From positions 1 through 61,423 of the forward strand of contig JAFIET010000014.1 in NCBI GenBank assembly GCA_020832405.1: a stretch of DNA of 61,423 bases, written 5' to 3'. This document shows, one piece after another, positions 1 to 61,423 of this stretch; the stretch's first letter is position 1, and the number at the start of each line of letters is the position of its first letter. Source of the stretch: Balneolales bacterium. GTDB lineage: Bacteria > Bacteroidota > Rhodothermia > Balneolales > Cyclonatronaceae. The notes below the pieces were generated by a model, which saw only the letters and a program-made list of their open reading frames with translations, had not been told where the DNA came from and did no database searches. Both the position numbers and the translations under genes were made by a program.

Positions 1-2
1 CT

Positions 3-461
3 GAAGCCATTTTCCGTTATGGCGGGCGCGGCTGCCGCAGCCTCACGACCATCTTTACCGATGCAGAGCCGGCACAGCTGCTGAAGCTGATCCGGCAGGC
101 GGCTCGGGCGCAGTTCCCGGAAGCAGCCCCCCTCACCCTGAACCCGCAGCTGCGCTACCGCGAAGCTTTTTCCCGCGCCATGAAACGCGAAACCGAAGTG
201 TTTGGCGGGCGCCTGCTGGCGGTTACGGAGCCCGATCCGCACACCGACGGGCTGTTGACCATTACGCCGGGTACCCTCGCGGATCTCAGCGCCTTTCTTG
301 AAAAATACGGACCGCGCATCCAAAGCGTGTATGTTCCGGATGGTGCTATGCGCTCTGAAATTGCAGGCAAAAGATCTGAGCCGCTCTCCCGGGCCCAAAC
401 CCCGCCGGTACATTGGCAGCCGGACGGAACGGATGCGCTGGAGTGGCTTATGAGGTTGTGA
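3..461 (+). CDS. Acyl-CoA reductase (LuxC family), C-terminal part, cut by window edge
   Basis: An open frame enters from the left edge and stops at 461, giving about 152 residues. The segment FRYGGRGCRSLTTIFTD resembles the LuxC-type acyl-CoA reductases of Bacteroidota, where a GRGCR-like stretch follows the catalytic part. The ending, with RAQTPP, a DGTDALEWL stretch and a short tail, also matches the usual C-terminus of that family (roughly AQ..., then DGVDTLEFL). The family reduces acyl-CoA to the aldehyde with NADPH in the cytoplasm. The catalytic Cys domain lies outside the window, so activity cannot be judged. The internal ATG at 180 is not the true start, because the frame is open and conserved upstream of it. 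The next gene is 350-430 bp away, so this is the last gene of its unit. Family assignment is from recalled motifs only. Confidence 0.66.
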   Translation, partial: EAIFRYGGRGCRSLTTIFTDAEPAQLLKLIRQAARAQFPEAAPLTLNPQLRYREAFSRAMKRETEVFGGRLLAVTEPDPHTDGLLTITPGTLADLSAFLEKYGPRIQSVYVPDGAMRSEIAGKRSEPLSRAQTPPVHWQPDGTDALEWLMRL

Positions 462-813
462 AGAGCTGCTATTCTCATGAGTGCCAATAAGCAGAGAAAT
501 TTAGAATGATACTTTCATTCGTATTTCTGAAAATACAATCGGGATATCTTAGATTTCTGTTGTGAAGCTTGTTTTCTATGTTCTGATTTTTGAAGCCCGT
601 TATGAAGAGTTAGAGTCCATCAAAAAGCAGGGGACAGGCCGTCGATTTGGGATTTTTAACAAGCAACGCACACAGTGATGTGCACGGAGTTTCCCCCAAA
701 AATAATGGGGGCGGCAACGGCTTGCGGAGACGGGATTCGGTTGAGGATGTATTTACAGTGCGCGCAGCCCGGGTGGAAGCGGAACCTGAGGCGGGCAGCG
801 GGGTTAAAGCAAA
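462..813. other. Non-coding gap, no recognised element
   Basis: AT-rich near 490-580, then more GC-rich. I see no tRNA, convincing hairpin terminator or repeat. A 74-codon frame at 647-871 has low-complexity composition and runs into the next gene in another frame, so I do not call it. The AT-rich stretch near 500-570 is the natural place for the promoter of the following gene. Confidence 0.4.
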
Positions 814-891
814 ATGTGTTCATTTTGGGCTGAAAAGCCGAAGCCGTATATTGAACACATCCTTTTTTTAATTAAGCAGTTTTTCTCCTTG

Positions 892-1980
892 TTGAAGTTT
901 CTTTCTCTCCTCAGTGCCTTGCTGCTCGGCTTTTTTGCCGCAACGGCCGAAGGCCAAAGCCTTGTGCGCGTTTCCTACGGCAATGATTTCATGTCGGTCG
1001 GCAGCGGCGCACGTGCCCTTGGCATGGGCTCGGCACATACCGCGTTCGCAGGCGACGTAACCGCCGCGTACTGGAACCCGGCCGGACTGGTGCGGTTGCA
1101 GGGTCTGGAGGCCGCCTACATGCACTCCGAGCGTTTCGGCGGCATTGTGGGCTACGATTACGGTGCCGTTGCAATGCCGCTGCCCGGCTCAGACGGCACG
1201 CTGGCGATCAGCTTTTTCCGGCAGGGCGTTGATAACATCAAGAATACCCTCAACGCCTGGGACCGCGAGCGGAACCGGCCGCGGGAAAATGTGAATGATT
1301 TTATTACCTCTTTCAGCGCTGCCGATCTCGCGGTGATGATTTCTTACGGTACGCCCGTAAACGAGCGCCTGAGCTGGGGCGCCTCGGTGAAGGTGCTCAA
1401 CAGCAGCATCGGTCCCTTCGCCAACGCCTGGGGCTACAGCCTCGATCTGGGCGCGCAGTACCACACTGGCGACTACCTCATTGGCGTGAACCTCATGGAT
1501 ATCACAACCATGATGAAATTCTGGAGCGTTGATGCCAACGAACTCCGCGCCCTCGAAACCGAATTCGGCGACGAAATTCCGGTCGGTGAGAATGAGGTGA
1601 TCCTGCCCACCATCAAAATCGGTGCGGCCCGTTTTTTCTCTTTCGGGGATTTCAGCCTGATTGCGGCCGCCGATACCGATTTACGCTTCGAAAACCGCCG
1701 CACCTACTATATTAATGTGGGCGGCATGAGCATAGAGCCGCACATCGGGCTTGAAGCCGGCTATATCGACACCGTTTTTCTGCGTTTCGGCCTTACCGAT
1801 TTTTCCACAAACCGAAGCGGCCGCATCAACACTTCCCCCACCCTCGGTGCGGGGCTCCGGTTTGGTGCCTTCGATTTCGATTACGGCTTCAGCAGCTTTG
1901 CCGGGGCGGCCTCCGATCTGGGCTTCACGCACCGCCTCTCCCTGCGCTTCTCTCTCGATCGCCTGGGCAGTGCTTCCTGA
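892..1980 (+). CDS. PorV/PorQ family outer-membrane beta-barrel protein
   Basis: Predicted outer-membrane barrel of the PorV/PorQ (UPF0164-like) group. After the signal peptide comes FMSVGSGARALGMGSAHTA and then AAYWNPAGL; this glycine-rich motif followed by NPAGL marks the family, which is related to FadL-type barrels. In T9SS organisms PorV-like proteins help deliver or attach cargo at the surface, but lineages in this group carry many paralogues and the role here is unknown. I chose the TTG at 892 because it gives a compact signal peptide (MKFLSLLSALLLGFF, cleaved near AEGQS). An ATG at 814 in the same frame would add 26 residues ahead of it and cannot be excluded. It stands alone between the LuxC-like gene and miaA. 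A T9SS cargo gene lies 2 kb downstream, but nothing shows the two are partners. Confidence 0.78.
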   Translation: MKFLSLLSALLLGFFAATAEGQSLVRVSYGNDFMSVGSGARALGMGSAHTAFAGDVTAAYWNPAGLVRLQGLEAAYMHSERFGGIVGYDYGAVAMPLPGSDGTLAISFFRQGVDNIKNTLNAWDRERNRPRENVNDFITSFSAADLAVMISYGTPVNERLSWGASVKVLNSSIGPFANAWGYSLDLGAQYHTGDYLIGVNLMDITTMMKFWSVDANELRALETEFGDEIPVGENEVILPTIKIGAARFFSFGDFSLIAAADTDLRFENRRTYYINVGGMSIEPHIGLEAGYIDTVFLRFGLTDFSTNRSGRINTSPTLGAGLRFGAFDFDYGFSSFAGAASDLGFTHRLSLRFSLDRLGSAS

Positions 1981-2070
1981 TTTAACAGGCAGGGGTCAGG
2001 CCAATGCCTCCCAACTCAGATTTTGCGATGTTTTATTCTGATGCTGTGAGCAAAAAGAGAAAGGTGAATC

Positions 2071-2997
2071 ATGGCTGAAAGCAGCCTAAAACGGATTGTC
2101 ATCATCGGCCCGACAGCTTCGGGCAAATCGGCGCTTGCGGCACAGCTTGCAAACCGGCTGGGCAGCATCGTTATTTCTGCGGATGCCCGGCAGTGCTACA
2201 AGCAGCTCGACATCGGCACAGCCAAGCCCGAACCCGAACTGCTGAAACTCGCCCCGCACTTCTATATCTCGCTGCTTGAACCCGATGAGCCCGAGAACGC
2301 ATCCGCTTTCCGCAGGCGCTGTGACCATTGGGAGGAAGAACACTTCCGGAAATTACAGCAACCGGTTGTGTACGCCGGCGGATCTACCCTGTACCTGCAG
2401 GCGCTGTTGTTTGATTTGGATGATGTGCCGCCTTCGGATCCCGTAAATATGGCCCTGCTGCAGCGGCGGGCAGAGGAGGAAGGGCTTGAGCAGCTGTATG
2501 AGGAGCTCAAAGCGGCTGACCCCGCTTATGTGGCGAGAATTGACGGGATGAACCGGCACCGCATGTTCCGGGCATTGGATGTGTGGATGCAGACGGGCCG
2601 GCCGTTCAGCAGTTTCCACCGGCAGCAGGGCTTCGAAAGCCCGAGAGCCGGCAGCCTTGTCGTGATGCCCGACATCCCGCGGGAGCTGCTCCATGAGCGC
2701 ATCAACAGCCGCGTTGACGCCATGCTTGAGACCGGTTTGGTTGAGGAGGTGAGCGGCCTGCTAAGCCGCTGGGATGCAAGCCTTCAGTCGCTGCAAACGG
2801 TTGGCTACCGGGAAGTTATCGCGCACCTCAAAGGGGAAATAAGCTACGGGCAAATGGCAGCCGACATCAAAACGAACACCCGCCGGTATGCAAAGCGGCA
2901 GCTCACCTGGTTCCGTCGCTGGCCGTTCGTTCACAAACTTCCGGCTGAGCTACCTGCCCAGCTTATTCAGATCGATATCCTTGCCGGTGAAGCTTAA
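2071..2997 (+). CDS. miaA: tRNA dimethylallyltransferase MiaA
   Basis: Transfers a dimethylallyl group from DMAPP to N6 of adenosine 37 in tRNAs that read UNN codons. The 308-residue length is normal for the family. Visible signatures are the P-loop GPTASGKS at residues 13-20, the SADARQCYKQLDIGTAKP segment (substrate region, usually DSxQxYkxldIGTAKP), and the GGSTLYLQALL motif near residue 100. The later segments FHRQQ and the TRRYAKRQLTWFRR tail are also typical. The usual Asp of DSRQ is kept as SADARQ. The ATG at 2071 follows a purine-rich AAAAGAGAAAGG stretch that may act as a ribosome site. The gene is probably monocistronic: 90 bp follow the upstream stop and a 0.9-kb gap follows its own. 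Confidence 0.96.
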   Translation: MAESSLKRIVIIGPTASGKSALAAQLANRLGSIVISADARQCYKQLDIGTAKPEPELLKLAPHFYISLLEPDEPENASAFRRRCDHWEEEHFRKLQQPVVYAGGSTLYLQALLFDLDDVPPSDPVNMALLQRRAEEEGLEQLYEELKAADPAYVARIDGMNRHRMFRALDVWMQTGRPFSSFHRQQGFESPRAGSLVVMPDIPRELLHERINSRVDAMLETGLVEEVSGLLSRWDASLQSLQTVGYREVIAHLKGEISYGQMAADIKTNTRRYAKRQLTWFRRWPFVHKLPAELPAQLIQIDILAGEA

Positions 2998-3940
2998 AGA
3001 GTTACGTCTGCCCGGAAAAGGTTAAAGCACGCCCTATTTACAAGACAACTTGTCGCATATTCAGCTTGAATAATTGAGGGAATGCACACTCTGTACTGGA
3101 GCCGGAATATTCATCAGAGACTTTGGTTGGGAATTTTATTAACAAAAATTAGTATTTATCATAAATAAAAAATAATAATGTTAAATAGGTTAAACTGGCT
3201 GTGAATTTAGCGGGGAACTGTTCTCGCAAGAGGTTTTGGTGAGCAGCAGCCGGACTGGTTAAGTAGGGATGAATAAACTAAAATGTCAGAAATATTTCTA
3301 CAATAAGACCAAAATAAATTTCTAAAATTCAGTAGGTTGTACTTAAGTATGGGCATGTAAAAATTATTTGATTGACGGATATCCGGTTATTTCATACAGA
3401 TGTAAGCAGCAAGCCTTTCACCAGGTGTCATCGCCTGTGAAAGTACCAATAAAGCTGAGCTTCATAGGGTGGGGAGCGCAATATGGTTAACTCAATTCAA
3501 CATGTATGTAAATCGATGAAACCGACGAAATTTGCTCAAAAAAGCCACTTTTGGGGTTGCCTTTCTCATCTTTAAGCCACAGATTAGTCATTGCTTAAAT
3601 GTAGCATTTATGGTGCGGTGCGATTAATGGTTTCAAACTGTTTTGCTGAAATAGATGAATTCATCATTTATATATGATGAAAATTTCATTTTAATAAACG
3701 GCAGATTTTTTTTTGTGACCAGCCGCCCTGTGCCATGCACAAATAACAGCTATAAACGAATCAACTTTCAGATACCGTTTTTGGTACCGGAATACAGGTT
3801 TAAAAACGAGGAGGCAGGGAAAAGCCTGCCTGCTGTATGGTATCGCAAAAAAGTTATAACTGCGTATCAAAAACCTGCTTTACTTCACTCAAAAACTATT
3901 CTTAGAATTGATTCATTATCTACAATCAAATCAAATACCC
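2998..3940. other. Long AT-rich gap upstream of giant secreted protein gene
   Basis: Over 900 bp with no convincing gene. The stretch 3135-3200 is very AT-rich (runs of TAAATAAAAAATAATAATG) and stands out from the GC-rich genes around it. A frame at 3655-3960 has no recognisable protein features and overlaps the signal peptide of the next gene, so I reject it. I find no tRNA-like fold and no strong terminator after miaA. The region probably holds the promoter and a long leader for the 3941 gene; an unannotated small RNA is possible but not supported by anything I can see. Confidence 0.4.
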
Positions 3941-6900
3941 ATGAAACATCTGCACAATAGATTCAAAAGCGGATGGCTGTTTCTGACCGTTTTGCTTGTA
4001 ACATTGGTGTGTTCGCCACACCTGCAGGCGCAACACTTTGGAAGCACCCAAACGCTTGAAGCGACAGAGGCAGGCGTTGACAGAGAAGCCTTGATGAACC
4101 GCTTTTCCGAGGCCGAACTTGATGCGTTTACATCAATTTCGCCCCGCTTGCTGTCATCTTTCACTGCCGACGAGCTTGCGCTTATCAATGATATACTGGA
4201 TAAGCAGATTACTTCATTAAATACTGCTGAAACGCAGTTAATGAACCGTTTAAATGCAGTAATGGCTGCATCAAACCAACAAACTTCTTTCCTGCAGGGT
4301 CTTCTTGAAGAAGAAGTTGTCTTTTCGGAAGGCTTTACTGACGGCATCCCCGACACCTGGACCGTTACCGACGACTCCGGGAGCGATTTTACCTGGGTTG
4401 CTAATGAACCTGGTGTAGGCACACCTGATTTTGACGGTTTCGCTATAGCTGACAGCGATGCTGCCGGCGGCGGAGGTATCGTTGTGACTACAACCATGAC
4501 GACTAATGCCATCGACATTTCCGGTCTTGAAGAAGTCTCATTTATCATTAATCATGCTTACCGTCATCTTGGCAGTCAGTCTGGCCGGATTGAATGGAGT
4601 CTTGATAATGAGAACTGGGAGCTGTTAGCTGAGTACACAGAGAATACTGGTTTTCCTGGCGACGGGATTGAAGAAGTTTTTGATATTACCGATGCCGTAG
4701 CCGGTAACGACAATCTTTGGTTCCGTTTTGTATTTGATGACGCTAGTGGATGGAACTGGTGGTGGGTAATCGATGAAATCGCTGTTGCCGGTGTTGCCGG
4801 TGGCGACGATCCAGAGCCGGGTGATTTCATCACACATACCATCGATGAAGTACCTTACAACGGCGGTTCTTTCCGCAATGTAACGGGTGCTGAATTCCTG
4901 AGCGGCGAACTTACCGGTTTCGACCCCGATTTTGCAATTATTGACCAGCTGGGTGGTACCTGGTCGAATGACTTTGCTGTTCTACTTACAGATTCACCGG
5001 AACTGACCGTAGAATCTGTTGTTCTGCAGGTTGGCGGCTTTTCAACCATCAACCCTGAAGCCATCAACCTCGAATGGACCGGCGGTAACTTTGACAGTCC
5101 CGTAACAGAACTGGTAGAGCTTCCCGAAGCTGTTGACCTTGACGGTCTCTACGTTTGGGTTGGTAACGGCTGGCTGAACACAGGCTCACAGGGCGTTTGG
5201 AGTGGTACCATAGATTTTGTCGGTGCTGAAGGCGAATTCGCCCCGCCGCTTGAATTTGCTGAGCTTCAGGTAATTCACAATGCTGCCGATCCGGCGCTGG
5301 CCGAAGTTGATGTATTCATTAACGGAAACCTTTTTGCAGCCAACTTCCCGTTCCGCGCTGCTACAGGTTACCTCACCGTTGATGCGGGCTTCACCCTTGA
5401 TATCGGCATCGCTGCTCCCGGCGAAACAGAGCCACTGCTTAGCTTTGAATTTACCGGTGAAGGCAACGAAGCTTATGCCCTTATTGCACAAGGTGTGGCC
5501 GATCCTTCAGCATTTGCTCCAAACCCTGACGGAATTGATACCGGCGCAGAGCTGCTGCTGGTTGAAAACCGTCGTGACACGGCTGTGAATGAAGATGAGT
5601 TCGAATTTTATGTGCATCACGGTGCAACCGATGCGCCTGCGGTCGATATCTTCGTGCGCGAGCTGGGAGCCAACATCCTCACTGATGTGCCTTACCTGGT
5701 GTCTTCAGACTACTTCGGTGTACCAGCCGGAGAATATGTTATTGAAGTGCGCCCGGCCGGTTCTGAAGCCGCTGTTGCCGCTTTTGCTGCCGATGTAAAT
5801 ACGCTCACAGGGCTCACAGCCGGTATTCTGGCTTCAGGCTTCCTGGATCCGTCGGCCAATCAGAACGGCGAAGCCTTTGCTCTTGCAGTTGTGCTTGAAG
5901 ACGGTACCGTAGCGGTACTCGATGCCATTTCAGGTCCATCTCTGAGCGTATCACCTGCTTCGCTTGATTTTGGTAATGTAGCTGAGACCTTCAGCGCAGA
6001 TGCTCCCGTAACGCTTACCAACCAGGGTACATCAAACCTTGCCATTCTTGATGTAGAGATGGAAGGCGGTGCTTTCAGCATCGATTTTACGGATGCTACT
6101 GTTCTGGCACCCGGTGAAAGCGAAACCTACACAGTAACTTTCAGCCCGGATGCCATCGGTGAATTTACCGGTGAAATCAGCATCACAAGCACAGACCCGA
6201 ACAGCCCCACAACCGTAGCCCTTAGCGGAAACGGAGTAGCCGGTGCGCAGGTCGTGTTTGATCCGTCTGAAATAGCTGCTACACTTGCTGCCGAGCAGCA
6301 GGATACTTTTGAGCTAACGGTTATCAACGATGGTGCCGGCGAGCTTGAGTTTGCTTTCCCTGATTACATCATGGAACGCATTCTTGACGGAAACGACCGC
6401 AGCATGGATGCCATCCGTGCCCGTATGATGACGCCTGTTCGTTCGGCTTTTGCATCAACACAGGATGCAATTGAAGCGAACAGAGCACGCTTCGCCATTG
6501 CACACTATCTCGAAACCGGTGAACTGCGCGATGCCGCCGATGCGCCGGTTGTTGATGCCTTCCTGCAATCGCAGCAAAGTGCAGGCAGCAGCGCCGGCCT
6601 GATGAGTGACGGATTCCTCATTGAATTCAATGCCCTTACCTTACCTGGTGCGACCTTCATCACCGTTGCTGAAAACCTCAGCGGCGAGCTAACCGCACTC
6701 AATCCTGATTTCGTGATTGATGCTGGTGAATCCGGAACCTGGGCGAGCGATTTCGCCATCCTCTTCACCACTGCGCCGCTGGAGTCAGGTGCTGTAGTCG
6801 ATCCTGCCACAGTAGCGCTTCAGGTTGGTGGTTTCACCAATTATGGTGCTAACGCGCGTATCAACTGGACAGGCGGAGCAAGCGGCACCCCGGGTACCCC

Positions 6901-9274
6901 GGTTAATGTGCCGGTTACCATCCCGACACCGCTTGATGTTGCCGGCATGTTTGTTTCCGTCGGCAACGGCTGGACTGCTTCCCCAACCGGAACCTGGTCG
7001 GGAAGTATTGAGCTGGTTGGCGTTTCTGCCGGTGCTGATTTCATCACTGAAGTAGCTCCTGCTTCCGGTACGGTTGCACCCGGCTCTTCTGAAACGGTAA
7101 CCCTTACGCTCAGCTCTGCCGGTCTTATCGGCGGTGAATATAGCGGCGTACTGAATGCCGTTACCAACGATCCGGCCAACGAAGAAGTAGCCATCCCCGC
7201 TACGCTTACTGTAACCGGAGATCCGTTCATCTCTATCGATCCGGAAGAACTGGACTTCGGCACTGTGTTTGTCGGCAACTCTGTTACCGAATCAGTAGTC
7301 GTGTCCAATACCGGAACAGACGTACTTGTAGTGAACGGTTTCAGCACCGACAACGATGCTTTTGTCGTAACCTCAGAAGCATTTGACGTGGCTGTAGGCG
7401 AAAGTGTGGTTGTTGAAGTGACCTTCACACCGGAGTCAGCCGGCACAGAAACTGCACAGCTTACCTTCGACAGCAACACCATCAGCGGCAACCCCAGTGT
7501 TTCGCTCAGCGGTGAAGCTGTGAATGCAGGTTCGCTTGCTTTCGACCCCGATGCGTTTGATGTAACTCTTGAGGAAGGCGGAACCGCTACGGCAACCCTT
7601 ACCCTCACCAACGATGGCGAATCTGATCTTGAATTCAATATTGGTACAAGCACCTCAGCAAGCCCGTCAGGTGCCCGCAGTGTGATTACCCATAATCCGC
7701 GCGCAGCACAGGCTGAAAACCCAAGCATGCTTCGGTTTAACAGCGGAACAGATGCCCCGTTCGCAGTAGCAAGCGGCTGGCACAATGCCCGCCAAAACAT
7801 GCCGGCTGTACTGAACAATGATCTGGAAACCATCTGGAGCCAGCAAAATAACGGTACCGGTGGTGGCGTGTCTGACTTCTTCCAGCCATTGGGTAGCGGT
7901 GTTTATTCTGCTGATGACTTCCTCCTCGAGGATGGAGCGAATCTCCAGGTGATTACGGCCTACGGCTTTGTAGCACCGGCCGATGGTGTGCCAATTACAG
8001 TTGGTGCCAACGGCGTCGGGATTTTCATTTATCCGGACGAGAATGGTCTGCCTGCCGGACACCCTGAAGACGGTATGGATAACCACGTATTTGCCTTTGA
8101 AGGTGATTTCAGCTCTGAAGGTCTTACCATTGTTGAAGTAACCGAGGGTGCCATCTTCACCGATATCGTACTCGACATCGAAGCTGCTACAGGCTCGGCT
8201 CTCAGCCTGCCTGCCGGTACCTACTGGGTGTCTGTATTCGTAGATACGAATGGTCAGCTTGGCGGCCCTGCCCGCTGGAACTGGTCGCAGGGTGAGCCAA
8301 ACCTCAACAGCGGTCAGCTTATAGATCCGGGCGCCCTGTTCGGACCGAACACCAACTGGCAGTCATGGGATGTGCTTACGAATGGCGACTGGAGCGATCT
8401 TGCCTTTATGATTGAAGGAAACTTCGGAAGCTTCGTAGATACAGATCCGTCTCAGGGCGTAATTGCTCCGGGAGCATCCGTAGAAGTAACCGTAACCTTC
8501 GATGCAACTGAGCTCGAAGCCGGTGAGTACTTTGCTGATATCAACATCACAACAAACTCCCCGCTTACGCCATCTGCTTCAATCCCGGTCAGCATGACTG
8601 TTGAAGAGGGAGCAGTTCAGCCATCCGAATTCGTAACCTTCCAGGTAGATATGACCGCTCAGTCTGAGCTCGGTAACTTCAATCCCGGCCTTGGTGACGA
8701 AGTGTACGTACTTGGTGGTTTCAACGACTGGACGGTTGTTGACGGCGAGGAAATGGAAGGCGATGCTGAACTCGTATTCAGCTTCACAACCGAAGTATTT
8801 GGTGAAGCCGACGACATCGTTGAGTTCAAGTATTACATTCTTGCCGGCGACGGCCGCGAACTGCCAAACGGTGGTTGGGAAGAAGATTCTGTAGGTGAAG
8901 GCGGATCAAACAACCGTCAGCTCGTACTGATTGGCGAAGATCAGACCCTGCCGGTCGTGTTCTTCAACAACCTGCCGCCTACAAGCCTCGAGCCGGGTCT
9001 GGATAACCCGACTGAGTTCGCGCTGAACCAAAACTATCCGAATCCGTTCAACCCCACGACCAATATCGTGTACGCACTGCCTGAAGCTTCCGAGGTAACC
9101 CTCGAAGTATTCAACCTGCAGGGCCAGCGGGTAGCGGTACTGGTGAGCGGCCAGCAGAATGCCGGCACGCACACCGTAACATTCGATGCTTCCCGCCTTG
9201 CTTCCGGTATGTACCTGTACCGACTGCAGGCCGGCACCTTCGTACAAACACAGAAAATGATGCTTGTGAAATAA
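3941..9274 (+). CDS. Giant secreted multi-domain protein with T9SS type A sorting domain
   Basis: A 1,777-residue mosaic exported protein. Approximate order: signal peptide 1-29 (hydrophobic core ending SPHLQAQ); a MAM/jellyroll-like module 128-287 ending in WWWVIDEIAV; module A 295-425; two DUF4397-like domains 440-665 (IHNAADP and HHGATDAPAVDIFV); a choice-of-anchor-D Ig-like domain 667-766 (SLDFGN); module A again 891-1027; further anchor-D Ig domains about 1030-1280 (LDFGTVFVGN); a unique segment 1290-1520; a CBM20/E-set-like domain 1563-1676 (YVLGGFNDW); and the T9SS sorting tail 1688-1777 (NYPNPFNPTT, ending MLVK). No protease or glycosidase active site is recognisable, so the role is probably adhesion or binding at the surface. 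I chose ATG 3941 over 3908 because it starts the signal peptide cleanly (MKHLHNRFKSGW). Composition is acidic and Gly/Val/Thr-rich. Confidence 0.9.
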   Translation: MKHLHNRFKSGWLFLTVLLVTLVCSPHLQAQHFGSTQTLEATEAGVDREALMNRFSEAELDAFTSISPRLLSSFTADELALINDILDKQITSLNTAETQLMNRLNAVMAASNQQTSFLQGLLEEEVVFSEGFTDGIPDTWTVTDDSGSDFTWVANEPGVGTPDFDGFAIADSDAAGGGGIVVTTTMTTNAIDISGLEEVSFIINHAYRHLGSQSGRIEWSLDNENWELLAEYTENTGFPGDGIEEVFDITDAVAGNDNLWFRFVFDDASGWNWWWVIDEIAVAGVAGGDDPEPGDFITHTIDEVPYNGGSFRNVTGAEFLSGELTGFDPDFAIIDQLGGTWSNDFAVLLTDSPELTVESVVLQVGGFSTINPEAINLEWTGGNFDSPVTELVELPEAVDLDGLYVWVGNGWLNTGSQGVWSGTIDFVGAEGEFAPPLEFAELQVIHNAADPALAEVDVFINGNLFAANFPFRAATGYLTVDAGFTLDIGIAAPGETEPLLSFEFTGEGNEAYALIAQGVADPSAFAPNPDGIDTGAELLLVENRRDTAVNEDEFEFYVHHGATDAPAVDIFVRELGANILTDVPYLVSSDYFGVPAGEYVIEVRPAGSEAAVAAFAADVNTLTGLTAGILASGFLDPSANQNGEAFALAVVLEDGTVAVLDAISGPSLSVSPASLDFGNVAETFSADAPVTLTNQGTSNLAILDVEMEGGAFSIDFTDATVLAPGESETYTVTFSPDAIGEFTGEISITSTDPNSPTTVALSGNGVAGAQVVFDPSEIAATLAAEQQDTFELTVINDGAGELEFAFPDYIMERILDGNDRSMDAIRARMMTPVRSAFASTQDAIEANRARFAIAHYLETGELRDAADAPVVDAFLQSQQSAGSSAGLMSDGFLIEFNALTLPGATFITVAENLSGELTALNPDFVIDAGESGTWASDFAILFTTAPLESGAVVDPATVALQVGGFTNYGANARINWTGGASGTPGTPVNVPVTIPTPLDVAGMFVSVGNGWTASPTGTWSGSIELVGVSAGADFITEVAPASGTVAPGSSETVTLTLSSAGLIGGEYSGVLNAVTNDPANEEVAIPATLTVTGDPFISIDPEELDFGTVFVGNSVTESVVVSNTGTDVLVVNGFSTDNDAFVVTSEAFDVAVGESVVVEVTFTPESAGTETAQLTFDSNTISGNPSVSLSGEAVNAGSLAFDPDAFDVTLEEGGTATATLTLTNDGESDLEFNIGTSTSASPSGARSVITHNPRAAQAENPSMLRFNSGTDAPFAVASGWHNARQNMPAVLNNDLETIWSQQNNGTGGGVSDFFQPLGSGVYSADDFLLEDGANLQVITAYGFVAPADGVPITVGANGVGIFIYPDENGLPAGHPEDGMDNHVFAFEGDFSSEGLTIVEVTEGAIFTDIVLDIEAATGSALSLPAGTYWVSVFVDTNGQLGGPARWNWSQGEPNLNSGQLIDPGALFGPNTNWQSWDVLTNGDWSDLAFMIEGNFGSFVDTDPSQGVIAPGASVEVTVTFDATELEAGEYFADINITTNSPLTPSASIPVSMTVEEGAVQPSEFVTFQVDMTAQSELGNFNPGLGDEVYVLGGFNDWTVVDGEEMEGDAELVFSFTTEVFGEADDIVEFKYYILAGDGRELPNGGWEEDSVGEGGSNNRQLVLIGEDQTLPVVFFNNLPPTSLEPGLDNPTEFALNQNYPNPFNPTTNIVYALPEASEVTLEVFNLQGQRVAVLVSGQQNAGTHTVTFDASRLASGMYLYRLQAGTFVQTQKMMLVK

Positions 9275-9358
9275 CAAAGCAGGCATCATATCTGCCTCAG
9301 GGCGTACCAGCACCCTGATGTAAAACAGATCTTCTCTGTTTTTAAAGGTAGATTGACC

Positions 9359-9390
9359 AAAGCCCCGTCGGTTTTCCGGCGGGGCTTTTT
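9359..9390 (+). terminator. Intrinsic terminator of the giant secreted protein gene
   Basis: Stem AAGCCCCGTCGG with its near-perfect complement CCGGCGGGGCTT around a TTTT loop, followed by a T-run. It lies 85 bp after the stop codon. Confidence 0.88.
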
Positions 9391-9396
9391 ATTTCT

Positions 9397-9466
9397 ATGG
9401 CACGCGGTTTATGGCATGAGGATTTGTAGGGTCGAGGCGGTTTTGCGCGGATTTATGGATGCGGGT
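9397..9466 (+). repeat. Intergenic repeat of the GCACGCGG...TTGCGCGGATTT type, copy 1
   Basis: Begins ATGGCACGCGGTTTA and ends TTTTGCGCGGATTTATGG. The same ends, ATGGCACGCGGATTTA and GATTTGCGCGGATTT, occur at 16588-16640. Sequence between the ends differs. I believe similar GCGGATTT-rich intergenic repeats occur in other Bacteroidota and Chlorobiota genomes, but that is from memory. Confidence 0.5.
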
Positions 9467-9513
9467 GATGTTTTGCCTGCCCGACATCTAAAAACATCCC
9501 CTCATTCCGTCCT

Positions 9514-9550
9514 GTCATCATTTCGTTATGGTCCCGTCATCATCCCGTTA
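9514..9550. repeat. Short tandem-like direct repeat
   Basis: Two 15-nt units, GTCATCATTTCGTTA at 9514-9528 and GTCATCATCCCGTTA at 9536-9550, identical at 13 of 15 positions and separated by 7 nt. No function is apparent. Confidence 0.5.
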
Positions 9551-9551
9551 C

Positions 9552-9589
9552 AAAAAAAGGCAGCCCTCTGTTTGAGAGCTGCCTTTTTT
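9552..9589 (-). terminator. Intrinsic terminator, probably bidirectional
   Basis: Stem GGCAGC...GCTGCC with short mismatches, flanked by an A-run on the left and a T-run on the right, so it can work in both directions. On the minus strand it lies 74 nt beyond the stop codon of the S9 peptidase gene. Confidence 0.8.
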
Positions 9590-9620
9590 GTGATGTCAGT
9601 TTCCGGGCGAAGGTGCCGGT

Positions 9621-9644
9621 CAGGGACCGGTACGCATCACCCTG
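9621..9644 (-). repeat. Dispersed 24-nt intergenic repeat, copy 1
   Basis: Minus-strand reading starts CAGGGTGATGCGTACC and ends CCCTG. It matches the copy at 60496-60519 except at two adjacent positions, and the copy at 53577-53600 at about 20 of 24. It sits 18 nt from the stop of the S9 peptidase gene. The ends CAGGG/CCCTG are complementary and the centre holds GTAC. Confidence 0.6.
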
Positions 9645-9662
9645 AAAAAAAGGTGTTACGCA

Positions 9663-11717
9663 TTAATCGAAGGTGATGCCGAAATCGCTGAAGTTGAGGT
9701 AGGTCGGCGGTACGGGCTGGCTGGCGTCGCCTTTGAGGTAGGTATCGAACCAGCGGATCATGCGGAGGTTGTAATCGAGGCGTGAGGTTGCGCGTACGTT
9801 GCCGTGTCCCTCGTTCGGGTAGAGAATCAGGCGAAGGGGCACTTCCGGTTTACGCACCTTGATGTGGCGGTACAGCTCCAGCGACTGTGCGGGGTGTACC
9901 CGTGTGTCTTCAGCGCCGTGCATGATCAGCAGCGGGGTCTGGCTGCGGTCAACATAGTAAATCGGGCTGCGCAGCAGGTTGTCTTCCCAATAATCCCAGA
10001 TGCGCTTACGGGAGTGCACCAGGTACAGCTCTTCAGGGATGTCGCTCGTGCCCCACTTGGAAATATTGTTGCTGATACCCACAAACATCACACCGGCTGC
10101 AAAGCGGTCGGAGTAGTAGGTGCTCATCCAGGCGGTTGCGTAGCCGCCGTAAGAGCCGCCGGTAACGCCAACGCGGTCGGCATCAACAAGGCCGTCTTCA
10201 ATCAGGAAATCAACGCCGTCAACCACGTCATCAAACTCAGCGCCGGCAAGGTCGCCCTGCGAGGATTTAATGAACTCGAGGCCGCGCCCGGTGCTGCCGC
10301 GGTAGTTGGGGTAGAACACGGCATAGCCGCGGGCCGCCATCAGCTGACCCGGCAGAGAGTAGCCGGTGAGCCAGCCGTTGCTGTAGTGTGCTTCAGGGCC
10401 GCCGTGAACCACGGTAATGAGCGGGTAGCGCTGTGATTCGTTTTCGTTGAAAGGGCGGATGAGCAGGCCCTCAATCATGCGGCCGTCGCGGGCGGGGTAG
10501 GTCACGATTTCCTGTACGCCCATGGCTACGCTTTCCAGCCAGGGGTTGGTGTTGGTGAGGCGCTCGAGCGCATCGGCGCCACGACGCAGGATGTAAGCCT
10601 CACGCGGATGCTCGGGGGTTTCGACGGCAAAAGCCACGTGCCCGTTGTCGGATACAGAGAAGCTGCGCTTAACCGGCCCGCCGATATCGATCAGGCGCTC
10701 TTTGTTGCTGCCATCCGGCGCGATGGTTCCGAAGCTGCTCCAAACGCCCTCGCTTGCAATAAAGTGAATGGTGTCGTTGCGGGTCCATTTAATTTGCTCG
10801 TACTTGCCAAGGAAATCCGGGTTGATGTTGACCGGGGTGCCGCCGTCGGCGTCAACAACCATGATACGGCCGTCAATCGGGTCGTGAATGGAGTTTCCGG
10901 CGCGCAGGGCAATGCGGTCGCCGCTTGGGCTCCACTCGATCTGACCGATTTTTCCGGCATTATCCAAACGTGCTGTAAGTGCGCCGGTGTTGCTGTCGAA
11001 CACGTGCACGACCTGGAACATCAGCTCATCATCCACATTGGGAGTCGGTGCGATAGATGCTGCGATTTGCGCGCCACCGGGGGCAAAGCTCAGAATGTAG
11101 TACGAGCCGGCTACGCCAAGCTCAACAGTGCGGCGGTTTGAAGCGCTGAGGTCAACCACATAAGCCATCCGCTGCGGCCGGTTTTCTTCAAAGAAAGTGG
11201 GAGTGTAAGGCAGCGGATTTTCCGGCAGGTTCAGCACCTCATTGGCAAAGAACGCAAGCCGGCGGCCGCGGTCGTCCCACACGTAGCCCAGCATATTGGA
11301 GGTGTGCATAAACAGCTGCCGTACTTCACCGGTTAGCGGGTTGAGCTCATAAACGGCATTGAATTCGTCGCCATCCATGCGGGTTGTGAACGTGAAGCTA
11401 TCCATGGTAGGGCGCGCTGTGAGGCCGGTTGGGTTGCGGTCGAGCGGAACCTGACGGACTTCGCCGTTCATCAGATTCATATAATGAAGCTGAACAGATG
11501 AAGGCGCATTGTTCGTACGGGGGTCGGCCGGTACTACTTTGGTGAACGCAACGTGAGTTCCTTCAGAAGAGATTACTACTACGCCAACGTTTTCAGTCAT
11601 GGCCAGCTGCATGGGTGTAAGAGGCTGCTGTGCCTGTACTGTTGTTTGTGCAAAGAGCATCAGGCTAAGGGCCAAAGCTGCAAGCCAGCCTGATGGAGAT
11701 TTGAAAAGGTACCGCAT
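9663..11717 (-). CDS. S9 family serine peptidase (prolyl oligopeptidase/acylaminoacyl peptidase type), exported
   Basis: A 684-residue exported peptidase. The signal peptide is about residues 1-30 (LAALALSLMLF, then QAQ). A WD40-like beta-propeller covers roughly 40-400, and an alpha/beta-hydrolase S9 domain covers about 420-660. The catalytic Ser522 is in GGSYGGY, Asp604 in HGAEDTRVHP and His638 in EGHGN, so the triad is complete. Enzymes of this type cut oligopeptides or acylated N-terminal residues from short peptides; here it would act in the periplasm or outside. It is monocistronic: a terminator and repeat lie beyond its stop, and 295 bp separate it from msrA. The start ATG at 11717 leads straight into the signal peptide. 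Confidence 0.93.
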   Translation of the reverse strand: MRYLFKSPSGWLAALALSLMLFAQTTVQAQQPLTPMQLAMTENVGVVVISSEGTHVAFTKVVPADPRTNNAPSSVQLHYMNLMNGEVRQVPLDRNPTGLTARPTMDSFTFTTRMDGDEFNAVYELNPLTGEVRQLFMHTSNMLGYVWDDRGRRLAFFANEVLNLPENPLPYTPTFFEENRPQRMAYVVDLSASNRRTVELGVAGSYYILSFAPGGAQIAASIAPTPNVDDELMFQVVHVFDSNTGALTARLDNAGKIGQIEWSPSGDRIALRAGNSIHDPIDGRIMVVDADGGTPVNINPDFLGKYEQIKWTRNDTIHFIASEGVWSSFGTIAPDGSNKERLIDIGGPVKRSFSVSDNGHVAFAVETPEHPREAYILRRGADALERLTNTNPWLESVAMGVQEIVTYPARDGRMIEGLLIRPFNENESQRYPLITVVHGGPEAHYSNGWLTGYSLPGQLMAARGYAVFYPNYRGSTGRGLEFIKSSQGDLAGAEFDDVVDGVDFLIEDGLVDADRVGVTGGSYGGYATAWMSTYYSDRFAAGVMFVGISNNISKWGTSDIPEELYLVHSRKRIWDYWEDNLLRSPIYYVDRSQTPLLIMHGAEDTRVHPAQSLELYRHIKVRKPEVPLRLILYPNEGHGNVRATSRLDYNLRMIRWFDTYLKGDASQPVPPTYLNFSDFGITFD

Positions 11718-11831
11718 AGGTTATAGAATTAGGTTGTGGGTTAATGAAACAGATCCGTCTGCAGCAACATGTGCAGGGGGGATGCTGCAACAGCCCTGAA
11801 CAGGGCCTGGTACTGATCAAAGTGCGGAAAT

Positions 11832-11852
11832 CAGCTGACTGATTGTCAGCTG
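11832..11852. repeat. Perfect 8-bp inverted repeat
   Basis: CAGCTGAC, a 5-nt loop, then GTCAGCTG. It lies between the msrA terminator and the S9 peptidase start, about 115 nt upstream of the latter, so it would be in the leader or upstream control region of that gene. It could be a protein-binding site or simply a hairpin. No T-run follows it directly. Confidence 0.45.
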
Positions 11853-11863
11853 TTACAGCTCAT

Positions 11864-11910
11864 AAAAAAAGCACCCGCCGGTCTGAAAGGAACAGACCGG
11901 ACGAATGCTT
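11864..11910 (-). terminator. Intrinsic terminator downstream of msrA
   Basis: Read on the minus strand, the inner stem CCGGTCTG/CAGACCGG is extended by AGCA/TGCT and followed by a run of seven T. It lies about 100 nt beyond the msrA stop. Confidence 0.82.
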
Positions 11911-12012
11911 ATAAATAAGGAAAATCCGCCGATTTTGACGAATGAGAAAACACTTTTTAATGAAGCAGGCCAATAATTCAGCCTCTGTTCTTTATAGCTG
12001 CTTCGTTCGGGT

Positions 12013-12681
12013 TTAACGCCCGAAGCGCTCATCGAACAGGCGTTCAAATTTCCGGAGCTTGGGAATAATCACGACCTGGCAATACGCCTGATCAGGGTTC
12101 CGGTTGAAGTAGTTCTGATGGTACTCTTCAGCCTCGTAAAAGGCTTCGAGCGGCTCAATCTGCGTTACGATGGGGTTGGGCCAGATTTCTTCGGCATCGA
12201 GGCTTGCCTTGAGGCTTTCTGCGGAAGCGCGCTGTGCATCATTTTCATGGAGGATGATGGAGCGGTACTGCGGCCCGATGTCGTTGCCCTGCCGGTTGAG
12301 TGTGGTGGGGTCGTGTGTGCGGAAAAAAATCTCGAGCAGCTCTTCATAGCGCACCTGGTTTGGGTCGAACGTGACCTGAATAACTTCAGCGTGACCGGTA
12401 GTACCGGTGATGACCTGCCGGTAGGTGGGGTTGGTAACGTGGCCGCCTGCATAGCCGGATACAACGGAGTAAACCCCGTTAACCCGCTGAAAAACAGCTT
12501 CAACGCACCAAAAACAGCCACCGCCGAAAGTCGCTTTTTCTGCGTAATCGGGAATCATGTGTGCCGGAGTGTTGGTGTAGGTGGGGTTGGCAAAGGTGCG
12601 GTCCTGCGCTTTCGCGCCGTATGCAAACCAAAGAGCGGCAAGCAGGGCAAGCAGCAGCAGGATAAACGCGGTTTCTTTCAT
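12013..12681 (-). CDS. msrA: Peptide-methionine (S)-S-oxide reductase MsrA, exported/anchored
   Basis: Reduces methionine S-sulfoxide in oxidised proteins. The catalytic motif GCFWC is at residues 55-59 (nucleophile Cys56). The rest of the family pattern follows: YAGGHVTNPTY, GHAEVIQVTFDP, FFRTHDPTTLNRQGND and FYEAEEYHQNY. Unlike cytoplasmic MsrA, it begins with a hydrophobic segment at residues 5-23 followed by an AKAQ site, so it is probably exported or membrane-anchored in the periplasm. A Cys near the end (AYCQVV) may serve as the resolving Cys. No MsrB domain is fused or adjacent. It may be co-transcribed with the ArsC-like gene 84 nt upstream; the pair would both depend on thiol reductants. 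The ATG at 12681 starts the hydrophobic segment. Confidence 0.95.
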   Translation of the reverse strand: MKETAFILLLLALLAALWFAYGAKAQDRTFANPTYTNTPAHMIPDYAEKATFGGGCFWCVEAVFQRVNGVYSVVSGYAGGHVTNPTYRQVITGTTGHAEVIQVTFDPNQVRYEELLEIFFRTHDPTTLNRQGNDIGPQYRSIILHENDAQRASAESLKASLDAEEIWPNPIVTQIEPLEAFYEAEEYHQNYFNRNPDQAYCQVVIIPKLRKFERLFDERFGR

Positions 12682-12765
12682 AATCTGCCAGGTTTAGGAT
12701 GTGGAAGAAAATGCTCTCCTAAAGAGAACAGTAAACCAACACCCGGCAAGGGTGCATCATTCAGC

Positions 12766-13395
12766 TCAGGCAAGCAGGCGGGAGAACACGTAGTGCATTT
12801 CTCCGGCAATTTGTGCGGAGCGCTCGTCGTAGGTTTGGGCTTCCTGAGACGTATCGTCGCTGCTTTTGGGGTCGTTGTAGGTAATGCGGGCCCGAACCAG
12901 CGCACCGGGCACAATGGGGCAGTTTTGGTCTGCATCGGAGCAGGTCATCACGGCGATAAGCGGCCGTACAACAGCGGCATCATCCAGCGTTTTAGACCAC
13001 AGCTTCATGGGGGCTGTGCCGGCTTCATCGGCGAAGCGGCATAGGTAGCGCGGGTTCCCGGTTTCCCCGGGGTGCACAACTTCAAAACCGGTCCGTTCCA
13101 GCGATGCGACGGTGCGCTCGTTACAGGCCGTAACTTCGGTACCGGCTGATTCCATCATAAAAGGAGAATTGCCCCCGGTTACTGCGTATTGCACTACGCC
13201 GGCCCATACCCGGGAAAAGTGGCTGCGGCGGGAGTTGTGCGTGCACACAAACACAAACGAAGGTTTGGGGTCGTTGCCCATTGCCTCGCGCATCCGGCTT
13301 ATTTCGGCATCGAGGTGAGCTTTGCGATCGCCGGTAGGATAGAAATCTTCAGCGGCTTTAGTGAGAAAGGTGGCAACTCCGGGCAGTAATGGCAT
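12766..13395 (-). CDS. ArsC-like low-molecular-weight phosphatase (thioredoxin-coupled arsenate reductase family)
   Basis: A cytoplasmic protein with the low-molecular-weight tyrosine phosphatase fold. The P-loop is CTHNSRRS at residues 51-58 (Cys51 nucleophile, CX5R). A second motif, TCSDADQNCP, supplies Cys152 and Cys159, matching the CX6C redox pair of thioredoxin-coupled ArsC enzymes such as that of S. aureus pI258. Canonical ArsC has CTGNSCRS; here G is His and the inner C is Arg, as in a Bacteroidota subgroup usually named protein-tyrosine-phosphatase. Length (209 residues) exceeds classic ArsC (about 131) because of an N-terminal helical extension of about 45 residues and an insertion. 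No arsR, acr3 or arsB lies nearby, so arsenate may not be the real substrate. Confidence 0.82.
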   Translation of the reverse strand: MPLLPGVATFLTKAAEDFYPTGDRKAHLDAEISRMREAMGNDPKPSFVFVCTHNSRRSHFSRVWAGVVQYAVTGGNSPFMMESAGTEVTACNERTVASLERTGFEVVHPGETGNPRYLCRFADEAGTAPMKLWSKTLDDAAVVRPLIAVMTCSDADQNCPIVPGALVRARITYNDPKSSDDTSQEAQTYDERSAQIAGEMHYVFSRLLA

Positions 13396-13438
13396 GGGTT
13401 TAAGAATTAGGTAAACAAGCGGATTGAACGAGCGGGTG

Positions 13439-13711
13439 TTATTTTCTGCCGGTGAGCAGGCTCAGAATGGTAACAAAAACCACCGAGCCGATAATTGACC
13501 AGATTACTGGAAAGCTTTCCCCGCCGATCGTGAAGGTAAAAAGCTCGGGCAGGTTAAGCGTGCGGCTCAGCCAGGAACCGATAAGGGCACCGATAAAGCC
13601 CAGCACGATAGAAACCACACAGCCGCCTTTGGAGGAGCCGGCGATGGACTGACCGATGGAGCCGCAGACTCCGGCTACAAGAAGCAGGAAAATAAACTCG
13701 AATAAACCCAT
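13439..13711 (-). CDS. GlsB/YeaQ/YmgE family stress-response membrane protein
   Basis: A small inner-membrane protein of about 90 residues with three hydrophobic segments (about 2-22, 30-50 and 62-85). The glycine pattern GSIGQSIAGSSKGG followed by IVLGFIGALIGSWL is typical of the transglycosylase-associated/GlsB family. Its molecular role is not established in the family; members are often stress-induced. I start at ATG 13711 rather than at 13750, because the longer version would overlap the end of the preceding gene and has no membrane-protein features in the extra 13 residues. It lies 22 nt downstream of the nucleotidyltransferase gene and may share its transcript. Confidence 0.8.
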   Translation of the reverse strand: MGLFEFIFLLLVAGVCGSIGQSIAGSSKGGCVVSIVLGFIGALIGSWLSRTLNLPELFTFTIGGESFPVIWSIIGSVVFVTILSLLTGRK

Positions 13712-13733
13712 GAAAATTACCTTAATATTATGA

Positions 13734-14738
13734 TTAAGAGTGGGTGCCAACCTGCGAGTGGTCGCCCACGTGCAGGCTGCCGGTGTAGCCTTTTACCACG
13801 GCCGAAACCCCAACAGAGCTGTTGCTGAGGGCTGCGTTTTCTACCAGCGCGTTTTTGTTGATGATGCTGCTTTTGATGCTGCTGTTCCGCACAACTGCGC
13901 CGGATTCAATAACCGCGTTCGGGCCGATTTCGCAGTTTTCGAGGATGGCACCCTGCCCCACGTAAACCGGCTCGTGTATGGTGCAGCCGCTGTGCGCAAC
14001 TTCGGCTGCCGGGGTGGCATCGGTTTTGAGCACCTCGAAGGTGGTATCGAGCCAGTTCTGAATGGTGCCGCAGTCCAGCCATTCCTGAACGGTGGCGGGC
14101 CTGAAAACCTTGCCTTTGGCCAGCAGGGCTTCGATGGCGTCGGTGAGTTCGTATTCGCCCCGCGGACTCTTCAGGTCGTTTTCCACAATATTGGTGAGTT
14201 CGGCGCGCAGGGCTTCGCCTTCCTTAAAATAATAGACGCCGATGATGGCATGTTTGGAAACCGGATCCTTCGGCTTTTCTACAAAACCGGTAATGCGCCC
14301 GTTTTCCATGAGGGCAACGCCGAAGCTGGAGTAGTTTTCGACTTCTTTGAGCCAGATAGCAGCATCGGCATCCGAAACTTTTACGGGTCCGTTCGTGCTG
14401 AACAGGGTGTCGGCAAAGGCTACGATTACTTCACCCTGCATCGATTCCCGGGCGCAGTACACCGCATGGGCGGTACCGAGGGCCTGCTGCTGATAATAAA
14501 TGCTGCCTTTTGCGTTAAACCGCCCGGCCATATCCCGGAGCTGATTTTCCACATCGGTGCCGAAATCACCTAAAACAAAGGCAATTTCATCAATCGGTTT
14601 TTCGAGGCTTTCGCTGAAGGTTCTTACGATGCGCTCTACCATCATGGTGCCTGCGATGGGGAGCAGTGGTTTGGGGGTCGTATGAGAATGCGGGCGCAGC
14701 CGTGTTCCGCGGCCGGCCATCGGAATGATAAGCTTCAT
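13734..14738 (-). CDS. Sugar-phosphate nucleotidyltransferase with C-terminal left-handed beta-helix
   Basis: A 334-residue cytoplasmic NTP-transferase. The N-terminal Rossmann-like domain (1-235) has the signature AGRGTRLRP at residues 8-16 and TTPKPLLPIAG after it, FADTLF (metal-binding region near residue 108), GFVEKPKDP and EWLDCGT. Residues about 245-334 have hexapeptide-like repeats (VYVGQGAILENCEIGPNAV) of a left-handed beta-helix. This layout matches glucose-1-phosphate thymidylyltransferase-like and GlmU-like enzymes that activate sugar-1-phosphates; the exact nucleotide and sugar cannot be read from sequence. It is divergent from the MurF-like gene across 208 bp, which may share a control region. 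Both could serve envelope or glycan synthesis. Confidence 0.88.
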   Translation of the reverse strand: MKLIIPMAGRGTRLRPHSHTTPKPLLPIAGTMMVERIVRTFSESLEKPIDEIAFVLGDFGTDVENQLRDMAGRFNAKGSIYYQQQALGTAHAVYCARESMQGEVIVAFADTLFSTNGPVKVSDADAAIWLKEVENYSSFGVALMENGRITGFVEKPKDPVSKHAIIGVYYFKEGEALRAELTNIVENDLKSPRGEYELTDAIEALLAKGKVFRPATVQEWLDCGTIQNWLDTTFEVLKTDATPAAEVAHSGCTIHEPVYVGQGAILENCEIGPNAVIESGAVVRNSSIKSSIINKNALVENAALSNSSVGVSAVVKGYTGSLHVGDHSQVGTHS

Positions 14739-14946
14739 GTATGCTATTTAGTTGCTTTTTGATTAATGCGCCGAAAGATAGCAGATGTTGCTATCTTTAG
14801 CGAATCAAATCCCGGCCCGGGCTTTTCTTGTGCTATCAGGCTGGTTTATCCGCTATTGAAAGGCACGGTGTTTTCGGGCAGCTCACCGCTGCTTCCCCGG
14901 TTCCCATGCAGGTGCCCGTCCTGAATCCGCTAAATTATTTCTGCTT

Positions 14947-16581
14947 TTGAGTTACTTCATTTTCGTTGAGCTGGTCATTTTCCTGTTTCTCATTGTCGTT
15001 ACCCGGCACAGCTATATACGGACGACCCATTTCCTGCATGTTTTTCAGCAGCTCGGCTACAAATCACCGGAGTACTGGAAGTTTATCAAGGGGAATCAGC
15101 TGGGGGCTTTTGTGGTTACGGCCCACCTTTTTGCCCTGCCGCTTTTTTTGCTTGGCTTTTTTGAAGCCCGCTTTACCGTTACGGCCTATGCACTGCTGAT
15201 CAGTATTTTCGGGATGGGATTTTTCCTGCCCACAGCCTACATCCGGGCGGAGCGCCCCAAGAAGCCGCTGGTGTACACTCCCCGCCTCAGACGGCTTTTT
15301 GCGACGGTGATAGTGCTCTACGCCCTGCTTGTTCTGGCGGGCAGCGTGCCGGCCTGGCAGTTCCGCATTCTGCTGCCCGATGTTACCATACTCGCGCTTA
15401 TTTGGGTGCTGGCCGATATGCTCACGCCCCTGTTTATTTTGCTGGCCGCTTCGCTGATGAAGCCGGTCGAAAACCGCATTCAGGAGGGCTTTAAGCATCA
15501 GGCGCGGCAAAAACTGGCGCAGATGCGGGATTTGCGCATCATCGGCATTACCGGCAGCTACGGCAAAACTTCTGTGAAATTTATGATCAAAACCCTGCTG
15601 GAAGAGCGCTTCAGCGTTTGCTTTACGCCGGGCAGCTTCAACACCCCAATGGGGATTTGTAAGGTGATTAACAGCGACCTGCAGGCGCATCATCAGGTGC
15701 TGGTGCTGGAAATGGGCGCGCGCTATCGGGGCAATATTAAGGAACTGTGCGAAATTGCGCGGCCAAACGTAGCGGTGATTTCCAACGTGGGCAAGGCGCA
15801 TCTCGAAACCTTTGGCTCGCAGCAGATGATTGCCAAAACCAAGGGCGAGCTGTTACTGAATGCACAGCCCGATGCCACGGCCGTGCTAAATTCTGATGAC
15901 CCGCTTGTGATGGGCATGGAGCGCCGCCAAAGTATGCGCATGATCCCCGCCGGACTCGCAACCGGTATTTTTTCCGTGGAAAATATCAGCTATGGCCGTG
16001 AGGGCTGCTCCTTCACCCTCACTTTGAAAGAAACCGGCGAAAGCGCGCAGGTAACCACACGGCTGCTGGGTGAGCACACCATCCGCAACCTGCTGCTGGC
16101 TTTTGGGGTCGGGCACCATTTCGGGCTCCGGCTGCAAACCATGGCGCTGGCAGCTGCCCGTATTGAGCCGGTGGAGCACCGCCTCGAACTCAAGCCCGCA
16201 GGCGACATCACCATTATCGACGATGCCTTCAATTCGAACCCGATCGGGGCAAAGAATGCGGTTGATGTGCTGGCGCAGTTTACCGGCGGCCGCCGCTTCA
16301 TTATTACGCCGGGCATGGTGGAGCTTGGTGAGGAAGAAGAGGCCGAAAACAGGGCTTTTGGCCGGCACATCGGAAAGTCTGGCATTGAGGGCGTTTACCT
16401 GGTCGGGCCCCGGCGCACCCGCCCGATTTATGAGGGTATTATTGAAGCGGGCTACCCCGAAGCACAGGTGAAGGTTTTTGAGACCTTTTTTGATGCCCGC
16501 GATTACATGAATGAAACCAAACAGCCCGGTGATGTGGTGCTGCTCGAGAACGACCTGCCCGACGTTTACAACGAGAGCTGA
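14947..16581 (+). CDS. Membrane-anchored MurF-like Mur ligase family protein
   Basis: A 544-residue protein with two parts. Residues 1-165 contain about five hydrophobic helices (for example FVELVIFLFLIVV, VTAHLFALPLFLLGFF, VIVLYALLVLAG), which standard MurF lacks. Residues about 195-544 form a Mur ligase: P-loop GITGSYGKTS near 200-209, SFNTPMG, VLEMGARYRGNI, ISNVGKAHLETFGS, KGEL, NSDDP, the HRLE motif and DDAFNSNP, which matches MurF better than other Mur ligases. MurF joins D-Ala-D-Ala to UDP-MurNAc-tripeptide, but membrane-fused homologues may act on another amide bond. The start is a TTG at 14947; no ATG precedes the first helix. It is alone on its strand and divergent from the nucleotidyltransferase gene. 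Confidence 0.85.
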   Translation: MSYFIFVELVIFLFLIVVTRHSYIRTTHFLHVFQQLGYKSPEYWKFIKGNQLGAFVVTAHLFALPLFLLGFFEARFTVTAYALLISIFGMGFFLPTAYIRAERPKKPLVYTPRLRRLFATVIVLYALLVLAGSVPAWQFRILLPDVTILALIWVLADMLTPLFILLAASLMKPVENRIQEGFKHQARQKLAQMRDLRIIGITGSYGKTSVKFMIKTLLEERFSVCFTPGSFNTPMGICKVINSDLQAHHQVLVLEMGARYRGNIKELCEIARPNVAVISNVGKAHLETFGSQQMIAKTKGELLLNAQPDATAVLNSDDPLVMGMERRQSMRMIPAGLATGIFSVENISYGREGCSFTLTLKETGESAQVTTRLLGEHTIRNLLLAFGVGHHFGLRLQTMALAAARIEPVEHRLELKPAGDITIIDDAFNSNPIGAKNAVDVLAQFTGGRRFIITPGMVELGEEEEAENRAFGRHIGKSGIEGVYLVGPRRTRPIYEGIIEAGYPEAQVKVFETFFDARDYMNETKQPGDVVLLENDLPDVYNES

Positions 16582-16587
16582 CTGCTG

Positions 16588-16640
16588 ATGGCACGCGGAT
16601 TTAGCGGATCAGGGCTGATTTGCGCGGATTTTTTTAATGG
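16588..16640 (+). repeat. Intergenic repeat of the GCACGCGG...TTGCGCGGATTT type, copy 2
   Basis: Starts ATGGCACGCGGATTTA and ends GATTTGCGCGGATTT followed by more T. The same ends occur at 9397-9466. It sits directly after the MurF-like stop. A small hairpin AGGCTT/AAGCCT and a run of eight G follow at 16649-16671. Confidence 0.5.
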
Positions 16641-16727
16641 GTTTTCGGGGGGGGAGGCTTCACCAAGCCTGTGGCCGGCCTTTTGCTATGGTGCGGGACT
16701 GGTTGAGGGGCATGGAATTTGTCAACA

Positions 16728-16853
16728 TTAGTAGGCATGGTTCAGCGGTTTTGCAACGCGACGTTATGAGCCCTGCGAGTTGACTTCCAACAGTGTTTTT
16801 TCGGCACTTTACAGGCGGTAGCGAATGAAATCTTCCTGGCGGAATTCGTTCAT
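16728..16853 (-). pseudogene. Decayed HEPN-domain gene, partner of the MNT gene
   Basis: The ATG at 16853 overlaps the MNT stop codon by four bases (ATGA), the usual coupled layout of MNT-HEPN pairs. The frame reads MNEFRQEDFIRYRL, then a TAA, then SAEKTLLEVNSQGS, another TAA, then RRVAKPLNHAY and further stops. HEPN proteins typically begin with a RYRLERAEETLEEA-like helix and later have NRLYYAC; both are recognisable here with single-codon changes (Glu to stop, Tyr to Asn, Tyr to His). The remnant stays in one frame and is broken by nonsense changes, with nothing recognisable beyond about codon 42. The HEPN reading is an inference from short similarity plus gene order. Confidence 0.55.
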
Positions 16854-17170
16854 AGCAGTATTCCTTCGCGCATAACATTTTTATAAAATGGGGTAACCTT
16901 TTGTTTTTTATGCCACTCTTTAAGGGAATACACACTCGGGCTTATTATTTCGCCGGTTTCGAATTCAAGGTCGTAGAGCGGTGCAGTAACTTTGCGTTCC
17001 ATCTCAGATGTAACAACATCCGAGCTGAGCAGGATTAAAACATCCCAGTCGGATCGGGCATAAGCATCATCTCTTGCACGCGAACCGTACAGGTAAACTT
17101 TTGCATCAGGGTCATAATCTTGAATGGCTGCCTTGATGCGTTGCGTTATATTTGAACTTGATTTTCTCAT
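16850..17170 (-). CDS. MNT-type nucleotidyltransferase domain protein (minimal nucleotidyltransferase)
   Basis: A 106-residue protein of the minimal nucleotidyltransferase family. The core motif YLYGSRARDDAYARSDWDVL (residues 27-45) carries Gly29-Ser30 and the metal-binding Asp41 and Asp43 of the GSx...DxD signature. Such proteins are usually paired with a HEPN partner; in characterised pairs the MNT protein AMPylates and neutralises a HEPN RNase toxin. Here the catalytic motif is intact, but the expected partner immediately downstream is a pseudogene. The gene may therefore be a leftover or act on a HEPN protein elsewhere. The MurF-like gene lies convergently downstream and the LolC/E gene lies behind it. 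Confidence 0.85.
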   Translation of the reverse strand: MRKSSSNITQRIKAAIQDYDPDAKVYLYGSRARDDAYARSDWDVLILLSSDVVTSEMERKVTAPLYDLEFETGEIISPSVYSLKEWHKKQKVTPFYKNVMREGILL

Positions 17171-17366
17171 ATTTCAAGATACTTAAAGCTCATTAAAATT
17201 CACATCAGCGGGTAAACTGGTCTTGTGAGTTTACTGCACAATGCGGGTACACCTGCTAAGTTAGCCCCCAAAAAAAAATCTCGGGATTTTCCGTTGGTTT
17301 GGGGAGGCGGCCCTAACACGAAAGACCGTGATGCTCACGGCGTTTCCCCATAAAAAAATAAACCGG

Positions 17367-18599
17367 TTATTCGTAACGAAGGCCGTCGGTTATTTCGATT
17401 TGGGAGGCGCGCTTTGCCGGGTACAGGCTGGCGATGATGCACAGAATGAGGCTTCCGGACAGGATGAGGGCGAGGTCGCTGTAGGTGAATACGACGGGGT
17501 AGGCGTCGATGATGAAGGATTCGGCCCCGAACATTTTGACCATGCCGTAGCGGTCTTGCAGCCAGGTAAGCAGGATGCCGGCCGAGCCGCCGAGTCCGCA
17601 GCCGATTAGCCCGATGATGAGGCCCTGTTTGAGGAAAATAGCGCGGATATCGGCCGGGGTGAAGCCGATGCTGCGGAGCATGGCGATGTCTTTGGTTTTT
17701 TGGATCACGATCATGGTGAGGGAGCCCACGATGTTGAGCACGGCTACGAGCACGATAATCATCAGGATGATGTATGCGCCCCATTTTTCGAGGTTCATGA
17801 CGTCGTAGAGCGCTTTCTGGAGGTCGAACCAGGTACGCACGCTGTACTCAGGGCCGAGGGCGGCCTGGAGCCGGGCTTTTACGGCATCGGCCTGCCTGTG
17901 ATCGGTGAGCTGCAGATCTACCCCGCTGATGGCTGCCCGCATGTTGAACAGCCGCTGGGCCGCCGCTTTTTCGATGTACATGGGGGCGTCGTCCTGCGGC
18001 TGAATGAGGCGGTAGCTGCCGCGCACTTCGAAGGCAAAGTTGCGCGGACCTGAGAACTGAGTGAGGGAGCGCTGAATGGATTCGGCGCTGATGAGGCGCA
18101 GGTCGGCGCCCATATCGAGCCCGAGGCGGGAGAGTTTCTGCCGGCTCATGAGCACCCCGGGGCGGCGGTCGCGGATGCTGAGGTCGAAATCGCCGCCGGC
18201 GAAGAAGGTTTCGAGTTCGAACATGCGGCTGAAGGCTTCGGTATCTACCCCGCGTACGCGGGCTACCATGAAATCGCCGCCGCGCAGGGCTACGAGTGCT
18301 TTGCCTTCAACATAGGGCGAAACAACCTGAATTTCGGGGATTTCGCTCAGGAGTTGGTTGTGGTGCTCCTCCCAGCTGAGGGAGCGGCCGGTGGCGGATT
18401 CGATGCGGATATCGGGGTCTTGTGCCATCATCCACCCCTGAACCAAATCAAAGAAGCCGTTAAATACAGAAAGTACGATTATGAGCAGGGCGGTACCCAG
18501 CGTAACCCCGGAGATGCTGATGAGCGTGAGTACAGAAACCAGCGAAACTTTCTTTTTGGAGAAAAGGTAGCGGCGGGCAATCAGGGTGGTGGCCTTCAT
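17367..18599 (-). CDS. LolC/E-type ABC transporter permease (FtsX/MacB_PCD family)
   Basis: A 410-residue inner-membrane protein with the layout of LolC/LolE: one N-terminal helix (about 20-45, KKKVSLVSVLTLISISGVTL), a periplasmic domain of about 220 residues, then three helices near 265-400. FtsX-family landmarks are present: IARRYLFSKKK at the start, the ALLIIVLSVFNGF segment, and the cytoplasmic loop QKTKDIAMLRSIGFTPADI. LolCE, with the ATPase LolD, moves lipoproteins from the inner membrane to LolA. No lolD lies nearby, so the ATPase must be elsewhere. I use the ATG at 18599; a TTG at 18611 adds only four residues. The gene is divergent from glgB across 190 bp. Confidence 0.86.
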   Translation of the reverse strand: MKATTLIARRYLFSKKKVSLVSVLTLISISGVTLGTALLIIVLSVFNGFFDLVQGWMMAQDPDIRIESATGRSLSWEEHHNQLLSEIPEIQVVSPYVEGKALVALRGGDFMVARVRGVDTEAFSRMFELETFFAGGDFDLSIRDRRPGVLMSRQKLSRLGLDMGADLRLISAESIQRSLTQFSGPRNFAFEVRGSYRLIQPQDDAPMYIEKAAAQRLFNMRAAISGVDLQLTDHRQADAVKARLQAALGPEYSVRTWFDLQKALYDVMNLEKWGAYIILMIIVLVAVLNIVGSLTMIVIQKTKDIAMLRSIGFTPADIRAIFLKQGLIIGLIGCGLGGSAGILLTWLQDRYGMVKMFGAESFIIDAYPVVFTYSDLALILSGSLILCIIASLYPAKRASQIEITDGLRYE

Positions 18600-18792
18600 G
18601 GGGTTTGGCAAAATCTTGATGCTGTTACGGGTAAGGCGTTGCTGCGCGGGGCCGGGCTTTGCATAATGAAATGAAAAAAATCTGAATCTGAAAAAGTAAA
18701 TGCCATGCGGGCCTGCAAATTAGCTTTCAGGGAATTCAGGCTAAATTCGTATTTTTAAAGTTAATTCTTTATACACGTAAATCATACCTAAT

Positions 18793-20994
18793 TTGGAAAG
18801 CAAGTTCACCAACACAGACGAGGCCAACGCCTTAATTTACGGGAATCACGGTAACCCTTTTGCATTTTTGGGATTTCAGGAAGCCGTACAGGGTAAAACG
18901 AAAGGCTTGCTGGTAAGGGTTTTTAAACCGGGCACTGAATCAGTTGTGCTGATTGAGCGCGAAAAAAATAAGCGGCACGAAATGGAGAAAATTGCGGACG
19001 AAGGTTTATATGAACTTTTTTTTCCGCGCCGCAAAAATCAGTTTGCTTATAAGCTGGAGCTAAGCCGGCCAGGTGGTACTACCGAAATAGTTGAGGATGC
19101 ATACCGTTTTGGTTCGCTCATTAGTGATTTTGATCTTCAGCTTTGGGGTGAAGGTAATCACATCCGTTCGTATGAAGTGCTGGGCGCGCATGCGAAGGAG
19201 GTTGACGGGGTGCGCGGGGTTCACTTTGTGGTTTGTGCCCCTTCAGCAAGCCGGGTGAGCGTTGTGGGCCCGTTTAACAACTGGGACGGCCGCCTGTACC
19301 CGATGCGCAAGCTTTTTGATCAGGGCCTGTGGGAGCTTTTTGTGCCCGGTATGGAACCCGGCGAGGTGTATAAGTATGAGATTAAAGCGCCAAATGCGCC
19401 TCTGCCTTTTTTGAAAGCTGATCCTTATGCTTTTGCTGCGGAGAAACGCCCCAAAACGGCTTCTATCGTTGCGGATGTTTCGGGGTTTAAGTGGGATGAT
19501 GACGAATGGATATCGAAGCGCGATCAGCGTTTTGAAAAGCCGATGTCGATATACGAACTTCATTTGGGTTCATGGAAGCGGCATATTGCCGATAACAGTT
19601 TTTATACCTACAGGGAACTCGCGGACACGCTGATCCCCTACATTAAGGATTTGGGCTACACGCATCTGGAGCTGCTGCCGATAGCGGAGCATCCGTACGA
19701 TCCGTCATGGGGCTATCAGGTTACGGGCTATTATGCGCCCACAAGCCGTTTCGGCAGCCCGGAAGACTTTGCCTACTTTGTGAATGAGTGTCATAAGAAC
19801 GACATTGGCGTGATTCTTGACTGGGTGCCCGCGCACTTCACCAAAGATGATCACGGGCTGCGGCAGTTCGACGGTACCGCCCTGTATGAGCACGAAGATC
19901 CGCGGCAGGGCGAGCACAAAGACTGGGGCACCAAGATTTTTAATTTTGGACGCAGCGAGGTCAAAAATTTCCTCATTTCCAATGCTGTTTTCTGGATCGA
20001 CAAATATCATATCGACGGGCTTCGGGTTGATGCGGTTGCTTCGATGCTGTATCTGGATTATTCGCGTGAACAGGGGCAGTGGGTGCCAAATAAATACGGC
20101 GGCCGTGAAAACCTGGAGGCAATCGACCTGCTGAAGCGCTTTAATGAGGTCGTACATGAGGAGTTCCCGGGGGTGGTAACGCTGGCCGAGGAATCGACTT
20201 CATGGCCGCTGGTATCAAGGCCAACTTACGTAGGCGGGCTCGGTTTTGATTACAAGTGGAACATGGGATGGATGAACGACACCCTCAAATATTTCCAAAC
20301 CGACCCGATTTACCGCAAGTATCATCACAATCAGCTTACGTTTTCCTTTATCTACGCCTTTACAGAGAATTTTGTGCTGCCGTTCAGCCATGATGAAGTG
20401 GTACACATGAAGCGCTCCATGCTCGACAAAATGCCGGGCGATGTATGGCAGAAGTTTGCAAACCTGCGGGCCCTGTACAGTTATATGTACGGGCACCCCG
20501 GCAAAAAACTGCTCTTTATGGGCAGTGAGTTTGGGCAGTGGAGTGAATGGAATGAGGCTAAAGAACTGAACTGGTCGCTTACCGGTATGGACAAGCACAG
20601 CGGTTTACTCAAAATGACGGCCGACCTGAACAAACTCTACCAGAACGAGCGCGCCCTGCACGAGGTAGATTTCGACTGGGCGGGTTTTGAATGGATTGAT
20701 TTCTCAGATGTAGATAACAGTATTCTGGCCTTTACGCGCTACTCCAAAGCGAAGGATGAATTCGTAGTTTGTGTGTATAATTTCACGCCGGTTTTCCACC
20801 GAAGCTACGTATTTGGGGTACCCGGGGCCGGGGTGTATAAAACAATCTTTAACTCTGATTCAGAATACTACGGCGGAAGTAACAAAGGCCTGGATACCGT
20901 GCAGTCTGTGGAAGGCGAATGGCACGGTAAACCTCATCATATACAGATTGAGGTACCGCCTTTGGCTGGTGTAATGATGAAGCTCGTTAAATAA
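18793..20994 (+). CDS. glgB: 1,4-alpha-glucan branching enzyme GlgB
   Basis: Makes the alpha-1,6 branches of glycogen. The 733 residues show two N-terminal CBM48-like regions ([15 protein letters not shown] near residue 13, [23 protein letters not shown] near 150) and a GH13 barrel from about 255. Catalytic residues are visible: Asp413 in [11 protein letters not shown], Glu466 in LAEESTSWP and Asp534 in [22 protein letters not shown] and MGSEFGQW are further GlgB signatures. The length is standard for the two-domain N-terminal type. The start is a TTG at 18793; no in-frame ATG lies before the first conserved residues. A terminator follows at 21011, but malQ comes next, so glycogen genes are grouped here. 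No glgC or glgP is in the window. Confidence 0.97.
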
Positions 20995-21010
20995 ATAAAC
21001 TACGTGAATA

Positions 21011-21049
21011 ATGCCTTGCTGTGCCGAAAATGCGCAGCAGGGCATTTTT
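21011..21049 (+). terminator. Intrinsic terminator between glgB and malQ
   Basis: Stem ATGCCTTGCTG pairing with CAGCAGGGCAT, with an inner GC/GC pair around CGAAAAT, followed by TTTTTG. It lies 17 nt after the glgB stop, so malQ probably has its own promoter in the following 190 bp or relies on read-through. Confidence 0.8.
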
Positions 21050-21240
21050 GTAAAACACCTTAATGCTTTGGCTTCGGAAATGTGTCTGACCGTGCGGAAC
21101 CCTGAATCAGCAGCAAATAACAGTTTGCAGCTCCCGTATTGCAGGCCCAAAAGCACCGAAACCGGGCAGGAAAGGAATCACGCAACGATTTTACCAATTA
21201 CCATTTCAACTATTCCTTTAAGTTTAACTACCAGAAAGCT

Positions 21241-22791
21241 ATGAAGTTTAATCGCGCAAGCGGCGTGTTGGTACACCCAACCTCTTTCCCATCCAACTAC
21301 GGGTTGGGAGACCTCGGCTATGCAGCAAAAATGTTTCTCGATTTCCTGATTGAAACCAGGCAATCGATCTGGCAAATCCTGCCATTGGGCCCTACCGGAT
21401 ACGGAAACTCCCCGTATGCAAGTTATTCGGCCTTTGCCGGAAACCCGTACCTGATTAGCCCGGATATTCTTGTATCAAAAGGTCTGCTCACGCAGGCGGA
21501 AGCTCATCAGGCGTACCTGCCTCAGAGCACCAAAGCCGACTACGACCGAGCCATGCCGCTTAAGGATGCTTTATTTGCGAAAGCATTTGCACGCTTCGAA
21601 GAGGCAAACGGTAAAGACGGTGGCAGTGAAATGCGCACCTTTGCCCGTAAAAACAGTTACTGGCTAAAAGATTATTGCCTGTTCATGGCCTGCCTTGAGC
21701 ATCACAGCTTCCGGCCCTGGAATACATGGGAGGAAGGTGTTGCCCTTCGCAAGCCTGCATCCCTCAAATCGTGGGAGAAAAAACTGGCTGACCGCGTACG
21801 CTATTACCGCTGGCTTCAGTTTGAGTTCTACAATCAATGGCTTGCTGTGCGCAAATATGCCAACGACAACCAAATTCTTGTAGTGGGAGATATTCCCATT
21901 TTTGTGGATCACAACAGTGCAGATGTTTGGGCACAGCCTCATTTTTTTGAAGTTGATGAAAAAGGCAACCGTCAGCTTGTTGCCGGTGTACCGCCTGATT
22001 ATTTCAGTGCTACGGGGCAGCTTTGGGGCAACCCGCTGTACAAATGGAAAGAGCTCAGGAAAGACGGTTATACCTGGTGGCTGAAGCGCTTCGAGCAGAT
22101 GATGATCCTAACCGATGCCATCCGTGTGGATCACTTCCGCGGCTTCGACGCCTACTGGGAAGTGAAAGCCGATGCGCCAAACGCTATTGAAGGCCGATGG
22201 GTGAAGGGGCCCGGCAAAGATCTGTTTAATACGGTTTACAGCCATTTCGGAGAGCTGCCGATTATTGCGGAAGATTTGGGAATGATCACTAAAGAAGTAG
22301 TTGAGCTGCGGGATCATTACAACCTGCCTGGCATGAAAATTCTTCAGTTTGGCTGGAATGACAACTCCGGAAACGGCTTTTTGCCGCACAATTATACGAC
22401 AAGTAACTGTGTGGTGTACACCGGCACGCACGACAACGACACCAGCCGGGGCTGGTATATGCAGGCATCAGCGCTTGAGCAGCATCGCCTTCGCGAATAT
22501 GTGCGCTCCGGTTGTGAACAGCCAGAGCGTGAACTGATACGGCTTGCGATGTTATCGAACGCCGATATGGCAATCTTCCCGATACAAGACCTGATGGGGC
22601 TGGGCACGGAGCACCGAATGAATTTCCCGGGAACCGCAACAGGCAATTGGGAATGGCGCTTTACAGCTGAAATGCTGTATGGTATAGACAAGGGTTTCCT
22701 GCTGCACCTGGTTAGTATTACGAACCGTGATCCCCGTTTAGGACTCACCGATGCCAACCTGATAGAGCTGAAAACCGAGGAGGCAAATTGA
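21241..22791 (+). CDS. malQ: 4-alpha-glucanotransferase (amylomaltase) MalQ
   Basis: A GH77 enzyme that transfers alpha-1,4-glucan segments between maltooligosaccharides. It has 516 residues, normal for bacterial MalQ. Signatures are HPTSFPSNYGLGDLG near residue 12, QILPLGPTGYGNSPY with SAFAGNP, DIPIFVDHNSADVWA, the nucleophile region IRVDHFRG, the acid/base region IIAEDLG and YTGTHDNDT. I start at ATG 21241 because the family begins with RASGVL close to the N-terminus; the frame extends up to 21139 but that part has no family similarity and contains the likely promoter region. It works with GlgB in glycogen or maltodextrin turnover. Confidence 0.96.
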   Translation: MKFNRASGVLVHPTSFPSNYGLGDLGYAAKMFLDFLIETRQSIWQILPLGPTGYGNSPYASYSAFAGNPYLISPDILVSKGLLTQAEAHQAYLPQSTKADYDRAMPLKDALFAKAFARFEEANGKDGGSEMRTFARKNSYWLKDYCLFMACLEHHSFRPWNTWEEGVALRKPASLKSWEKKLADRVRYYRWLQFEFYNQWLAVRKYANDNQILVVGDIPIFVDHNSADVWAQPHFFEVDEKGNRQLVAGVPPDYFSATGQLWGNPLYKWKELRKDGYTWWLKRFEQMMILTDAIRVDHFRGFDAYWEVKADAPNAIEGRWVKGPGKDLFNTVYSHFGELPIIAEDLGMITKEVVELRDHYNLPGMKILQFGWNDNSGNGFLPHNYTTSNCVVYTGTHDNDTSRGWYMQASALEQHRLREYVRSGCEQPERELIRLAMLSNADMAIFPIQDLMGLGTEHRMNFPGTATGNWEWRFTAEMLYGIDKGFLLHLVSITNRDPRLGLTDANLIELKTEEAN

Positions 22792-22834
22792 CCTTTAACG
22801 CAAAAGGCAATTTCGTTATATTATAAGCTTATTA

Positions 22835-22877
22835 AGAATCTGCCATTTCCCGCGGGTTATGGCAGATTCTTTTTTTA
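22835..22877 (+). terminator. Intrinsic terminator of malQ
   Basis: A 12-bp perfect stem AGAATCTGCCAT/ATGGCAGATTCT around a 12-nt loop, followed by seven T, starting 44 nt after the malQ stop. Confidence 0.93.
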
Positions 22878-23188
22878 CAACCCGCAGAAAACATCCTGCT
22901 TTTGTTTTCCTGCACCTAATGGTTGTTTGAATGTGACTAAATGAAACCAAGCCCTTCTTATTTTGTTTGCAGGAAATTTACCGGGTAGCAGTCTGATCCG
23001 ATCTGCTGATCATTCGCAAGCAGCAAGCCTGCCTTCTGTTGCGGAACAACGCTCGGAATTCTGTACAGACCAGGTACTCAGGAAAGAGCGGCAGTTATCT
23101 TACTGCTGTTTGGTCTCAAACAGGTTATTGAAACCTGTTTCGTTTTTAAAAACTACATCCTGTAACTAAGCAACACTATTCCCGCACT
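22878..23188. other. Non-coding gap upstream of the GT5 operon
   Basis: About 310 bp with no gene or RNA that I recognise. A short frame at 22963-23169 lacks protein character. An inverted pair, AACAGG and CCTGTT, near 23115-23135 (CAAACAGGTTATTGAAACCTGTTTCG) could be a hairpin or operator shortly before the GT5 start. Confidence 0.4.
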
Positions 23189-23989
23189 ATGAAGATACTT
23201 TACGCTGCCGCAGAAATTTCACCTTTCGCACGGCTGACAAACAACGCAGACATGCTGCGCTTCCTGCCCGCATCCCTGCAGGATAAAGGCTTTGAAATCC
23301 GTATCCTGCTGCCCAAGTACGGATCTATTCACGACAGAAGAAACCGGCTGCATGAGGTGATCCGACTTGCCGGCATCGAGGTCGAAGTAGATGGCAACGT
23401 TGAAAGTATGCGGATTAAGGTTGCGAGTATCCCCAACGCAAAGCTTCAGGTGTACTTCCTTGATAACGATACGTTTTTCAAGCGTAAAGGCATGTTTAAA
23501 GATCCCAAAACGGAAGCGTATTACCCCGATAACCTGCAGCGCCTCATCTTCTACAATAAGGGAGTTTTGGAAACCGTTAAAAAGCTCGGCTGGCAGCCCG
23601 ATATCATTCACTGCCATGATTGGGCAGCCGGTTTCATCCCTGTATATATGAAGACTGTTTACGCCAATGAAGCCATTTTCAAGGATACAAAAGTGATATA
23701 CAACCTTCACAGCCCGGCGAATGAAGGTGTTTTTGATCTTGAAAACCTTCCTGTAATGCGCCTGCCCGAAGATATCGATCAGACTAAAATATCGGCTGAG
23801 GGGAAAATAGATTTTCTCCGGGCCGGCCTGAATTTTTCTGACCATGTGGTAACAGGAAATGACATTCGTTCTGAACTCGACGGGCTCTTTACTGAACTTG
23901 GCATAGAAAGCACTAAAATACAGGGTGCCCCGCAGGATGTTTCATCAAAATTCGCTGACTTCTATCGTACCATCAAACCGGAGAACTAA
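23189..23989 (+). CDS. GT5-type glycogen/starch synthase catalytic-domain protein, N-terminal domain only
   Basis: A 266-residue protein similar to the N-terminal (GT5) half of glycogen synthases: MKILYAAAEISPFA at the start, EVIRLAGIEV, VYFLDNDTFFKRKGMF, YYPDNLQRLIFYNKGVLE and DIIHCHDWAAGFIP. It lacks the C-terminal Rossmann domain of the GT-B fold, so it is about half the length of GlgA. The ADP-glucose-binding KxGGL motif expected near residue 15 is replaced by RLTNNADML. Bacteroidota have a conserved short family of this kind, usually named glycogen synthase although the missing parts argue against that activity. The next gene, a DUF4270 lipoprotein, starts 7 nt after the stop, which links it to an envelope operon rather than to glgB/malQ. 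Confidence 0.85.
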   Translation: MKILYAAAEISPFARLTNNADMLRFLPASLQDKGFEIRILLPKYGSIHDRRNRLHEVIRLAGIEVEVDGNVESMRIKVASIPNAKLQVYFLDNDTFFKRKGMFKDPKTEAYYPDNLQRLIFYNKGVLETVKKLGWQPDIIHCHDWAAGFIPVYMKTVYANEAIFKDTKVIYNLHSPANEGVFDLENLPVMRLPEDIDQTKISAEGKIDFLRAGLNFSDHVVTGNDIRSELDGLFTELGIESTKIQGAPQDVSSKFADFYRTIKPEN

Positions 23990-23996
23990 ACCCTGT

Positions 23997-25385
23997 ATGC
24001 AAAAAGGGACTGAACCAACCCAACCCCGCCAATTTCATTTTTATCAGCAGAAAACAACAGGGCTGTTTGCAATAGCACTGTTAATGCTCGCTGGTTTATA
24101 TGCCTGCAGCAACGACAACAATATAGCCGGTGCTTCATTTGTACAGAGCGGTCAGAATATTGCAATTGATACGCTCGAAGTAACTGATTTCGAACTGGTT
24201 GATCTGCTTACTTACACCGGTAATCTTAGCGTGTTTTCGGCCGGTCGTTTTACCGATCCGGTTTTGGGCACCATTGAAAGCACTGCATTTCTGGCCCCCG
24301 GCATTAACTCGGTAAGTTCTTCCGATTCCGTGCATGCAGGTGCCGAAGTTTATCTGGTGCTGCATCCGTTTTCTTTCTACGGAGATACGACGCAGACAGC
24401 AACTTTTAATCTTCATTTCATTGAACAGCGCTGGCGCCCGGTAGCCATACGCAAGGATTCTGAAATTGCGTTTAACCCCGCTCCCTTCGGGCAGGTGCAG
24501 TTTGCAGCCGGAACAGATTCCGTTTTATTCCAAATGCCGCAGCAGTGGGCTGATGAGTACCGGGATTTTTTCAACGAAGAAGACAGTCCGCTTGAAAATG
24601 TGCGCGAAAACCTTTTTGGCTTTGCCCTTGTACCTGCTGCTGAAACAAACGCAATCGTTAGTTTCCAAACCGAAGCAATCATCACAGATTCCCTCGGAAA
24701 CCGAAATTATACGGGTACGCGCCTGCTTGTTGTGAACCCCGAAGTTCATGATGATGATGATAATGGCGGGGAAGACAGCAGCAACCGTTTCTTCCCTTCA
24801 GATAACGGAGATGATAACGGTAACGGCGACATTGGTAACGGAGGCTTTACAGACCCCTTCCCAAACCGGCAGTCTTTTTCAGCACCGTTCAGAGGCAATG
24901 GTTTTAATACGCTCCGATCCGACATCCCGGGCGAAAGTCCGGATGTGATCTCTGTATTTAACACCTTTGAACAGGTGTTACGTCTAAACCTCAACCTGGA
25001 CAGCCGCGATTTTTCTTCTCAGGCTGTAAGCCGGGCTGAACTGCTGCTTTTTGAAGATCTCGGCCCGGCATCGGTACTTCCGGAAGGGCAGGTACGCAGC
25101 AGCAGCGGCCGCCTTCAGTTTTATGTGCTCAACGAAACCGAACGCAATTTTGAAGTGATCAAACTCCCCCTGTTCGAACCACCGGTACGCGAATCTGATT
25201 TATCCTATCGGGTGAATGTTACTGAATTTATCCAGACCTATCAGCTTGGCCGCCGTTCCGAAACTGAATTTTTTATAACATCAGGGCCCAATAACGGTCA
25301 GTTTACCCCTGCTTTCCTTGCTGCCCCTGGATCAGGTGAAAGAGCCCCGAAACTCATCATTACACGCATTAATCCGGAGAAATAA
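23997..25385 (+). CDS. DUF4270 family lipoprotein
   Basis: A 462-residue exported lipoprotein. The lipobox is LAGLYAC with Cys37 as the lipidated residue. The mature part begins with a DNNIAGASF segment and SGQNIAIDTLEV, then alternates TGRF-like and beta-rich stretches with the pattern of DUF4270, a family found in Bacteroidota that commonly follows the short GT5 gene. An acidic low-complexity stretch (DDDDNGGEDSSN, then DNGDDNGNGDIGNGG) near residues 250-285 may be a linker or bind calcium. Function is unknown. I start at ATG 23997, 7 nt after the GT5 stop; the frame extends to 23925 but would overlap that gene. The stop abuts the GTG start of the barrel gene, indicating coupling. Confidence 0.75.
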   Translation: MQKGTEPTQPRQFHFYQQKTTGLFAIALLMLAGLYACSNDNNIAGASFVQSGQNIAIDTLEVTDFELVDLLTYTGNLSVFSAGRFTDPVLGTIESTAFLAPGINSVSSSDSVHAGAEVYLVLHPFSFYGDTTQTATFNLHFIEQRWRPVAIRKDSEIAFNPAPFGQVQFAAGTDSVLFQMPQQWADEYRDFFNEEDSPLENVRENLFGFALVPAAETNAIVSFQTEAIITDSLGNRNYTGTRLLVVNPEVHDDDDNGGEDSSNRFFPSDNGDDNGNGDIGNGGFTDPFPNRQSFSAPFRGNGFNTLRSDIPGESPDVISVFNTFEQVLRLNLNLDSRDFSSQAVSRAELLLFEDLGPASVLPEGQVRSSSGRLQFYVLNETERNFEVIKLPLFEPPVRESDLSYRVNVTEFIQTYQLGRRSETEFFITSGPNNGQFTPAFLAAPGSGERAPKLIITRINPEK

Positions 25386-26696
25386 GTGAAGCAAACAGCA
25401 ATAATTGCCCTGACACTCATCATGATCGTGCTTCCTTTCACGGCAGCACAGTCACAGGAAAGTCTGGTTCGCAGTGCTTCTGTTTATTCGGTACTCGGCC
25501 TTGGTATCCCGCAGGATTATATGTCGGTACACGGTACCGGGATGTCGCTCATTGGCGTAGCGACCCCCGACAGAACAAAAGGTACTCTCGCAAACCCGGC
25601 CATGTGGGGTACAACATACCTTACCCACATGACGGTATCCGGCAACGTTACAACCTTTTCTGCAAGTGATGGGGTTACAGATGCAAGTAGTACCCTTGTA
25701 GGTTTTGACCGGTTTCAGGTTCAGATCCCGGTATTAAGAGAACGCCTTGGCGTTTCTGCGGGTCTTTACCGGACTACTGATGTGCGCTACAGTTTTGTTG
25801 ACCAAAACAGTATTGTTTTGCCAACCGCCGATTCCCTATCCGTTGTGGATTACCGAACATCCGTTACAGGAACCGGTGGAATTAACCGTCTTGAGCTTGG
25901 TTTTGGCCTTCGTTTAACCGATAATATATACGTAGGTTATGCCCCGTCTCTTAAATTTGGTGTTGTAGAAGAAGACAACCAAATTCTGTTTCAAAGCAGC
26001 CTGTACAGCCCGGTACGTTACGACGAAAGAACGCGCTACAGGGGGCTCGCACACCGGTTTGGAGCAATGGTAATCCTGCCTCGTGTTTTTTCTGCCAACG
26101 ATCAGATTGTAATAGGTGCAACGGCTACCCTTCAATCTGAGTTAGAAGCAAGGCGACGGATAAACACCCGAATCCTCACCGGTCAGGTACTCAGTGATTT
26201 AGAGCTGATTCCCGAAAATGAATTTGGTGAACAAAATGTGACCTATCCGTTTGAGACAACCGTTGGTTTATCTTATTTTCCCACACGGTTTACCCTTTTC
26301 GCAGCAGAATTGCACTATCAGCAATGGAGCGAACTAAACGCCTTTGGTTCTGATGACAAACTGGCTTTCATGAAAGATCGTCTTCGTCTTGGGTTTGGTT
26401 TTGAGTATGATGCATTCAGCCGCGGAAATGAAGGTTTGTTTAACAGCCTTATTTACCGTGCCGGGGTTTCGTATGATAACGGCCACCTTTCCATCGATGG
26501 TACTGACATAGAAACGATGCTTTTTTCTGTAGGCTTAGGTATTCCATCCCGTTCAATGGGCTCATCAATCGATTTGAGCTTTGACTTCGGGATCAGAGGT
26601 ACGGAAAACAATGGCCTTATTCGTGAAAGAATATTTGGATTACGAGCTTCGTTAAATTTCTCAGAACTTATGTTCCTGCAACGCAGGGTTAACTAA
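25386..26696 (+). CDS. Predicted outer-membrane beta-barrel protein (PorV/FadL-like superfamily)
   Basis: A 436-residue exported protein. The signal peptide is about residues 1-23 (TAIIALTLIMIVLPFTAA, then QSQ). The mature N-terminus SVLGLGIPQDYMSVHGTGMS, followed by ANPAMWG, resembles the glycine-rich plus NPA signature of PorV/FadL-like barrels, and the rest alternates polar and hydrophobic residues as beta strands. It starts with GTG directly after the preceding TAA (no gap), so it is translated with the DUF4270 lipoprotein. Together with the lipoprotein and the downstream TPR protein it looks like an outer-membrane complex. No specific substrate can be proposed. Confidence 0.68.
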   Translation: MKQTAIIALTLIMIVLPFTAAQSQESLVRSASVYSVLGLGIPQDYMSVHGTGMSLIGVATPDRTKGTLANPAMWGTTYLTHMTVSGNVTTFSASDGVTDASSTLVGFDRFQVQIPVLRERLGVSAGLYRTTDVRYSFVDQNSIVLPTADSLSVVDYRTSVTGTGGINRLELGFGLRLTDNIYVGYAPSLKFGVVEEDNQILFQSSLYSPVRYDERTRYRGLAHRFGAMVILPRVFSANDQIVIGATATLQSELEARRRINTRILTGQVLSDLELIPENEFGEQNVTYPFETTVGLSYFPTRFTLFAAELHYQQWSELNAFGSDDKLAFMKDRLRLGFGFEYDAFSRGNEGLFNSLIYRAGVSYDNGHLSIDGTDIETMLFSVGLGIPSRSMGSSIDLSFDFGIRGTENNGLIRERIFGLRASLNFSELMFLQRRVN

Positions 26697-26732
26697 CTCG
26701 ATACAACTATCAGATTCATTATCGGAAATCTT

Positions 26733-28058
26733 ATGAAAAAGCTGATCTTGCTACTGCTTGCCGGTTTGTTTGTTTATGACCCGGCCGTCGCTCAGGAAGA
26801 ACCACCTACACCTTTAAACCTGCCACCAATTGCGGTTCAGTCACTTTTCGTAGAAAGTGTGAGGAATCAGCAGTTCGATGATGCCCTAAACTACGGCCGC
26901 TGGCTCATTGACTGGCGCCCCAAGGAAATGGAAAACAACCCCAATTATCGCGGAGACCGTAACTTCCGGCGGATGATTCAGGTTTATGAAGCAATTGGCG
27001 CACAGCAGACCGATCCAAGCCTCAGAGAAGCTTACGTGGATTCTGTACTCATTATGTATGAGCGCACTTTTATTACTTTTGACGAATCTGAAATTGATTT
27101 ATTTGAGTGGAAACTAAACCGCGCCAGATTCATGCAAACCAATATGCGTTCTATTGCCAACGGGCGTGTGTTAACGATGGAAGAATATGCGCTTTTGTTT
27201 GAATTGGATATGGAACGCTTTATTCAGACAGGTGATGGCTATTTTATTAACTATCTGGTGAGTGAACTCGTTAACAACAGTTTTCGGGACAGAGCTATTC
27301 AGACTATGAAAATAGCCGAACCCATTTCACCACAATCCGTACGGGCTCATTTTAATGAGCTGCGCGGAAGCCTGTTTCGCTCGCCTGAAGAGCGCATCGG
27401 GTTTTTGCTAACACAGATGGAAGGCATGGATGATGACGAACAGCTCGCTACCATGCAGGAACTGTTTGATCTGTACGGTCAGGCAGGGAACCGTGCCAAG
27501 CAGCGTGAGATGGCCATCACATTATATGAGCTGGATCCGACTTTTGAGAATATCATGCGAATGGCACAGTATGCGGAAAGCCAGGCAAACTACCGTGATG
27601 CCATCCGGTACTTTGGTGAAGCTTTTCAGGCTACAGACGACACACAAATCAGGGCTGAAATTAACCTCAAGTTAGCGGAAAATCATTTTGCCCTTGATGA
27701 TCTGCAAACTGCCAGAACGTATGCCCAGCGTGCCATGCGTCTGCGCCCGAACTGGGGGGCACCACTCATGCGCATGGCTGATATTTACGCACAAGCCGTA
27801 AATAACTGCACCTCAGGTGGTCTCGAACGTACCGATAAAGCAGTGTACTGGCTCGTACTCGACTACCTCGAACGTGCCCGCAGGGTTGACAGCAGCGTTG
27901 CGAATATGGTGCAGCGCAGCATTGCAAGTTTTCAGGCCGTTACCCCCTCTGCTGAGGAAAAATTCTATATGAACTGGGAAAACGGCGATACGCTGCAGAT
28001 TGGGGCGAATCTCAATGCATGCTACGAATGGATTAGTGAAAGCACAACTGTTCGGTAA
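26733..28058 (+). CDS. Periplasmic TPR-repeat protein
   Basis: A 441-residue protein with a signal peptide (residues 1-20, LILLLLAGLFVYDPAVAQ). It is helical throughout; TPR-like repeats are clearest at about 285-350 (YAESQANYRDAIRYFGEAF, then ENHFALDDLQTARTYAQRA followed by RPNWGAPLMRMADIYAQA). An N-terminal helical stretch has FDDALNYGRWLI near residue 48. Such proteins usually act as scaffolds. The gene starts 36 nt after the barrel gene and ends the operon, with a terminator 25 nt later. Bacteroidota often pair PorV-like barrels and TPR proteins, but I cannot name a partner. Confidence 0.72.
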   Translation: MKKLILLLLAGLFVYDPAVAQEEPPTPLNLPPIAVQSLFVESVRNQQFDDALNYGRWLIDWRPKEMENNPNYRGDRNFRRMIQVYEAIGAQQTDPSLREAYVDSVLIMYERTFITFDESEIDLFEWKLNRARFMQTNMRSIANGRVLTMEEYALLFELDMERFIQTGDGYFINYLVSELVNNSFRDRAIQTMKIAEPISPQSVRAHFNELRGSLFRSPEERIGFLLTQMEGMDDDEQLATMQELFDLYGQAGNRAKQREMAITLYELDPTFENIMRMAQYAESQANYRDAIRYFGEAFQATDDTQIRAEINLKLAENHFALDDLQTARTYAQRAMRLRPNWGAPLMRMADIYAQAVNNCTSGGLERTDKAVYWLVLDYLERARRVDSSVANMVQRSIASFQAVTPSAEEKFYMNWENGDTLQIGANLNACYEWISESTTVR

Positions 28059-28083
28059 AGACTAAGTATTTCAACAGTTCCAT

Positions 28084-28145
28084 AAGGCTTTGAGAGTTCA
28101 AATGACGGCAAAAAAAGTCATTTTTTAACCTCTCAAAGCCTTTTT
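28084..28145 (+). terminator. Intrinsic terminator of the GT5-DUF4270-barrel-TPR operon
   Basis: A 13-bp stem AAGGCTTTGAGAG/CTCTCAAAGCCTT followed by a T-run. The loop contains a second small hairpin, AATGAC/GTCATT. Confidence 0.9.
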
Positions 28146-28861
28146 GGGATAAATAAATTTGTTTAACTCCGGCATACTGCCGATATTGAACAAGTCTTTG
28201 TTAAGACCACTGCCCGCCTGAATCAGCCCGCCTTTTTCTTCAGTGTAGCGGGGTACCGTCATGAGTTTGAAAGCATAAAAAGTATTTTAAGACGGTTCCG
28301 GAAGTTAAGAGATTCATACTTATGATATCTTCCCTCAGTAAGAAGGGTTCTCAACAATTAATTTTCAACCCGAATTAGTTGTTATAGTATAACACGTAAT
28401 TCACTTCCACTGAAAGTCGGCAGGTTTTTAGTATAAACGGGCACAGCAGCAAAAAAAAGCATTGGCTTTTGAGGGTTAAGACTGAATTTGCCAGAAACCT
28501 TCAATTTATGGTATTTGTGCTTTGAAAAACCAACACGAATTACCCGGATGTTCGTCTGCAATCGAATACAAAACAAACAGACAGTAGCCCGGGTTGAAAT
28601 CAGATCAATTTGATTTAAGAGTTGAAACCTACGCTTAAATCAGGTTTCCTAAAGAATTAAATGAATAACCGAAATCGGTCTCAGGTTTCGGAAATTACGC
28701 TTTTACGGTTATCTGAAAGCATTAGCGGGTATATCAATAAAATAAAGCGAGTTACTGAGTCAGCTAATTTTGATTCAAGCTCTTAACGGAATATAAAATC
28801 TTATACAAGATTCAGGCACAGCGCCTTCAAGGCTAATTAAACAGATCAAGATATACGAAGA
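28146..28861. other. Long gap and presumed leader upstream of rho
   Basis: About 715 bp, AT-rich, with no gene I would call. A near-palindrome GTTATAGTATAAC at 28381-28393 resembles a -10-like element or binding site. If transcription starts there the rho mRNA leader would be about 470 nt, which would suit autoregulation by Rho; this is inference. A minus-strand frame at 28382-28576 has no recognisable features. Confidence 0.4.
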
Positions 28862-30109
28862 ATGGCTCAATCAAGAAAAAAGTCTAAACCAAAAAACCGA
28901 AGAAAAGGCCCTAAACAAAAAGGGCAGGGACAACAGCAGGTGAAACCAAAAAAAAATAACCCGCTGATTCCTGAATTTAATGGTCAGCAGCCTTCGCGCC
29001 CTGCGGGGGTTTACACCGGAGTATTGGAGATAAACGAAAAAGGTTATGGTTTTCTTAGAAAACTGAATCATGAATTTTCGAAAAAAGACAGCGATCCCTT
29101 TGTTCACGTGAATTTGGTACACATGCTGTACCTCAAACCCGGGCTTGTTCTTGAGTGTGAGTTAGAAGAAGACATTAAGGGTAACAGAAGGGTGAAGGAA
29201 ATTCTGACTATAAACGACCGGCCCATTCAAAAATGGACAATGGCCAAGCGTTTTGAGCTTCAGACACCTATTATGCCGGTATCGCAGATAAAACTATCCC
29301 ATAAGGCTGAAGAAACGGAAATGCGGGTTATTGACCTCATCGCCCCTATTGGCAAAGGGCAACGCGCAGTTATTGTAGCCCCTCCGCGAACCGGAAAAAC
29401 CGTGCTCCTTAAACAAATTGCAAAGGCCATCGAAACCTATCATAAGAAAATCCACCTTGCGGTTTTACTGATTGATGAGCGCCCGGAAGAAGTGACTGAT
29501 TTTATCCGGACTACAAGCGGGCAGGTGTTTGCTTCCTCTAACGACAATACAGTTGAAAGCCACACCCGTATTGCCGAACTTGCCCTCGGCTACGTGAAAC
29601 GCCGTGCTGAAATGGGCGAAGATGTTGTGCTTCTGATCGATTCTCTCACACGTATGGGCCGTGCTTATAACGCCGCTCAAACCGGCTCAGGCCGTACCAT
29701 GTCCGGCGGACTCGATATACGTGCGCTCGAAATTCCCAAGCGTATTTTCGGTTCAGCCCGTAAAATTGAAGGCGCAGGCTCCCTAACGATTATTGCAACC
29801 TGCCTGATTGAGACGAATTCCCGTATGGATGACCTCATTTTTGAGGAATTCAAAGGTACAGGCAACATGGAGCTCGTTTTAGATCGTGATATTGCAAACG
29901 ACCGTATTTTTCCTGCTATAAATATTGCAGCTTCCGGTACGAGGAATGAAGAAAAATTTATTGAGGATTCATCCATCGAAGAACGCAATGTGCTGCGCCG
30001 CTATCTGCTCCGGAAACCACCCAAAGATTCGATGCTAAGCCTGCTTCAGGTGCTCAAGCGAACAACAAGTAACCGCGACCTGCTTGAGCAGCTCGCAACG
30101 CTTACATAG
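28862..30109 (+). CDS. rho: Transcription termination factor Rho, short N-terminus
   Basis: The hexameric RNA-dependent ATPase that ends transcription. The 415 residues show a lysine-rich start (1-45) with no helical Rho-N domain, an OB-fold RNA-binding domain about 48-125 (GVLEINEKGYGFLR) and the RecA-like motor. Walker A is PPRTGKT at 174-180 (E. coli has PPKAGKT). ERPEEVTD, VLLIDSLTRMGRAYN, the Q-loop region SGGLDIRALEIPKRIFGSARK and FKGTGNMELVLDR are also present. The RNA-binding loop HEFSKKDSDPFVHVN diverges from the usual LPGPDDIYVS form. Many Bacteroidota Rho proteins are longer, so a second rho could exist elsewhere. It ends convergently with lptB, overlapping it by 8 nt, and no intrinsic terminator follows. 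Confidence 0.93.
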   Translation: MAQSRKKSKPKNRRKGPKQKGQGQQQVKPKKNNPLIPEFNGQQPSRPAGVYTGVLEINEKGYGFLRKLNHEFSKKDSDPFVHVNLVHMLYLKPGLVLECELEEDIKGNRRVKEILTINDRPIQKWTMAKRFELQTPIMPVSQIKLSHKAEETEMRVIDLIAPIGKGQRAVIVAPPRTGKTVLLKQIAKAIETYHKKIHLAVLLIDERPEEVTDFIRTTSGQVFASSNDNTVESHTRIAELALGYVKRRAEMGEDVVLLIDSLTRMGRAYNAAQTGSGRTMSGGLDIRALEIPKRIFGSARKIEGAGSLTIIATCLIETNSRMDDLIFEEFKGTGNMELVLDRDIANDRIFPAINIAASGTRNEEKFIEDSSIEERNVLRRYLLRKPPKDSMLSLLQVLKRTTSNRDLLEQLATLT

Positions 30110-30929
30110 GCGGGCGCTCGTTTTTAGGCCTGTTTTCCGTTTTAGCTTCATCATCCCTGAAAGATTCGGCACCATAGCGCTCAAGGCGAAACTGTTTGCC
30201 CAGATAAAGTCTGCGGGCTTCCTCATCTTCAGCGAGGCGGTCCGCAGTGCCTTCCATCAGTATTTTGCCTTCAAACATCAGGTATGCCCGGTCGGTTATG
30301 GCAAGAGTTTCGTGCACATTATGATCGGTGATGAAGATGCCGATGTTTTTCTGTTTAAGGGTGTACACGATTTTTTGAATATCTTCCACAGCTATGGGGT
30401 CAACGCCCGCGAAGGGTTCGTCAAGCAGGATAAATTTGGGATTAGTGATCAGTGCACGGGCAATTTCAGTACGCCGCCGCTCACCGCCTGAAAGGGAATA
30501 GCCGAAGCTTTTTTCAACGGCCTGAAGGTTGAATTCTTCAATGAGCCCGGAAGCTTTTTCGCGCCGCTCTTTTTTTGAAATGCTGGTGAATTCCAGCACG
30601 GATTCAAGATTTTCACGCACGGTGAGGTTGCGGAATACGCTCGCTTCCTGCGCGAGGTAGCCAACCCCTGCACGGGCACGCCGGTACATGGCCATGCGTG
30701 TAATCTTTGTTTTATTCAGGTAGATATTTCCGCTGTCGGGGCGTATAAGCCCCATAAACATGTAGAAAGTCGTTGTTTTTCCAGCTCCGTTCGGGCCTAA
30801 AAGCCCGACAATTTCCCCCTGATGCACATTGATGGATACCTCGTTCACGACCGCTTTTTTCTTATAGGTTTTCACCAGGCGGTCGGAGTGCAGAATTAGA
30901 TTTTCGGGTGTAGGGGGAGCTTCGCTCAT
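30102..30929 (-). CDS. lptB: LPS export ABC transporter ATP-binding protein LptB
   Basis: The cytoplasmic ATPase that powers LPS extraction by LptFG. It has 275 residues: Walker A GPNGAGKTT near residue 41, Q-loop region GVGYLAQEASVFRNLTVREN (the LAQE and FRxLTVxxN motifs typical of LptB), signature SLSGGERRRTEIARAL, Walker [14 protein letters not shown] and the H-loop ITDHNV. The C-terminal tail of about 30 charged residues (ESFRDDEAKTENRPKN) is longer than in E. coli. The product identity is secure from the LAQE stretch. It is the promoter-distal gene of a minus-strand group with the M42 peptidase 56 nt upstream, and its 3' end overlaps rho by 8 nt. Confidence 0.95.
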   Translation of the reverse strand: MSEAPPTPENLILHSDRLVKTYKKKAVVNEVSINVHQGEIVGLLGPNGAGKTTTFYMFMGLIRPDSGNIYLNKTKITRMAMYRRARAGVGYLAQEASVFRNLTVRENLESVLEFTSISKKERREKASGLIEEFNLQAVEKSFGYSLSGGERRRTEIARALITNPKFILLDEPFAGVDPIAVEDIQKIVYTLKQKNIGIFITDHNVHETLAITDRAYLMFEGKILMEGTADRLAEDEEARRLYLGKQFRLERYGAESFRDDEAKTENRPKNERPPM

Positions 30930-30985
30930 CCTGAATAAACTGATTTGAAATTTAGCAAGTAGCTGAGTTCCGGTATTTCAGGATT

Positions 30986-32032
30986 TCAGTCTTTAAAGTA
31001 GGTGTGAATCTGCTCAATAAAAGCTTGTGTGAGGCGGATGCCGCTGAGCACATCCGCAACGTTGCAGCTCTCAACGGTAGTGTGCAGGTAGCGCGTCGGG
31101 GTGGAAATGCAGGTTACCTGTGCGCCCACACCTGTAAGGTATTGCAGCGCCGCTGTGTCGGTACCACCTGCGGTGAGCAACTCCCGCTGATGCGCAATAT
31201 CCCGCTCGCGGGCAAGAGCTTCGGTGAATGCGACGAGCTTCGGCGTGCAGATTACACTTCCGTCCATCACTTTAATGGCGGTGCCTTCTCCCAAAACCGA
31301 AATTTTTTGATGCGTGTCTGCACCGGGGAGGTCGTTGGCCAGGGTTACATCGAGAGCAAGGCCAACCTCCGGCTGAATGGCGTGGGCGGCAACGCGGGCG
31401 CCGCGCAAGCCTACTTCCTCCTGTACTGTGAAAACGGCGTAAAAATCAACCCCGGTAACTGTTGCACGTTTGAGCGCTTCTATGAGGATGTAAACCGAAA
31501 TACGGTTATCCAGCGATTTGCAGCTTAGGTTGTTGCCAATACGGCTGAGTACCTGACTCCGCGTAATGGGCGTGCCGACCGGCACGACTGCTGAAACTTC
31601 CTGCTCACTGAGGCCGCAGTCTATGAAAAGCTCGGTCGTTTTAGGCGTACGCTTTTTTTCCTCGTCAGACTGTGTGTGGGGTGCCTTGCCGCCAATGATG
31701 CCAGGTAAATCTTGTTTGCCGTGTACAATCACCCGCTGATTCAGCAGCGATTTGGCATCAAAACCACCCAGGGTGTGAAACCGGATAAATCCGTTTTTAT
31801 CTACACCGGTTGAGATCAGAGAAATTTCGTCGAGATGCGCTGCCGCCATTACCTTACGGCTGCCGCCTTTTTTCCGTACGATTAGGTTTCCCATGCCATC
31901 GGTACGTAATTCGTCGGCAACACCGCTCAGAGCATCTGCGACAACTTCCCGTACGGGATCTTCAAAACCGGGAGCACCAGGCGTTTCACAGATTTTTTTA
32001 AGTAAATCGAAGTCAATTTTCAGGTGAGGCAT
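30986..32032 (-). CDS. M42 family metallo-aminopeptidase
   Basis: A cytoplasmic aminopeptidase of the M42 (glutamyl aminopeptidase/tetrahedral TET) family that removes N-terminal residues from peptides using two metal ions. The 348 residues contain the metal-binding and catalytic pattern: His in AAHLDEISL, Asp in SLDNRISVY, Glu-Glu in VQEEVGLRG, Asp in LALDVTLAND and His in RYLHTTVE. An insertion near residues 115-150 (KAPHTQSDEEKKRTPKT) matches the domain inserted in M42 enzymes. I start at ATG 32032 since the longer frame to 32116 would run into purQ and has no family similarity. It lies 10 nt after purQ, so it is in the purSQ transcript. Confidence 0.92.
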   Translation of the reverse strand: MPHLKIDFDLLKKICETPGAPGFEDPVREVVADALSGVADELRTDGMGNLIVRKKGGSRKVMAAAHLDEISLISTGVDKNGFIRFHTLGGFDAKSLLNQRVIVHGKQDLPGIIGGKAPHTQSDEEKKRTPKTTELFIDCGLSEQEVSAVVPVGTPITRSQVLSRIGNNLSCKSLDNRISVYILIEALKRATVTGVDFYAVFTVQEEVGLRGARVAAHAIQPEVGLALDVTLANDLPGADTHQKISVLGEGTAIKVMDGSVICTPKLVAFTEALARERDIAHQRELLTAGGTDTAALQYLTGVGAQVTCISTPTRYLHTTVESCNVADVLSGIRLTQAFIEQIHTYFKD

Positions 32033-32042
32033 GGTGTGCTTT

Positions 32043-32741
32043 TCAGGCAGGTTGCAGGTGGTTGAGCATGGATTCGAAAATGAGGCGGCCGTCAGTGGAG
32101 CCGAGTTCGGTCTCACAGGCCCGTTCAGGATGAGGCATCATCCCCAAAACATTACGATCTTTGTTTACGATTCCGGCGATGTTATTTAGCGATCCGTTCG
32201 GGTTCGCTTCCGGAACCACATCCCCCAAAGCCGTGCAATAGCGAAACACGACCTGACCATTTTCTTCGAGGGTTTTGAGGGTTTCCGGAGGGGCGGTGTA
32301 GTTTCCTTCGCCGTGTGCAATGGGGATCTGAAGGGCTCGGCCGGGTTCAATCAGGCTGCTGAAGGGCGTATCAGTTTGTTCGGTGCGCAGGTACAGCTGT
32401 TTGCAGCGGAATTTCAGGTTCTCGTTGGCGAGCATGGCGCCAGGGAGCAGCCCGGCTTCAAGCAAAATCTGAAATCCGTTGCAGATACCAATTACGAGCC
32501 CGCCTTTGTTTGCGAATTTCACTACATCCTGCATAACGGGCGAAAAGCGCGCGATAGCCCCGGAGCGCAGGTAATCGCCGTATGAAAAGCCGCCGGGAAC
32601 AATTACGGCATCGGTTTTGCCAAGACTGGTTTCTTTGTGCCAAACGAAACGGACGTCGGCAGCAAGTACATGTTTTAAGGCGTGATAAGCATCGTGATCG
32701 CAATTGGAACCGGGAAATACAAGAACTGAAAAGGTGGCCAT
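32043..32741 (-). CDS. purQ: Phosphoribosylformylglycinamidine synthase subunit PurQ
   Basis: The glutaminase subunit of FGAM synthase, the fourth step of de novo purine synthesis. It supplies ammonia from glutamine to PurL. The 232 residues have the class I glutamine amidotransferase layout: [17 protein letters not shown] at the start, [17 protein letters not shown], nucleophile Cys in [14 protein letters not shown], and the His/Glu of MPHPERACE near the end. The start ATG shares one base with the stop codon of purS (TGATG), showing coupling. The large subunit gene purL is not in the window. Confidence 0.97.
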
Positions 32742-32995
32742 CAGGAGGTTTCCTCCATAATTTCAATTTCAAAATCTTCCATCACTTCGTTGGCAAGTAG
32801 TTTTCGGGCGGCCATTTCCGCAGCTTCACGGGCCTGCGATACAGTGCCGGCTTCAATATCGAGCTCAATCATCTTGCCGATCCTTACATCTTTGATGCGA
32901 TGGTAGCCCAGGTTCTGTAAAGCTCCAAGCGAAGCCTTGCCTTTGGGGTCGAGAATGGAGGGTCTGAGGGTGACGTAAACCCGGATTTTGTACAT
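32741..32995 (-). CDS. purS: Phosphoribosylformylglycinamidine synthase subunit PurS
   Basis: The small structural subunit that bridges PurQ and PurL in Gram-positive-type FGAM synthase. The 84 residues start [18 protein letters not shown] and include [18 protein letters not shown] and [11 protein letters not shown], all typical of PurS. It leads the unit purS-purQ-M42 peptidase-lptB on the minus strand; its promoter must lie in the 127 bp before the TonB-gene terminator. Confidence 0.95.
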
Positions 32996-33122
32996 GTGTG
33001 TGATGAGTTTGGTTCCGGTTGAGGGTGTGCGCTAATTTACCGTTTTATGTGGGAAACGACCACAGGAATCATTGCGAAGCTCAGGTGCAGACAGCTATGT
33101 TTAGGGGCGCTGAGACGGTATA

Positions 33123-33160
33123 AAAAAGAAAGCCCGGGAAGATCAGATCCCGGGCTTTTG
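33123..33160 (-). terminator. Intrinsic terminator of the TonB receptor gene, possibly bidirectional
   Basis: Stem AAAGCCCGGGA with complement TCCCGGGCTTT around an 8-nt loop. On the minus strand it is followed by a T-rich tract and lies 87 nt after the receptor stop. Confidence 0.88.
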
Positions 33161-33246
33161 TTAGCGTAATATGAAGCGATTTGCTTCAGGTGTCATCTTG
33201 ATTGATTGTGTGAAATGGTCGTTTTGGAACCGCATACCCGGCTAAC

Positions 33247-35442
33247 TCAAAAAATGAACTGATACCTGAGCGTGAAGCCGCGGCCTGGCATGGGGTAGCG
33301 GAAGGCACCCCCATCTACCCGGCTGAGGTGGTTCCGGTAACTTTCATCGAAGAGGTTATCCACCCGTGCGGTGAGGAGATGGCGCCCGCCGGCATCGAAT
33401 CGGAAGCCCGCAAATACGTTAATTAGGGTGTAAGATTCGGTGATGTCTTCGTTTTCGGTTACCTTATCCTGCTCGAAAGCATGAATGAGCTCTGCGCTCA
33501 GGTTCCACATGGCTGTGTCGTAGCTGAGACGTGAGCGCAAACGCATGGGCGGTATAAAGGGCAGGTTGCTGTCGTCGTTGAGCCGCTGTGCCCGTACAAA
33601 ATCAAGTCCGGCGGCTGTAGTGATGTTCCGCAGCGGGCGTAGAACGGCATCGGCCTCAAAACCGAAGTAACGGGCATCATCGGCGAGCACTACAAACACA
33701 GGCAGTTCTGATACGGGCTCCGTTTCGCCGGTTGGGTTGTAGTAGATAAAGTTATTGATATGGTAGTAGAAGGTGCTTAGCTCAATACCGAAGCGCGTTG
33801 TGGCAAAACTACCGAAGAGGTCGATACCCAGGCCGGTTTCATTTTTGAGGTTCGGATCCCCGATTTCATAAGCCCCGGCGCCAATATGCGCGGCATCGGT
33901 AAAGAGCTCTTCTATGGAAGGTGCCCTGAATGAGCGGGCAAGCTGCAGCCCGCCCTCGAAGCTGCCCTGCTGAAAGTGGATGCCGGCCGAACCGCTGAGT
34001 GAAAAATCAGTGCGTGTGGGCTTTTCAGGCTGATCAAAGCGTGAGTTGGCAAAAGTATCGAGGAAGGAATAGTCCCCGCGCAGGCCGGTCTGCAGGCTGA
34101 GTTGCGGTGTGAGCGGAATGTCGGCATAGCCGAAAAGGGCAAGATTGAGGTTGCGGCCATCAGGCGTAAGTCCCTCTTCGCCACCTACGTTAAGCATGCG
34201 CATGTAGCTGCTCGCCCCAAGGGCACCGCTGATTTCGTGCTGTGATTCAGATCTCACAAATAAAACGGAGCCGCTGAAGGTGAGGGTGCGGAAATCAATT
34301 TCGATATCCTCGTCTTTGGATCCGTCATCCTCAAATTCAATTTCTACTTCGCGATGACCATACCGGCTGAGGTTGAACCGAAGCTGTGTTTGATCAAACA
34401 GGCCTTCGTGATTAAACTGACCAAAGCCGCTAAGGTTAATCCGGTTCAGGCGGATTTCGATCAGCTCATCATCGTCACTGATTTCTTCCGGCAGGCCGTA
34501 GGTTTGTTCGAGGCCGCTCAGGGAGAGGCCGCCCACAAAACTGTCGTTGCGAAAGGCCACCCCCAGCGCACCGTTGAAAGCTTCATTAAAGGTATCGGGC
34601 AAAACGCCGGAAGGGGTGCGAAAATCACCGGTATTTCGGTATGAAAGTCGGGCGGTAAAAGCAGTTTGATCAAGGCCATAGGTAAATCGGCCAAAAGTTG
34701 AGCCACCGTCGTTTACCGTCGTGCCGGTGAGGCTCAGCCGGCCGCTTACACCGCTATGCCACTGTGTCGGAATGTCGTTGTTTATCAGGTTCACGACACC
34801 GCCCATAGCACCTGAGCCGTACAGAAAACTTGCCGGACCGCGTACTATTTCGATTCGCTCAGCAGCCTCGATATCCAGCGATGTTGCGTGATCCGGCGCT
34901 GTTTCGCCTAAATCACCCATTCTTTCACCGTTTTCAAGCACTAAAACACGGTCGCCGTCGAAACCACGAATTACCGGTCTTGAAGGAGCTGCACCGAAAC
35001 TGCGTACATTCAGCCCGGGCAGAAATTGCATGGCTTCCCCAAAATTATCTGACGAACGCTCCTGAAGGTTATGCATGCTTAGTGCAGCAGACGGGCGGAA
35101 TGATCGGTTGCTTCCGGAGGGTGAACTTGTGATGAGGATGCTCTCCCGGTTAAGAAGGTCGGGCATGAGCTTAATGCGGAGTTCAGGCGCAGCGGGGAGG
35201 CTAACCCGAAGCTCTTTTGTGATAAATCCTACATATGAAATGCGCAGACGCACTTCTGACAGCTCAGACGGGATACTGAGTGAAAAATTGCCGGCAGCGT
35301 CAGTAACGCTTCCTGTGCCAAGTTCGGGAATAAAAATGCTCGCACCCTGCAAGGGGGTATCAGTATCATCAGTGATGACCCCGCTGAGTTCATGCGACTG
35401 TGCGAGGTTAAGTAGAGTTATTATGAGTAGCGTTATAAACAT
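33247..35442 (-). CDS. TonB-dependent outer-membrane receptor, probably for a metal ion or chelate
   Basis: A 731-residue outer-membrane transporter. Signal peptide 1-17; a carboxypeptidase-regulatory-like domain about 18-95 (GVITDDTDTPLQGASIFIP); a plug about 115-230 (PVIRGFDGDRVLVLENGER, then ERIEIVRGPASFLYGSGAMG); and a 22-strand barrel ending in LRYQFIF with the terminal Phe of outer-membrane proteins. The residue pattern fits CirA/ZnuD-like receptors. An acidic loop (EFEDDGSKDEDIEIDF) near residue 370 could bind cations. It is divergent from the DtxR-type regulator and metal ABC operon, with a palindromic operator between them 96-119 nt upstream of its start, so it is probably derepressed when the metal is scarce. 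The metal is not determined. Confidence 0.88.
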   Translation of the reverse strand: MFITLLIITLLNLAQSHELSGVITDDTDTPLQGASIFIPELGTGSVTDAAGNFSLSIPSELSEVRLRISYVGFITKELRVSLPAAPELRIKLMPDLLNRESILITSSPSGSNRSFRPSAALSMHNLQERSSDNFGEAMQFLPGLNVRSFGAAPSRPVIRGFDGDRVLVLENGERMGDLGETAPDHATSLDIEAAERIEIVRGPASFLYGSGAMGGVVNLINNDIPTQWHSGVSGRLSLTGTTVNDGGSTFGRFTYGLDQTAFTARLSYRNTGDFRTPSGVLPDTFNEAFNGALGVAFRNDSFVGGLSLSGLEQTYGLPEEISDDDELIEIRLNRINLSGFGQFNHEGLFDQTQLRFNLSRYGHREVEIEFEDDGSKDEDIEIDFRTLTFSGSVLFVRSESQHEISGALGASSYMRMLNVGGEEGLTPDGRNLNLALFGYADIPLTPQLSLQTGLRGDYSFLDTFANSRFDQPEKPTRTDFSLSGSAGIHFQQGSFEGGLQLARSFRAPSIEELFTDAAHIGAGAYEIGDPNLKNETGLGIDLFGSFATTRFGIELSTFYYHINNFIYYNPTGETEPVSELPVFVVLADDARYFGFEADAVLRPLRNITTAAGLDFVRAQRLNDDSNLPFIPPMRLRSRLSYDTAMWNLSAELIHAFEQDKVTENEDITESYTLINVFAGFRFDAGGRHLLTARVDNLFDESYRNHLSRVDGGAFRYPMPGRGFTLRYQFIF

Positions 35443-35537
35443 GGCTTAATGATAGGTTGTTTTGAGTGTAAATGCAATAGAGTTGCATAAAACGGAAGAA
35501 AAGACTTGCGGTAAGCTAATCGTAAGAACAAGCTGAA

Positions 35538-35561
35538 TTAATTTAGGCTTGCCTAAATTAA
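35538..35561. promoter_or_regulatory. Palindromic metalloregulator operator (DtxR/MntR type)
   Basis: Perfect 11-bp arms TTAATTTAGGC and GCCTAAATTAA around a TT centre. The inner TTTAGGC/GCCTAAA core resembles DtxR, IdeR and MntR family boxes (TTAGG...CCTAA). It lies in the 247-bp region between the divergent TonB receptor and regulator genes and could control both. That the regulator at 35690 binds it is inference. Confidence 0.82.
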
Positions 35562-35689
35562 AAATCAATAGTTTTGAAGAGAGATAAAAATTTTTGAGGA
35601 AGAAGATTCGTTGTTAGGCCTCAGTATTTCGGAATAACAGCTTATATGCCTATATTAAGAAGCACTAATTTTTGTTTTATCTAAACTTT

Positions 35690-36355
35690 ATGAAACCAAA
35701 ACTCAGCGAAGCGCAGGAAGATTATCTGAAGCACATTTTTCTGTTAAGTGAGCATAATGACGAGCTGGTTTCAGCTCTGTTGCTTGCCGAACATCTGCAG
35801 GTAAAACCGGCTTCGGTCACCAATATGCTGAAAAAGCTGGCAGAGCTTAATTTAATTGATTACAAGCCCTATTACGGCGCACGGCTTACGCGCGCCGGAG
35901 AACTTGTTGCCCTCGAGGTACTGAGGCATCACCGGCTGCTTGAACTTTATCTGTCTGAAATTCTGGGTTTTGGATGGGAAGAAGTTCATGAAGAAGCTGA
36001 GCGGCTTGAACACGTAATCAGTGAGCGCCTTGAAGCCAGAATTGCTGAGAAACTCGGGCATCCGACGCACGACCCTCACGGAGATCCTATTCCGACTGTT
36101 GACCTGCAGCTGCCTGAATCGCCCGCCCGCTTTAGCCTCACCAGTCTTAAACCGGAACAGCAAGGCTCTGTTGCAAGGGTGCGCACGCAGGATTCCGGAA
36201 CCCTCAACATGTTGTCAAGGCTTAACTTAACCCTTGGTGCTCAGCTGCGGGTGCTTTCGGTTGAGCGGGACGGTATCCGAATTGAAACAGATGGTGATAC
36301 TTTTCTCCTGCCGGCCGATCTGGCCTCAAAAATTTTGATAGAGCTAAATAACTGA
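35690..36355 (+). CDS. DtxR/MntR family metal-dependent transcriptional regulator
   Basis: A 221-residue repressor. The N-terminal winged helix (about 5-65) has SEAQEDYLKHIFLLSEHND, then LQVKPASVTNMLKKLAE as the recognition helix region. The dimerisation and metal-binding domain (70-140) has HRLLELYLSEILGF, HEEAERLEHVISE and GHPTHDPHGDPIP. A C-terminal FeoA/SH3-like domain follows (about 150-221). This three-domain form is like DtxR/IdeR rather than short MntR. The ATG at 35690 is preferred to 35672 because it starts the conserved KLSEAQEDYL closely. It is first in an operon with the metal ABC transporter, 14 nt before the binding protein, and 128 nt downstream of the palindrome, so autoregulation is likely. 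Confidence 0.9.
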   Translation: MKPKLSEAQEDYLKHIFLLSEHNDELVSALLLAEHLQVKPASVTNMLKKLAELNLIDYKPYYGARLTRAGELVALEVLRHHRLLELYLSEILGFGWEEVHEEAERLEHVISERLEARIAEKLGHPTHDPHGDPIPTVDLQLPESPARFSLTSLKPEQQGSVARVRTQDSGTLNMLSRLNLTLGAQLRVLSVERDGIRIETDGDTFLLPADLASKILIELNN

Positions 36356-36369
36356 TACCGGAGAATACC

Positions 36370-37293
36370 ATGAAATCACCCAAATACATTTTATTTACAG
36401 CTTTTCTGCTCGTCTTACTCATTAGCCTTGCTTCCTGCACCTCTGATGATGCCGCCGGCGATGACCGCCCGTTTGTGGTAACCACTACTATGATGCTCGA
36501 AGATCTGGTTACTCAGATTGCGGGCGGGCATGTTCGGGTACAGGGGATGATGGGCCCCGGTGTTGATCCTCACCTTTATCGCGCAACACCGGCTGATGTC
36601 CGCCGGCTTGAGCAGGCCGATCTCATTATCTACAACGGCCTTTTTCTCGAAGCCCGCCTTGCCGATGTGCTCTCACGCATGCCTGAACGCAGTTTCGCTG
36701 CGGCCGAAAAGCTTGACCGAAACGCGCTGATCGAAGCCACCGATTTCGGCGGCAGCTACGATCCGCACGTATGGTTCGATGTTTCACTCTGGGCTGAAAT
36801 TGCCCTGCTTACAGGGGAGCGCCTTGGCGAACTCGTGCCTGAGGCTGTTGAAGAAATCAGGGCCGGAGCACAAGCCTACGCAGCAGAACTGATGTTACTT
36901 CATGAGTGGGTAACGGCCGAGATTGCAACTATACCAGAAAGCCGCCGCGTGCTCATTACCGCGCACGATGCTTTCGGCTATTTCGGCCGCGCATATACTA
37001 TTGATGTCCGCGGCCTTCAGGGGCTGAGCACCCAGAGTGAAGTCGGGCTGCAGGATGTGAGCCGCATGGTTCGCTTTATTATGGATAATGAAATCCCGGC
37101 TATTTTCCTTGAAAGCAGCATCGCCCCGCGCTCCATTCAGTCGCTAATGAACGGCGTACGCGACCGCGGCGGCCAGATAAGTCTGGGAGGGGAGCTGTTT
37201 TCAGATGCAATGGGCAACCGCGGCACCCCGGAAGGCACCTACACCGGCATGGTACGACATAATGTAAACACCATCGTTCAGGCCCTTAAATGA
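36370..37293 (+). CDS. Metal ABC transporter substrate-binding lipoprotein (TroA/MntA/ZnuA family)
   Basis: A 307-residue periplasmic metal-binding lipoprotein. The lipobox LASC has Cys23. The cluster A-1 metal ligands are visible: His in GPGVDPHLY, His in YDPHVWFD, His of [13 protein letters not shown] and Asp in LFSDAMG. The long connecting helix expected between lobes covers about 165-190. There is no His-rich loop, which argues for Mn or Fe over a ZnuA-type zinc role, though this is only a trend. It captures the ion for the ATPase and permeases that follow; its stop overlaps the next start by four bases. Confidence 0.92.
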
Positions 37294-38096
37294 CTCATGC
37301 AAGCAAAACCGGGGCATCAGCACCGCCCGTAGAGGTGCATGACCTCACCGTATCCTACCAAAATAAACCAGTGCTTTGGGATGTGGATTTTACCCTGCCC
37401 GAGGGTACGCTCACAGCCATTGTAGGGCCGAACGGCGCCGGGAAATCAACCCTCATCAAAGTTATAATGGGGCTGATTGAGCCGGTTTCCGGGCACGCTC
37501 TCATCTACGGCAAGCCTTTGCAGCAAATGCGCAAGCGCATAGCCTACGTGCCGCAGCGCGAAAGTGTGGACTGGAATTTTCCTGTTAGTGTGCTCGATGT
37601 GGTGCTAATGGGCCGTTACGCACACCTGAAGATGTTTCGCAGACCGGGCCGCCGCGACCGTGAACTTGCTCTGCAGGCGCTTGAAAAAGTGGGCATGGCG
37701 GCTTACTCCGACCGGCAGATTGCTCAGCTCAGCGGCGGGCAGCAGCAGCGCGTATTTCTGGCCCGCGCCCTCGCTCAGGATGCCGACATCTACTTTATGG
37801 ATGAACCCTTCGCCGGCGTGGATGCTTCTACCGAAGAGCACATCCTGCAGCTGCTGCGCGAGCTTCGCTCAGCGGGGCGAACCGTAATTGTGGTACATCA
37901 CGACCTGCAGACCGTCTCCGATTATTTCGACTGGGTGCTGATGCTCAACCTCAGGCTGGTAGCTATCGGGCCCATGGAAACCACCTTCACCAAAGAAAAT
38001 CTGCAAAAAGCCTACGGCGGGCGGCTGAATATTCTCACGCAGGTAATCGAACTTTCACGGCGCGAAAACTTTGTGAGGGAAACCGAACATGACTGA
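37290..38096 (+). CDS. Metal ABC transporter ATP-binding protein
   Basis: A 268-residue ATPase of the MntB/SitB/TroB group. Walker A is [10 protein letters not shown] near residue 48, followed by [20 protein letters not shown], a stretch characteristic of manganese/iron/zinc importers, signature [15 protein letters not shown], Walker [14 protein letters not shown] and the H-loop VVHHDL. The start overlaps the binding-protein stop (ATGA) and its own 3' end overlaps the next permease by 8 nt, so the set is tightly coupled. Confidence 0.94.
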
Positions 38097-39417
38097 AATC
38101 TGGGCAGATTTCTTCCTGCTGCAGGATCCAAACCTGCGCTGGGTGCTTGCCGGTACGGTGATGCTGGGGCTCTCTGCCGGAGCGCTCGGCTGTTTCGCGG
38201 TACTGCGAGAACGCGCCCTGGTGGGAGATGCTGTTGCCCACTCCGTTCTGCCCGGCGTTTGTCTTGCCTTTATTATAACCGGCGATAAAGACCCCCTCGC
38301 CCTGCTCATAGGTTCGGTCGTTTTCGGATGGATCAGCTTACTTGTAATGGATTTCGTGATCCGGAATTCCAAGATTTCGACCGATACATCCATCGGGATG
38401 GTACTGTCGGTCTTTTTCGGCCTGGGCGTGGTAATGCTCACCTGGATTCAAAACAGCGGCAACGCCAATCAGAGCGGGCTCGATGCCTTCCTGTTCGGCA
38501 ATGCTGCTTCCATGCTTCCCGAAGATGTATTGTTGTTTGGTTTTGTGAGTGTGATGGTGCTCGTAACCATCATTCTGCTGTTCAAAGAGCTCAAACTGGT
38601 AAGTTTTGATCCCGGCTTTGCTACGGTAATCGGATACCCGATGAAGCGGATGGAGGTGCTCATGGCTACGCTGCTGGTCGTAACCATTACGGCGGGTCTG
38701 CAGGCTGTGGGCGTGGTACTGATGGCGTCGATGCTGATCATCCCCGCAGCAGCGGCGCGTTACTGGACCGATTCCCTTGTTGTGATGTTGGTTATTGCTG
38801 CCGGAGTTGGGGCCATATCGGCTATTTCGGGTACTTTTGTGAGCTACACCGCGCCCTCCATGCCAACCGGTCCGTGGATGGTGGTTTCGGCAGCGGCGCT
38901 GTTTACCCTCTCTTTTTTCTTTGCTCCGGCCCGGGGAGAGTTCCAGAAATGGCGGAGGCGGCGCAGGCAGCAGGAAAAAGTCTCGGGCGAAAATATCCTC
39001 AAAACACTCTACAAACTCGAAGAGCGCGACGGACTTTCGGCCCGCTCCCGAACGCGCCGTGAAATCCTGAAAAAACGACGGATGGAGCCTGCAAGCCTCA
39101 AAAAAGGGCTGAGGCGCCTGGTAAGTCAGGGTTTGGTGCAACATCTTAAAGGTCAGCCGTCGGGTTACCTGCTCACTGAAGGCGGCCGTGAGGAAGCCAA
39201 ACGCATTGTGCGCATTCACCGGCTTTGGGAGCTCTACCTTACCGAAAAACTGCAGCTGCCCGGCGACCATGTGCATGATCCTGCCGAATCGATGGAGCAT
39301 GTGATAACACCTGAGCTGGAGCAGCAGCTGATGCGCATCCTCAACAACCCCGAAGAAGATCCGCACAACAAGCGCATCCCCAAAGCAAGCCCCCGTAGCG
39401 GAGGAGCCGCCTTATGA
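38089..39417 (+). CDS. Metal ABC transporter permease fused to a C-terminal DtxR-like domain
   Basis: A 442-residue inner-membrane permease (ABC-3 family). Residues 1-285 have about eight or nine helices with family landmarks ([29 protein letters not shown], broken here as [54 protein letters not shown]). Residues about 300-442 are cytoplasmic and resemble a DtxR-type winged helix plus dimerisation domain: [53 protein letters not shown] and [18 protein letters not shown]. The HRLWELYL and D-AE-MEHV pattern parallels the separate regulator at 35690. This fused form is known among such permeases; whether the tail senses metal is unproven. Confidence 0.88.
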
Positions 39418-40349
39418 CTACTTTCTGGATTATCCTCACTGCCTGCCTTGCTTCAGCGGCCTGTGCGCTGGTCGGTACTTATTTGGTGCTCAGAAAGCAG
39501 GCCATGCTGGGCGATGCCATTTCGCATGCCGTACTGCCGGGCATTGCCATCGCATTTCTGCTTACAGCCTCCCGTAACACTTTCCCCATGCTGCTGGGTG
39601 CCGGTGCGTTTGGCCTGCTTACGGTGTACCTCACCGAAAAACTGCAGGAGCGCGGCCGCCTTATGAATGATGCTTCCATGGGCATCGTTTTCACGACTTT
39701 GTTCGCTATCGGCGTAATCATCATCACCCTGTTTGCCTCCTCCGTTGACCTCGACCACGAGTGCATTTTGTTTGGGGAGATTGCCTACGTGCCCTGGGAT
39801 ATCTGGTTCTTTGCCGGCATGAACATGGGTCCCCGCCCCGTCTGGATTTTAGGACTGGTGCTGGTCATTAACCTGATTTTTATTCTGGGATGCTACAAAG
39901 AGCTCAAAATTTATGCTTTCGACCGGCAGCTTGCTGTAAGCATGGGTATCCCGGTTGCCTTTATACACTACGGGCTGATGGGCACGGTTTCGTTTTCAAC
40001 CATCGCTTCCTTTGAGAGTGTCGGGGCTATACTTGTGGTTGCTCTTATTGTAGTACCCCCTGCGACGGCCTATCTGCTCACCCGGAGGCTTTCTGTGATG
40101 CTCGTTCTTGCCGTCGCTTTCGGCGTGCTCAGCTCATTAAGCGGGTATTACCTGGCCTACATTACAAACACTTCCATTGCCGGTGCCATCGCAGTTATGG
40201 CCGGCATTTTCTTCGCATTGGCCCTGTTTTTTAGCCCGCTCGACGGCGTTTTCATCCGAAGAAACCGTAAAGTTACGTTGGAAGCTCCCGAAGCCGTTGC
40301 GGGCATGGCGGCCGGAAAAAACAGGGAAGACAGCATCCCCCTAACCTAA
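39414..40349 (+). CDS. Metal ABC transporter permease, second subunit
   Basis: A 311-residue ABC-3 family permease without the regulatory tail. It has about eight helices; landmarks are GTYLVLRKQAMLGDAISHAV, the FGEIAYVPWD loop, KELKIYAFDRQLAVSMGIP and FESVGAILVVALIVVPPATA. It forms the membrane channel with the preceding fused permease, as in TroCD or MntCD. Start overlaps the previous stop by four bases and the next gene begins 1 nt after its stop, so the operon continues into the fluoride channel genes. Confidence 0.92.
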   Translation: MTTFWIILTACLASAACALVGTYLVLRKQAMLGDAISHAVLPGIAIAFLLTASRNTFPMLLGAGAFGLLTVYLTEKLQERGRLMNDASMGIVFTTLFAIGVIIITLFASSVDLDHECILFGEIAYVPWDIWFFAGMNMGPRPVWILGLVLVINLIFILGCYKELKIYAFDRQLAVSMGIPVAFIHYGLMGTVSFSTIASFESVGAILVVALIVVPPATAYLLTRRLSVMLVLAVAFGVLSSLSGYYLAYITNTSIAGAIAVMAGIFFALALFFSPLDGVFIRRNRKVTLEAPEAVAGMAAGKNREDSIPLT

Positions 40350-40350
40350 T

Positions 40351-40761
40351 ATGAGTAAACAACAACCGGCACTGTTCCATAAGCTATGTCTCATTTTTGC
40401 AGGCGGTGCCCTGGGTACGGGCGCGCGCTTCGGGCTTATTCTGCTGAGCGGTGCGGAGGCCGACCGGGTTTATTGGGTAATTCTGGCTGAAAATCTGAGC
40501 GGATCTTTTTTACTCGGCTATGTTTCGGCGCGCCTGCGCATGGGTATGCTGAAGGCGAGCCCGTGGGCGCCATTTCTCGGCACCGGTGTGCTGGGCTCGT
40601 TCACTTCCTTTTCGGCCTTTTCGCTGGACATTCTGAATACGGCGGCTGTTTCTTTTTGGATGATGAGCTTCTATATCCTAAGTAGTTTTCTGGGCGGAAT
40701 CACGGCCGTATTGTTCGGGCTCCGCTTGGGATTGAAGCAGGGGAGGAAAATACAGAAATGA
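40351..40761 (+). CDS. crcB: Fluoride channel subunit CrcB/FluC (first copy)
   Basis: A 136-residue four-helix membrane protein of the CrcB/Fluc fluoride exporter family. Signatures are GGALGTGARFG, the ENLSGSFLLGY stretch (family: N-x-xGSFxxG) and GTGVLGSFTSFSAFS (family GFcGgfTTFStf, with the Phe-box). It starts 1 nt after the permease stop and overlaps the second copy by four bases. Two adjacent, different copies suggest an obligate heterodimer of opposite orientations, as in Bacillus-type pairs. Fluoride is toxic to metal-dependent enzymes, which may explain linkage to metal uptake. Confidence 0.9.
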   Translation: MSKQQPALFHKLCLIFAGGALGTGARFGLILLSGAEADRVYWVILAENLSGSFLLGYVSARLRMGMLKASPWAPFLGTGVLGSFTSFSAFSLDILNTAAVSFWMMSFYILSSFLGGITAVLFGLRLGLKQGRKIQK

Positions 40762-41147
40762 GCACGAAAGTTCTTTTTTTGTTGGTTATGATGGCCGGGG
40801 GAGCCGGTGCACTTTGCCGTTATGCTGTGAATGAGGTAACGGGCAGATTTATAAAAACACGATATCCTTTTGGGACGATGGTGATCAACACAAGCGGCAG
40901 TTTTGCTGCCGGTTTCATTGCCGGGTATGTCTTGCTCCATCCGGCGTGGATGCCCGACTGGGCTGTAATCGTGCTGCTATCGGGCTTTTTAGGCGGTTAC
41001 ACCACCTTTTCGACCTGGATGCTGCAAAGTATCGACCTGCTCAGGTTGAAAACCACGCTCAGGTTTGTACTGAATATTGCGCTCAGCATTGCCTTTGGCA
41101 TTGCGGCAGCGGCTTCGGGATTTGCGTTAGCGGGTTGGGTGATGTAG
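40758..41147 (+). CDS. crcB: Fluoride channel subunit CrcB/FluC (second copy)
   Basis: A 129-residue second CrcB/Fluc protein. Signatures: MMAGGAGALCRYAVNE, PFGTMVINTSGSFAAGF and SGFLGGYTTFSTWMLQS, closer to the family consensus than the first copy. It has four helices and a cytoplasmic-side Arg/Lys-rich loop (RFIKTRYP) that may set topology. It is the last gene of the metal operon; its stop is 7 nt from the convergent GWxTD gene end and I see no hairpin terminator between them. Confidence 0.91.
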   Translation: MSTKVLFLLVMMAGGAGALCRYAVNEVTGRFIKTRYPFGTMVINTSGSFAAGFIAGYVLLHPAWMPDWAVIVLLSGFLGGYTTFSTWMLQSIDLLRLKTTLRFVLNIALSIAFGIAAAASGFALAGWVM

Positions 41148-41154
41148 GCAGGGG

Positions 41155-42612
41155 TCAGCTTCCGAAAGGCCGCCTCAGCACAAAACCGTTTAGCCACTCC
41201 TGTGTGCGGTGATAATACACGCTGTGGTAAAAATCCCGGCGGATTAGGGTCCAGTTGTTGAAAGGGAAACGCTCATTGCCCATTCTGGAGCGGTCAAAAA
41301 CGAACACCCGAAACGGATCATTGCGGTCGTATCCGTAAATCCAGCGCAGTTCACGGCCGAACATTTCCTCGTACCAGGGCGGACCAAAAACGATGTAAAT
41401 CATACCCAAATCTGTTTTCCAGCCGGCTTTGTGGTTAGAAAACTGTTTGTTGGCTTCCACAACGCGCTCATAATACAGCTGCATCACTTCGCGGGCGAGG
41501 TCCGCGCTTTCAAGGTTTTCAAGCCAGAAACGCTCAACGGCGCGGAGGAGCTCGCGGTCATTTTCAAGCTCCATGAGCTGCTGATGCTCGCGGTCGTTCA
41601 TCAGATAAATCAGGGGTTCGGCCATTTCACGGGCGCTCGAAATTTCAGGGAAGTAAGGAGTGCGCATGCCAAAATCGCGGGCCCGGAAAACAATTGCATC
41701 GGAAGGGTTAGCAGATGCGTTTTGCGAAGTAAATACCTCAAACCGAAAGCTGCCGATATCGGGTGGTTCGATAGTGAACTCAACCTCAATAGCACCGAAC
41801 TCGTCAGCAAACAGCCGGGTTTGCGCTTCCAGTACCTCGCTCTGCCCGTAGTTTATACCCCTGAGCCGTATGGAGTTAGCCGGAAGGTTCCGAAACGACA
41901 TGTGCCGTGCGGGCTGATGATCTGATTCGAACTCGAGTAGCCGCATGTGCGCATAAATGGGTGGATCGTCGGGGCTGCGGGTGATAAAATACCGAAAGGT
42001 GAGGGTTTCAAAAGCGCCGGGCACATCGTAGGTGCCAATGCTAACAGGGCCGGGCTCCTCATCGCTGTTTCCAAAAAGGCTGATACCGGTAAGCAGTCCG
42101 GACTCGTCATCGAGGTCGGGTAACTGAGCTGTAATGCTTCTGCTCAGGAACTGACCGGAAGCCTCATCCTTAATTGAGAGAGTTATGGTATAAAAGCCGG
42201 GATTAACCCGGAAGGTTTCCTCATAGCGGATGCGCTCGGAGCGCTGAACGGTTAGTTCGGGGTCTCCTTCAATTACATGAGTGCTGGTACGCGTATAAAC
42301 CGATTGGCCTGAACGCTGAGTGGCTTCATCCGGGAGGATTTCGAAGCGAGCCTCAATTTTTGCCGTCGGTATTCCTTCGCGGGTAATAAATACGAGGCTG
42401 TTTTTGGCAAGCGAAACAGAAACATTCAGGAAAGGATCGCCAGCCTCAGTATAATTGCCGTCGGCACTGAGTGTAAATTCCGGTGCCCCTTCTGTGAGGA
42501 TCAGCCGCTGACCCGTATCAACCGTATCAGGAAAATGCGTACGGGCACAGCCCGCAATAGTGGTCAGGAGAAACAAAACTGACAGGGACACTGCATAAAA
42601 ACGGAAAATCAT
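41155..42612 (-). CDS. GWxTD domain-containing lipoprotein
   Basis: A 485-residue exported lipoprotein. The lipobox TIAGC has Cys22. The N-terminal two thirds is beta-rich (about 60-330). The C-terminal domain (about 340-470) contains the diagnostic GWKTD motif near residue 396 followed by LGMIYIVFGPPWYEE, then FGRELRWIYGYD and an aromatic-rich end (FPFNNWTLIRRDFYHSVYY). GWxTD proteins are widespread in Bacteroidota, Chlorobiota and Acidobacteriota and have no established function. The gene stands alone, convergent with the fluoride channel operon and divergent from the SusC gene 460 bp away. Confidence 0.88.
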   Translation of the reverse strand: MIFRFYAVSLSVLFLLTTIAGCARTHFPDTVDTGQRLILTEGAPEFTLSADGNYTEAGDPFLNVSVSLAKNSLVFITREGIPTAKIEARFEILPDEATQRSGQSVYTRTSTHVIEGDPELTVQRSERIRYEETFRVNPGFYTITLSIKDEASGQFLSRSITAQLPDLDDESGLLTGISLFGNSDEEPGPVSIGTYDVPGAFETLTFRYFITRSPDDPPIYAHMRLLEFESDHQPARHMSFRNLPANSIRLRGINYGQSEVLEAQTRLFADEFGAIEVEFTIEPPDIGSFRFEVFTSQNASANPSDAIVFRARDFGMRTPYFPEISSAREMAEPLIYLMNDREHQQLMELENDRELLRAVERFWLENLESADLAREVMQLYYERVVEANKQFSNHKAGWKTDLGMIYIVFGPPWYEEMFGRELRWIYGYDRNDPFRVFVFDRSRMGNERFPFNNWTLIRRDFYHSVYYHRTQEWLNGFVLRRPFGS

Positions 42613-43075
42613 AAGGGCCTGGCTAAGAGGTCGGAATGTTACAGGAGATATAAAATCAGATATTTATAAAGTCAATTTCAAGAGAAAAGATTCATAAACC
42701 GAATAAATGATAAAGCCGGGCGGCCTGGGTAATTGAGGGGCAGAAAAAGAAACGCGAACAAAGCGTGTCTGATTGAATTTAAAAAATTAGGAATTTCAAC
42801 TGCGTTTACCACGAAAAATTAAGAATTTAGGGTTTTGGCATACAGGATCTAAGTGTTTATTGTGGTAATCCGTAGTTGTAATTCACTTTATATTGTATTA
42901 ATATCCAAATTGCCAACAAATACACGGCATTCTATCTAAAAGCCATATTGAGCGCAAGAGACTTCCCTGGTACCCCAACGAAACAAAACGTGATCAGGTA
43001 TTAAATAAGTCAGAAAACTTGTGCTTGAGAAGGCGAAAAACTCACATATGGTTAAACTAACTCATGAGGTCATCT
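42613..43075. other. Control region between GWxTD gene and SusC gene
   Basis: About 460 bp of AT-rich sequence (for example TATATTGTATTAATATCC near 42890) that must hold the divergent promoters. No riboswitch, regulator gene or terminator recognised. GAGG at 43066-43069 lies 6 nt before ATG 43076 and is one of the few clear Shine-Dalgarno-like sites in the window; it supports the 43076 start of the SusC gene. Confidence 0.5.
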
Positions 43076-46000
43076 ATGATTAAAAAGATACTAGCGTTCG
43101 CAGTATTGAGTTTAGTCGTGTTGATCCCCGTTGTTGCTTCGGCTCAAACCGGCTCAATTACGGGTTCAATTACGGATGCTCGGACAGGGGAGGGGTTGCC
43201 TGGCGCAACTGTTTTCCTGCCTGAACTAAGTCTTGGTCAATCGACCAATCTCGACGGAGAGTACACAATTAATAACGTACCTGCAGGTACCCATAATGTT
43301 AGGGTTACTTATGTAGGCTACGTAGGCCGTACGGTTTCCGTTACCGTTACAGCAGGTGCAACTACTACCTTAAATGTAGAACTTCAGCCGGACCGGCTTG
43401 AACTTCGTGACCTGGTTGTTACCGGTTACGGTGTACAGCCACGGCGCGAGGTAACCGGTTCTATTGCTCAGGTTCGTGGCGAGCAGATTGCCAACCTTCC
43501 TGTACAAACCTTCGACAGCGCTATCCAGGGTCGTGCAGCCGGTGTTACCATTACATCAGCTTCCGGTCAGCCGGGTGGTGCCCTTCGCGTTCGTGTTCGT
43601 GGTACAGGCTCTATCACCGCCGGTAACGACCCGCTGTTTGTAGTTGATGGTGTGCCCATTACTGTAAACACCGACGGTTCCACACAGGCTTCATCTAACG
43701 CGCTTGCAGCTATCGACCCGAGCGACATCGAGTCGATCGAAATTCTTAAGGATGCAGCTGCTGCTTCTATCTACGGTGCTCAGGCTGCCAACGGGGTAGT
43801 TCTTATTACTACCCGCCGCGGTCAGGCAGGTCGTACACAGTTCCAGATTACCTCACAGGTAGGTACACGTGAAGCGGTTAACAAGTATGACATGCTTACC
43901 GGCCCTGAATGGGTACAGATGCAGATCGAAGGCCGTCGTAACGATGCGATTGTAAATGCCCGCCGTGGTATTTCCACAGCGCTCAACAATCCTGATACAC
44001 AGGAAAGTAATTTCCGTAACAGTGCCCTTGTGCGTAATGAGTTGATTAACCTCCCTGAATTCGCTACACCTGAGGAAGAAACTGCTTTCTTCAACAACCT
44101 CAGAGATCCGAATATCACTTCCCTTGAAGAGTTCCTGCGCTTTGTGCCAAACTACGATTGGCAGGATGCTATTTACCGTACAGGTAACACCCGCAGCGTA
44201 AACGTAAGTGCACGTGGCGGTACAGAGCAAACAAGATTCTTTGTATCAGGTGCTTACGAGTATCAGGAAGCGCAGATTATTCAGTCCAACTTTGAGCGTT
44301 TCAACGTTCGTACCAACCTTGACCACCGTGTAAGCGAGCTTTTCTCACTTGAGACAAGTATTGCGCTTGCTACAACCTCTCAGTTTGGTTCTATCGCTGA
44401 CGGTAACTGGATAAACGGTCCGTTTTTCGCGGCTCCGTATGCGATTCCTATTCAGCCTATCTTCAACGAAGACGGAACATTTAATGAGGCTGTTACCGGC
44501 GATTACAACATCATTCAGGGTGTTAACCTTGAGCAGCGTACCGGCCGTACCAATCAGGTAATTGGTAATCTTGCAGCCAATTTCCAGATTACACCAAACA
44601 TCGTACTTCGTTCTTTCTTTGGTCTGGATTACCGTAATGTGCGTGACACCAACGTACGTCCGCCGGAAATCCCTTCTTTTTCAGGTTTTGGCGGTCAGGT
44701 ATTTGAGGCCAGCCGCGACGTAACCAACTGGAACACCAACCACACGGTTTCTTACTTCAACACCTTTGATGATATCCACAGTGTATCGGGTGTTGCCGGT
44801 TTTGAATACCGCCAGCAGCAGCGTGAATCTTTCAGTGCTACAGGCCGTGGTTTTGGAAGTGGTCTGTTTACAACGCTGAACAGTGCCGCTGATCCGTTCG
44901 GCGTAGGCGGTTTCTTTACTGAATTCCGTATTGCCGGTTTCTTTGGTCAGGTTCGTTACGACTACGACAAGCGCTACTTCGCAACCGCAACGGTTCGTTA
45001 TGATGGTTCTTCCCGTTTCGGTGAAGACAATCAGTGGGGTCTGTTCTACTCTGGTTCTTTGGGCTGGGAGCTTACCCGCGAGCGTTTCCTTGAGAATGTT
45101 GACTGGCTCGATCAGTTTCAGCTTCGTGCCAGCTACGGTGTAACCGGTAACTCTGAAATCGCCAACTTCGCTTCCCGCTCTCTGTTTGGCAGCTCCGGAA
45201 CCTACAATGGTGTATCCGGCCTGCGTGCTACGCAGCTGGGTAACAACCTGCTTACCTGGGAAGAAGCGAGCACCGTTAACCTCGGTTTAAACTGGGCATT
45301 GTTTGAAGGCCGTATTTATGGTGCAGTTGATGTGTACCGTACCATCAACGACCGTATGCTTCTGAACGACTTCCTCTTCTCTGATTCCGGATTCGGCTCT
45401 TTCTCAAACAACATTGGTAAAGTACGCAACCAGGGTGTTGAGATTGAAGTAGGTGGTACTCTTGTAAACTGGAATGGTCTTCGCTGGACCTCTGACTTCA
45501 ACATCACTTTCCAGGATAACGAAATCCTGAATCTTGGTGCTGATTCTCCGGAGTTCCGCATTATCAACGGAGTTCGTTACGACGTAGGCCAGAGCATCTT
45601 TGCTGAGCGCCTGTTCCGCTTTGCCGGTGTAAACCCTGCCGACGGCCGTGGTATGTGGTTCGACCGTAACGGTGAAATCACCTACAGCCCAACAGAAGAA
45701 GACCTCGATTTCGTAGGAGAGGCATTCCCTGATGTAATTGGCGGATGGAACAACACCATCTCTTACGGCGGATTTACCCTTGACGTGTTCTTCCAGTTTA
45801 ACCTTGGTCAGGACAGCTTCAAGCAGCAGGAAGGTTTCTTCCTCGACGGTACCATCTTCCGTGGCCGCGGCCTTACCCGCCGTACGCTCGACAGATGGCA
45901 GCAGCCCGGTGACATCACCGATATGCCTAAAGCGTCTGCCCGTCAGTCTGAAGGCGGATCTGATGCTGACTTCTTCTTCACTGCCTCTACATGGCATCTC

Positions 46001-46225
46001 GAAGACGTTGGATACATTCGTCTGAAGTCAGCTTCTCTATCGTATCAGGTTCCCACCAATATCGTGAGCCAGATTGGCCTTTCAAACGCACGCGTATTTG
46101 TTCAGGGGCTTAACCTGATTACCTGGACCAACTACCGCGGTCTCGACCCTGAAATTTTAGTGGTTGCGAATGCACCATTCCCGCAGCCGCGTATTTACTC
46201 TGCTGGCGTTTCTCTGCAATTCTAA
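43076..46225 (+). CDS. SusC/RagA family TonB-linked outer-membrane protein
   Basis: A 1,049-residue outer-membrane transporter of the SusC type. Signal peptide 1-24 (KKILAFAVLSLVVLIPVVA, then SAQ); carboxypeptidase-regulatory-like domain about 25-105 (GSITDARTGEGLPGATVFL); plug about 110-225 with the family hallmarks PLFVVDGVPI and ILKDAAAASIYGAQAANGV; then a large barrel ending AGVSLQF. It moves a bulky nutrient across the outer membrane together with the SusD lid encoded 18 nt downstream. No glycan hydrolase, peptidase or sigma/anti-sigma pair adjoins it, so the substrate (glycan or peptide) is unknown. ATG 43076 is preferred to 43064 because of a GAGG six bases upstream. Confidence 0.96.
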   Translation: MIKKILAFAVLSLVVLIPVVASAQTGSITGSITDARTGEGLPGATVFLPELSLGQSTNLDGEYTINNVPAGTHNVRVTYVGYVGRTVSVTVTAGATTTLNVELQPDRLELRDLVVTGYGVQPRREVTGSIAQVRGEQIANLPVQTFDSAIQGRAAGVTITSASGQPGGALRVRVRGTGSITAGNDPLFVVDGVPITVNTDGSTQASSNALAAIDPSDIESIEILKDAAAASIYGAQAANGVVLITTRRGQAGRTQFQITSQVGTREAVNKYDMLTGPEWVQMQIEGRRNDAIVNARRGISTALNNPDTQESNFRNSALVRNELINLPEFATPEEETAFFNNLRDPNITSLEEFLRFVPNYDWQDAIYRTGNTRSVNVSARGGTEQTRFFVSGAYEYQEAQIIQSNFERFNVRTNLDHRVSELFSLETSIALATTSQFGSIADGNWINGPFFAAPYAIPIQPIFNEDGTFNEAVTGDYNIIQGVNLEQRTGRTNQVIGNLAANFQITPNIVLRSFFGLDYRNVRDTNVRPPEIPSFSGFGGQVFEASRDVTNWNTNHTVSYFNTFDDIHSVSGVAGFEYRQQQRESFSATGRGFGSGLFTTLNSAADPFGVGGFFTEFRIAGFFGQVRYDYDKRYFATATVRYDGSSRFGEDNQWGLFYSGSLGWELTRERFLENVDWLDQFQLRASYGVTGNSEIANFASRSLFGSSGTYNGVSGLRATQLGNNLLTWEEASTVNLGLNWALFEGRIYGAVDVYRTINDRMLLNDFLFSDSGFGSFSNNIGKVRNQGVEIEVGGTLVNWNGLRWTSDFNITFQDNEILNLGADSPEFRIINGVRYDVGQSIFAERLFRFAGVNPADGRGMWFDRNGEITYSPTEEDLDFVGEAFPDVIGGWNNTISYGGFTLDVFFQFNLGQDSFKQQEGFFLDGTIFRGRGLTRRTLDRWQQPGDITDMPKASARQSEGGSDADFFFTASTWHLEDVGYIRLKSASLSYQVPTNIVSQIGLSNARVFVQGLNLITWTNYRGLDPEILVVANAPFPQPRIYSAGVSLQF

Positions 46226-46243
46226 TTTTTAGAACAGATAATT

Positions 46244-47731
46244 ATGCTTAAAAAAATTGCCACTTTAGCAGCACTGGGTCTGGGCGCCTTTACTTTCTAC
46301 GCCTGTGACTCACTGCTGGATACCGAACCGAGACAGTCTATCAGTCCGGAAGTTGCGTTAAACGACATCACGGGTATCCGTGGTATCGCTGCCTCCGCGT
46401 ACAACCGGCTGATCAGCACTACTGCCTACACCAATACCCGCATCGCTGCACCTGAGGTGCTTGCTGATAACGGGGTGCAGAACCCAACCAATAACCCTTC
46501 CGGCCGTTACGTGTCAGAAGCGATTAACGCAGTTGGTACCGGTGTTGGCGGATGGGGTCTTTACTACCCCATGATTAATGATACCAACTACATTATCACA
46601 GCTATTGATGGTGTGGATGCCCCTGAGAATGAGCGTAACCGTATTAAAGGTGAAATGCTCTTTCTGCGTGCCCTGGCCTATCATGACCTTGCCAAGTCTT
46701 ACGGCTACGAGCCGGGTCGTGAAATAAATGGCTGGAATCACTCAGTGATTATCCGTACTACGCCTACTCTTGTTGTAGAAGATGCTCAGACCGCACGTGC
46801 ACGCGCTTCTAACGTAGAAGTGTATGAGCAGATCGAAAGAGATTTGCTTCAGTCTATTCAGCTGCTCGATCAGTTTGGCAGTACAAACCGTTTCCTGGGC
46901 AACCGGGCTGCTGCTGAGGCACTGCTCGCACGGGTTTACCTGTACTGGGGTCGTTATGCTGATGCTGCTGAGTTTGCTACACGGGCTATGGATCGCCCGC
47001 TTGGTGCAGCTCTCGCAACAGCTGCTCAGGCACCGACGATCTTCAACTCAACAAACACAGCCCCTAACCGTGAAGCGTTTTTTGAAGTACGTATTACTTC
47101 GAATGATTTTGGAGGTGCCGTGAACAATTCTCTTTCAGCACTGTTTACTCCCGCGCAATGGTTTGATATCGTTCCTTCTGAGGAGCTGATCGCAATCTAT
47201 GACTCAAGCAGAGACGTACGTTTGCGCGCCGACAATGAAGGCCGTGTAACCGGATGGTACAGCAACCGGCGTGAGCTTGCCAACGGCAACCTCGTGCCTG
47301 CTCAAACACATACCCTCAAGTTCAATCAAACGGTTGAAGGTGCCGGAAGCTTTATCGACAACACTCCGGTACTGCGTTTTGCTGAAGCTTTGCTGAATCG
47401 TGCTGAAGCCTTTGCCCGTTTGGGGCAGGATGCCAATGCACTGGCTGATCTCAACCTCCTTCGCACCAATCGCGGCCTGCTGGCTATCGATCTGTCAGGT
47501 TTCGAATTGCTTGAAGAGATTTTGGTTGAGCGCCGCCGTGAGCTTGCTTTCGAAGGCCACCGTTGGTTCGATCTGAAGCGACTGAACAGGTCGCTTGAAA
47601 AGCCCGAAGCTTCCGGAGTAGGAATTATCCCATCCGACGATTTCAGATGGCTGAGTGCTGTTCCTACCTCTCAGGTTGTTGCAAGCAATGGCGTTATTCT
47701 TCAGAATCCCGGCTACGCCGCTGAAGACTAA
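46244..47731 (+). CDS. SusD/RagB family nutrient-binding lipoprotein
   Basis: A 495-residue surface lipoprotein that forms the lid on the SusC transporter and binds its nutrient. The lipobox FYAC has Cys21. SusD-type features: LDTEPRQSIS and ITGIRGIAASAYNRLIS at the N-terminus, FLRALAYHDLAKSYG (helical TPR-like core), and the C-terminal RFAEALLNRAEAFARLGQ, LNLLRTNRG and ERRRELAFEGHRWFDLKR. It follows the SusC gene by 18 nt and precedes a small lipoprotein by 38 nt. Confidence 0.95.
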   Translation: MLKKIATLAALGLGAFTFYACDSLLDTEPRQSISPEVALNDITGIRGIAASAYNRLISTTAYTNTRIAAPEVLADNGVQNPTNNPSGRYVSEAINAVGTGVGGWGLYYPMINDTNYIITAIDGVDAPENERNRIKGEMLFLRALAYHDLAKSYGYEPGREINGWNHSVIIRTTPTLVVEDAQTARARASNVEVYEQIERDLLQSIQLLDQFGSTNRFLGNRAAAEALLARVYLYWGRYADAAEFATRAMDRPLGAALATAAQAPTIFNSTNTAPNREAFFEVRITSNDFGGAVNNSLSALFTPAQWFDIVPSEELIAIYDSSRDVRLRADNEGRVTGWYSNRRELANGNLVPAQTHTLKFNQTVEGAGSFIDNTPVLRFAEALLNRAEAFARLGQDANALADLNLLRTNRGLLAIDLSGFELLEEILVERRRELAFEGHRWFDLKRLNRSLEKPEASGVGIIPSDDFRWLSAVPTSQVVASNGVILQNPGYAAED

Positions 47732-47769
47732 ACACCCTATTTTCTATAACCGACAAAACGATTTATGCT

Positions 47770-48312
47770 ATGTTAAATAAACTGATAATCCTCGTTGGTT
47801 TTGCAGTAGCCGGGCTTTTTCTTACTTCCTGTTTTGACGACAACGTAATCACTTACGATGGCCCGCTTCAAATGGAAATTAAGCCTGGTGATGTTTCTGC
47901 AGCCAACATTCAGCAGGGGCAGCCCATTACGGTGAGCGTTCAGCTCATCGGGCCCCTCCAGACACAGACCCACAGAGGCTCTTTCGCTTTTATGCCGGAG
48001 GAATCATTTGCAGTTCAGTCTCAGAATTTTGGAGGCGTATCAGAAGGTACGTTTCTGTATGATATTGAGTACGGAACGCACTTTTCTCTGAGCGGATGTG
48101 ATTTCACAAGCTCCAATATCTGTGAGTTTGAAATTACTCCGGCTGACAGCCTGGTTAAAGACTTCGTTCTGAGCTGGAACCTTGATAACGTTTCAACAAG
48201 AAGCCGCAACACGGTTGTTTTTGAGCTGCAGGATGCACCTGCAGGCGCTGCATACCGCGTTGCCCCGAACCTCACCCGCAGTGTTGTTCAGGGTACCCGC
48301 GGTGCCAACTAA
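47770..48312 (+). CDS. Small lipoprotein of the SusCD operon, function unknown
   Basis: A 180-residue predicted lipoprotein, lipobox LTSC with Cys21. The mature part is beta-rich with two Cys (SGCDF and SNICEF, 8 apart) that could form a disulfide. I recognise no family. Position suggests an accessory surface protein of the SusCD system, comparable in place to SusE/SusF-type binding proteins, but no carbohydrate-binding motif is visible. It ends the operon, with a strong terminator 21 nt later. Confidence 0.72.
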   Translation: MLNKLIILVGFAVAGLFLTSCFDDNVITYDGPLQMEIKPGDVSAANIQQGQPITVSVQLIGPLQTQTHRGSFAFMPEESFAVQSQNFGGVSEGTFLYDIEYGTHFSLSGCDFTSSNICEFEITPADSLVKDFVLSWNLDNVSTRSRNTVVFELQDAPAGAAYRVAPNLTRSVVQGTRGAN

Positions 48313-48333
48313 GCTTTAAACAGCTTCTGATCC

Positions 48334-48370
48334 AAAAGGCCGCTTCGTACAGCACGAAGCGGCCTTTTTT
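48334..48370 (+). terminator. Intrinsic terminator of the SusCD operon
   Basis: Stem AAAGGCCGCTTCGT/ACGAAGCGGCCTTT with a 5-nt loop and a six-T run. Confidence 0.94.
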
Positions 48371-48587
48371 CTTGACCGCTTAAACCCGCTTCAGGATCTT
48401 TATCAGCTGAAGCTGTTCGGCATAAAATGGTATAATGAACAAGCATTGGATACGTTAAACGAAAGTAATCTGCCGCTGTGTTGTAAAGCAGGGGCATCTA
48501 TGTAAATCATTGATAACGGTGTACATCCTCAGTTTTCTATTTCTTATTATCGGTATGTTTCATCTGAATTAACTCCATCCGCTTTTT

Positions 48588-49316
48588 ATGTTCTGCAAAA
48601 AATCAACACTATTCACCATTCTTGCAGCAATGCTGTATTTCACGTTTGCCGGATCGGTACAGGCCCAGGATATGGCACAGCGTGGCAATGTAGAAAACCT
48701 TATTCGTGGCAACTCGGTAATTATCACCGCTCCTCTTCGGGCTTCAGGCGTAATGGGTAGCCCGTATTTTACAGATGCATGGCTTGCTGCGGATATCCAT
48801 CTCAACAACGGGCAGGTTCTCGAAGATGTCCGTTCCAGGTATAACATCTGGAGTGATGCCATAGAGGTCGTGCACAGAGCTGATACGCTTCAGCTTAGTG
48901 AGGTGCTTGTAAGAGGGTTTACTTTTATCATGCCGGGTGGCAACGAAATTAGTTTCCAGAACAGAATTGGCGTGATGCCCGGAGAATTTGGCCGGAACGC
49001 GTATCTGCAGGTGCTGCACAGTGGTGAGCAGGCAGGTGTGTACAAACGGCACAGCCGCGTGATTCGCGAAGCACAGCAGGGAGCATCCGGTTTTGGATTT
49101 GTTGAACGTCACGACAGCCTTGAGCCCCGTGAAATGCTGCTTTTTAAAGATGAAAACGGTGAATTTCACCGCGTAAGGCTTAACCGCAGGAACGTGCTTC
49201 GCCTGTTTGGTGATCACAGCAATGCCATACGCGATTATGCACGACAAAATAATCTCGATTTCAGTTCAGAGAGAGATTTTGTCCGGCTCGTACAACATTA
49301 CAACACCTTGTTGTAG
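48588..49316 (+). CDS. Secreted protein of unknown function
   Basis: A 242-residue exported protein: signal peptide about 1-26 (ILAAMLYFTFAGSVQAQ). The mature protein has two parts, a beta-rich half (PYFTDAWLAADIHLNNGQVL near 65-80; GFTFIMPGGNEISFQN near 105-120) and a basic, helical C-terminal half (RRNVLRLFGDHSNAIRDYA). I recognise no domain, cysteine pair or catalytic motif. The pattern of a short strand-rich domain followed by a 'would-be helix' tail is seen in several Bacteroidota proteins of unknown function. The gene is single, with its own terminator. Confidence 0.65.
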   Translation: MFCKKSTLFTILAAMLYFTFAGSVQAQDMAQRGNVENLIRGNSVIITAPLRASGVMGSPYFTDAWLAADIHLNNGQVLEDVRSRYNIWSDAIEVVHRADTLQLSEVLVRGFTFIMPGGNEISFQNRIGVMPGEFGRNAYLQVLHSGEQAGVYKRHSRVIREAQQGASGFGFVERHDSLEPREMLLFKDENGEFHRVRLNRRNVLRLFGDHSNAIRDYARQNNLDFSSERDFVRLVQHYNTLL

Positions 49317-49347
49317 CACGGTTTTCGATTTATAAGTACTGAATTAC

Positions 49348-49387
49348 AAAAAAAGGCCGGCTGTTTTCACAGTACCGGCCTTTTTTT
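49348..49387. terminator. Shared terminator for the secreted protein gene and ppk1
   Basis: Stem AAAGGCCGG/CCGGCCTTT with an inner CTGT/ACAG pair, flanked by an A-run and a T-run, so it serves both convergent genes. Confidence 0.88.
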
Positions 49388-49420
49388 GCTTCAGAAGGTA
49401 GTTTACTATCCAAATGCTGC

Positions 49421-51661
49421 TCAGCTTTGTACTGGCAGCGGATCTTTGGAATAAAGTGCATGGTTCATCAATACCTGATGGGTAGCCACTTCACTTTGAT
49501 CTGCTTCTTTTGTTACACGGGTATATTGGCTGTCAGGCCCGAGTTCCCATCGCTGCTGGTTGTCGTTGAGCTGTACCTGAAAAATAAAGCGCAGGTATTT
49601 CTTCAGCTGAAGATTTTCGACCGGGGTGATGGCTTCCACACGTGCATCCAGGTTCCGGTGCATGATATCGGCTGAGCCAATCAGGTAAACGTGCTCTTCG
49701 CCGTGCCGGAAATAGTAAATACGCGAGTGTTCCAAAAACCGGCCAATTACAGAATGCACCCTGATATTTTCACTCAGCCCTTTAAGGCCGGTTTTTAACC
49801 GGCAAACACCGCGCACAATCAGGTCGGTTTTTACACCCTGCGAACTCGCATAGTACAGCAGCTGTATAAGCTGCGGATCTTCAAGGCTGTTCATTTTCAG
49901 GATGATGCGCGACGGCCCGCCATTCTGTGCCGCTTCGACCTCATGCATGATGTAATCAAAAATACGGGTACGAAGATAATTCGGGGCTACCAGCAACTTG
50001 CGATAGGTCTGATTTGGCGCATAGCCCGTGAGAAAATTAAACAGGTCGGAAACATCTGAAGTCAGTTCCGGGTCGCAGGTGAACAGGCCCAGATCTTCAT
50101 ACAAATTTGCCGTGCCGGGATGATAGTTGCCGGTTCCTATATGTGCATACCGGCGGAGCATTTCACCTTCATCACGAACAACTACGGTAACTTTTGAATG
50201 AATTTTCAGGCCGGGTATCCCGTAGGAAACGTGAATACCGGCTTTCTCAAGTTTGAGCGCCCACTCCATGTTTTGTTGTTCGTCAAAGCGCGCTTTTAGC
50301 TCAACGAGTACCGCAACCTGCTTGCCGGCATCAACGGCTTTAATGAGGGCGTGCATGAGGGATGAGTCGGTTGAGGTGCGGTACAGGGTTTGCTTGATCG
50401 CCAGCACTTTCGGATCTGCAGCAGCTTCCTGAACAAAACGCTCCACTGAGCTGCTGAAGCTGTGGTAGGGATGATGTACCAGGATGTCTTTAGCCCGGAT
50501 GATGCTGAAAATATCGCTGCTGCCTTCTTCGCCTGTACTCCGAAATGCCGGATGCAGCACAGGGTTCCAGCTGCTGTACTTGAGCTGATCAAACCCCTTA
50601 ACCTTGCCCAGCTGCATACAGTCGGCAAGTCCGATGGAGCCGCGCATCTCAAACACGTCAATAGGCTTCACATCCATGCGGTCCATCAATATTTCTTTAA
50701 TATGAACCGGCATGTCGGCCTCAATTTCCAGACGGACCACATCTGCAAAGCGCCGCTCGCGGAGTTCTTCTTCAATCAGTTCAAGCAGGTCGTCGGCTTC
50801 TTCTTCGTTGCGTTTCAGATCTGCGTTTCGGGTTACCCTGAAAATATGAGCTGATTGTACGGTAGCGCCCGGAAACAAATCCCCCATGCGTTCCCTGATA
50901 ATGTGGTCGATATTAATAAGTATTGCTTTGGAAGCGGTGTTCTCAATGGTAAACCAGCGCGGACGGTTGTCGGGCACCTTAATTCGGGCAAAGATGCTTT
51001 CACCTGTTGCATCATCGGCGATCTCCAGTGCGAAAGATCGGCTTTTATTTGAGATAAAGGGGAAGGGGTGCGCCTGATCAACAATAAGCGGGGTGAGAAT
51101 AGGGTAGAGCTGCGAATCGAAGTAGTCGTTTACTTTTTTTCGCTCTTTCTTGCTGAGCTCAGCAAAATTTCGGAATTCGATTTTATGCTCTTTAAGGCGG
51201 GGCACGATTTCATCAAAAAAGCAGCTGCGGTAATCCTGAATCATCACCTTTACTTTTTTGCGGATGGCTTTTAACTGTTCAAAAGGCGTGAGACCGTCAA
51301 CAGAAGGTTCGTTAACACCGGCCTGCAGCTGCCGTTTCAGGCCGCCTACTCTTTTCTGAAAAAACTCGTCGAGGTTGCTGCAAACTATGCCAATAAATTT
51401 GGCCTGCTCCAGCGGAGGATTCGCCGGGTTGCGGGCTTCATCCAATACCCGGAAGTTGAAATCGAGCCAGCTTAATTCGTAGTTATGAAAATACTCCGGC
51501 CCGTGAAGTTCAAGGTCGGTACCCGAAATAAGTTTAAAATTGTTCTTTTGGATTTTTTCAGGCTCAATAGGTTGGCGCCTGCTCTTTTGGTATGCAGTAG
51601 GATCGAATGATTCCCGGTCAGGACTCAGATCATCGTTTTGATCAGTTAAAATTTTGCTCAT
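49421..51661 (-). CDS. ppk1: Polyphosphate kinase PPK1
   Basis: Reversibly makes polyphosphate from ATP. The 746 residues follow the PPK1 layout: an N-terminal segment (about 57-165, ELSWLDFNFRVLDEARN, then NLDEFFQKRVGGL), a head domain, and two phospholipase-D-like domains. The catalytic-region signatures are IKQTLYRTSTDSSLMHALI, VLVELKARFDEQQN, IHSKVTVV, HIGTGNYHPGTANLYEDLG and RFLEHSRIYYF, with the expected His residues. I start at ATG 51661; the frame extends to 51709 but the added residues have no similarity. The gene is divergent from a Na/Pi cotransporter, so both phosphate functions share the 244-bp control region. Confidence 0.96.
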   Translation of the reverse strand: MSKILTDQNDDLSPDRESFDPTAYQKSRRQPIEPEKIQKNNFKLISGTDLELHGPEYFHNYELSWLDFNFRVLDEARNPANPPLEQAKFIGIVCSNLDEFFQKRVGGLKRQLQAGVNEPSVDGLTPFEQLKAIRKKVKVMIQDYRSCFFDEIVPRLKEHKIEFRNFAELSKKERKKVNDYFDSQLYPILTPLIVDQAHPFPFISNKSRSFALEIADDATGESIFARIKVPDNRPRWFTIENTASKAILINIDHIIRERMGDLFPGATVQSAHIFRVTRNADLKRNEEEADDLLELIEEELRERRFADVVRLEIEADMPVHIKEILMDRMDVKPIDVFEMRGSIGLADCMQLGKVKGFDQLKYSSWNPVLHPAFRSTGEEGSSDIFSIIRAKDILVHHPYHSFSSSVERFVQEAAADPKVLAIKQTLYRTSTDSSLMHALIKAVDAGKQVAVLVELKARFDEQQNMEWALKLEKAGIHVSYGIPGLKIHSKVTVVVRDEGEMLRRYAHIGTGNYHPGTANLYEDLGLFTCDPELTSDVSDLFNFLTGYAPNQTYRKLLVAPNYLRTRIFDYIMHEVEAAQNGGPSRIILKMNSLEDPQLIQLLYYASSQGVKTDLIVRGVCRLKTGLKGLSENIRVHSVIGRFLEHSRIYYFRHGEEHVYLIGSADIMHRNLDARVEAITPVENLQLKKYLRFIFQVQLNDNQQRWELGPDSQYTRVTKEADQSEVATHQVLMNHALYSKDPLPVQS

Positions 51662-51905
51662 GCTGATATGGCGTAAAGTTGATATGTATGTGCTGAAGAT
51701 AGAGAACAAAAGGGCAGTTCAAAAAAGAAAGCGCACAGAATCGGGATTATTGAAGCAGATTTAGTATCATAAAGTCCGTTTTAAGAAAAGATATTTCGGA
51801 TAGCCCGGATTGCTGCACGTCCGTAAAGCAGGTTGCCGTCGCCTGTTAGGCTGTCTTACTGAGGATTTAAGCTACCTGTACATTTTATTTACGAGGATTG
51901 TTTAC

Positions 51906-53558
51906 ATGAGCGACTATGCAGTAATGCTGATGTCCTTTGCGGGAGGCGTTGCGCTTTTTTTGCTTGGGATGAAAATGCTGACCGACGGGCTCAAGCTGGC
52001 AGCGGGGGATACGCTCCGGAACCTGCTGTCCAAATACACCTCAACGCCCCTCAAAGGCGTACTCAGCGGTGTGCTGATTACGGCTATGGTGCAGTCGTCG
52101 AGCGCAGTAATTTTTGCGACCATCGGGTTTGTGAACGCCGGGCTGATGACCCTGCTTCAGGCTACTTACGTTATTTTTGGCAGCAATGTGGGCACAACGC
52201 TCACCGGCTGGATTGTAGCAACGGTCGGGTTCCGGCTGAACCTGCAGCTTATGGCTCTGCCGCTGCTTGCTGTAGGCATGGCCATCTGGCTGTCGAAGGG
52301 GAATTCCAAAACCGGCGCGCTGGGGCAGGCGCTGGTTGGCTTCAGCATTTTCTTTTTGGGGATTGATGTACTCAAAACCACTTTTGAGGGCCTTGCGGGC
52401 GATGTACCTTTCGACCGCTTCGGCACCGGATTTAGCGGGATGGCTCTGATGTTTGTGATCGGGATACTGCTCACTTCGGTGATGCAGTCTTCCAGCGCTG
52501 CTATCGCCGTGGTAATCACGGCAGTAGCAACGGGCGTTATCCCGATTCACGCGGCTGCCGTGCTGGTAATCGGAGCCGATATCGGAACCACTTCAACCGC
52601 ACTTTTTGCAGTTGTGGGCGCAACGGCCAATGCCAAACGCGCAGCAATGATACATGTGCTGTTTAACCTGCTGAAGGGGCCCATCGCGCTGCCTTTTGTG
52701 GGGCTTTACCTCGCAGGTATTTTTTGGATATTCGGACCCGAGCTGAGCCCTGCCGTTACCATTGCCGTGTTTCATACTACGATTAAACTTACCGGGCTGA
52801 TCGTTTTGCTTCCCTTCGCCAAAATGCTCACGTCCTTTCTGGAAACCCGGTTTAAGGAAACCGAACAGCAGCCCGGAACCACCCGCTACCTCGACGATAA
52901 CATCCTCGCTACGCCATCCCTGGCACAAAGCGCCCTTATATTCGAGCTAAAGCGGATCGGGCGGAAGTCCCGCAAGCTCATTACCGGCTCCCTCAAGAAA
53001 AAACGCAGCATAGCTGAACTGCGGCAGGATGATGAGGTGATTCACGAACTAAGCTTCCTCACCGGCGAATATATTCAGAAACTGCAAAGCAGGGATTTGG
53101 GGGAAGAGGCTCAGGAAATGCTGCCCGGTGCCCTCAGGGTGATGCAGTACTTCAGCGAAGCCCGGCAGCATGTGCTGGAATCAGCCGCCATCGTGCAGTC
53201 GGGGGTGAAGCTTCCGGCCGAGGTAGATGAAAGCATTAAAATCCTGAAAAAGCTGCTGCGCTCATTCATGAAGCAGGCTGACTCCGAAAAGGCAGGCTTT
53301 TCGATTACCGAGCTGGCTAAACTGGTTCAGCAGCTGGAAAGCAGCTACGAGTCTGCAAAATCGACCGTACTCAAGGCCGGCAGTTCTGGCACCATACCCA
53401 TTTCGGAAATGGTGGTGCTGCACGATATCATACGGGGCTACCGCCGCAGCTGGGATCAGTGCTTCAAAGCGGCCATGTACATGGATGGCTTCAACAAGCT
53501 GATTGATCACGAGCCGGGTACAGGCCCCGCACTGATGGAACCGGAGCAGCAGGATTAG
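51906..53558 (+). CDS. Na/Pi cotransporter family protein with PhoU-like tail
   Basis: A 550-residue protein. Residues 1-320 form a sodium-phosphate symporter domain with the two inverted QSSSA motifs (MVQSSSAVIFATIG near 60 and VMQSSSAAIAVVIT near 195), GSNVGTTLTGW and GADIGTTSTA. Residues about 335-545 are helical and PhoU-like (LEESYES-type helices, RSWDQCFKAAMYM). The family imports phosphate using the sodium gradient; the PhoU-like tail may regulate it. I start at ATG 51906, which begins the first helix; the frame opens at 51810 but the added part is not family-like. It is divergent from ppk1 and ends in a shared terminator. Confidence 0.92.
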   Translation: MSDYAVMLMSFAGGVALFLLGMKMLTDGLKLAAGDTLRNLLSKYTSTPLKGVLSGVLITAMVQSSSAVIFATIGFVNAGLMTLLQATYVIFGSNVGTTLTGWIVATVGFRLNLQLMALPLLAVGMAIWLSKGNSKTGALGQALVGFSIFFLGIDVLKTTFEGLAGDVPFDRFGTGFSGMALMFVIGILLTSVMQSSSAAIAVVITAVATGVIPIHAAAVLVIGADIGTTSTALFAVVGATANAKRAAMIHVLFNLLKGPIALPFVGLYLAGIFWIFGPELSPAVTIAVFHTTIKLTGLIVLLPFAKMLTSFLETRFKETEQQPGTTRYLDDNILATPSLAQSALIFELKRIGRKSRKLITGSLKKKRSIAELRQDDEVIHELSFLTGEYIQKLQSRDLGEEAQEMLPGALRVMQYFSEARQHVLESAAIVQSGVKLPAEVDESIKILKKLLRSFMKQADSEKAGFSITELAKLVQQLESSYESAKSTVLKAGSSGTIPISEMVVLHDIIRGYRRSWDQCFKAAMYMDGFNKLIDHEPGTGPALMEPEQQD

Positions 53559-53576
53559 ACCCGCGAAAATGGGGTT

Positions 53577-53600
53577 CAGGCCCCGGTACACATCACCCTA
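53577..53600 (-). repeat. Dispersed 24-nt intergenic repeat, copy 2
   Basis: Minus-strand reading TAGGGTGATGTGTACCGG, ending GCCTG. About 20 of 24 positions match the copies at 9621-9644 and 60496-60519. It lies 18 nt after the Na/Pi gene stop and just before a terminator. Confidence 0.58.
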
Positions 53601-53603
53601 AAA

Positions 53604-53645
53604 GAAAAAAGCCGGTTCCTCTCTGGAGAAACCGGCTTTTCTTTA
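53604..53645. terminator. Shared terminator for the Na/Pi gene and DUF6580 gene
   Basis: Stem AAAAGCCGGTT/AACCGGCTTTT with an 11-12-nt loop, flanked by A and T tracts and placed between convergent genes. Confidence 0.9.
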
Positions 53646-53663
53646 AAACGGTTGGGTTGCCTT

Positions 53664-54176
53664 TCAGGCTGTCTGTAGCGCAGGTACGTTGCGGCGAACA
53701 AGCTCGAAAGAGCCGAACATTACGGTAGTGAAGAACAGATCGCCAAGCAGGGTGTAGTGGAAAAAGGGGATGGCCATGGTGTAGCTTGCCAGCAGGCCCT
53801 CAAGGGTGAAGGGGTAGTAGGGGCTGAAAAGCCAGACACCGAAGTTGGTAAGCAGGTAAAAAATGACAGAACCTGCAACAGATGCCCCCGCAATTCGAAG
53901 CGGGCTTATTTCCTTACCCAGCAGCATACCAAGGCCTACAATAATGCCAAAGGCAGCGTAAACAAAAAGCAGGGTGCTGTGAAGGCCCAGCAGCAGATCA
54001 CTCAGGAGCATCACTCCGAGGGGCAGCAGAAATGCGATGCGCTTGTCGCTGAAATAAGCCCCGCCAAAAAGGGCCATTGCTGCAACCGGAGCTACGTTGG
54101 GCGGGAAAGGAAGGAATCTCGATACAACAGCCAGAACGAGAATAAGGCTTAGAATTAAAAACTTAGGTTTTAACAT
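53664..54176 (-). CDS. DUF6580 family integral membrane protein
   Basis: A 170-residue inner-membrane protein with about five helices. The N-terminal pattern VLAVVSRFLPFPPNVAPVAA followed by MALFGGAYFSDKRIAFLLPL is characteristic of DUF6580, thought to be transport-related (resembling ECF S-components in size and topology), but no substrate is known. I start at ATG 54176; the frame opens at 54215 but the added residues do not belong to the first helix. No ECF ATPase is nearby and I see no vitamin riboswitch in the 119 bp upstream. Confidence 0.78.
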   Translation of the reverse strand: MLKPKFLILSLILVLAVVSRFLPFPPNVAPVAAMALFGGAYFSDKRIAFLLPLGVMLLSDLLLGLHSTLLFVYAAFGIIVGLGMLLGKEISPLRIAGASVAGSVIFYLLTNFGVWLFSPYYPFTLEGLLASYTMAIPFFHYTLLGDLFFTTVMFGSFELVRRNVPALQTA

Positions 54177-54295
54177 AACAGCGGTTAAGTGTCCGGTAAA
54201 TAAGATGGAAATCAATAGTAAGTTGTAGGAACAGATTAATATACAGGTTTATGCTGAATCATGCACCGCAGGGGGGCTGAAAAGCACCCGGGAAA

Positions 54296-54994
54296 TCAGA
54301 ATGTACCGGGGGAGCCGAATGCATTTGTGGCTGCATAGCTGCTGCGATCCGGGTGCCAGTAAATAGTAAGGTCGTCGCTTGCGGGAAGCAGGTCTTCCCC
54401 GAGGATTACAAGTTCAAAAAGCATGACTTCGGCTGCGTAGGGCGGCCCGGTGTATCGGCTCAGATTGAAGCCATATCCGAAAGTGGCCGGCACCTGTGCA
54501 AGCAGGGGGCTGCCATCAGTGCCGCTTATTGCATCGGCGGTTATGCCGAGCAGCAGGCTGAGCGTGCCGTCAGGCTGCTGACTGAGCAGCTGCGCTTCAG
54601 TTATGATGAACCCGTAGCCCAGGTCTGCAAGTTCAGCGGGGGCTGTATGGCTGAGCTCAGTTACAAGCAGGAAGTTCAGGTTCCCGTCTTCATTGATGTC
54701 CTCACCGTCAACAAGCAGGGTAAACGCGCCGGGGAAAAGACCTTCAAGCAGCTCGGGGTTGGGAACAGCATCACGCTCAAAGCGGCGCGACTGACTGCTG
54801 AATTCAGCAGGTGAGGTGATGCGAAGCGGAAACGGCTGCAGTGTTTCAGCTGGTGAATCTTCGCCCGCTGTCCATAGTTGCTGAATAAACCCCCAGCTGA
54901 GCCAAAACAAGATGAGAACCATCAGAAAAATAAGAATCGTAATCAGGGATCCTCTTTGGCCGTCTTTTCGTCTGTTTTTTTTCTTTTTCAGCAT
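54296..54994 (-). CDS. Membrane-anchored protein of unknown function
   Basis: A 232-residue protein starting with a Lys/Arg-rich cytoplasmic stretch (MLKKKKNRRKDGQRG), one transmembrane helix (about 17-40) and an extracytoplasmic domain. That domain contains DGEDINEDGNLNF near 120, which looks like a calcium-binding or Asp/Asn-rich loop, and is otherwise beta-rich with no Cys. I recognise no family. The frame opens upstream at 55078 (with ATGs there and at 55033); I use ATG 54994 because it places the basic residues next to the helix. It is 119 nt upstream of the DUF6580 gene and may be co-transcribed with it. Confidence 0.6.
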   Translation of the reverse strand: MLKKKKNRRKDGQRGSLITILIFLMVLILFWLSWGFIQQLWTAGEDSPAETLQPFPLRITSPAEFSSQSRRFERDAVPNPELLEGLFPGAFTLLVDGEDINEDGNLNFLLVTELSHTAPAELADLGYGFIITEAQLLSQQPDGTLSLLLGITADAISGTDGSPLLAQVPATFGYGFNLSRYTGPPYAAEVMLFELVILGEDLLPASDDLTIYWHPDRSSYAATNAFGSPGTF

Positions 54995-55076
54995 CTTAAA
55001 AAGGATGAAGTGAGCAGGTTTTGGTCTCCCCATGAATATATTAAAAACACATTCGGACTCAGCCCGGTTTTTAAAC

Positions 55077-55110
55077 AAAAAAAGCCGGACCTGCTTGTGC
55101 AGATCCGGCT
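55077..55110 (-). terminator. Intrinsic terminator of the YceI gene
   Basis: Read on the minus strand: stem AGCCGGATCTGCA pairing with TGCAGGTCCGGCT (one mismatch) followed by a long T-run, 22 nt after the yceI-type stop. Confidence 0.87.
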
Positions 55111-55131
55111 CATGAAAATACAGCAGTTCGT

Positions 55132-55734
55132 TTAGTCAGCGTGTACTTGCAGGAAAATCTGAATGTTTACTTCGTTGCCGATGATCGCTGTAGAAGCCCA
55201 GTCGCCTACACCAACACCGAAGTCGTTGCGGTTGAGGCTGAGCTCGCCGTGCAGTCCGGCAACCATAACGCCTTCACGCATCAGGTGCTCGGTAACGCCA
55301 AGGAATTCGAATGGCAGCTCTACTTCGCGGGTAACATCTTTGATGGTAAGCTGACCTACGGCTACGTAGTTCTGACCATCGAGATGGCGCACATCGGTGC
55401 TGCGGAAGTGCATTTGCGGGAATTCTTCAACGCCGAAGAAATCGCCTGAGCGCAGGTGGTCATCACGGCGCTCAACATTGGTGTTAACGCTCGCCACATT
55501 TACCTGAACATCGATTTCGCTCAGCTCAGGAGCGCTTGGGTTGAAAACAACCGTGCCCGTAAAATCATTAAAGGTACCGGGCACTTTGTTGAAAAAGTGG
55601 TTGATCGTGAACAGAATGTTGCTGTGTGCACGGTCGATGCTCCAGCTCATGCGCTCATTATTGCCGTGATGATCGTTGGCAAATGCGCTGCCGGAGAAAA
55701 GCAGGGATACGAGGAGGATTGTCAGTAATTTCAT
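55132..55734 (-). CDS. YceI family periplasmic protein
   Basis: A 200-residue secreted protein with the YceI lipocalin-like fold. Signal peptide about 1-20 (KLLTILLVSLLFSGSAFA). Mature signatures: SWSIDRAHSNILFTINHFF, FNDFTGTVVFNP, IDVQVNVASVNTNVERRDDHLRSGDFF (shown here in part as ERRDDHLRSGDFF), FPQMHFRST and FGVGVGDW. YceI proteins bind isoprenoid or polyprenyl compounds and may serve in stress or lipid transport; the ligand here is unknown. I start at ATG 55734, the start of the signal peptide; the frame opens at 55887 with Cys-rich, unlike sequence. Divergent from the DUF4168 gene across 231 bp. Confidence 0.93.
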   Translation of the reverse strand: MKLLTILLVSLLFSGSAFANDHHGNNERMSWSIDRAHSNILFTINHFFNKVPGTFNDFTGTVVFNPSAPELSEIDVQVNVASVNTNVERRDDHLRSGDFFGVEEFPQMHFRSTDVRHLDGQNYVAVGQLTIKDVTREVELPFEFLGVTEHLMREGVMVAGLHGELSLNRNDFGVGVGDWASTAIIGNEVNIQIFLQVHAD

Positions 55735-55965
55735 ATACGTATTTGTTTTTTGAAATGGTTGAGGTTTCTGAGAATAATGGTTGTTGCAACAACAAACTTC
55801 AAACCGGGCCTGCCCGTTCCGCAGGTACACAATATAATATTTTAAAAATCGTTTTGAATTTACTTGATTTAGCGGTCTGAGCAGCATTTTATTTTTAATT
55901 GCTGCTCATAATCGTTATTCTAAGGTTTCAATAAACCGTACAATTCGCAATACAAAAAAATCTTT

Positions 55966-56466
55966 ATGACACGTACGATCAAATCCATCGTAATTTTTAG
56001 CCTGTTCACTTTTGGACTTACCGCAGTTGCACTGGCGCAAATCCCGAATCCGCAGATGCCGGCACAAATGCCGAATGTAGAAGTTAGCGATGAAGAAATG
56101 AAATCATTTGTCGAAATCACGATGGATGCTCAGCAAATTCAGATGGAAGCCCAGACTGAAATGATTGAAATGGTTGAAGAAGCCGGAATCACTGTAGAGC
56201 GTTTTAATGAAATTCTCACCGGCATGCAGAACGGCCAGAGTCAGGCTGATATGGGCATGGATGATGAAGAAATGAAGCGCTTTGATGATGTACTCGATGA
56301 ACTCGAAAGCGTTCAGGAAAAGGTTGAAGGCCAGATTGTTGAAGTCATCGAATCCAAAGGAATGGAGCTCGACCGCTTCCAGGAAATAAATTTTGCAATT
56401 CAGATGGATCCTGAACTCCAGGAAAAATTTCGTCAGTATGCCATGGAAATGTCTAACGGTATGTAA
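55966..56466 (+). CDS. DUF4168 family secreted protein
   Basis: A 166-residue exported protein: signal peptide about 1-25 (SIVIFSLFTFGLTAVALAQ), then a Met/Gln-rich, acidic and helical mature part with two related segments (VSDEEMKSFVEITMDAQQIQ, ITVERFNEILTG and later MELDRFQEINFAIQMDP). This matches DUF4168, found in many Gram-negative bacteria and of unknown function. It is single, with a terminator shared by overlap with the convergent glycosylase gene. Confidence 0.82.
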   Translation: MTRTIKSIVIFSLFTFGLTAVALAQIPNPQMPAQMPNVEVSDEEMKSFVEITMDAQQIQMEAQTEMIEMVEEAGITVERFNEILTGMQNGQSQADMGMDDEEMKRFDDVLDELESVQEKVEGQIVEVIESKGMELDRFQEINFAIQMDPELQEKFRQYAMEMSNGM

Positions 56467-56506
56467 ATCCGTTTAGCGCAGCTCTAAATCTGCCATTATT
56501 TATGAC

Positions 56507-56551
56507 AAAGCCCGGAAGGTAATGTTTAAGAACTTACTTCGCCGGGCTTTT
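56507..56551 (+). terminator. Intrinsic terminator of the DUF4168 gene
   Basis: Stem AAAGCCCGG/CCGGGCTTT with an imperfect inner extension GAAGGTAA/TTACTTC, followed by TTTTCC. The right half overlaps the last codons of the convergent glycosylase gene. Confidence 0.8.
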
Positions 56552-57142
56552 CCATTTGGAGCCACTGAGCCAATAGCGCCAGGGCAGCAGCGCATCCTCA
56601 CCGGCATAATCAATGCCGACCCTCGGCCCGGTTTCGATGGCATCCTGAAGCTGAGCTGATACGCCGTCGTCTTCAATCCGGATCTGACTTCCCGGAGTGC
56701 ACAGGTCATGCCCGTTAAAGGCAGTTGTGAGGCCCATGGCCTGCGAGAGCACGCCGGGCCCGGCTGTGAGCCTTCGCTCCGCTTTCACCATGCCGCGGCG
56801 TTCCAGCATGGTTTCAACACCATGCAGCGGCTCAACTCCGCGAATGAGCACCGCATCAGGCACTCCTTTCTGATTCACCGCTACATTAAAAAGGTGATGA
56901 ATACCGTAGCACAAATAAATGTAGGCCGTTCCGCCGGCTTCATACATGGTGCGGGTACGCCTGGTGAACCGGCCGAGGTGCGCATGACAGGCACGGTCGC
57001 CCACCGCCGCGTAGGCTTCGGTCTCAACAATGCGGCCTTTGGTGAGCTGCCCTTCAATTTCGGTGCAGAGTACCATGCCGATAAGCTCCCGTGCGATTTG
57101 CGTTACCGGGCTGCGTTCAAAAAAAGCGCGTTCAAGGCGCAT
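56534..57142 (-). CDS. DNA-3-methyladenine glycosylase (alkyladenine glycosylase, Mpg/AAG family)
   Basis: Removes alkylated purines from DNA to start base-excision repair. The 202 residues show ARELIGMVLCTEI, catalytic Glu in GRIVETEAYAAVGDRACHA, the tyrosine-containing TRRTRTMYEAGGTAYIYLCYG, HHLFNVAVN (family NiVt) and LIRGVEPL, with GPGVLSQAMGL later, all landmarks of the Mpg fold. I start at ATG 57142, which precedes the conserved LERAFFERSP; the frame opens at 57202 without family similarity. It is single, between DUF4168 (convergent) and the symporter operon. Confidence 0.94.
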   Translation of the reverse strand: MRLERAFFERSPVTQIARELIGMVLCTEIEGQLTKGRIVETEAYAAVGDRACHAHLGRFTRRTRTMYEAGGTAYIYLCYGIHHLFNVAVNQKGVPDAVLIRGVEPLHGVETMLERRGMVKAERRLTAGPGVLSQAMGLTTAFNGHDLCTPGSQIRIEDDGVSAQLQDAIETGPRVGIDYAGEDALLPWRYWLSGSKWKSPAK

Positions 57143-57393
57143 GGAAATTAGGTTAGGTTTGCGTTCATCATCCAAAATAAGCGGCAGAGGTACCGGCCGC
57201 AAGCCGCTGAATCGATCGGAATGATGCCCATGCTCAGTCCGTTACCCTTTGCGACACAGTTCATTCAAATTTTAAAGCAGAAGCCGAAACGATCCTTTCA
57301 GAGGTTCTAACACTGCGAGGCGCAGTTGTTTCCGGCCTGCTGTGCTGCCTGTTCCGGCTCTAACGAGTTGATCAGGCGCATCCGTTCTTTATA

Positions 57394-58875
57394 ATGCATC
57401 CTATTGATTTAGCAGTATTTGTTGTTTACATGGCCGGTGTTTTGGGCGTCGGCTTCTATTTTATGCGGAAAAACGCCGGTAACGAAGATTACTACCTCGG
57501 CGGCCGCAACATGAGCTATCCGCATATCGGGCTGTCGGTTGTGGCTACTGATGTGGGCGGGGGCTTCTCGATCGGCCTGGGCGGCCTCGGCTTCGTGATG
57601 GGCCTCTCAGGCTCATGGATGCTCTTCACCGGCCTCATCGGTGCCTGGATGGCCGCGGTGCTCCTCATCCCCAGGGTAAAGCCCCTGGCCGACGAGCACC
57701 GCTTCTACACCATGCCCGATCTCTTCGGGCACTTCTTCAGCAGCAAGGCCGCGATTATTGCGGGCATTATTTCGGCTGTCGGCTACCTCGGCTTCACAAG
57801 CTCGCAGATGCTGGCCGGTGCCGTGCTGGCTTCAGCTACCTTCGACGACCTCAGCATCGACGCTGCCCTCTGGGTGATGGGCTTCATCATCGTTATTTAC
57901 ACGGTGATGGGCGGCATCAAGGCGGTTATCTACACCGATACCTTTCAGTGGATTCTGCTGCTGGGCGGGCTCATTTTCATAGGCATCCCGCTGGGGTATC
58001 AGGCGGTGGGCGGGTACGAAGCCATCGCAGCCGTTGTGGCCCCCGAAATGCTGCGCCTCACCAACATCACCTGGCAGCAGCTGCTGAACTGGGGCATTAC
58101 CATTATCCCGATCTGGTTTGTCGGCATGACGCTCTACCAGCGCATCTACGCCAGCCGGAGCGTGGCTGAGGCCAAAAAGGCCTGGTACCTCGCCGGCTTG
58201 TTCGAGTGGCCGGTAATGGCGTTTATGGGCGTGCTGCTCGGCCTGTTTGCGCGGGTAGCCGCCGAGCAGGGCATGTTTGCCTACCTCGGTTTTCCCGGCG
58301 TGGAGGGCATCCATCAGGAGCAGGGTCTGCCGTTTCTGCTGCGCACCATTCTGCCGGTCGGCCTCATGGGCCTGATGATGGCCGCCTACTTCTCGGCGAT
58401 CATGTCCACGGCGGACAGCTGCCTTGTGGCGGCTTCCGGCAACATCACCGGCGACCTGCTCCGCAAGTGGTTCGGCCTTGATATGGACGACACCCGCCTC
58501 ATCCGGCTGTCGCAGTTCGTTACCCTAGTTCTGGGCGCGGTAGCCCTGCTGCTCGCTGCCGCCATGGAAACCGTGCTCGACATCATGCTCTATTCCTACG
58601 CCGTAATGGTGAGCGGGCTGCTCGTGCCCATACTCGGCGGCCTGTACTGGAAGCGCGCCGGCAGCGATGCCGCCATCGCCTCCATGATTACTGGTGGCGG
58701 CCTCACGCTGCTGCTCACCGTCATCCCCGAAGTACAGCGCGCACGCGGCAGTGCTGAAATCCTTACCTTACCCCTGGGCCTCGACCCCATCATCTTCGGC
58801 ATTACGGCATCAGCCGCTGTGTTCCTTGCTACAGGCTGGCTAAGGCCGCGGAACACATCCATCGATAAAACTTAA
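57394..58875 (+). CDS. Sodium:solute symporter family protein (SSS)
   Basis: A 493-residue inner-membrane transporter with about 13 helices of the LeuT-like SSS family, which uses the sodium gradient to import sugars, amino acids or other small solutes. Signatures: YYLGGRNMSYPHIGLSVVAT near residue 33, TMPDLFGHFFSSKAA, GGIKAVIYTDTFQWILL (family: GG-aVi-tD-iQ) and MAAYFSAIMSTADSCLVAA (family consensus for the second sodium site). Substrate cannot be deduced. It begins a run with a GNAT, a racemase and an M23 protein 22, 4 and 168 nt apart, suggesting uptake of amino acids or peptides. Confidence 0.92.
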   Translation: MHPIDLAVFVVYMAGVLGVGFYFMRKNAGNEDYYLGGRNMSYPHIGLSVVATDVGGGFSIGLGGLGFVMGLSGSWMLFTGLIGAWMAAVLLIPRVKPLADEHRFYTMPDLFGHFFSSKAAIIAGIISAVGYLGFTSSQMLAGAVLASATFDDLSIDAALWVMGFIIVIYTVMGGIKAVIYTDTFQWILLLGGLIFIGIPLGYQAVGGYEAIAAVVAPEMLRLTNITWQQLLNWGITIIPIWFVGMTLYQRIYASRSVAEAKKAWYLAGLFEWPVMAFMGVLLGLFARVAAEQGMFAYLGFPGVEGIHQEQGLPFLLRTILPVGLMGLMMAAYFSAIMSTADSCLVAASGNITGDLLRKWFGLDMDDTRLIRLSQFVTLVLGAVALLLAAAMETVLDIMLYSYAVMVSGLLVPILGGLYWKRAGSDAAIASMITGGGLTLLLTVIPEVQRARGSAEILTLPLGLDPIIFGITASAAVFLATGWLRPRNTSIDKT

Positions 58876-58896
58876 GCTTTTAAAAAAACAGATTCT

Positions 58897-59349
58897 ATGT
58901 TCGACTATCAGATACTTAACCCCGGCGAATCCGAAACCCACAAGGCGGAAGCGGATTCCGTTATTGATTTCCTTTTTGAACACCTCGATCAGTTCGGCGA
59001 CCCCCGCGAGGATATCGCCAAATGTGCGGCTTATGCCCTCAGCACCGAGCCCGGCTTTGGCGGCTTCATCGTGCGTGCGTGGGATTCCGAAGCGCAGCGC
59101 GTGGCCGGCGCCGTAATCGTGAATGAAACCGGCATGAAGGGCTACATCCCCGAAAACCTGCTCGTGTACATTGCCGTGCACAGCGGCTACCGCGGCAAAG
59201 GCCTGGGCAAAGGCCTCATGAAAATAGCCATGGACCGGGCCGAAGGCGATATAGCCCTGCACGTTGAGCCCGACAACCCCGCCCGCTATCTGTACGAAAA
59301 ACTTGGTTTTACCAACAAATATCTTGAAATGCGCTGGAAGCGCTCATGA
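58897..59349 (+). CDS. GNAT family N-acetyltransferase
   Basis: A 150-residue cytoplasmic acetyltransferase. Motif A is LLVYIAVHSGYRGKGLGKGL near 92-112 (acetyl-CoA pyrophosphate loop, RGKGLGKGL) and motif B is HVEPDNPARYLYEKLGF near 120-140, as in the GNAT fold. It would acetylate an amine of a small molecule or protein. It lies 22 nt after the symporter and 4 nt before the racemase, so substrate may be the imported amino acid or a product of the racemase; this is inference. Confidence 0.9.
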   Translation: MFDYQILNPGESETHKAEADSVIDFLFEHLDQFGDPREDIAKCAAYALSTEPGFGGFIVRAWDSEAQRVAGAVIVNETGMKGYIPENLLVYIAVHSGYRGKGLGKGLMKIAMDRAEGDIALHVEPDNPARYLYEKLGFTNKYLEMRWKRS

Positions 59350-59352
59350 CCC

Positions 59353-60423
59353 ATGGCCTATCTCAAACTTCACCGCGAAAAACTGCGGCACAACTACGAT
59401 TTTCTCAAAAAACGCTTTGATCAGCGCGACATTCAGTGGGGTATCGTAACCAAACTCTTTTGCGGCAACAAGCAGATGCTGAAGGAAGTGATCGATCTGG
59501 GTATCTACGAAATTCACGATTCCCGCATCAGTAACCTCAAGGCCGCCAAGGAAATAAGCGACAAAATTCAGACGGTTTACATCAAGCCGCCTCCTAAAAA
59601 AATCATTGAAGATATCATTCGCTGGGCCGATGTGAGTTTCGACTCCGACATCTCCACCATCCGAATGCTTTCCGAGGAAGCCGTGCGGCAGAATAAGGTC
59701 CACAAAATCATCATCATGATTGAAATGGGCGATCTGCGCGAGGGTGTGGTGCGCGACGACCTGATCAACTTCTATGAGCAGGTCTTCAATCTGCCGAACA
59801 TCAACGTAACCGGCCTCGGCACCAACCTGAACTGCCTGCACGGGGTGATGCCCAACACCGATAAGCTCATTCAGCTCACCCTGTACAAGCAGATTATCGA
59901 GCTCAAGTTCAATAAAAAAATCCCGTGGATCTCCGGCGGCACCTCCGTGACGGTGCCGCTGCTGCTGCGGCACGAAATCCCCAGCGGAATCAACCACTTC
60001 CGTGTGGGCGAGGCGCTGTATTTCGGTCTCGATCTGTTCACCAATAAAACCATCGAAGGCATGGAAGACTCCGTGATGGAGCTCTACGCCCAGATCATCG
60101 AGCTGCACGAAAAGCCGCTTGTACCCAGCGGCGAACTCGGCCTCAACCCGCAGGGCACCCGCATCGAAATCGACGAAAGCCTGTACGGCAAAACGAGCCA
60201 CCGCGCCATTCTCGACATCGGCTACCTCGATATCGACCCCAAATACCTGATGCCGGTAAACGACGACATCGAAATTGTGGATGCCAGCTCCGACATGCTT
60301 GTCGTGAATGTGGGCGATAACACCCGCAATTACGAAGTCGGCGATTATGTGCGTTTCCGCCTCAAATACATGGGCGCGCTCGGCATCATGAATTCGGCCT
60401 ACATCGATAAAGTGGTGGAGTAG
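59353..60423 (+). CDS. PLP-dependent amino-acid racemase (ornithine/alanine racemase family)
   Basis: A 356-residue enzyme with the alanine-racemase-like barrel. The PLP lysine lies in WGIVTKLFCGN at Lys34, followed by GIYEIHDSRISNL. IMIEMGDLREGV resembles the signature of ornithine racemases (Orr, COG3457/YhfX group). Later motifs are NCLHGVMPN, SGGTSVTVPL and HFRVGEALYFG, then a C-terminal beta domain (NPQGTRIEIDE, YEVGDYVRFRLKYMG). It interconverts L- and D-forms of an amino acid, most likely ornithine or a related one. It follows the GNAT gene by 4 nt. Whether a canonical alr exists elsewhere cannot be seen. Confidence 0.87.
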   Translation: MAYLKLHREKLRHNYDFLKKRFDQRDIQWGIVTKLFCGNKQMLKEVIDLGIYEIHDSRISNLKAAKEISDKIQTVYIKPPPKKIIEDIIRWADVSFDSDISTIRMLSEEAVRQNKVHKIIIMIEMGDLREGVVRDDLINFYEQVFNLPNINVTGLGTNLNCLHGVMPNTDKLIQLTLYKQIIELKFNKKIPWISGGTSVTVPLLLRHEIPSGINHFRVGEALYFGLDLFTNKTIEGMEDSVMELYAQIIELHEKPLVPSGELGLNPQGTRIEIDESLYGKTSHRAILDIGYLDIDPKYLMPVNDDIEIVDASSDMLVVNVGDNTRNYEVGDYVRFRLKYMGALGIMNSAYIDKVVE

Positions 60424-60434
60424 TGTTTTTGTTT

Positions 60435-60457
60435 CGGGTGATGGGTACCTTGCCCCG
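60435..60457 (+). repeat. Dispersed 24-nt intergenic repeat, divergent copy 3
   Basis: CGGGTGATGGGTACC followed by TTGCCCCG. Shares the GGGTGATG-GTACC core and complementary ends with copies 1, 2 and 4 but differs more from them. Confidence 0.45.
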
Positions 60458-60495
60458 CAGTCTGCCATTCACGTTTTTGCCCTGTTTTTTGTATG

Positions 60496-60519
60496 CAGGG
60501 TGATGCGTACCGTGCCCTG
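60496..60519 (+). repeat. Dispersed 24-nt intergenic repeat, copy 4
   Basis: CAGGGTGATGCGTACC then GTG and CCCTG: differs from the 9621-9644 copy only at two adjacent positions. It lies between the racemase stop and the M23 gene, 38 nt after copy 3, so two copies sit in one 168-bp gap. Confidence 0.6.
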
Positions 60520-60590
60520 AACCCGCTTCAGAGGCAGGCCGGAAATGCAGGCCAAACCCATAAAAATTAACTTGTGAGATAAACACATTC

Positions 60591-61178
60591 GTGAGTGAAC
60601 TTACTTTTCATCCGGTGATGCGCTACGAAGGCCGGCGGCCGCTGCCCCGCCTTGATCTGCGCTCCGGCTACAGCCACATGCAAGAAGCCCCGGCCCTGCA
60701 GGGCGCCGGCGGCTACCTCGAACACCGGCGCGGCATGTACACCTCGGCCCTCTTTGGCGGCGAGCGCTTCATCCACACCGGCATCGATATTTGGGGCCCG
60801 GCGGGCGAGCCGGTATTCGCGTTCAGCGACGGCCGCATCTGGGGCTTCCGCGACAACCGCAACGAGCTGGATTACGGCCCGACCATCATCACCGAGCACG
60901 AAATCGGCGGTCAAAAACTCTATGCCCTGTACGGGCACCTCAGCCGGAAATCTCTCAGCGGCCTTGAAGCGGGGCAGCCGGTGCAGGCAGGGCAGCGCCT
61001 CGGCTGGCTGGGCGACCGCAGCGAAAACGGCGGCTGGGTGCCGCACCTGCACTTTCAGCTCTCGGTCGAAGAGCCGTCTGAGCCCGATATGCCCGGCGTT
61101 GTAGCCCCGCACGAGCTCGAAGCCGCCGCTGCCCGATACCCCGATCCGCGCATCATTCTGGGCCCCGTCTATTTATAA
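60591..61178 (+). CDS. M23 family peptidase domain protein without signal peptide
   Basis: A 195-residue protein with an M23 (LytM-like) metallopeptidase domain. The zinc-binding and catalytic pattern is complete: His62 and Asp66 in IHTGIDIWGPAG, His116 in ALYGHLS and His154 in HLHFQLS. There is no signal peptide or membrane helix, so unlike most M23 enzymes it may work in the cytoplasm on peptides or recycled muropeptides. Similar soluble M23 domains occur fused to class III aminotransferases. It starts with GTG at 60591 (GTGAGTGAAC); an ATG exists only later. It follows the racemase by 168 nt across two repeat copies. The final stretch (ARYPDPRIILGPVYL) is also seen in related proteins. Confidence 0.88.
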   Translation: MSELTFHPVMRYEGRRPLPRLDLRSGYSHMQEAPALQGAGGYLEHRRGMYTSALFGGERFIHTGIDIWGPAGEPVFAFSDGRIWGFRDNRNELDYGPTIITEHEIGGQKLYALYGHLSRKSLSGLEAGQPVQAGQRLGWLGDRSENGGWVPHLHFQLSVEEPSEPDMPGVVAPHELEAAAARYPDPRIILGPVYL

Positions 61179-61423
61179 ATCTTTTTCGGGTGATGGCGAC
61201 CTGAGCCTGACCAAAGTTACGAGGCTGGTTTAGGTTTGGCTTTGCTTTGCTGCAAGTCCGGGGACGGGTCGGAGGAGTACCGGCAAAGCTGTGAAAGGTC
61301 TTAGGCGGAGGAATTGCACCGCGCCCAAAAAGCGGCGACCGCGCCCTGCCAAAAAGGCCCGTAATTGGTTAACTTCAGCGGAATCGCAAACTGCCGGCAA
61401 AAACCGGCAGAAACGCCCCTGAA
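61179..61423. other. Unassigned sequence at the right edge, with a hairpin
   Basis: No open frame of useful length crosses this 245-bp tail. It begins with a divergent copy of the dispersed repeat, then has RNA-like mixed purine tracts (GTCCGGGGACGGGTCGGAGG) and a perfect hairpin CTGCCGG/CCGGCAG at 61391-61410. I could not match it to RNase P RNA, tmRNA, SRP RNA or an insertion-sequence end. Confidence 0.4.
61187..61210 (+). repeat. Dispersed 24-nt intergenic repeat, divergent copy 5
   Basis: TCGGGTGATGGCGACC then AGCCTG. It keeps GGGTGATG and the CCTG end but lacks the GTAC centre. It starts 8 nt after the M23 stop codon. Confidence 0.35.

Follow-up and report, generated by a model that had tools for sequence, protein, structure and literature searches.

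What is a gene for half a glycogen synthase, the N-terminal one, doing at the head of an operon that otherwise encodes an outer-membrane lipoprotein, a barrel and a periplasmic tetratricopeptide (TPR) protein? The question is raised by the window, i.e. the whole 61,423-nucleotide stretch of Balneolales bacterium DNA (contig JAFIET010000014.1) analysed here. Four ORFs lie on its + strand, at 23189-23989, 23997-25385, 25386-26696 (with a GTG start) and 26733-28058, with intergenic gaps of exactly 7, 0 and 36 nt. An intrinsic terminator, a long hairpin with a T-tract, marks the operon end (28084..28144, + strand; MFE -32.8 kcal/mol), so that the compact four-gene operon put forward in a preliminary description of this DNA was found just as it had been given. 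The glgB-malQ pair that precedes it has a terminator of its own (22834..22871, + strand; a hairpin of -23.3 kcal/mol followed by T7), which isolates the operon from these upstream genes. A scan for terminator-like sites also picked out an inverted repeat in the leader just 5' of the first gene (23118..23140, + strand); such sites are about as numerous in shuffled sequences. We read the locus as the canopy operon of a Bacteroidota-type BAM complex, accompanied by a GT5 pseudoenzyme and a periplasmic TPR companion, and give this reading a probability of about 0.85.

The third ORF (25386..26696, + strand; 436 aa) is assigned to the FadL-type 14-strand OMP family and would encode BamG, the BamA-associated subunit. 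The NCBIfam model for BamG, NF053685, matches it over its full length (ORF residues 30-433, profile positions 5-396 of 397) with an E-value of 1.2e-73 and 248.5 bits, 1.5 bits short of the cut-off of 250, which the proteins of two congeners (G119 and G100) exceed. Its best matches in the PDB are BamG chains (9hjm_F, 9n2d_B and 9hiv_F; E 3e-19), and in a sequence alignment its mature N-terminus, RSASVYSVLGLG, lines up with TASPYSFYGIG of the F. johnsoniae protein; an extended N-terminal tail, threaded through the wall of the FadL-type barrel, is a feature expected of BamG. The barrel had earlier been called PorV/FadL-like. The FadL half of that description holds and the PorV half does not, since NCBIfam matched BamG only and the best PDB matches are BamG chains; on family evidence, PorV and SusCD readings of the barrel and the lipoprotein are rejected.

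The second ORF (23997..25385, + strand; 462 aa) encodes a DUF4270 lipoprotein whose Pfam match is sub-threshold (16.5 bits vs 27). PDB sequence searches with this protein, and likewise with a Rhodothermia relative, returned zero matches, so that structure prediction was needed. AlphaFold2, run with alignment A4 as input and no templates, gave a model with a pLDDT of 84. The top three Foldseek matches of this model, 9his_G, 9n2d_C and 9hjm_G, are the BamH subunits of B. thetaiotaomicron, F. johnsoniae and P. gingivalis (E 2e-14 to 1e-13; probability 1.00); the E-value of the fourth-best is poorer by some nine orders of magnitude. TM-scores against solved BamH are 0.49-0.63, and sequence identity to them is only about 10%. 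An HMM of Bacteroidia BamH, built without sequences of the window's class, finds this ORF at E 1.1e-9 and has no other match in the window. A PDB search using alignment A4 also matched BamH chains but, eight of the A4 rows being BamH sequences of other classes, is not counted as independent. In Flavobacteriaceae-like loci, the DUF4270 neighbour of the short GT5 gene matches BamH of PDB entry 9n2d (chain 9n2d_C) with E-values of 8.5e-59 and 5.6e-95. The predicted lipidated cysteine, Cys37 (YAC/SNDNN; codon at 24105..24107, + strand), is invariant in the 32 sequences of A4. It is followed by SNDNNI, with one acidic residue, in the window and by SDDNNI or SDDTNV in sister species; for the SLPs of B. 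thetaiotaomicron, at least two acidic residues within six after the lipobox cysteine have been described. Homology and predicted fold together bring the assignment of these two ORFs to BamH and BamG close to certainty. The DUF4270 assignment is thus confirmed by a structure match, the outer-membrane lipoprotein proposed earlier is supported, as BamH, and the guess that the operon serves envelope assembly proves right, its core pair being BamH and BamG.

Two papers of October 2025 (PMC12611786, PMC12578637) described BamG and BamH as parts of the BAM complex in Bacteroidota, and PDB entries for them come from F. johnsoniae (9N2D), B. thetaiotaomicron (9HIS, 9HIV, 9HJ3) and P. gingivalis (9HJM). 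The proteins of the window belong to the same families, by sequence for BamG and by fold for BamH. The structures and other work on these relatives place BamG behind BamA and BamH over the lateral gate, with BamG essential (PMC12611786, PMC12578637); in the 2025 work attempts to delete BamG failed in all three species tested. The genome of the window also carries homologues of the partner set, namely Omp85/BamA, BamD, SprA and SusC. The two genes are adjacent here, whereas their locus numbers lie apart in F. johnsoniae (Fjoh_0823 and Fjoh_1412) and also, by a smaller interval, in B. thetaiotaomicron (BT4306 and BT4367). It is highly improbable that the two proteins, instead of being the housekeeping subunits, form a BamG2-BamH2 pair of paralogues or a surface system of the PorV/SusCD kind. 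Such second pairs are known in Bacteroidota (PMC12578637), two of the loci surveyed here (L099 and L100) probably represent them, and the genome of the window itself encodes two weaker BamG-like barrels. These score 56 and 33 bits, however, against 248 for the third ORF, by far the genome's best BamG match, and it is this bamH-bamG copy whose synteny extends through the class and into the phylum's deep branches.

The first gene (23189..23989, + strand) encodes a short GT5 protein of 266 aa, a predicted cytoplasmic pseudoenzyme with the N-terminal Rossmann domain of glycogen synthase only. PF08323 matches residues 2-222 (E 1.1e-55; profile positions 1-215 of 239) and no C-domain is present; the protein can be aligned to E. 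coli GlgA over residues 1-210 only. Compared with the GlgA models (PRK14098 / NF010698), it shows N-terminal homology over residues 1-225 (E 7.5e-69), lacks the C-terminal domain, has lost KxGG, and scores 232.6 bits vs a cut-off of 754. The KxGG loop (K15-G17-G18 in E. coli) is replaced by ARLTNN. It is chiefly the C-terminal domain that holds the donor in glycogen synthases of the GT-B fold. Judged from these sequence features, the short protein very probably has no glycogen synthase activity, and a separate intact GlgA is encoded elsewhere in the genome (L218). Nor is the gene a decaying fragment, which is ruled out by a dN/dS of 0.028 between congeneric species, a sign of strong purifying selection, and by the highest conservation among the four proteins of the operon. 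Compared with the full-length relatives, the short proteins are better conserved at residues 41-100 and less well conserved in the vicinity of the active site, as one would expect had catalysis given way to a new function. Its most likely role would be a regulatory or scaffold one through protein-protein contacts, rather than catalysis or nucleotide-sugar binding.

The preliminary description had instead seen in this protein a "sugar-nucleotide-binding half-domain". The GT-B N-domain is indeed retained, and some Rhodothermia members keep the equivalent of E. coli His161, so that a protein binding or sensing a nucleotide sugar, and thereby tuning envelope assembly or surface glycosylation, might be imagined. 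The donor-binding C-terminal domain is absent, however; no short form preserves K15, G17 and G18 as a motif, the loss extending to all 18 short GT5 proteins taken from across the phylum (motif table), and the histidine has gone from most of them. Such a sensor is therefore very unlikely. The suggestion of surface decoration likewise found no support, surface glycosylation being rejected on family evidence.

The linkage between the short GT5 gene and bamH was followed through 80 named loci, the closest of which are those of Balneolaceae, Gracilimonas and Rhodohalobacter. In 66 of them bamH directly follows the short GT5 gene; the remaining 14 comprise one at a contig end, five with glmS and without bamH, and eight from Sphingobacteriaceae. 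The GT5-DUF4270 neighbourhood, described earlier as seemingly conserved in Bacteroidota, is therefore not confined to this genome: in most of the phylum GT5 lies ahead of bamH. Within the window's class, the order GT5-BamH-BamG-TPR is found in every complete mapped locus save those of one f4 genome, in which the TPR gene is missing, and one f8 genome, in which GT5 was found with neither BamH nor BamG next to it. The arrangement is not due to chance, the same order GT5-BamH-BamG recurring in nearly every mapped locus of the class. In the deep branches, the corresponding neighbourhood consists of a full-length glgA, a gene for a GmhB-like HAD phosphatase, bamH, bamG, often the TPR gene, rpiB and glyA. 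Most of the GlgA proteins linked to bamH in these branches retain catalytic motifs; the bamH-linked full-length proteins mostly keep KTGGL, HN and EPCGL.

These intact genes, lying in the same slot, imply that the catalytic glgA of a glgA-bamH-bamG operon was truncated and kept. In a tree, 17 of the 18 short GT5 proteins fall in one clade (support 100/100), which groups with two full-length genes (94/93); for one of these, the contig also shows linkage to bamH. The remaining short protein (L046) lies outside the clade, on a poorly resolved branch; a second tree was computed without FO_L202, which was a wrong ORF. A single clade of all short forms is not fully supported, since constraining them to one is rejected (AU p 0.023), and there were probably two truncations of glgA rather than one. 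The simplest history is that of an ancestral glgA-bamH-bamG operon whose glgA was truncated in the ancestry of Rhodothermia and Bacteroidia, and probably once more. In the f18 genomes, which encode a GlgA of 489 aa, no convincing BamG was found. These genomes may be Chlorobi, which lack BamG and BamH according to the 2025 Nature paper on BAM.

Data on two studied species can be set beside this history. In F. johnsoniae, BamH depletion constructs made use of the fjoh_0824 promoter, fjoh_0823 being bamH. This use fits co-transcription of bamH with the preceding gene and, together with the locus numbers, is consistent with the idea that fjoh_0824 is the short GT5 gene and heads that operon. In B. 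thetaiotaomicron, BT_4307 has been listed as a "potential glycogen synthase" and a possible glycogen-storage enzyme (PMC10797578). Its locus number adjoins that of BamH (BT_4306), so it probably belongs to the same short family. It has thus been taken as a possible enzyme, whereas the short GT5 family looks catalytically dead.

Conserved linkage might nevertheless be a matter of inherited synteny only, the short GT5 protein acting in carbohydrate or amino-sugar metabolism as a bystander of BAM. We hold this to be a serious possibility, if a somewhat less than even one. The ancestral gene was a real glgA, glgB-malQ precedes GT5 here, and glmS comes after it in many Bacteroidia. GT5 also still lies by panC/glmS where bamH has left (Pontibacter, Dyadobacter, Hymenobacter and Flammeovirgaceae) and adjoins panC in Sphingobacterium; given its occurrence without an adjacent bamH in Sphingobacteriaceae and some Cytophagales, it may act without any tie to BAM. 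Against this, a strong terminator cuts off glgB-malQ in the window, the catalytic residues are gone, and the commonest downstream neighbour, across very distant families, is bamH.

The last gene (26733..28058, + strand) encodes a protein of 441 aa with a Sec signal peptide, recognized by eye, and no lipobox. Its Pfam TPR matches are weak and its AlphaFold2 model is all-helical, with a pLDDT of 91; these matches, the confident helical model and the signal peptide agree with its earlier description as a periplasmic TPR protein. A C-terminal motif, CYxWIxExTTVR, is conserved (alignments A2 and A3). BamD is likewise a periplasmic TPR protein, and BamD or BamP may be positional analogues; the match to the BamD model TIGR03302 is weak, however (19.2 bits, cut-off 81.4), and the true BamD is encoded elsewhere in the genome (G000:C51). 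The presence of this gene after bamG also distinguishes the locus from the BamG-BamH systems of the three species with solved structures. In profile searches, the TPR gene was found directly after bamG in Rhodothermia and in families f12, f14, f17, f21, f24, f29 and f35, in two settings, bamH-bamG-TPR and coaX-bamG-TPR-lptC. In the genomes of the genus labelled g35, whose BamG is nearest to that of F. johnsoniae, no TPR gene lies between bamG and lptC, which may explain why the protein was not seen in the purified complex. Since many genomes, Flavobacterium-like ones among them, have no such gene next to bamG, the TPR protein is not an obligatory subunit. From conserved adjacency, we tentatively regard it as a partner that BamG or BAM would have in the periplasm, for instance a chaperone or a substrate adaptor, at slightly less than even odds. 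Just as tenable is that it is unrelated to BAM and merely a co-transcribed periplasmic protein, active for example in LPS transport: the Flavobacteriia order coaX-bamG-TPR-lptC would suit such a role, its PDB matches are generic TPR structures only, and many BamG-bearing genomes do without it. On the other hand, the gene directly before it is constantly bamG in either arrangement, whereas lptC is no such constant neighbour.

If the products of the operon act as their relatives do, BamG would be an outer-membrane barrel docking to the back of BamA, and BamH a surface lipoprotein anchored on BamG and arching over the BamA lateral gate, where large outer-membrane proteins such as SusC and SprA would be folded. 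The GT5 protein, on this reading, descends from a catalytic glycogen synthase whose gene already adjoined bamH-bamG and, through loss of the donor-binding half and the active-site loop, has become a conserved cytosolic pseudoenzyme, which plausibly links carbohydrate or amino-sugar supply with envelope growth. The TPR protein would act as the periplasmic partner of BamG or BAM. A bolder version, which we consider rather unlikely, holds that a glycogen synthase encoded beside the canopy genes gave up catalysis, in two or more lineages, and turned into a dedicated cytosolic pseudoenzyme through which outer-membrane assembly by way of BamH and BamG would respond to carbon or amino-sugar status. 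The TPR protein would then be a so far overlooked BAM factor of the periplasm, in lineages from which the complex has yet to be purified.

The operon had been proposed as an undescribed system. For BamG and BamH this no longer applies, as both were described in October 2025; for the GT5 fragment and the TPR protein it stands. The word glycogen is absent from both PMC12611786 and PMC12578637, as are tetratricopeptide from the former and TPR from the latter, and a literature search for the GT5 neighbourhood found nothing on an operon with a truncated glycogen synthase gene and a TPR gene. What is new is thus the conserved linkage of a GT5 half and a TPR protein to the genes of already known BAM parts. 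It would be a mistake to count short "glycogen synthases" encoded beside bamH, of which BT_4307 is probably one, among the enzymes that make glycogen. A single gene cluster unites bamH and bamG in Rhodothermia and in the phylum's deep branches, and the glycogen synthase gene in front of it, later a pseudoenzyme gene, and the TPR gene behind it provide two candidates for the missing regulation or subunits of BAM.

The short GT5 gene, encoding the N-terminal half of glycogen synthase (glgA), still adjoins glmS in Pontibacter, Dyadobacter, Hymenobacter and one Flammeovirgaceae genome, at loci from which bamH has departed (L127, L136, L141, L145 and L149). It is also retained in a genome of the window's own class (locus L236, G092:C93:11500-22440), where neither BamH nor BamG was found adjoining it and where the top BamG match of the genome is weak (E 1.7e-21). 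In most deep-branching genomes, glgA and bamH are separated by a GmhB-like HAD phosphatase (L072-L088), a member of the heptose bisphosphate phosphatase family, and a tie to the LPS core is possible. At L046 (G172:C9), a short GT5 lies within the order GT5-HAD-bamH-bamG-rpiB, and this seems to be an independent truncation.

Directly 5' of the GT5 operon in the window lie glgB (branching enzyme) and malQ (4-alpha-glucanotransferase), at 18793-22791. This position beside the GT5 gene is suggestive; the pair is closed, ahead of that gene, by a strong terminator of its own, and its transcript is apparently distinct from that of the operon. In the leader of the GT5 gene, an inverted repeat of 9 bp (23118-23140) with a T-rich stretch after it may be a terminator or a regulatory site.

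Farther upstream, a small protein encoded on the minus strand (16850-17170) carries a nucleotidyltransferase-like GSRARDDAYARSDWD motif, of the same kind as in MNT antitoxin-type proteins. Near the GT5-bamH-bamG-TPR envelope operon, an LptB-like ABC transporter ATPase is encoded on the minus strand (30102-30929), convergent with rho. The window also encodes a full SusC/RagA-family receptor (43157-46222; 748 bits), which is likely to be a client of the BAM complex.
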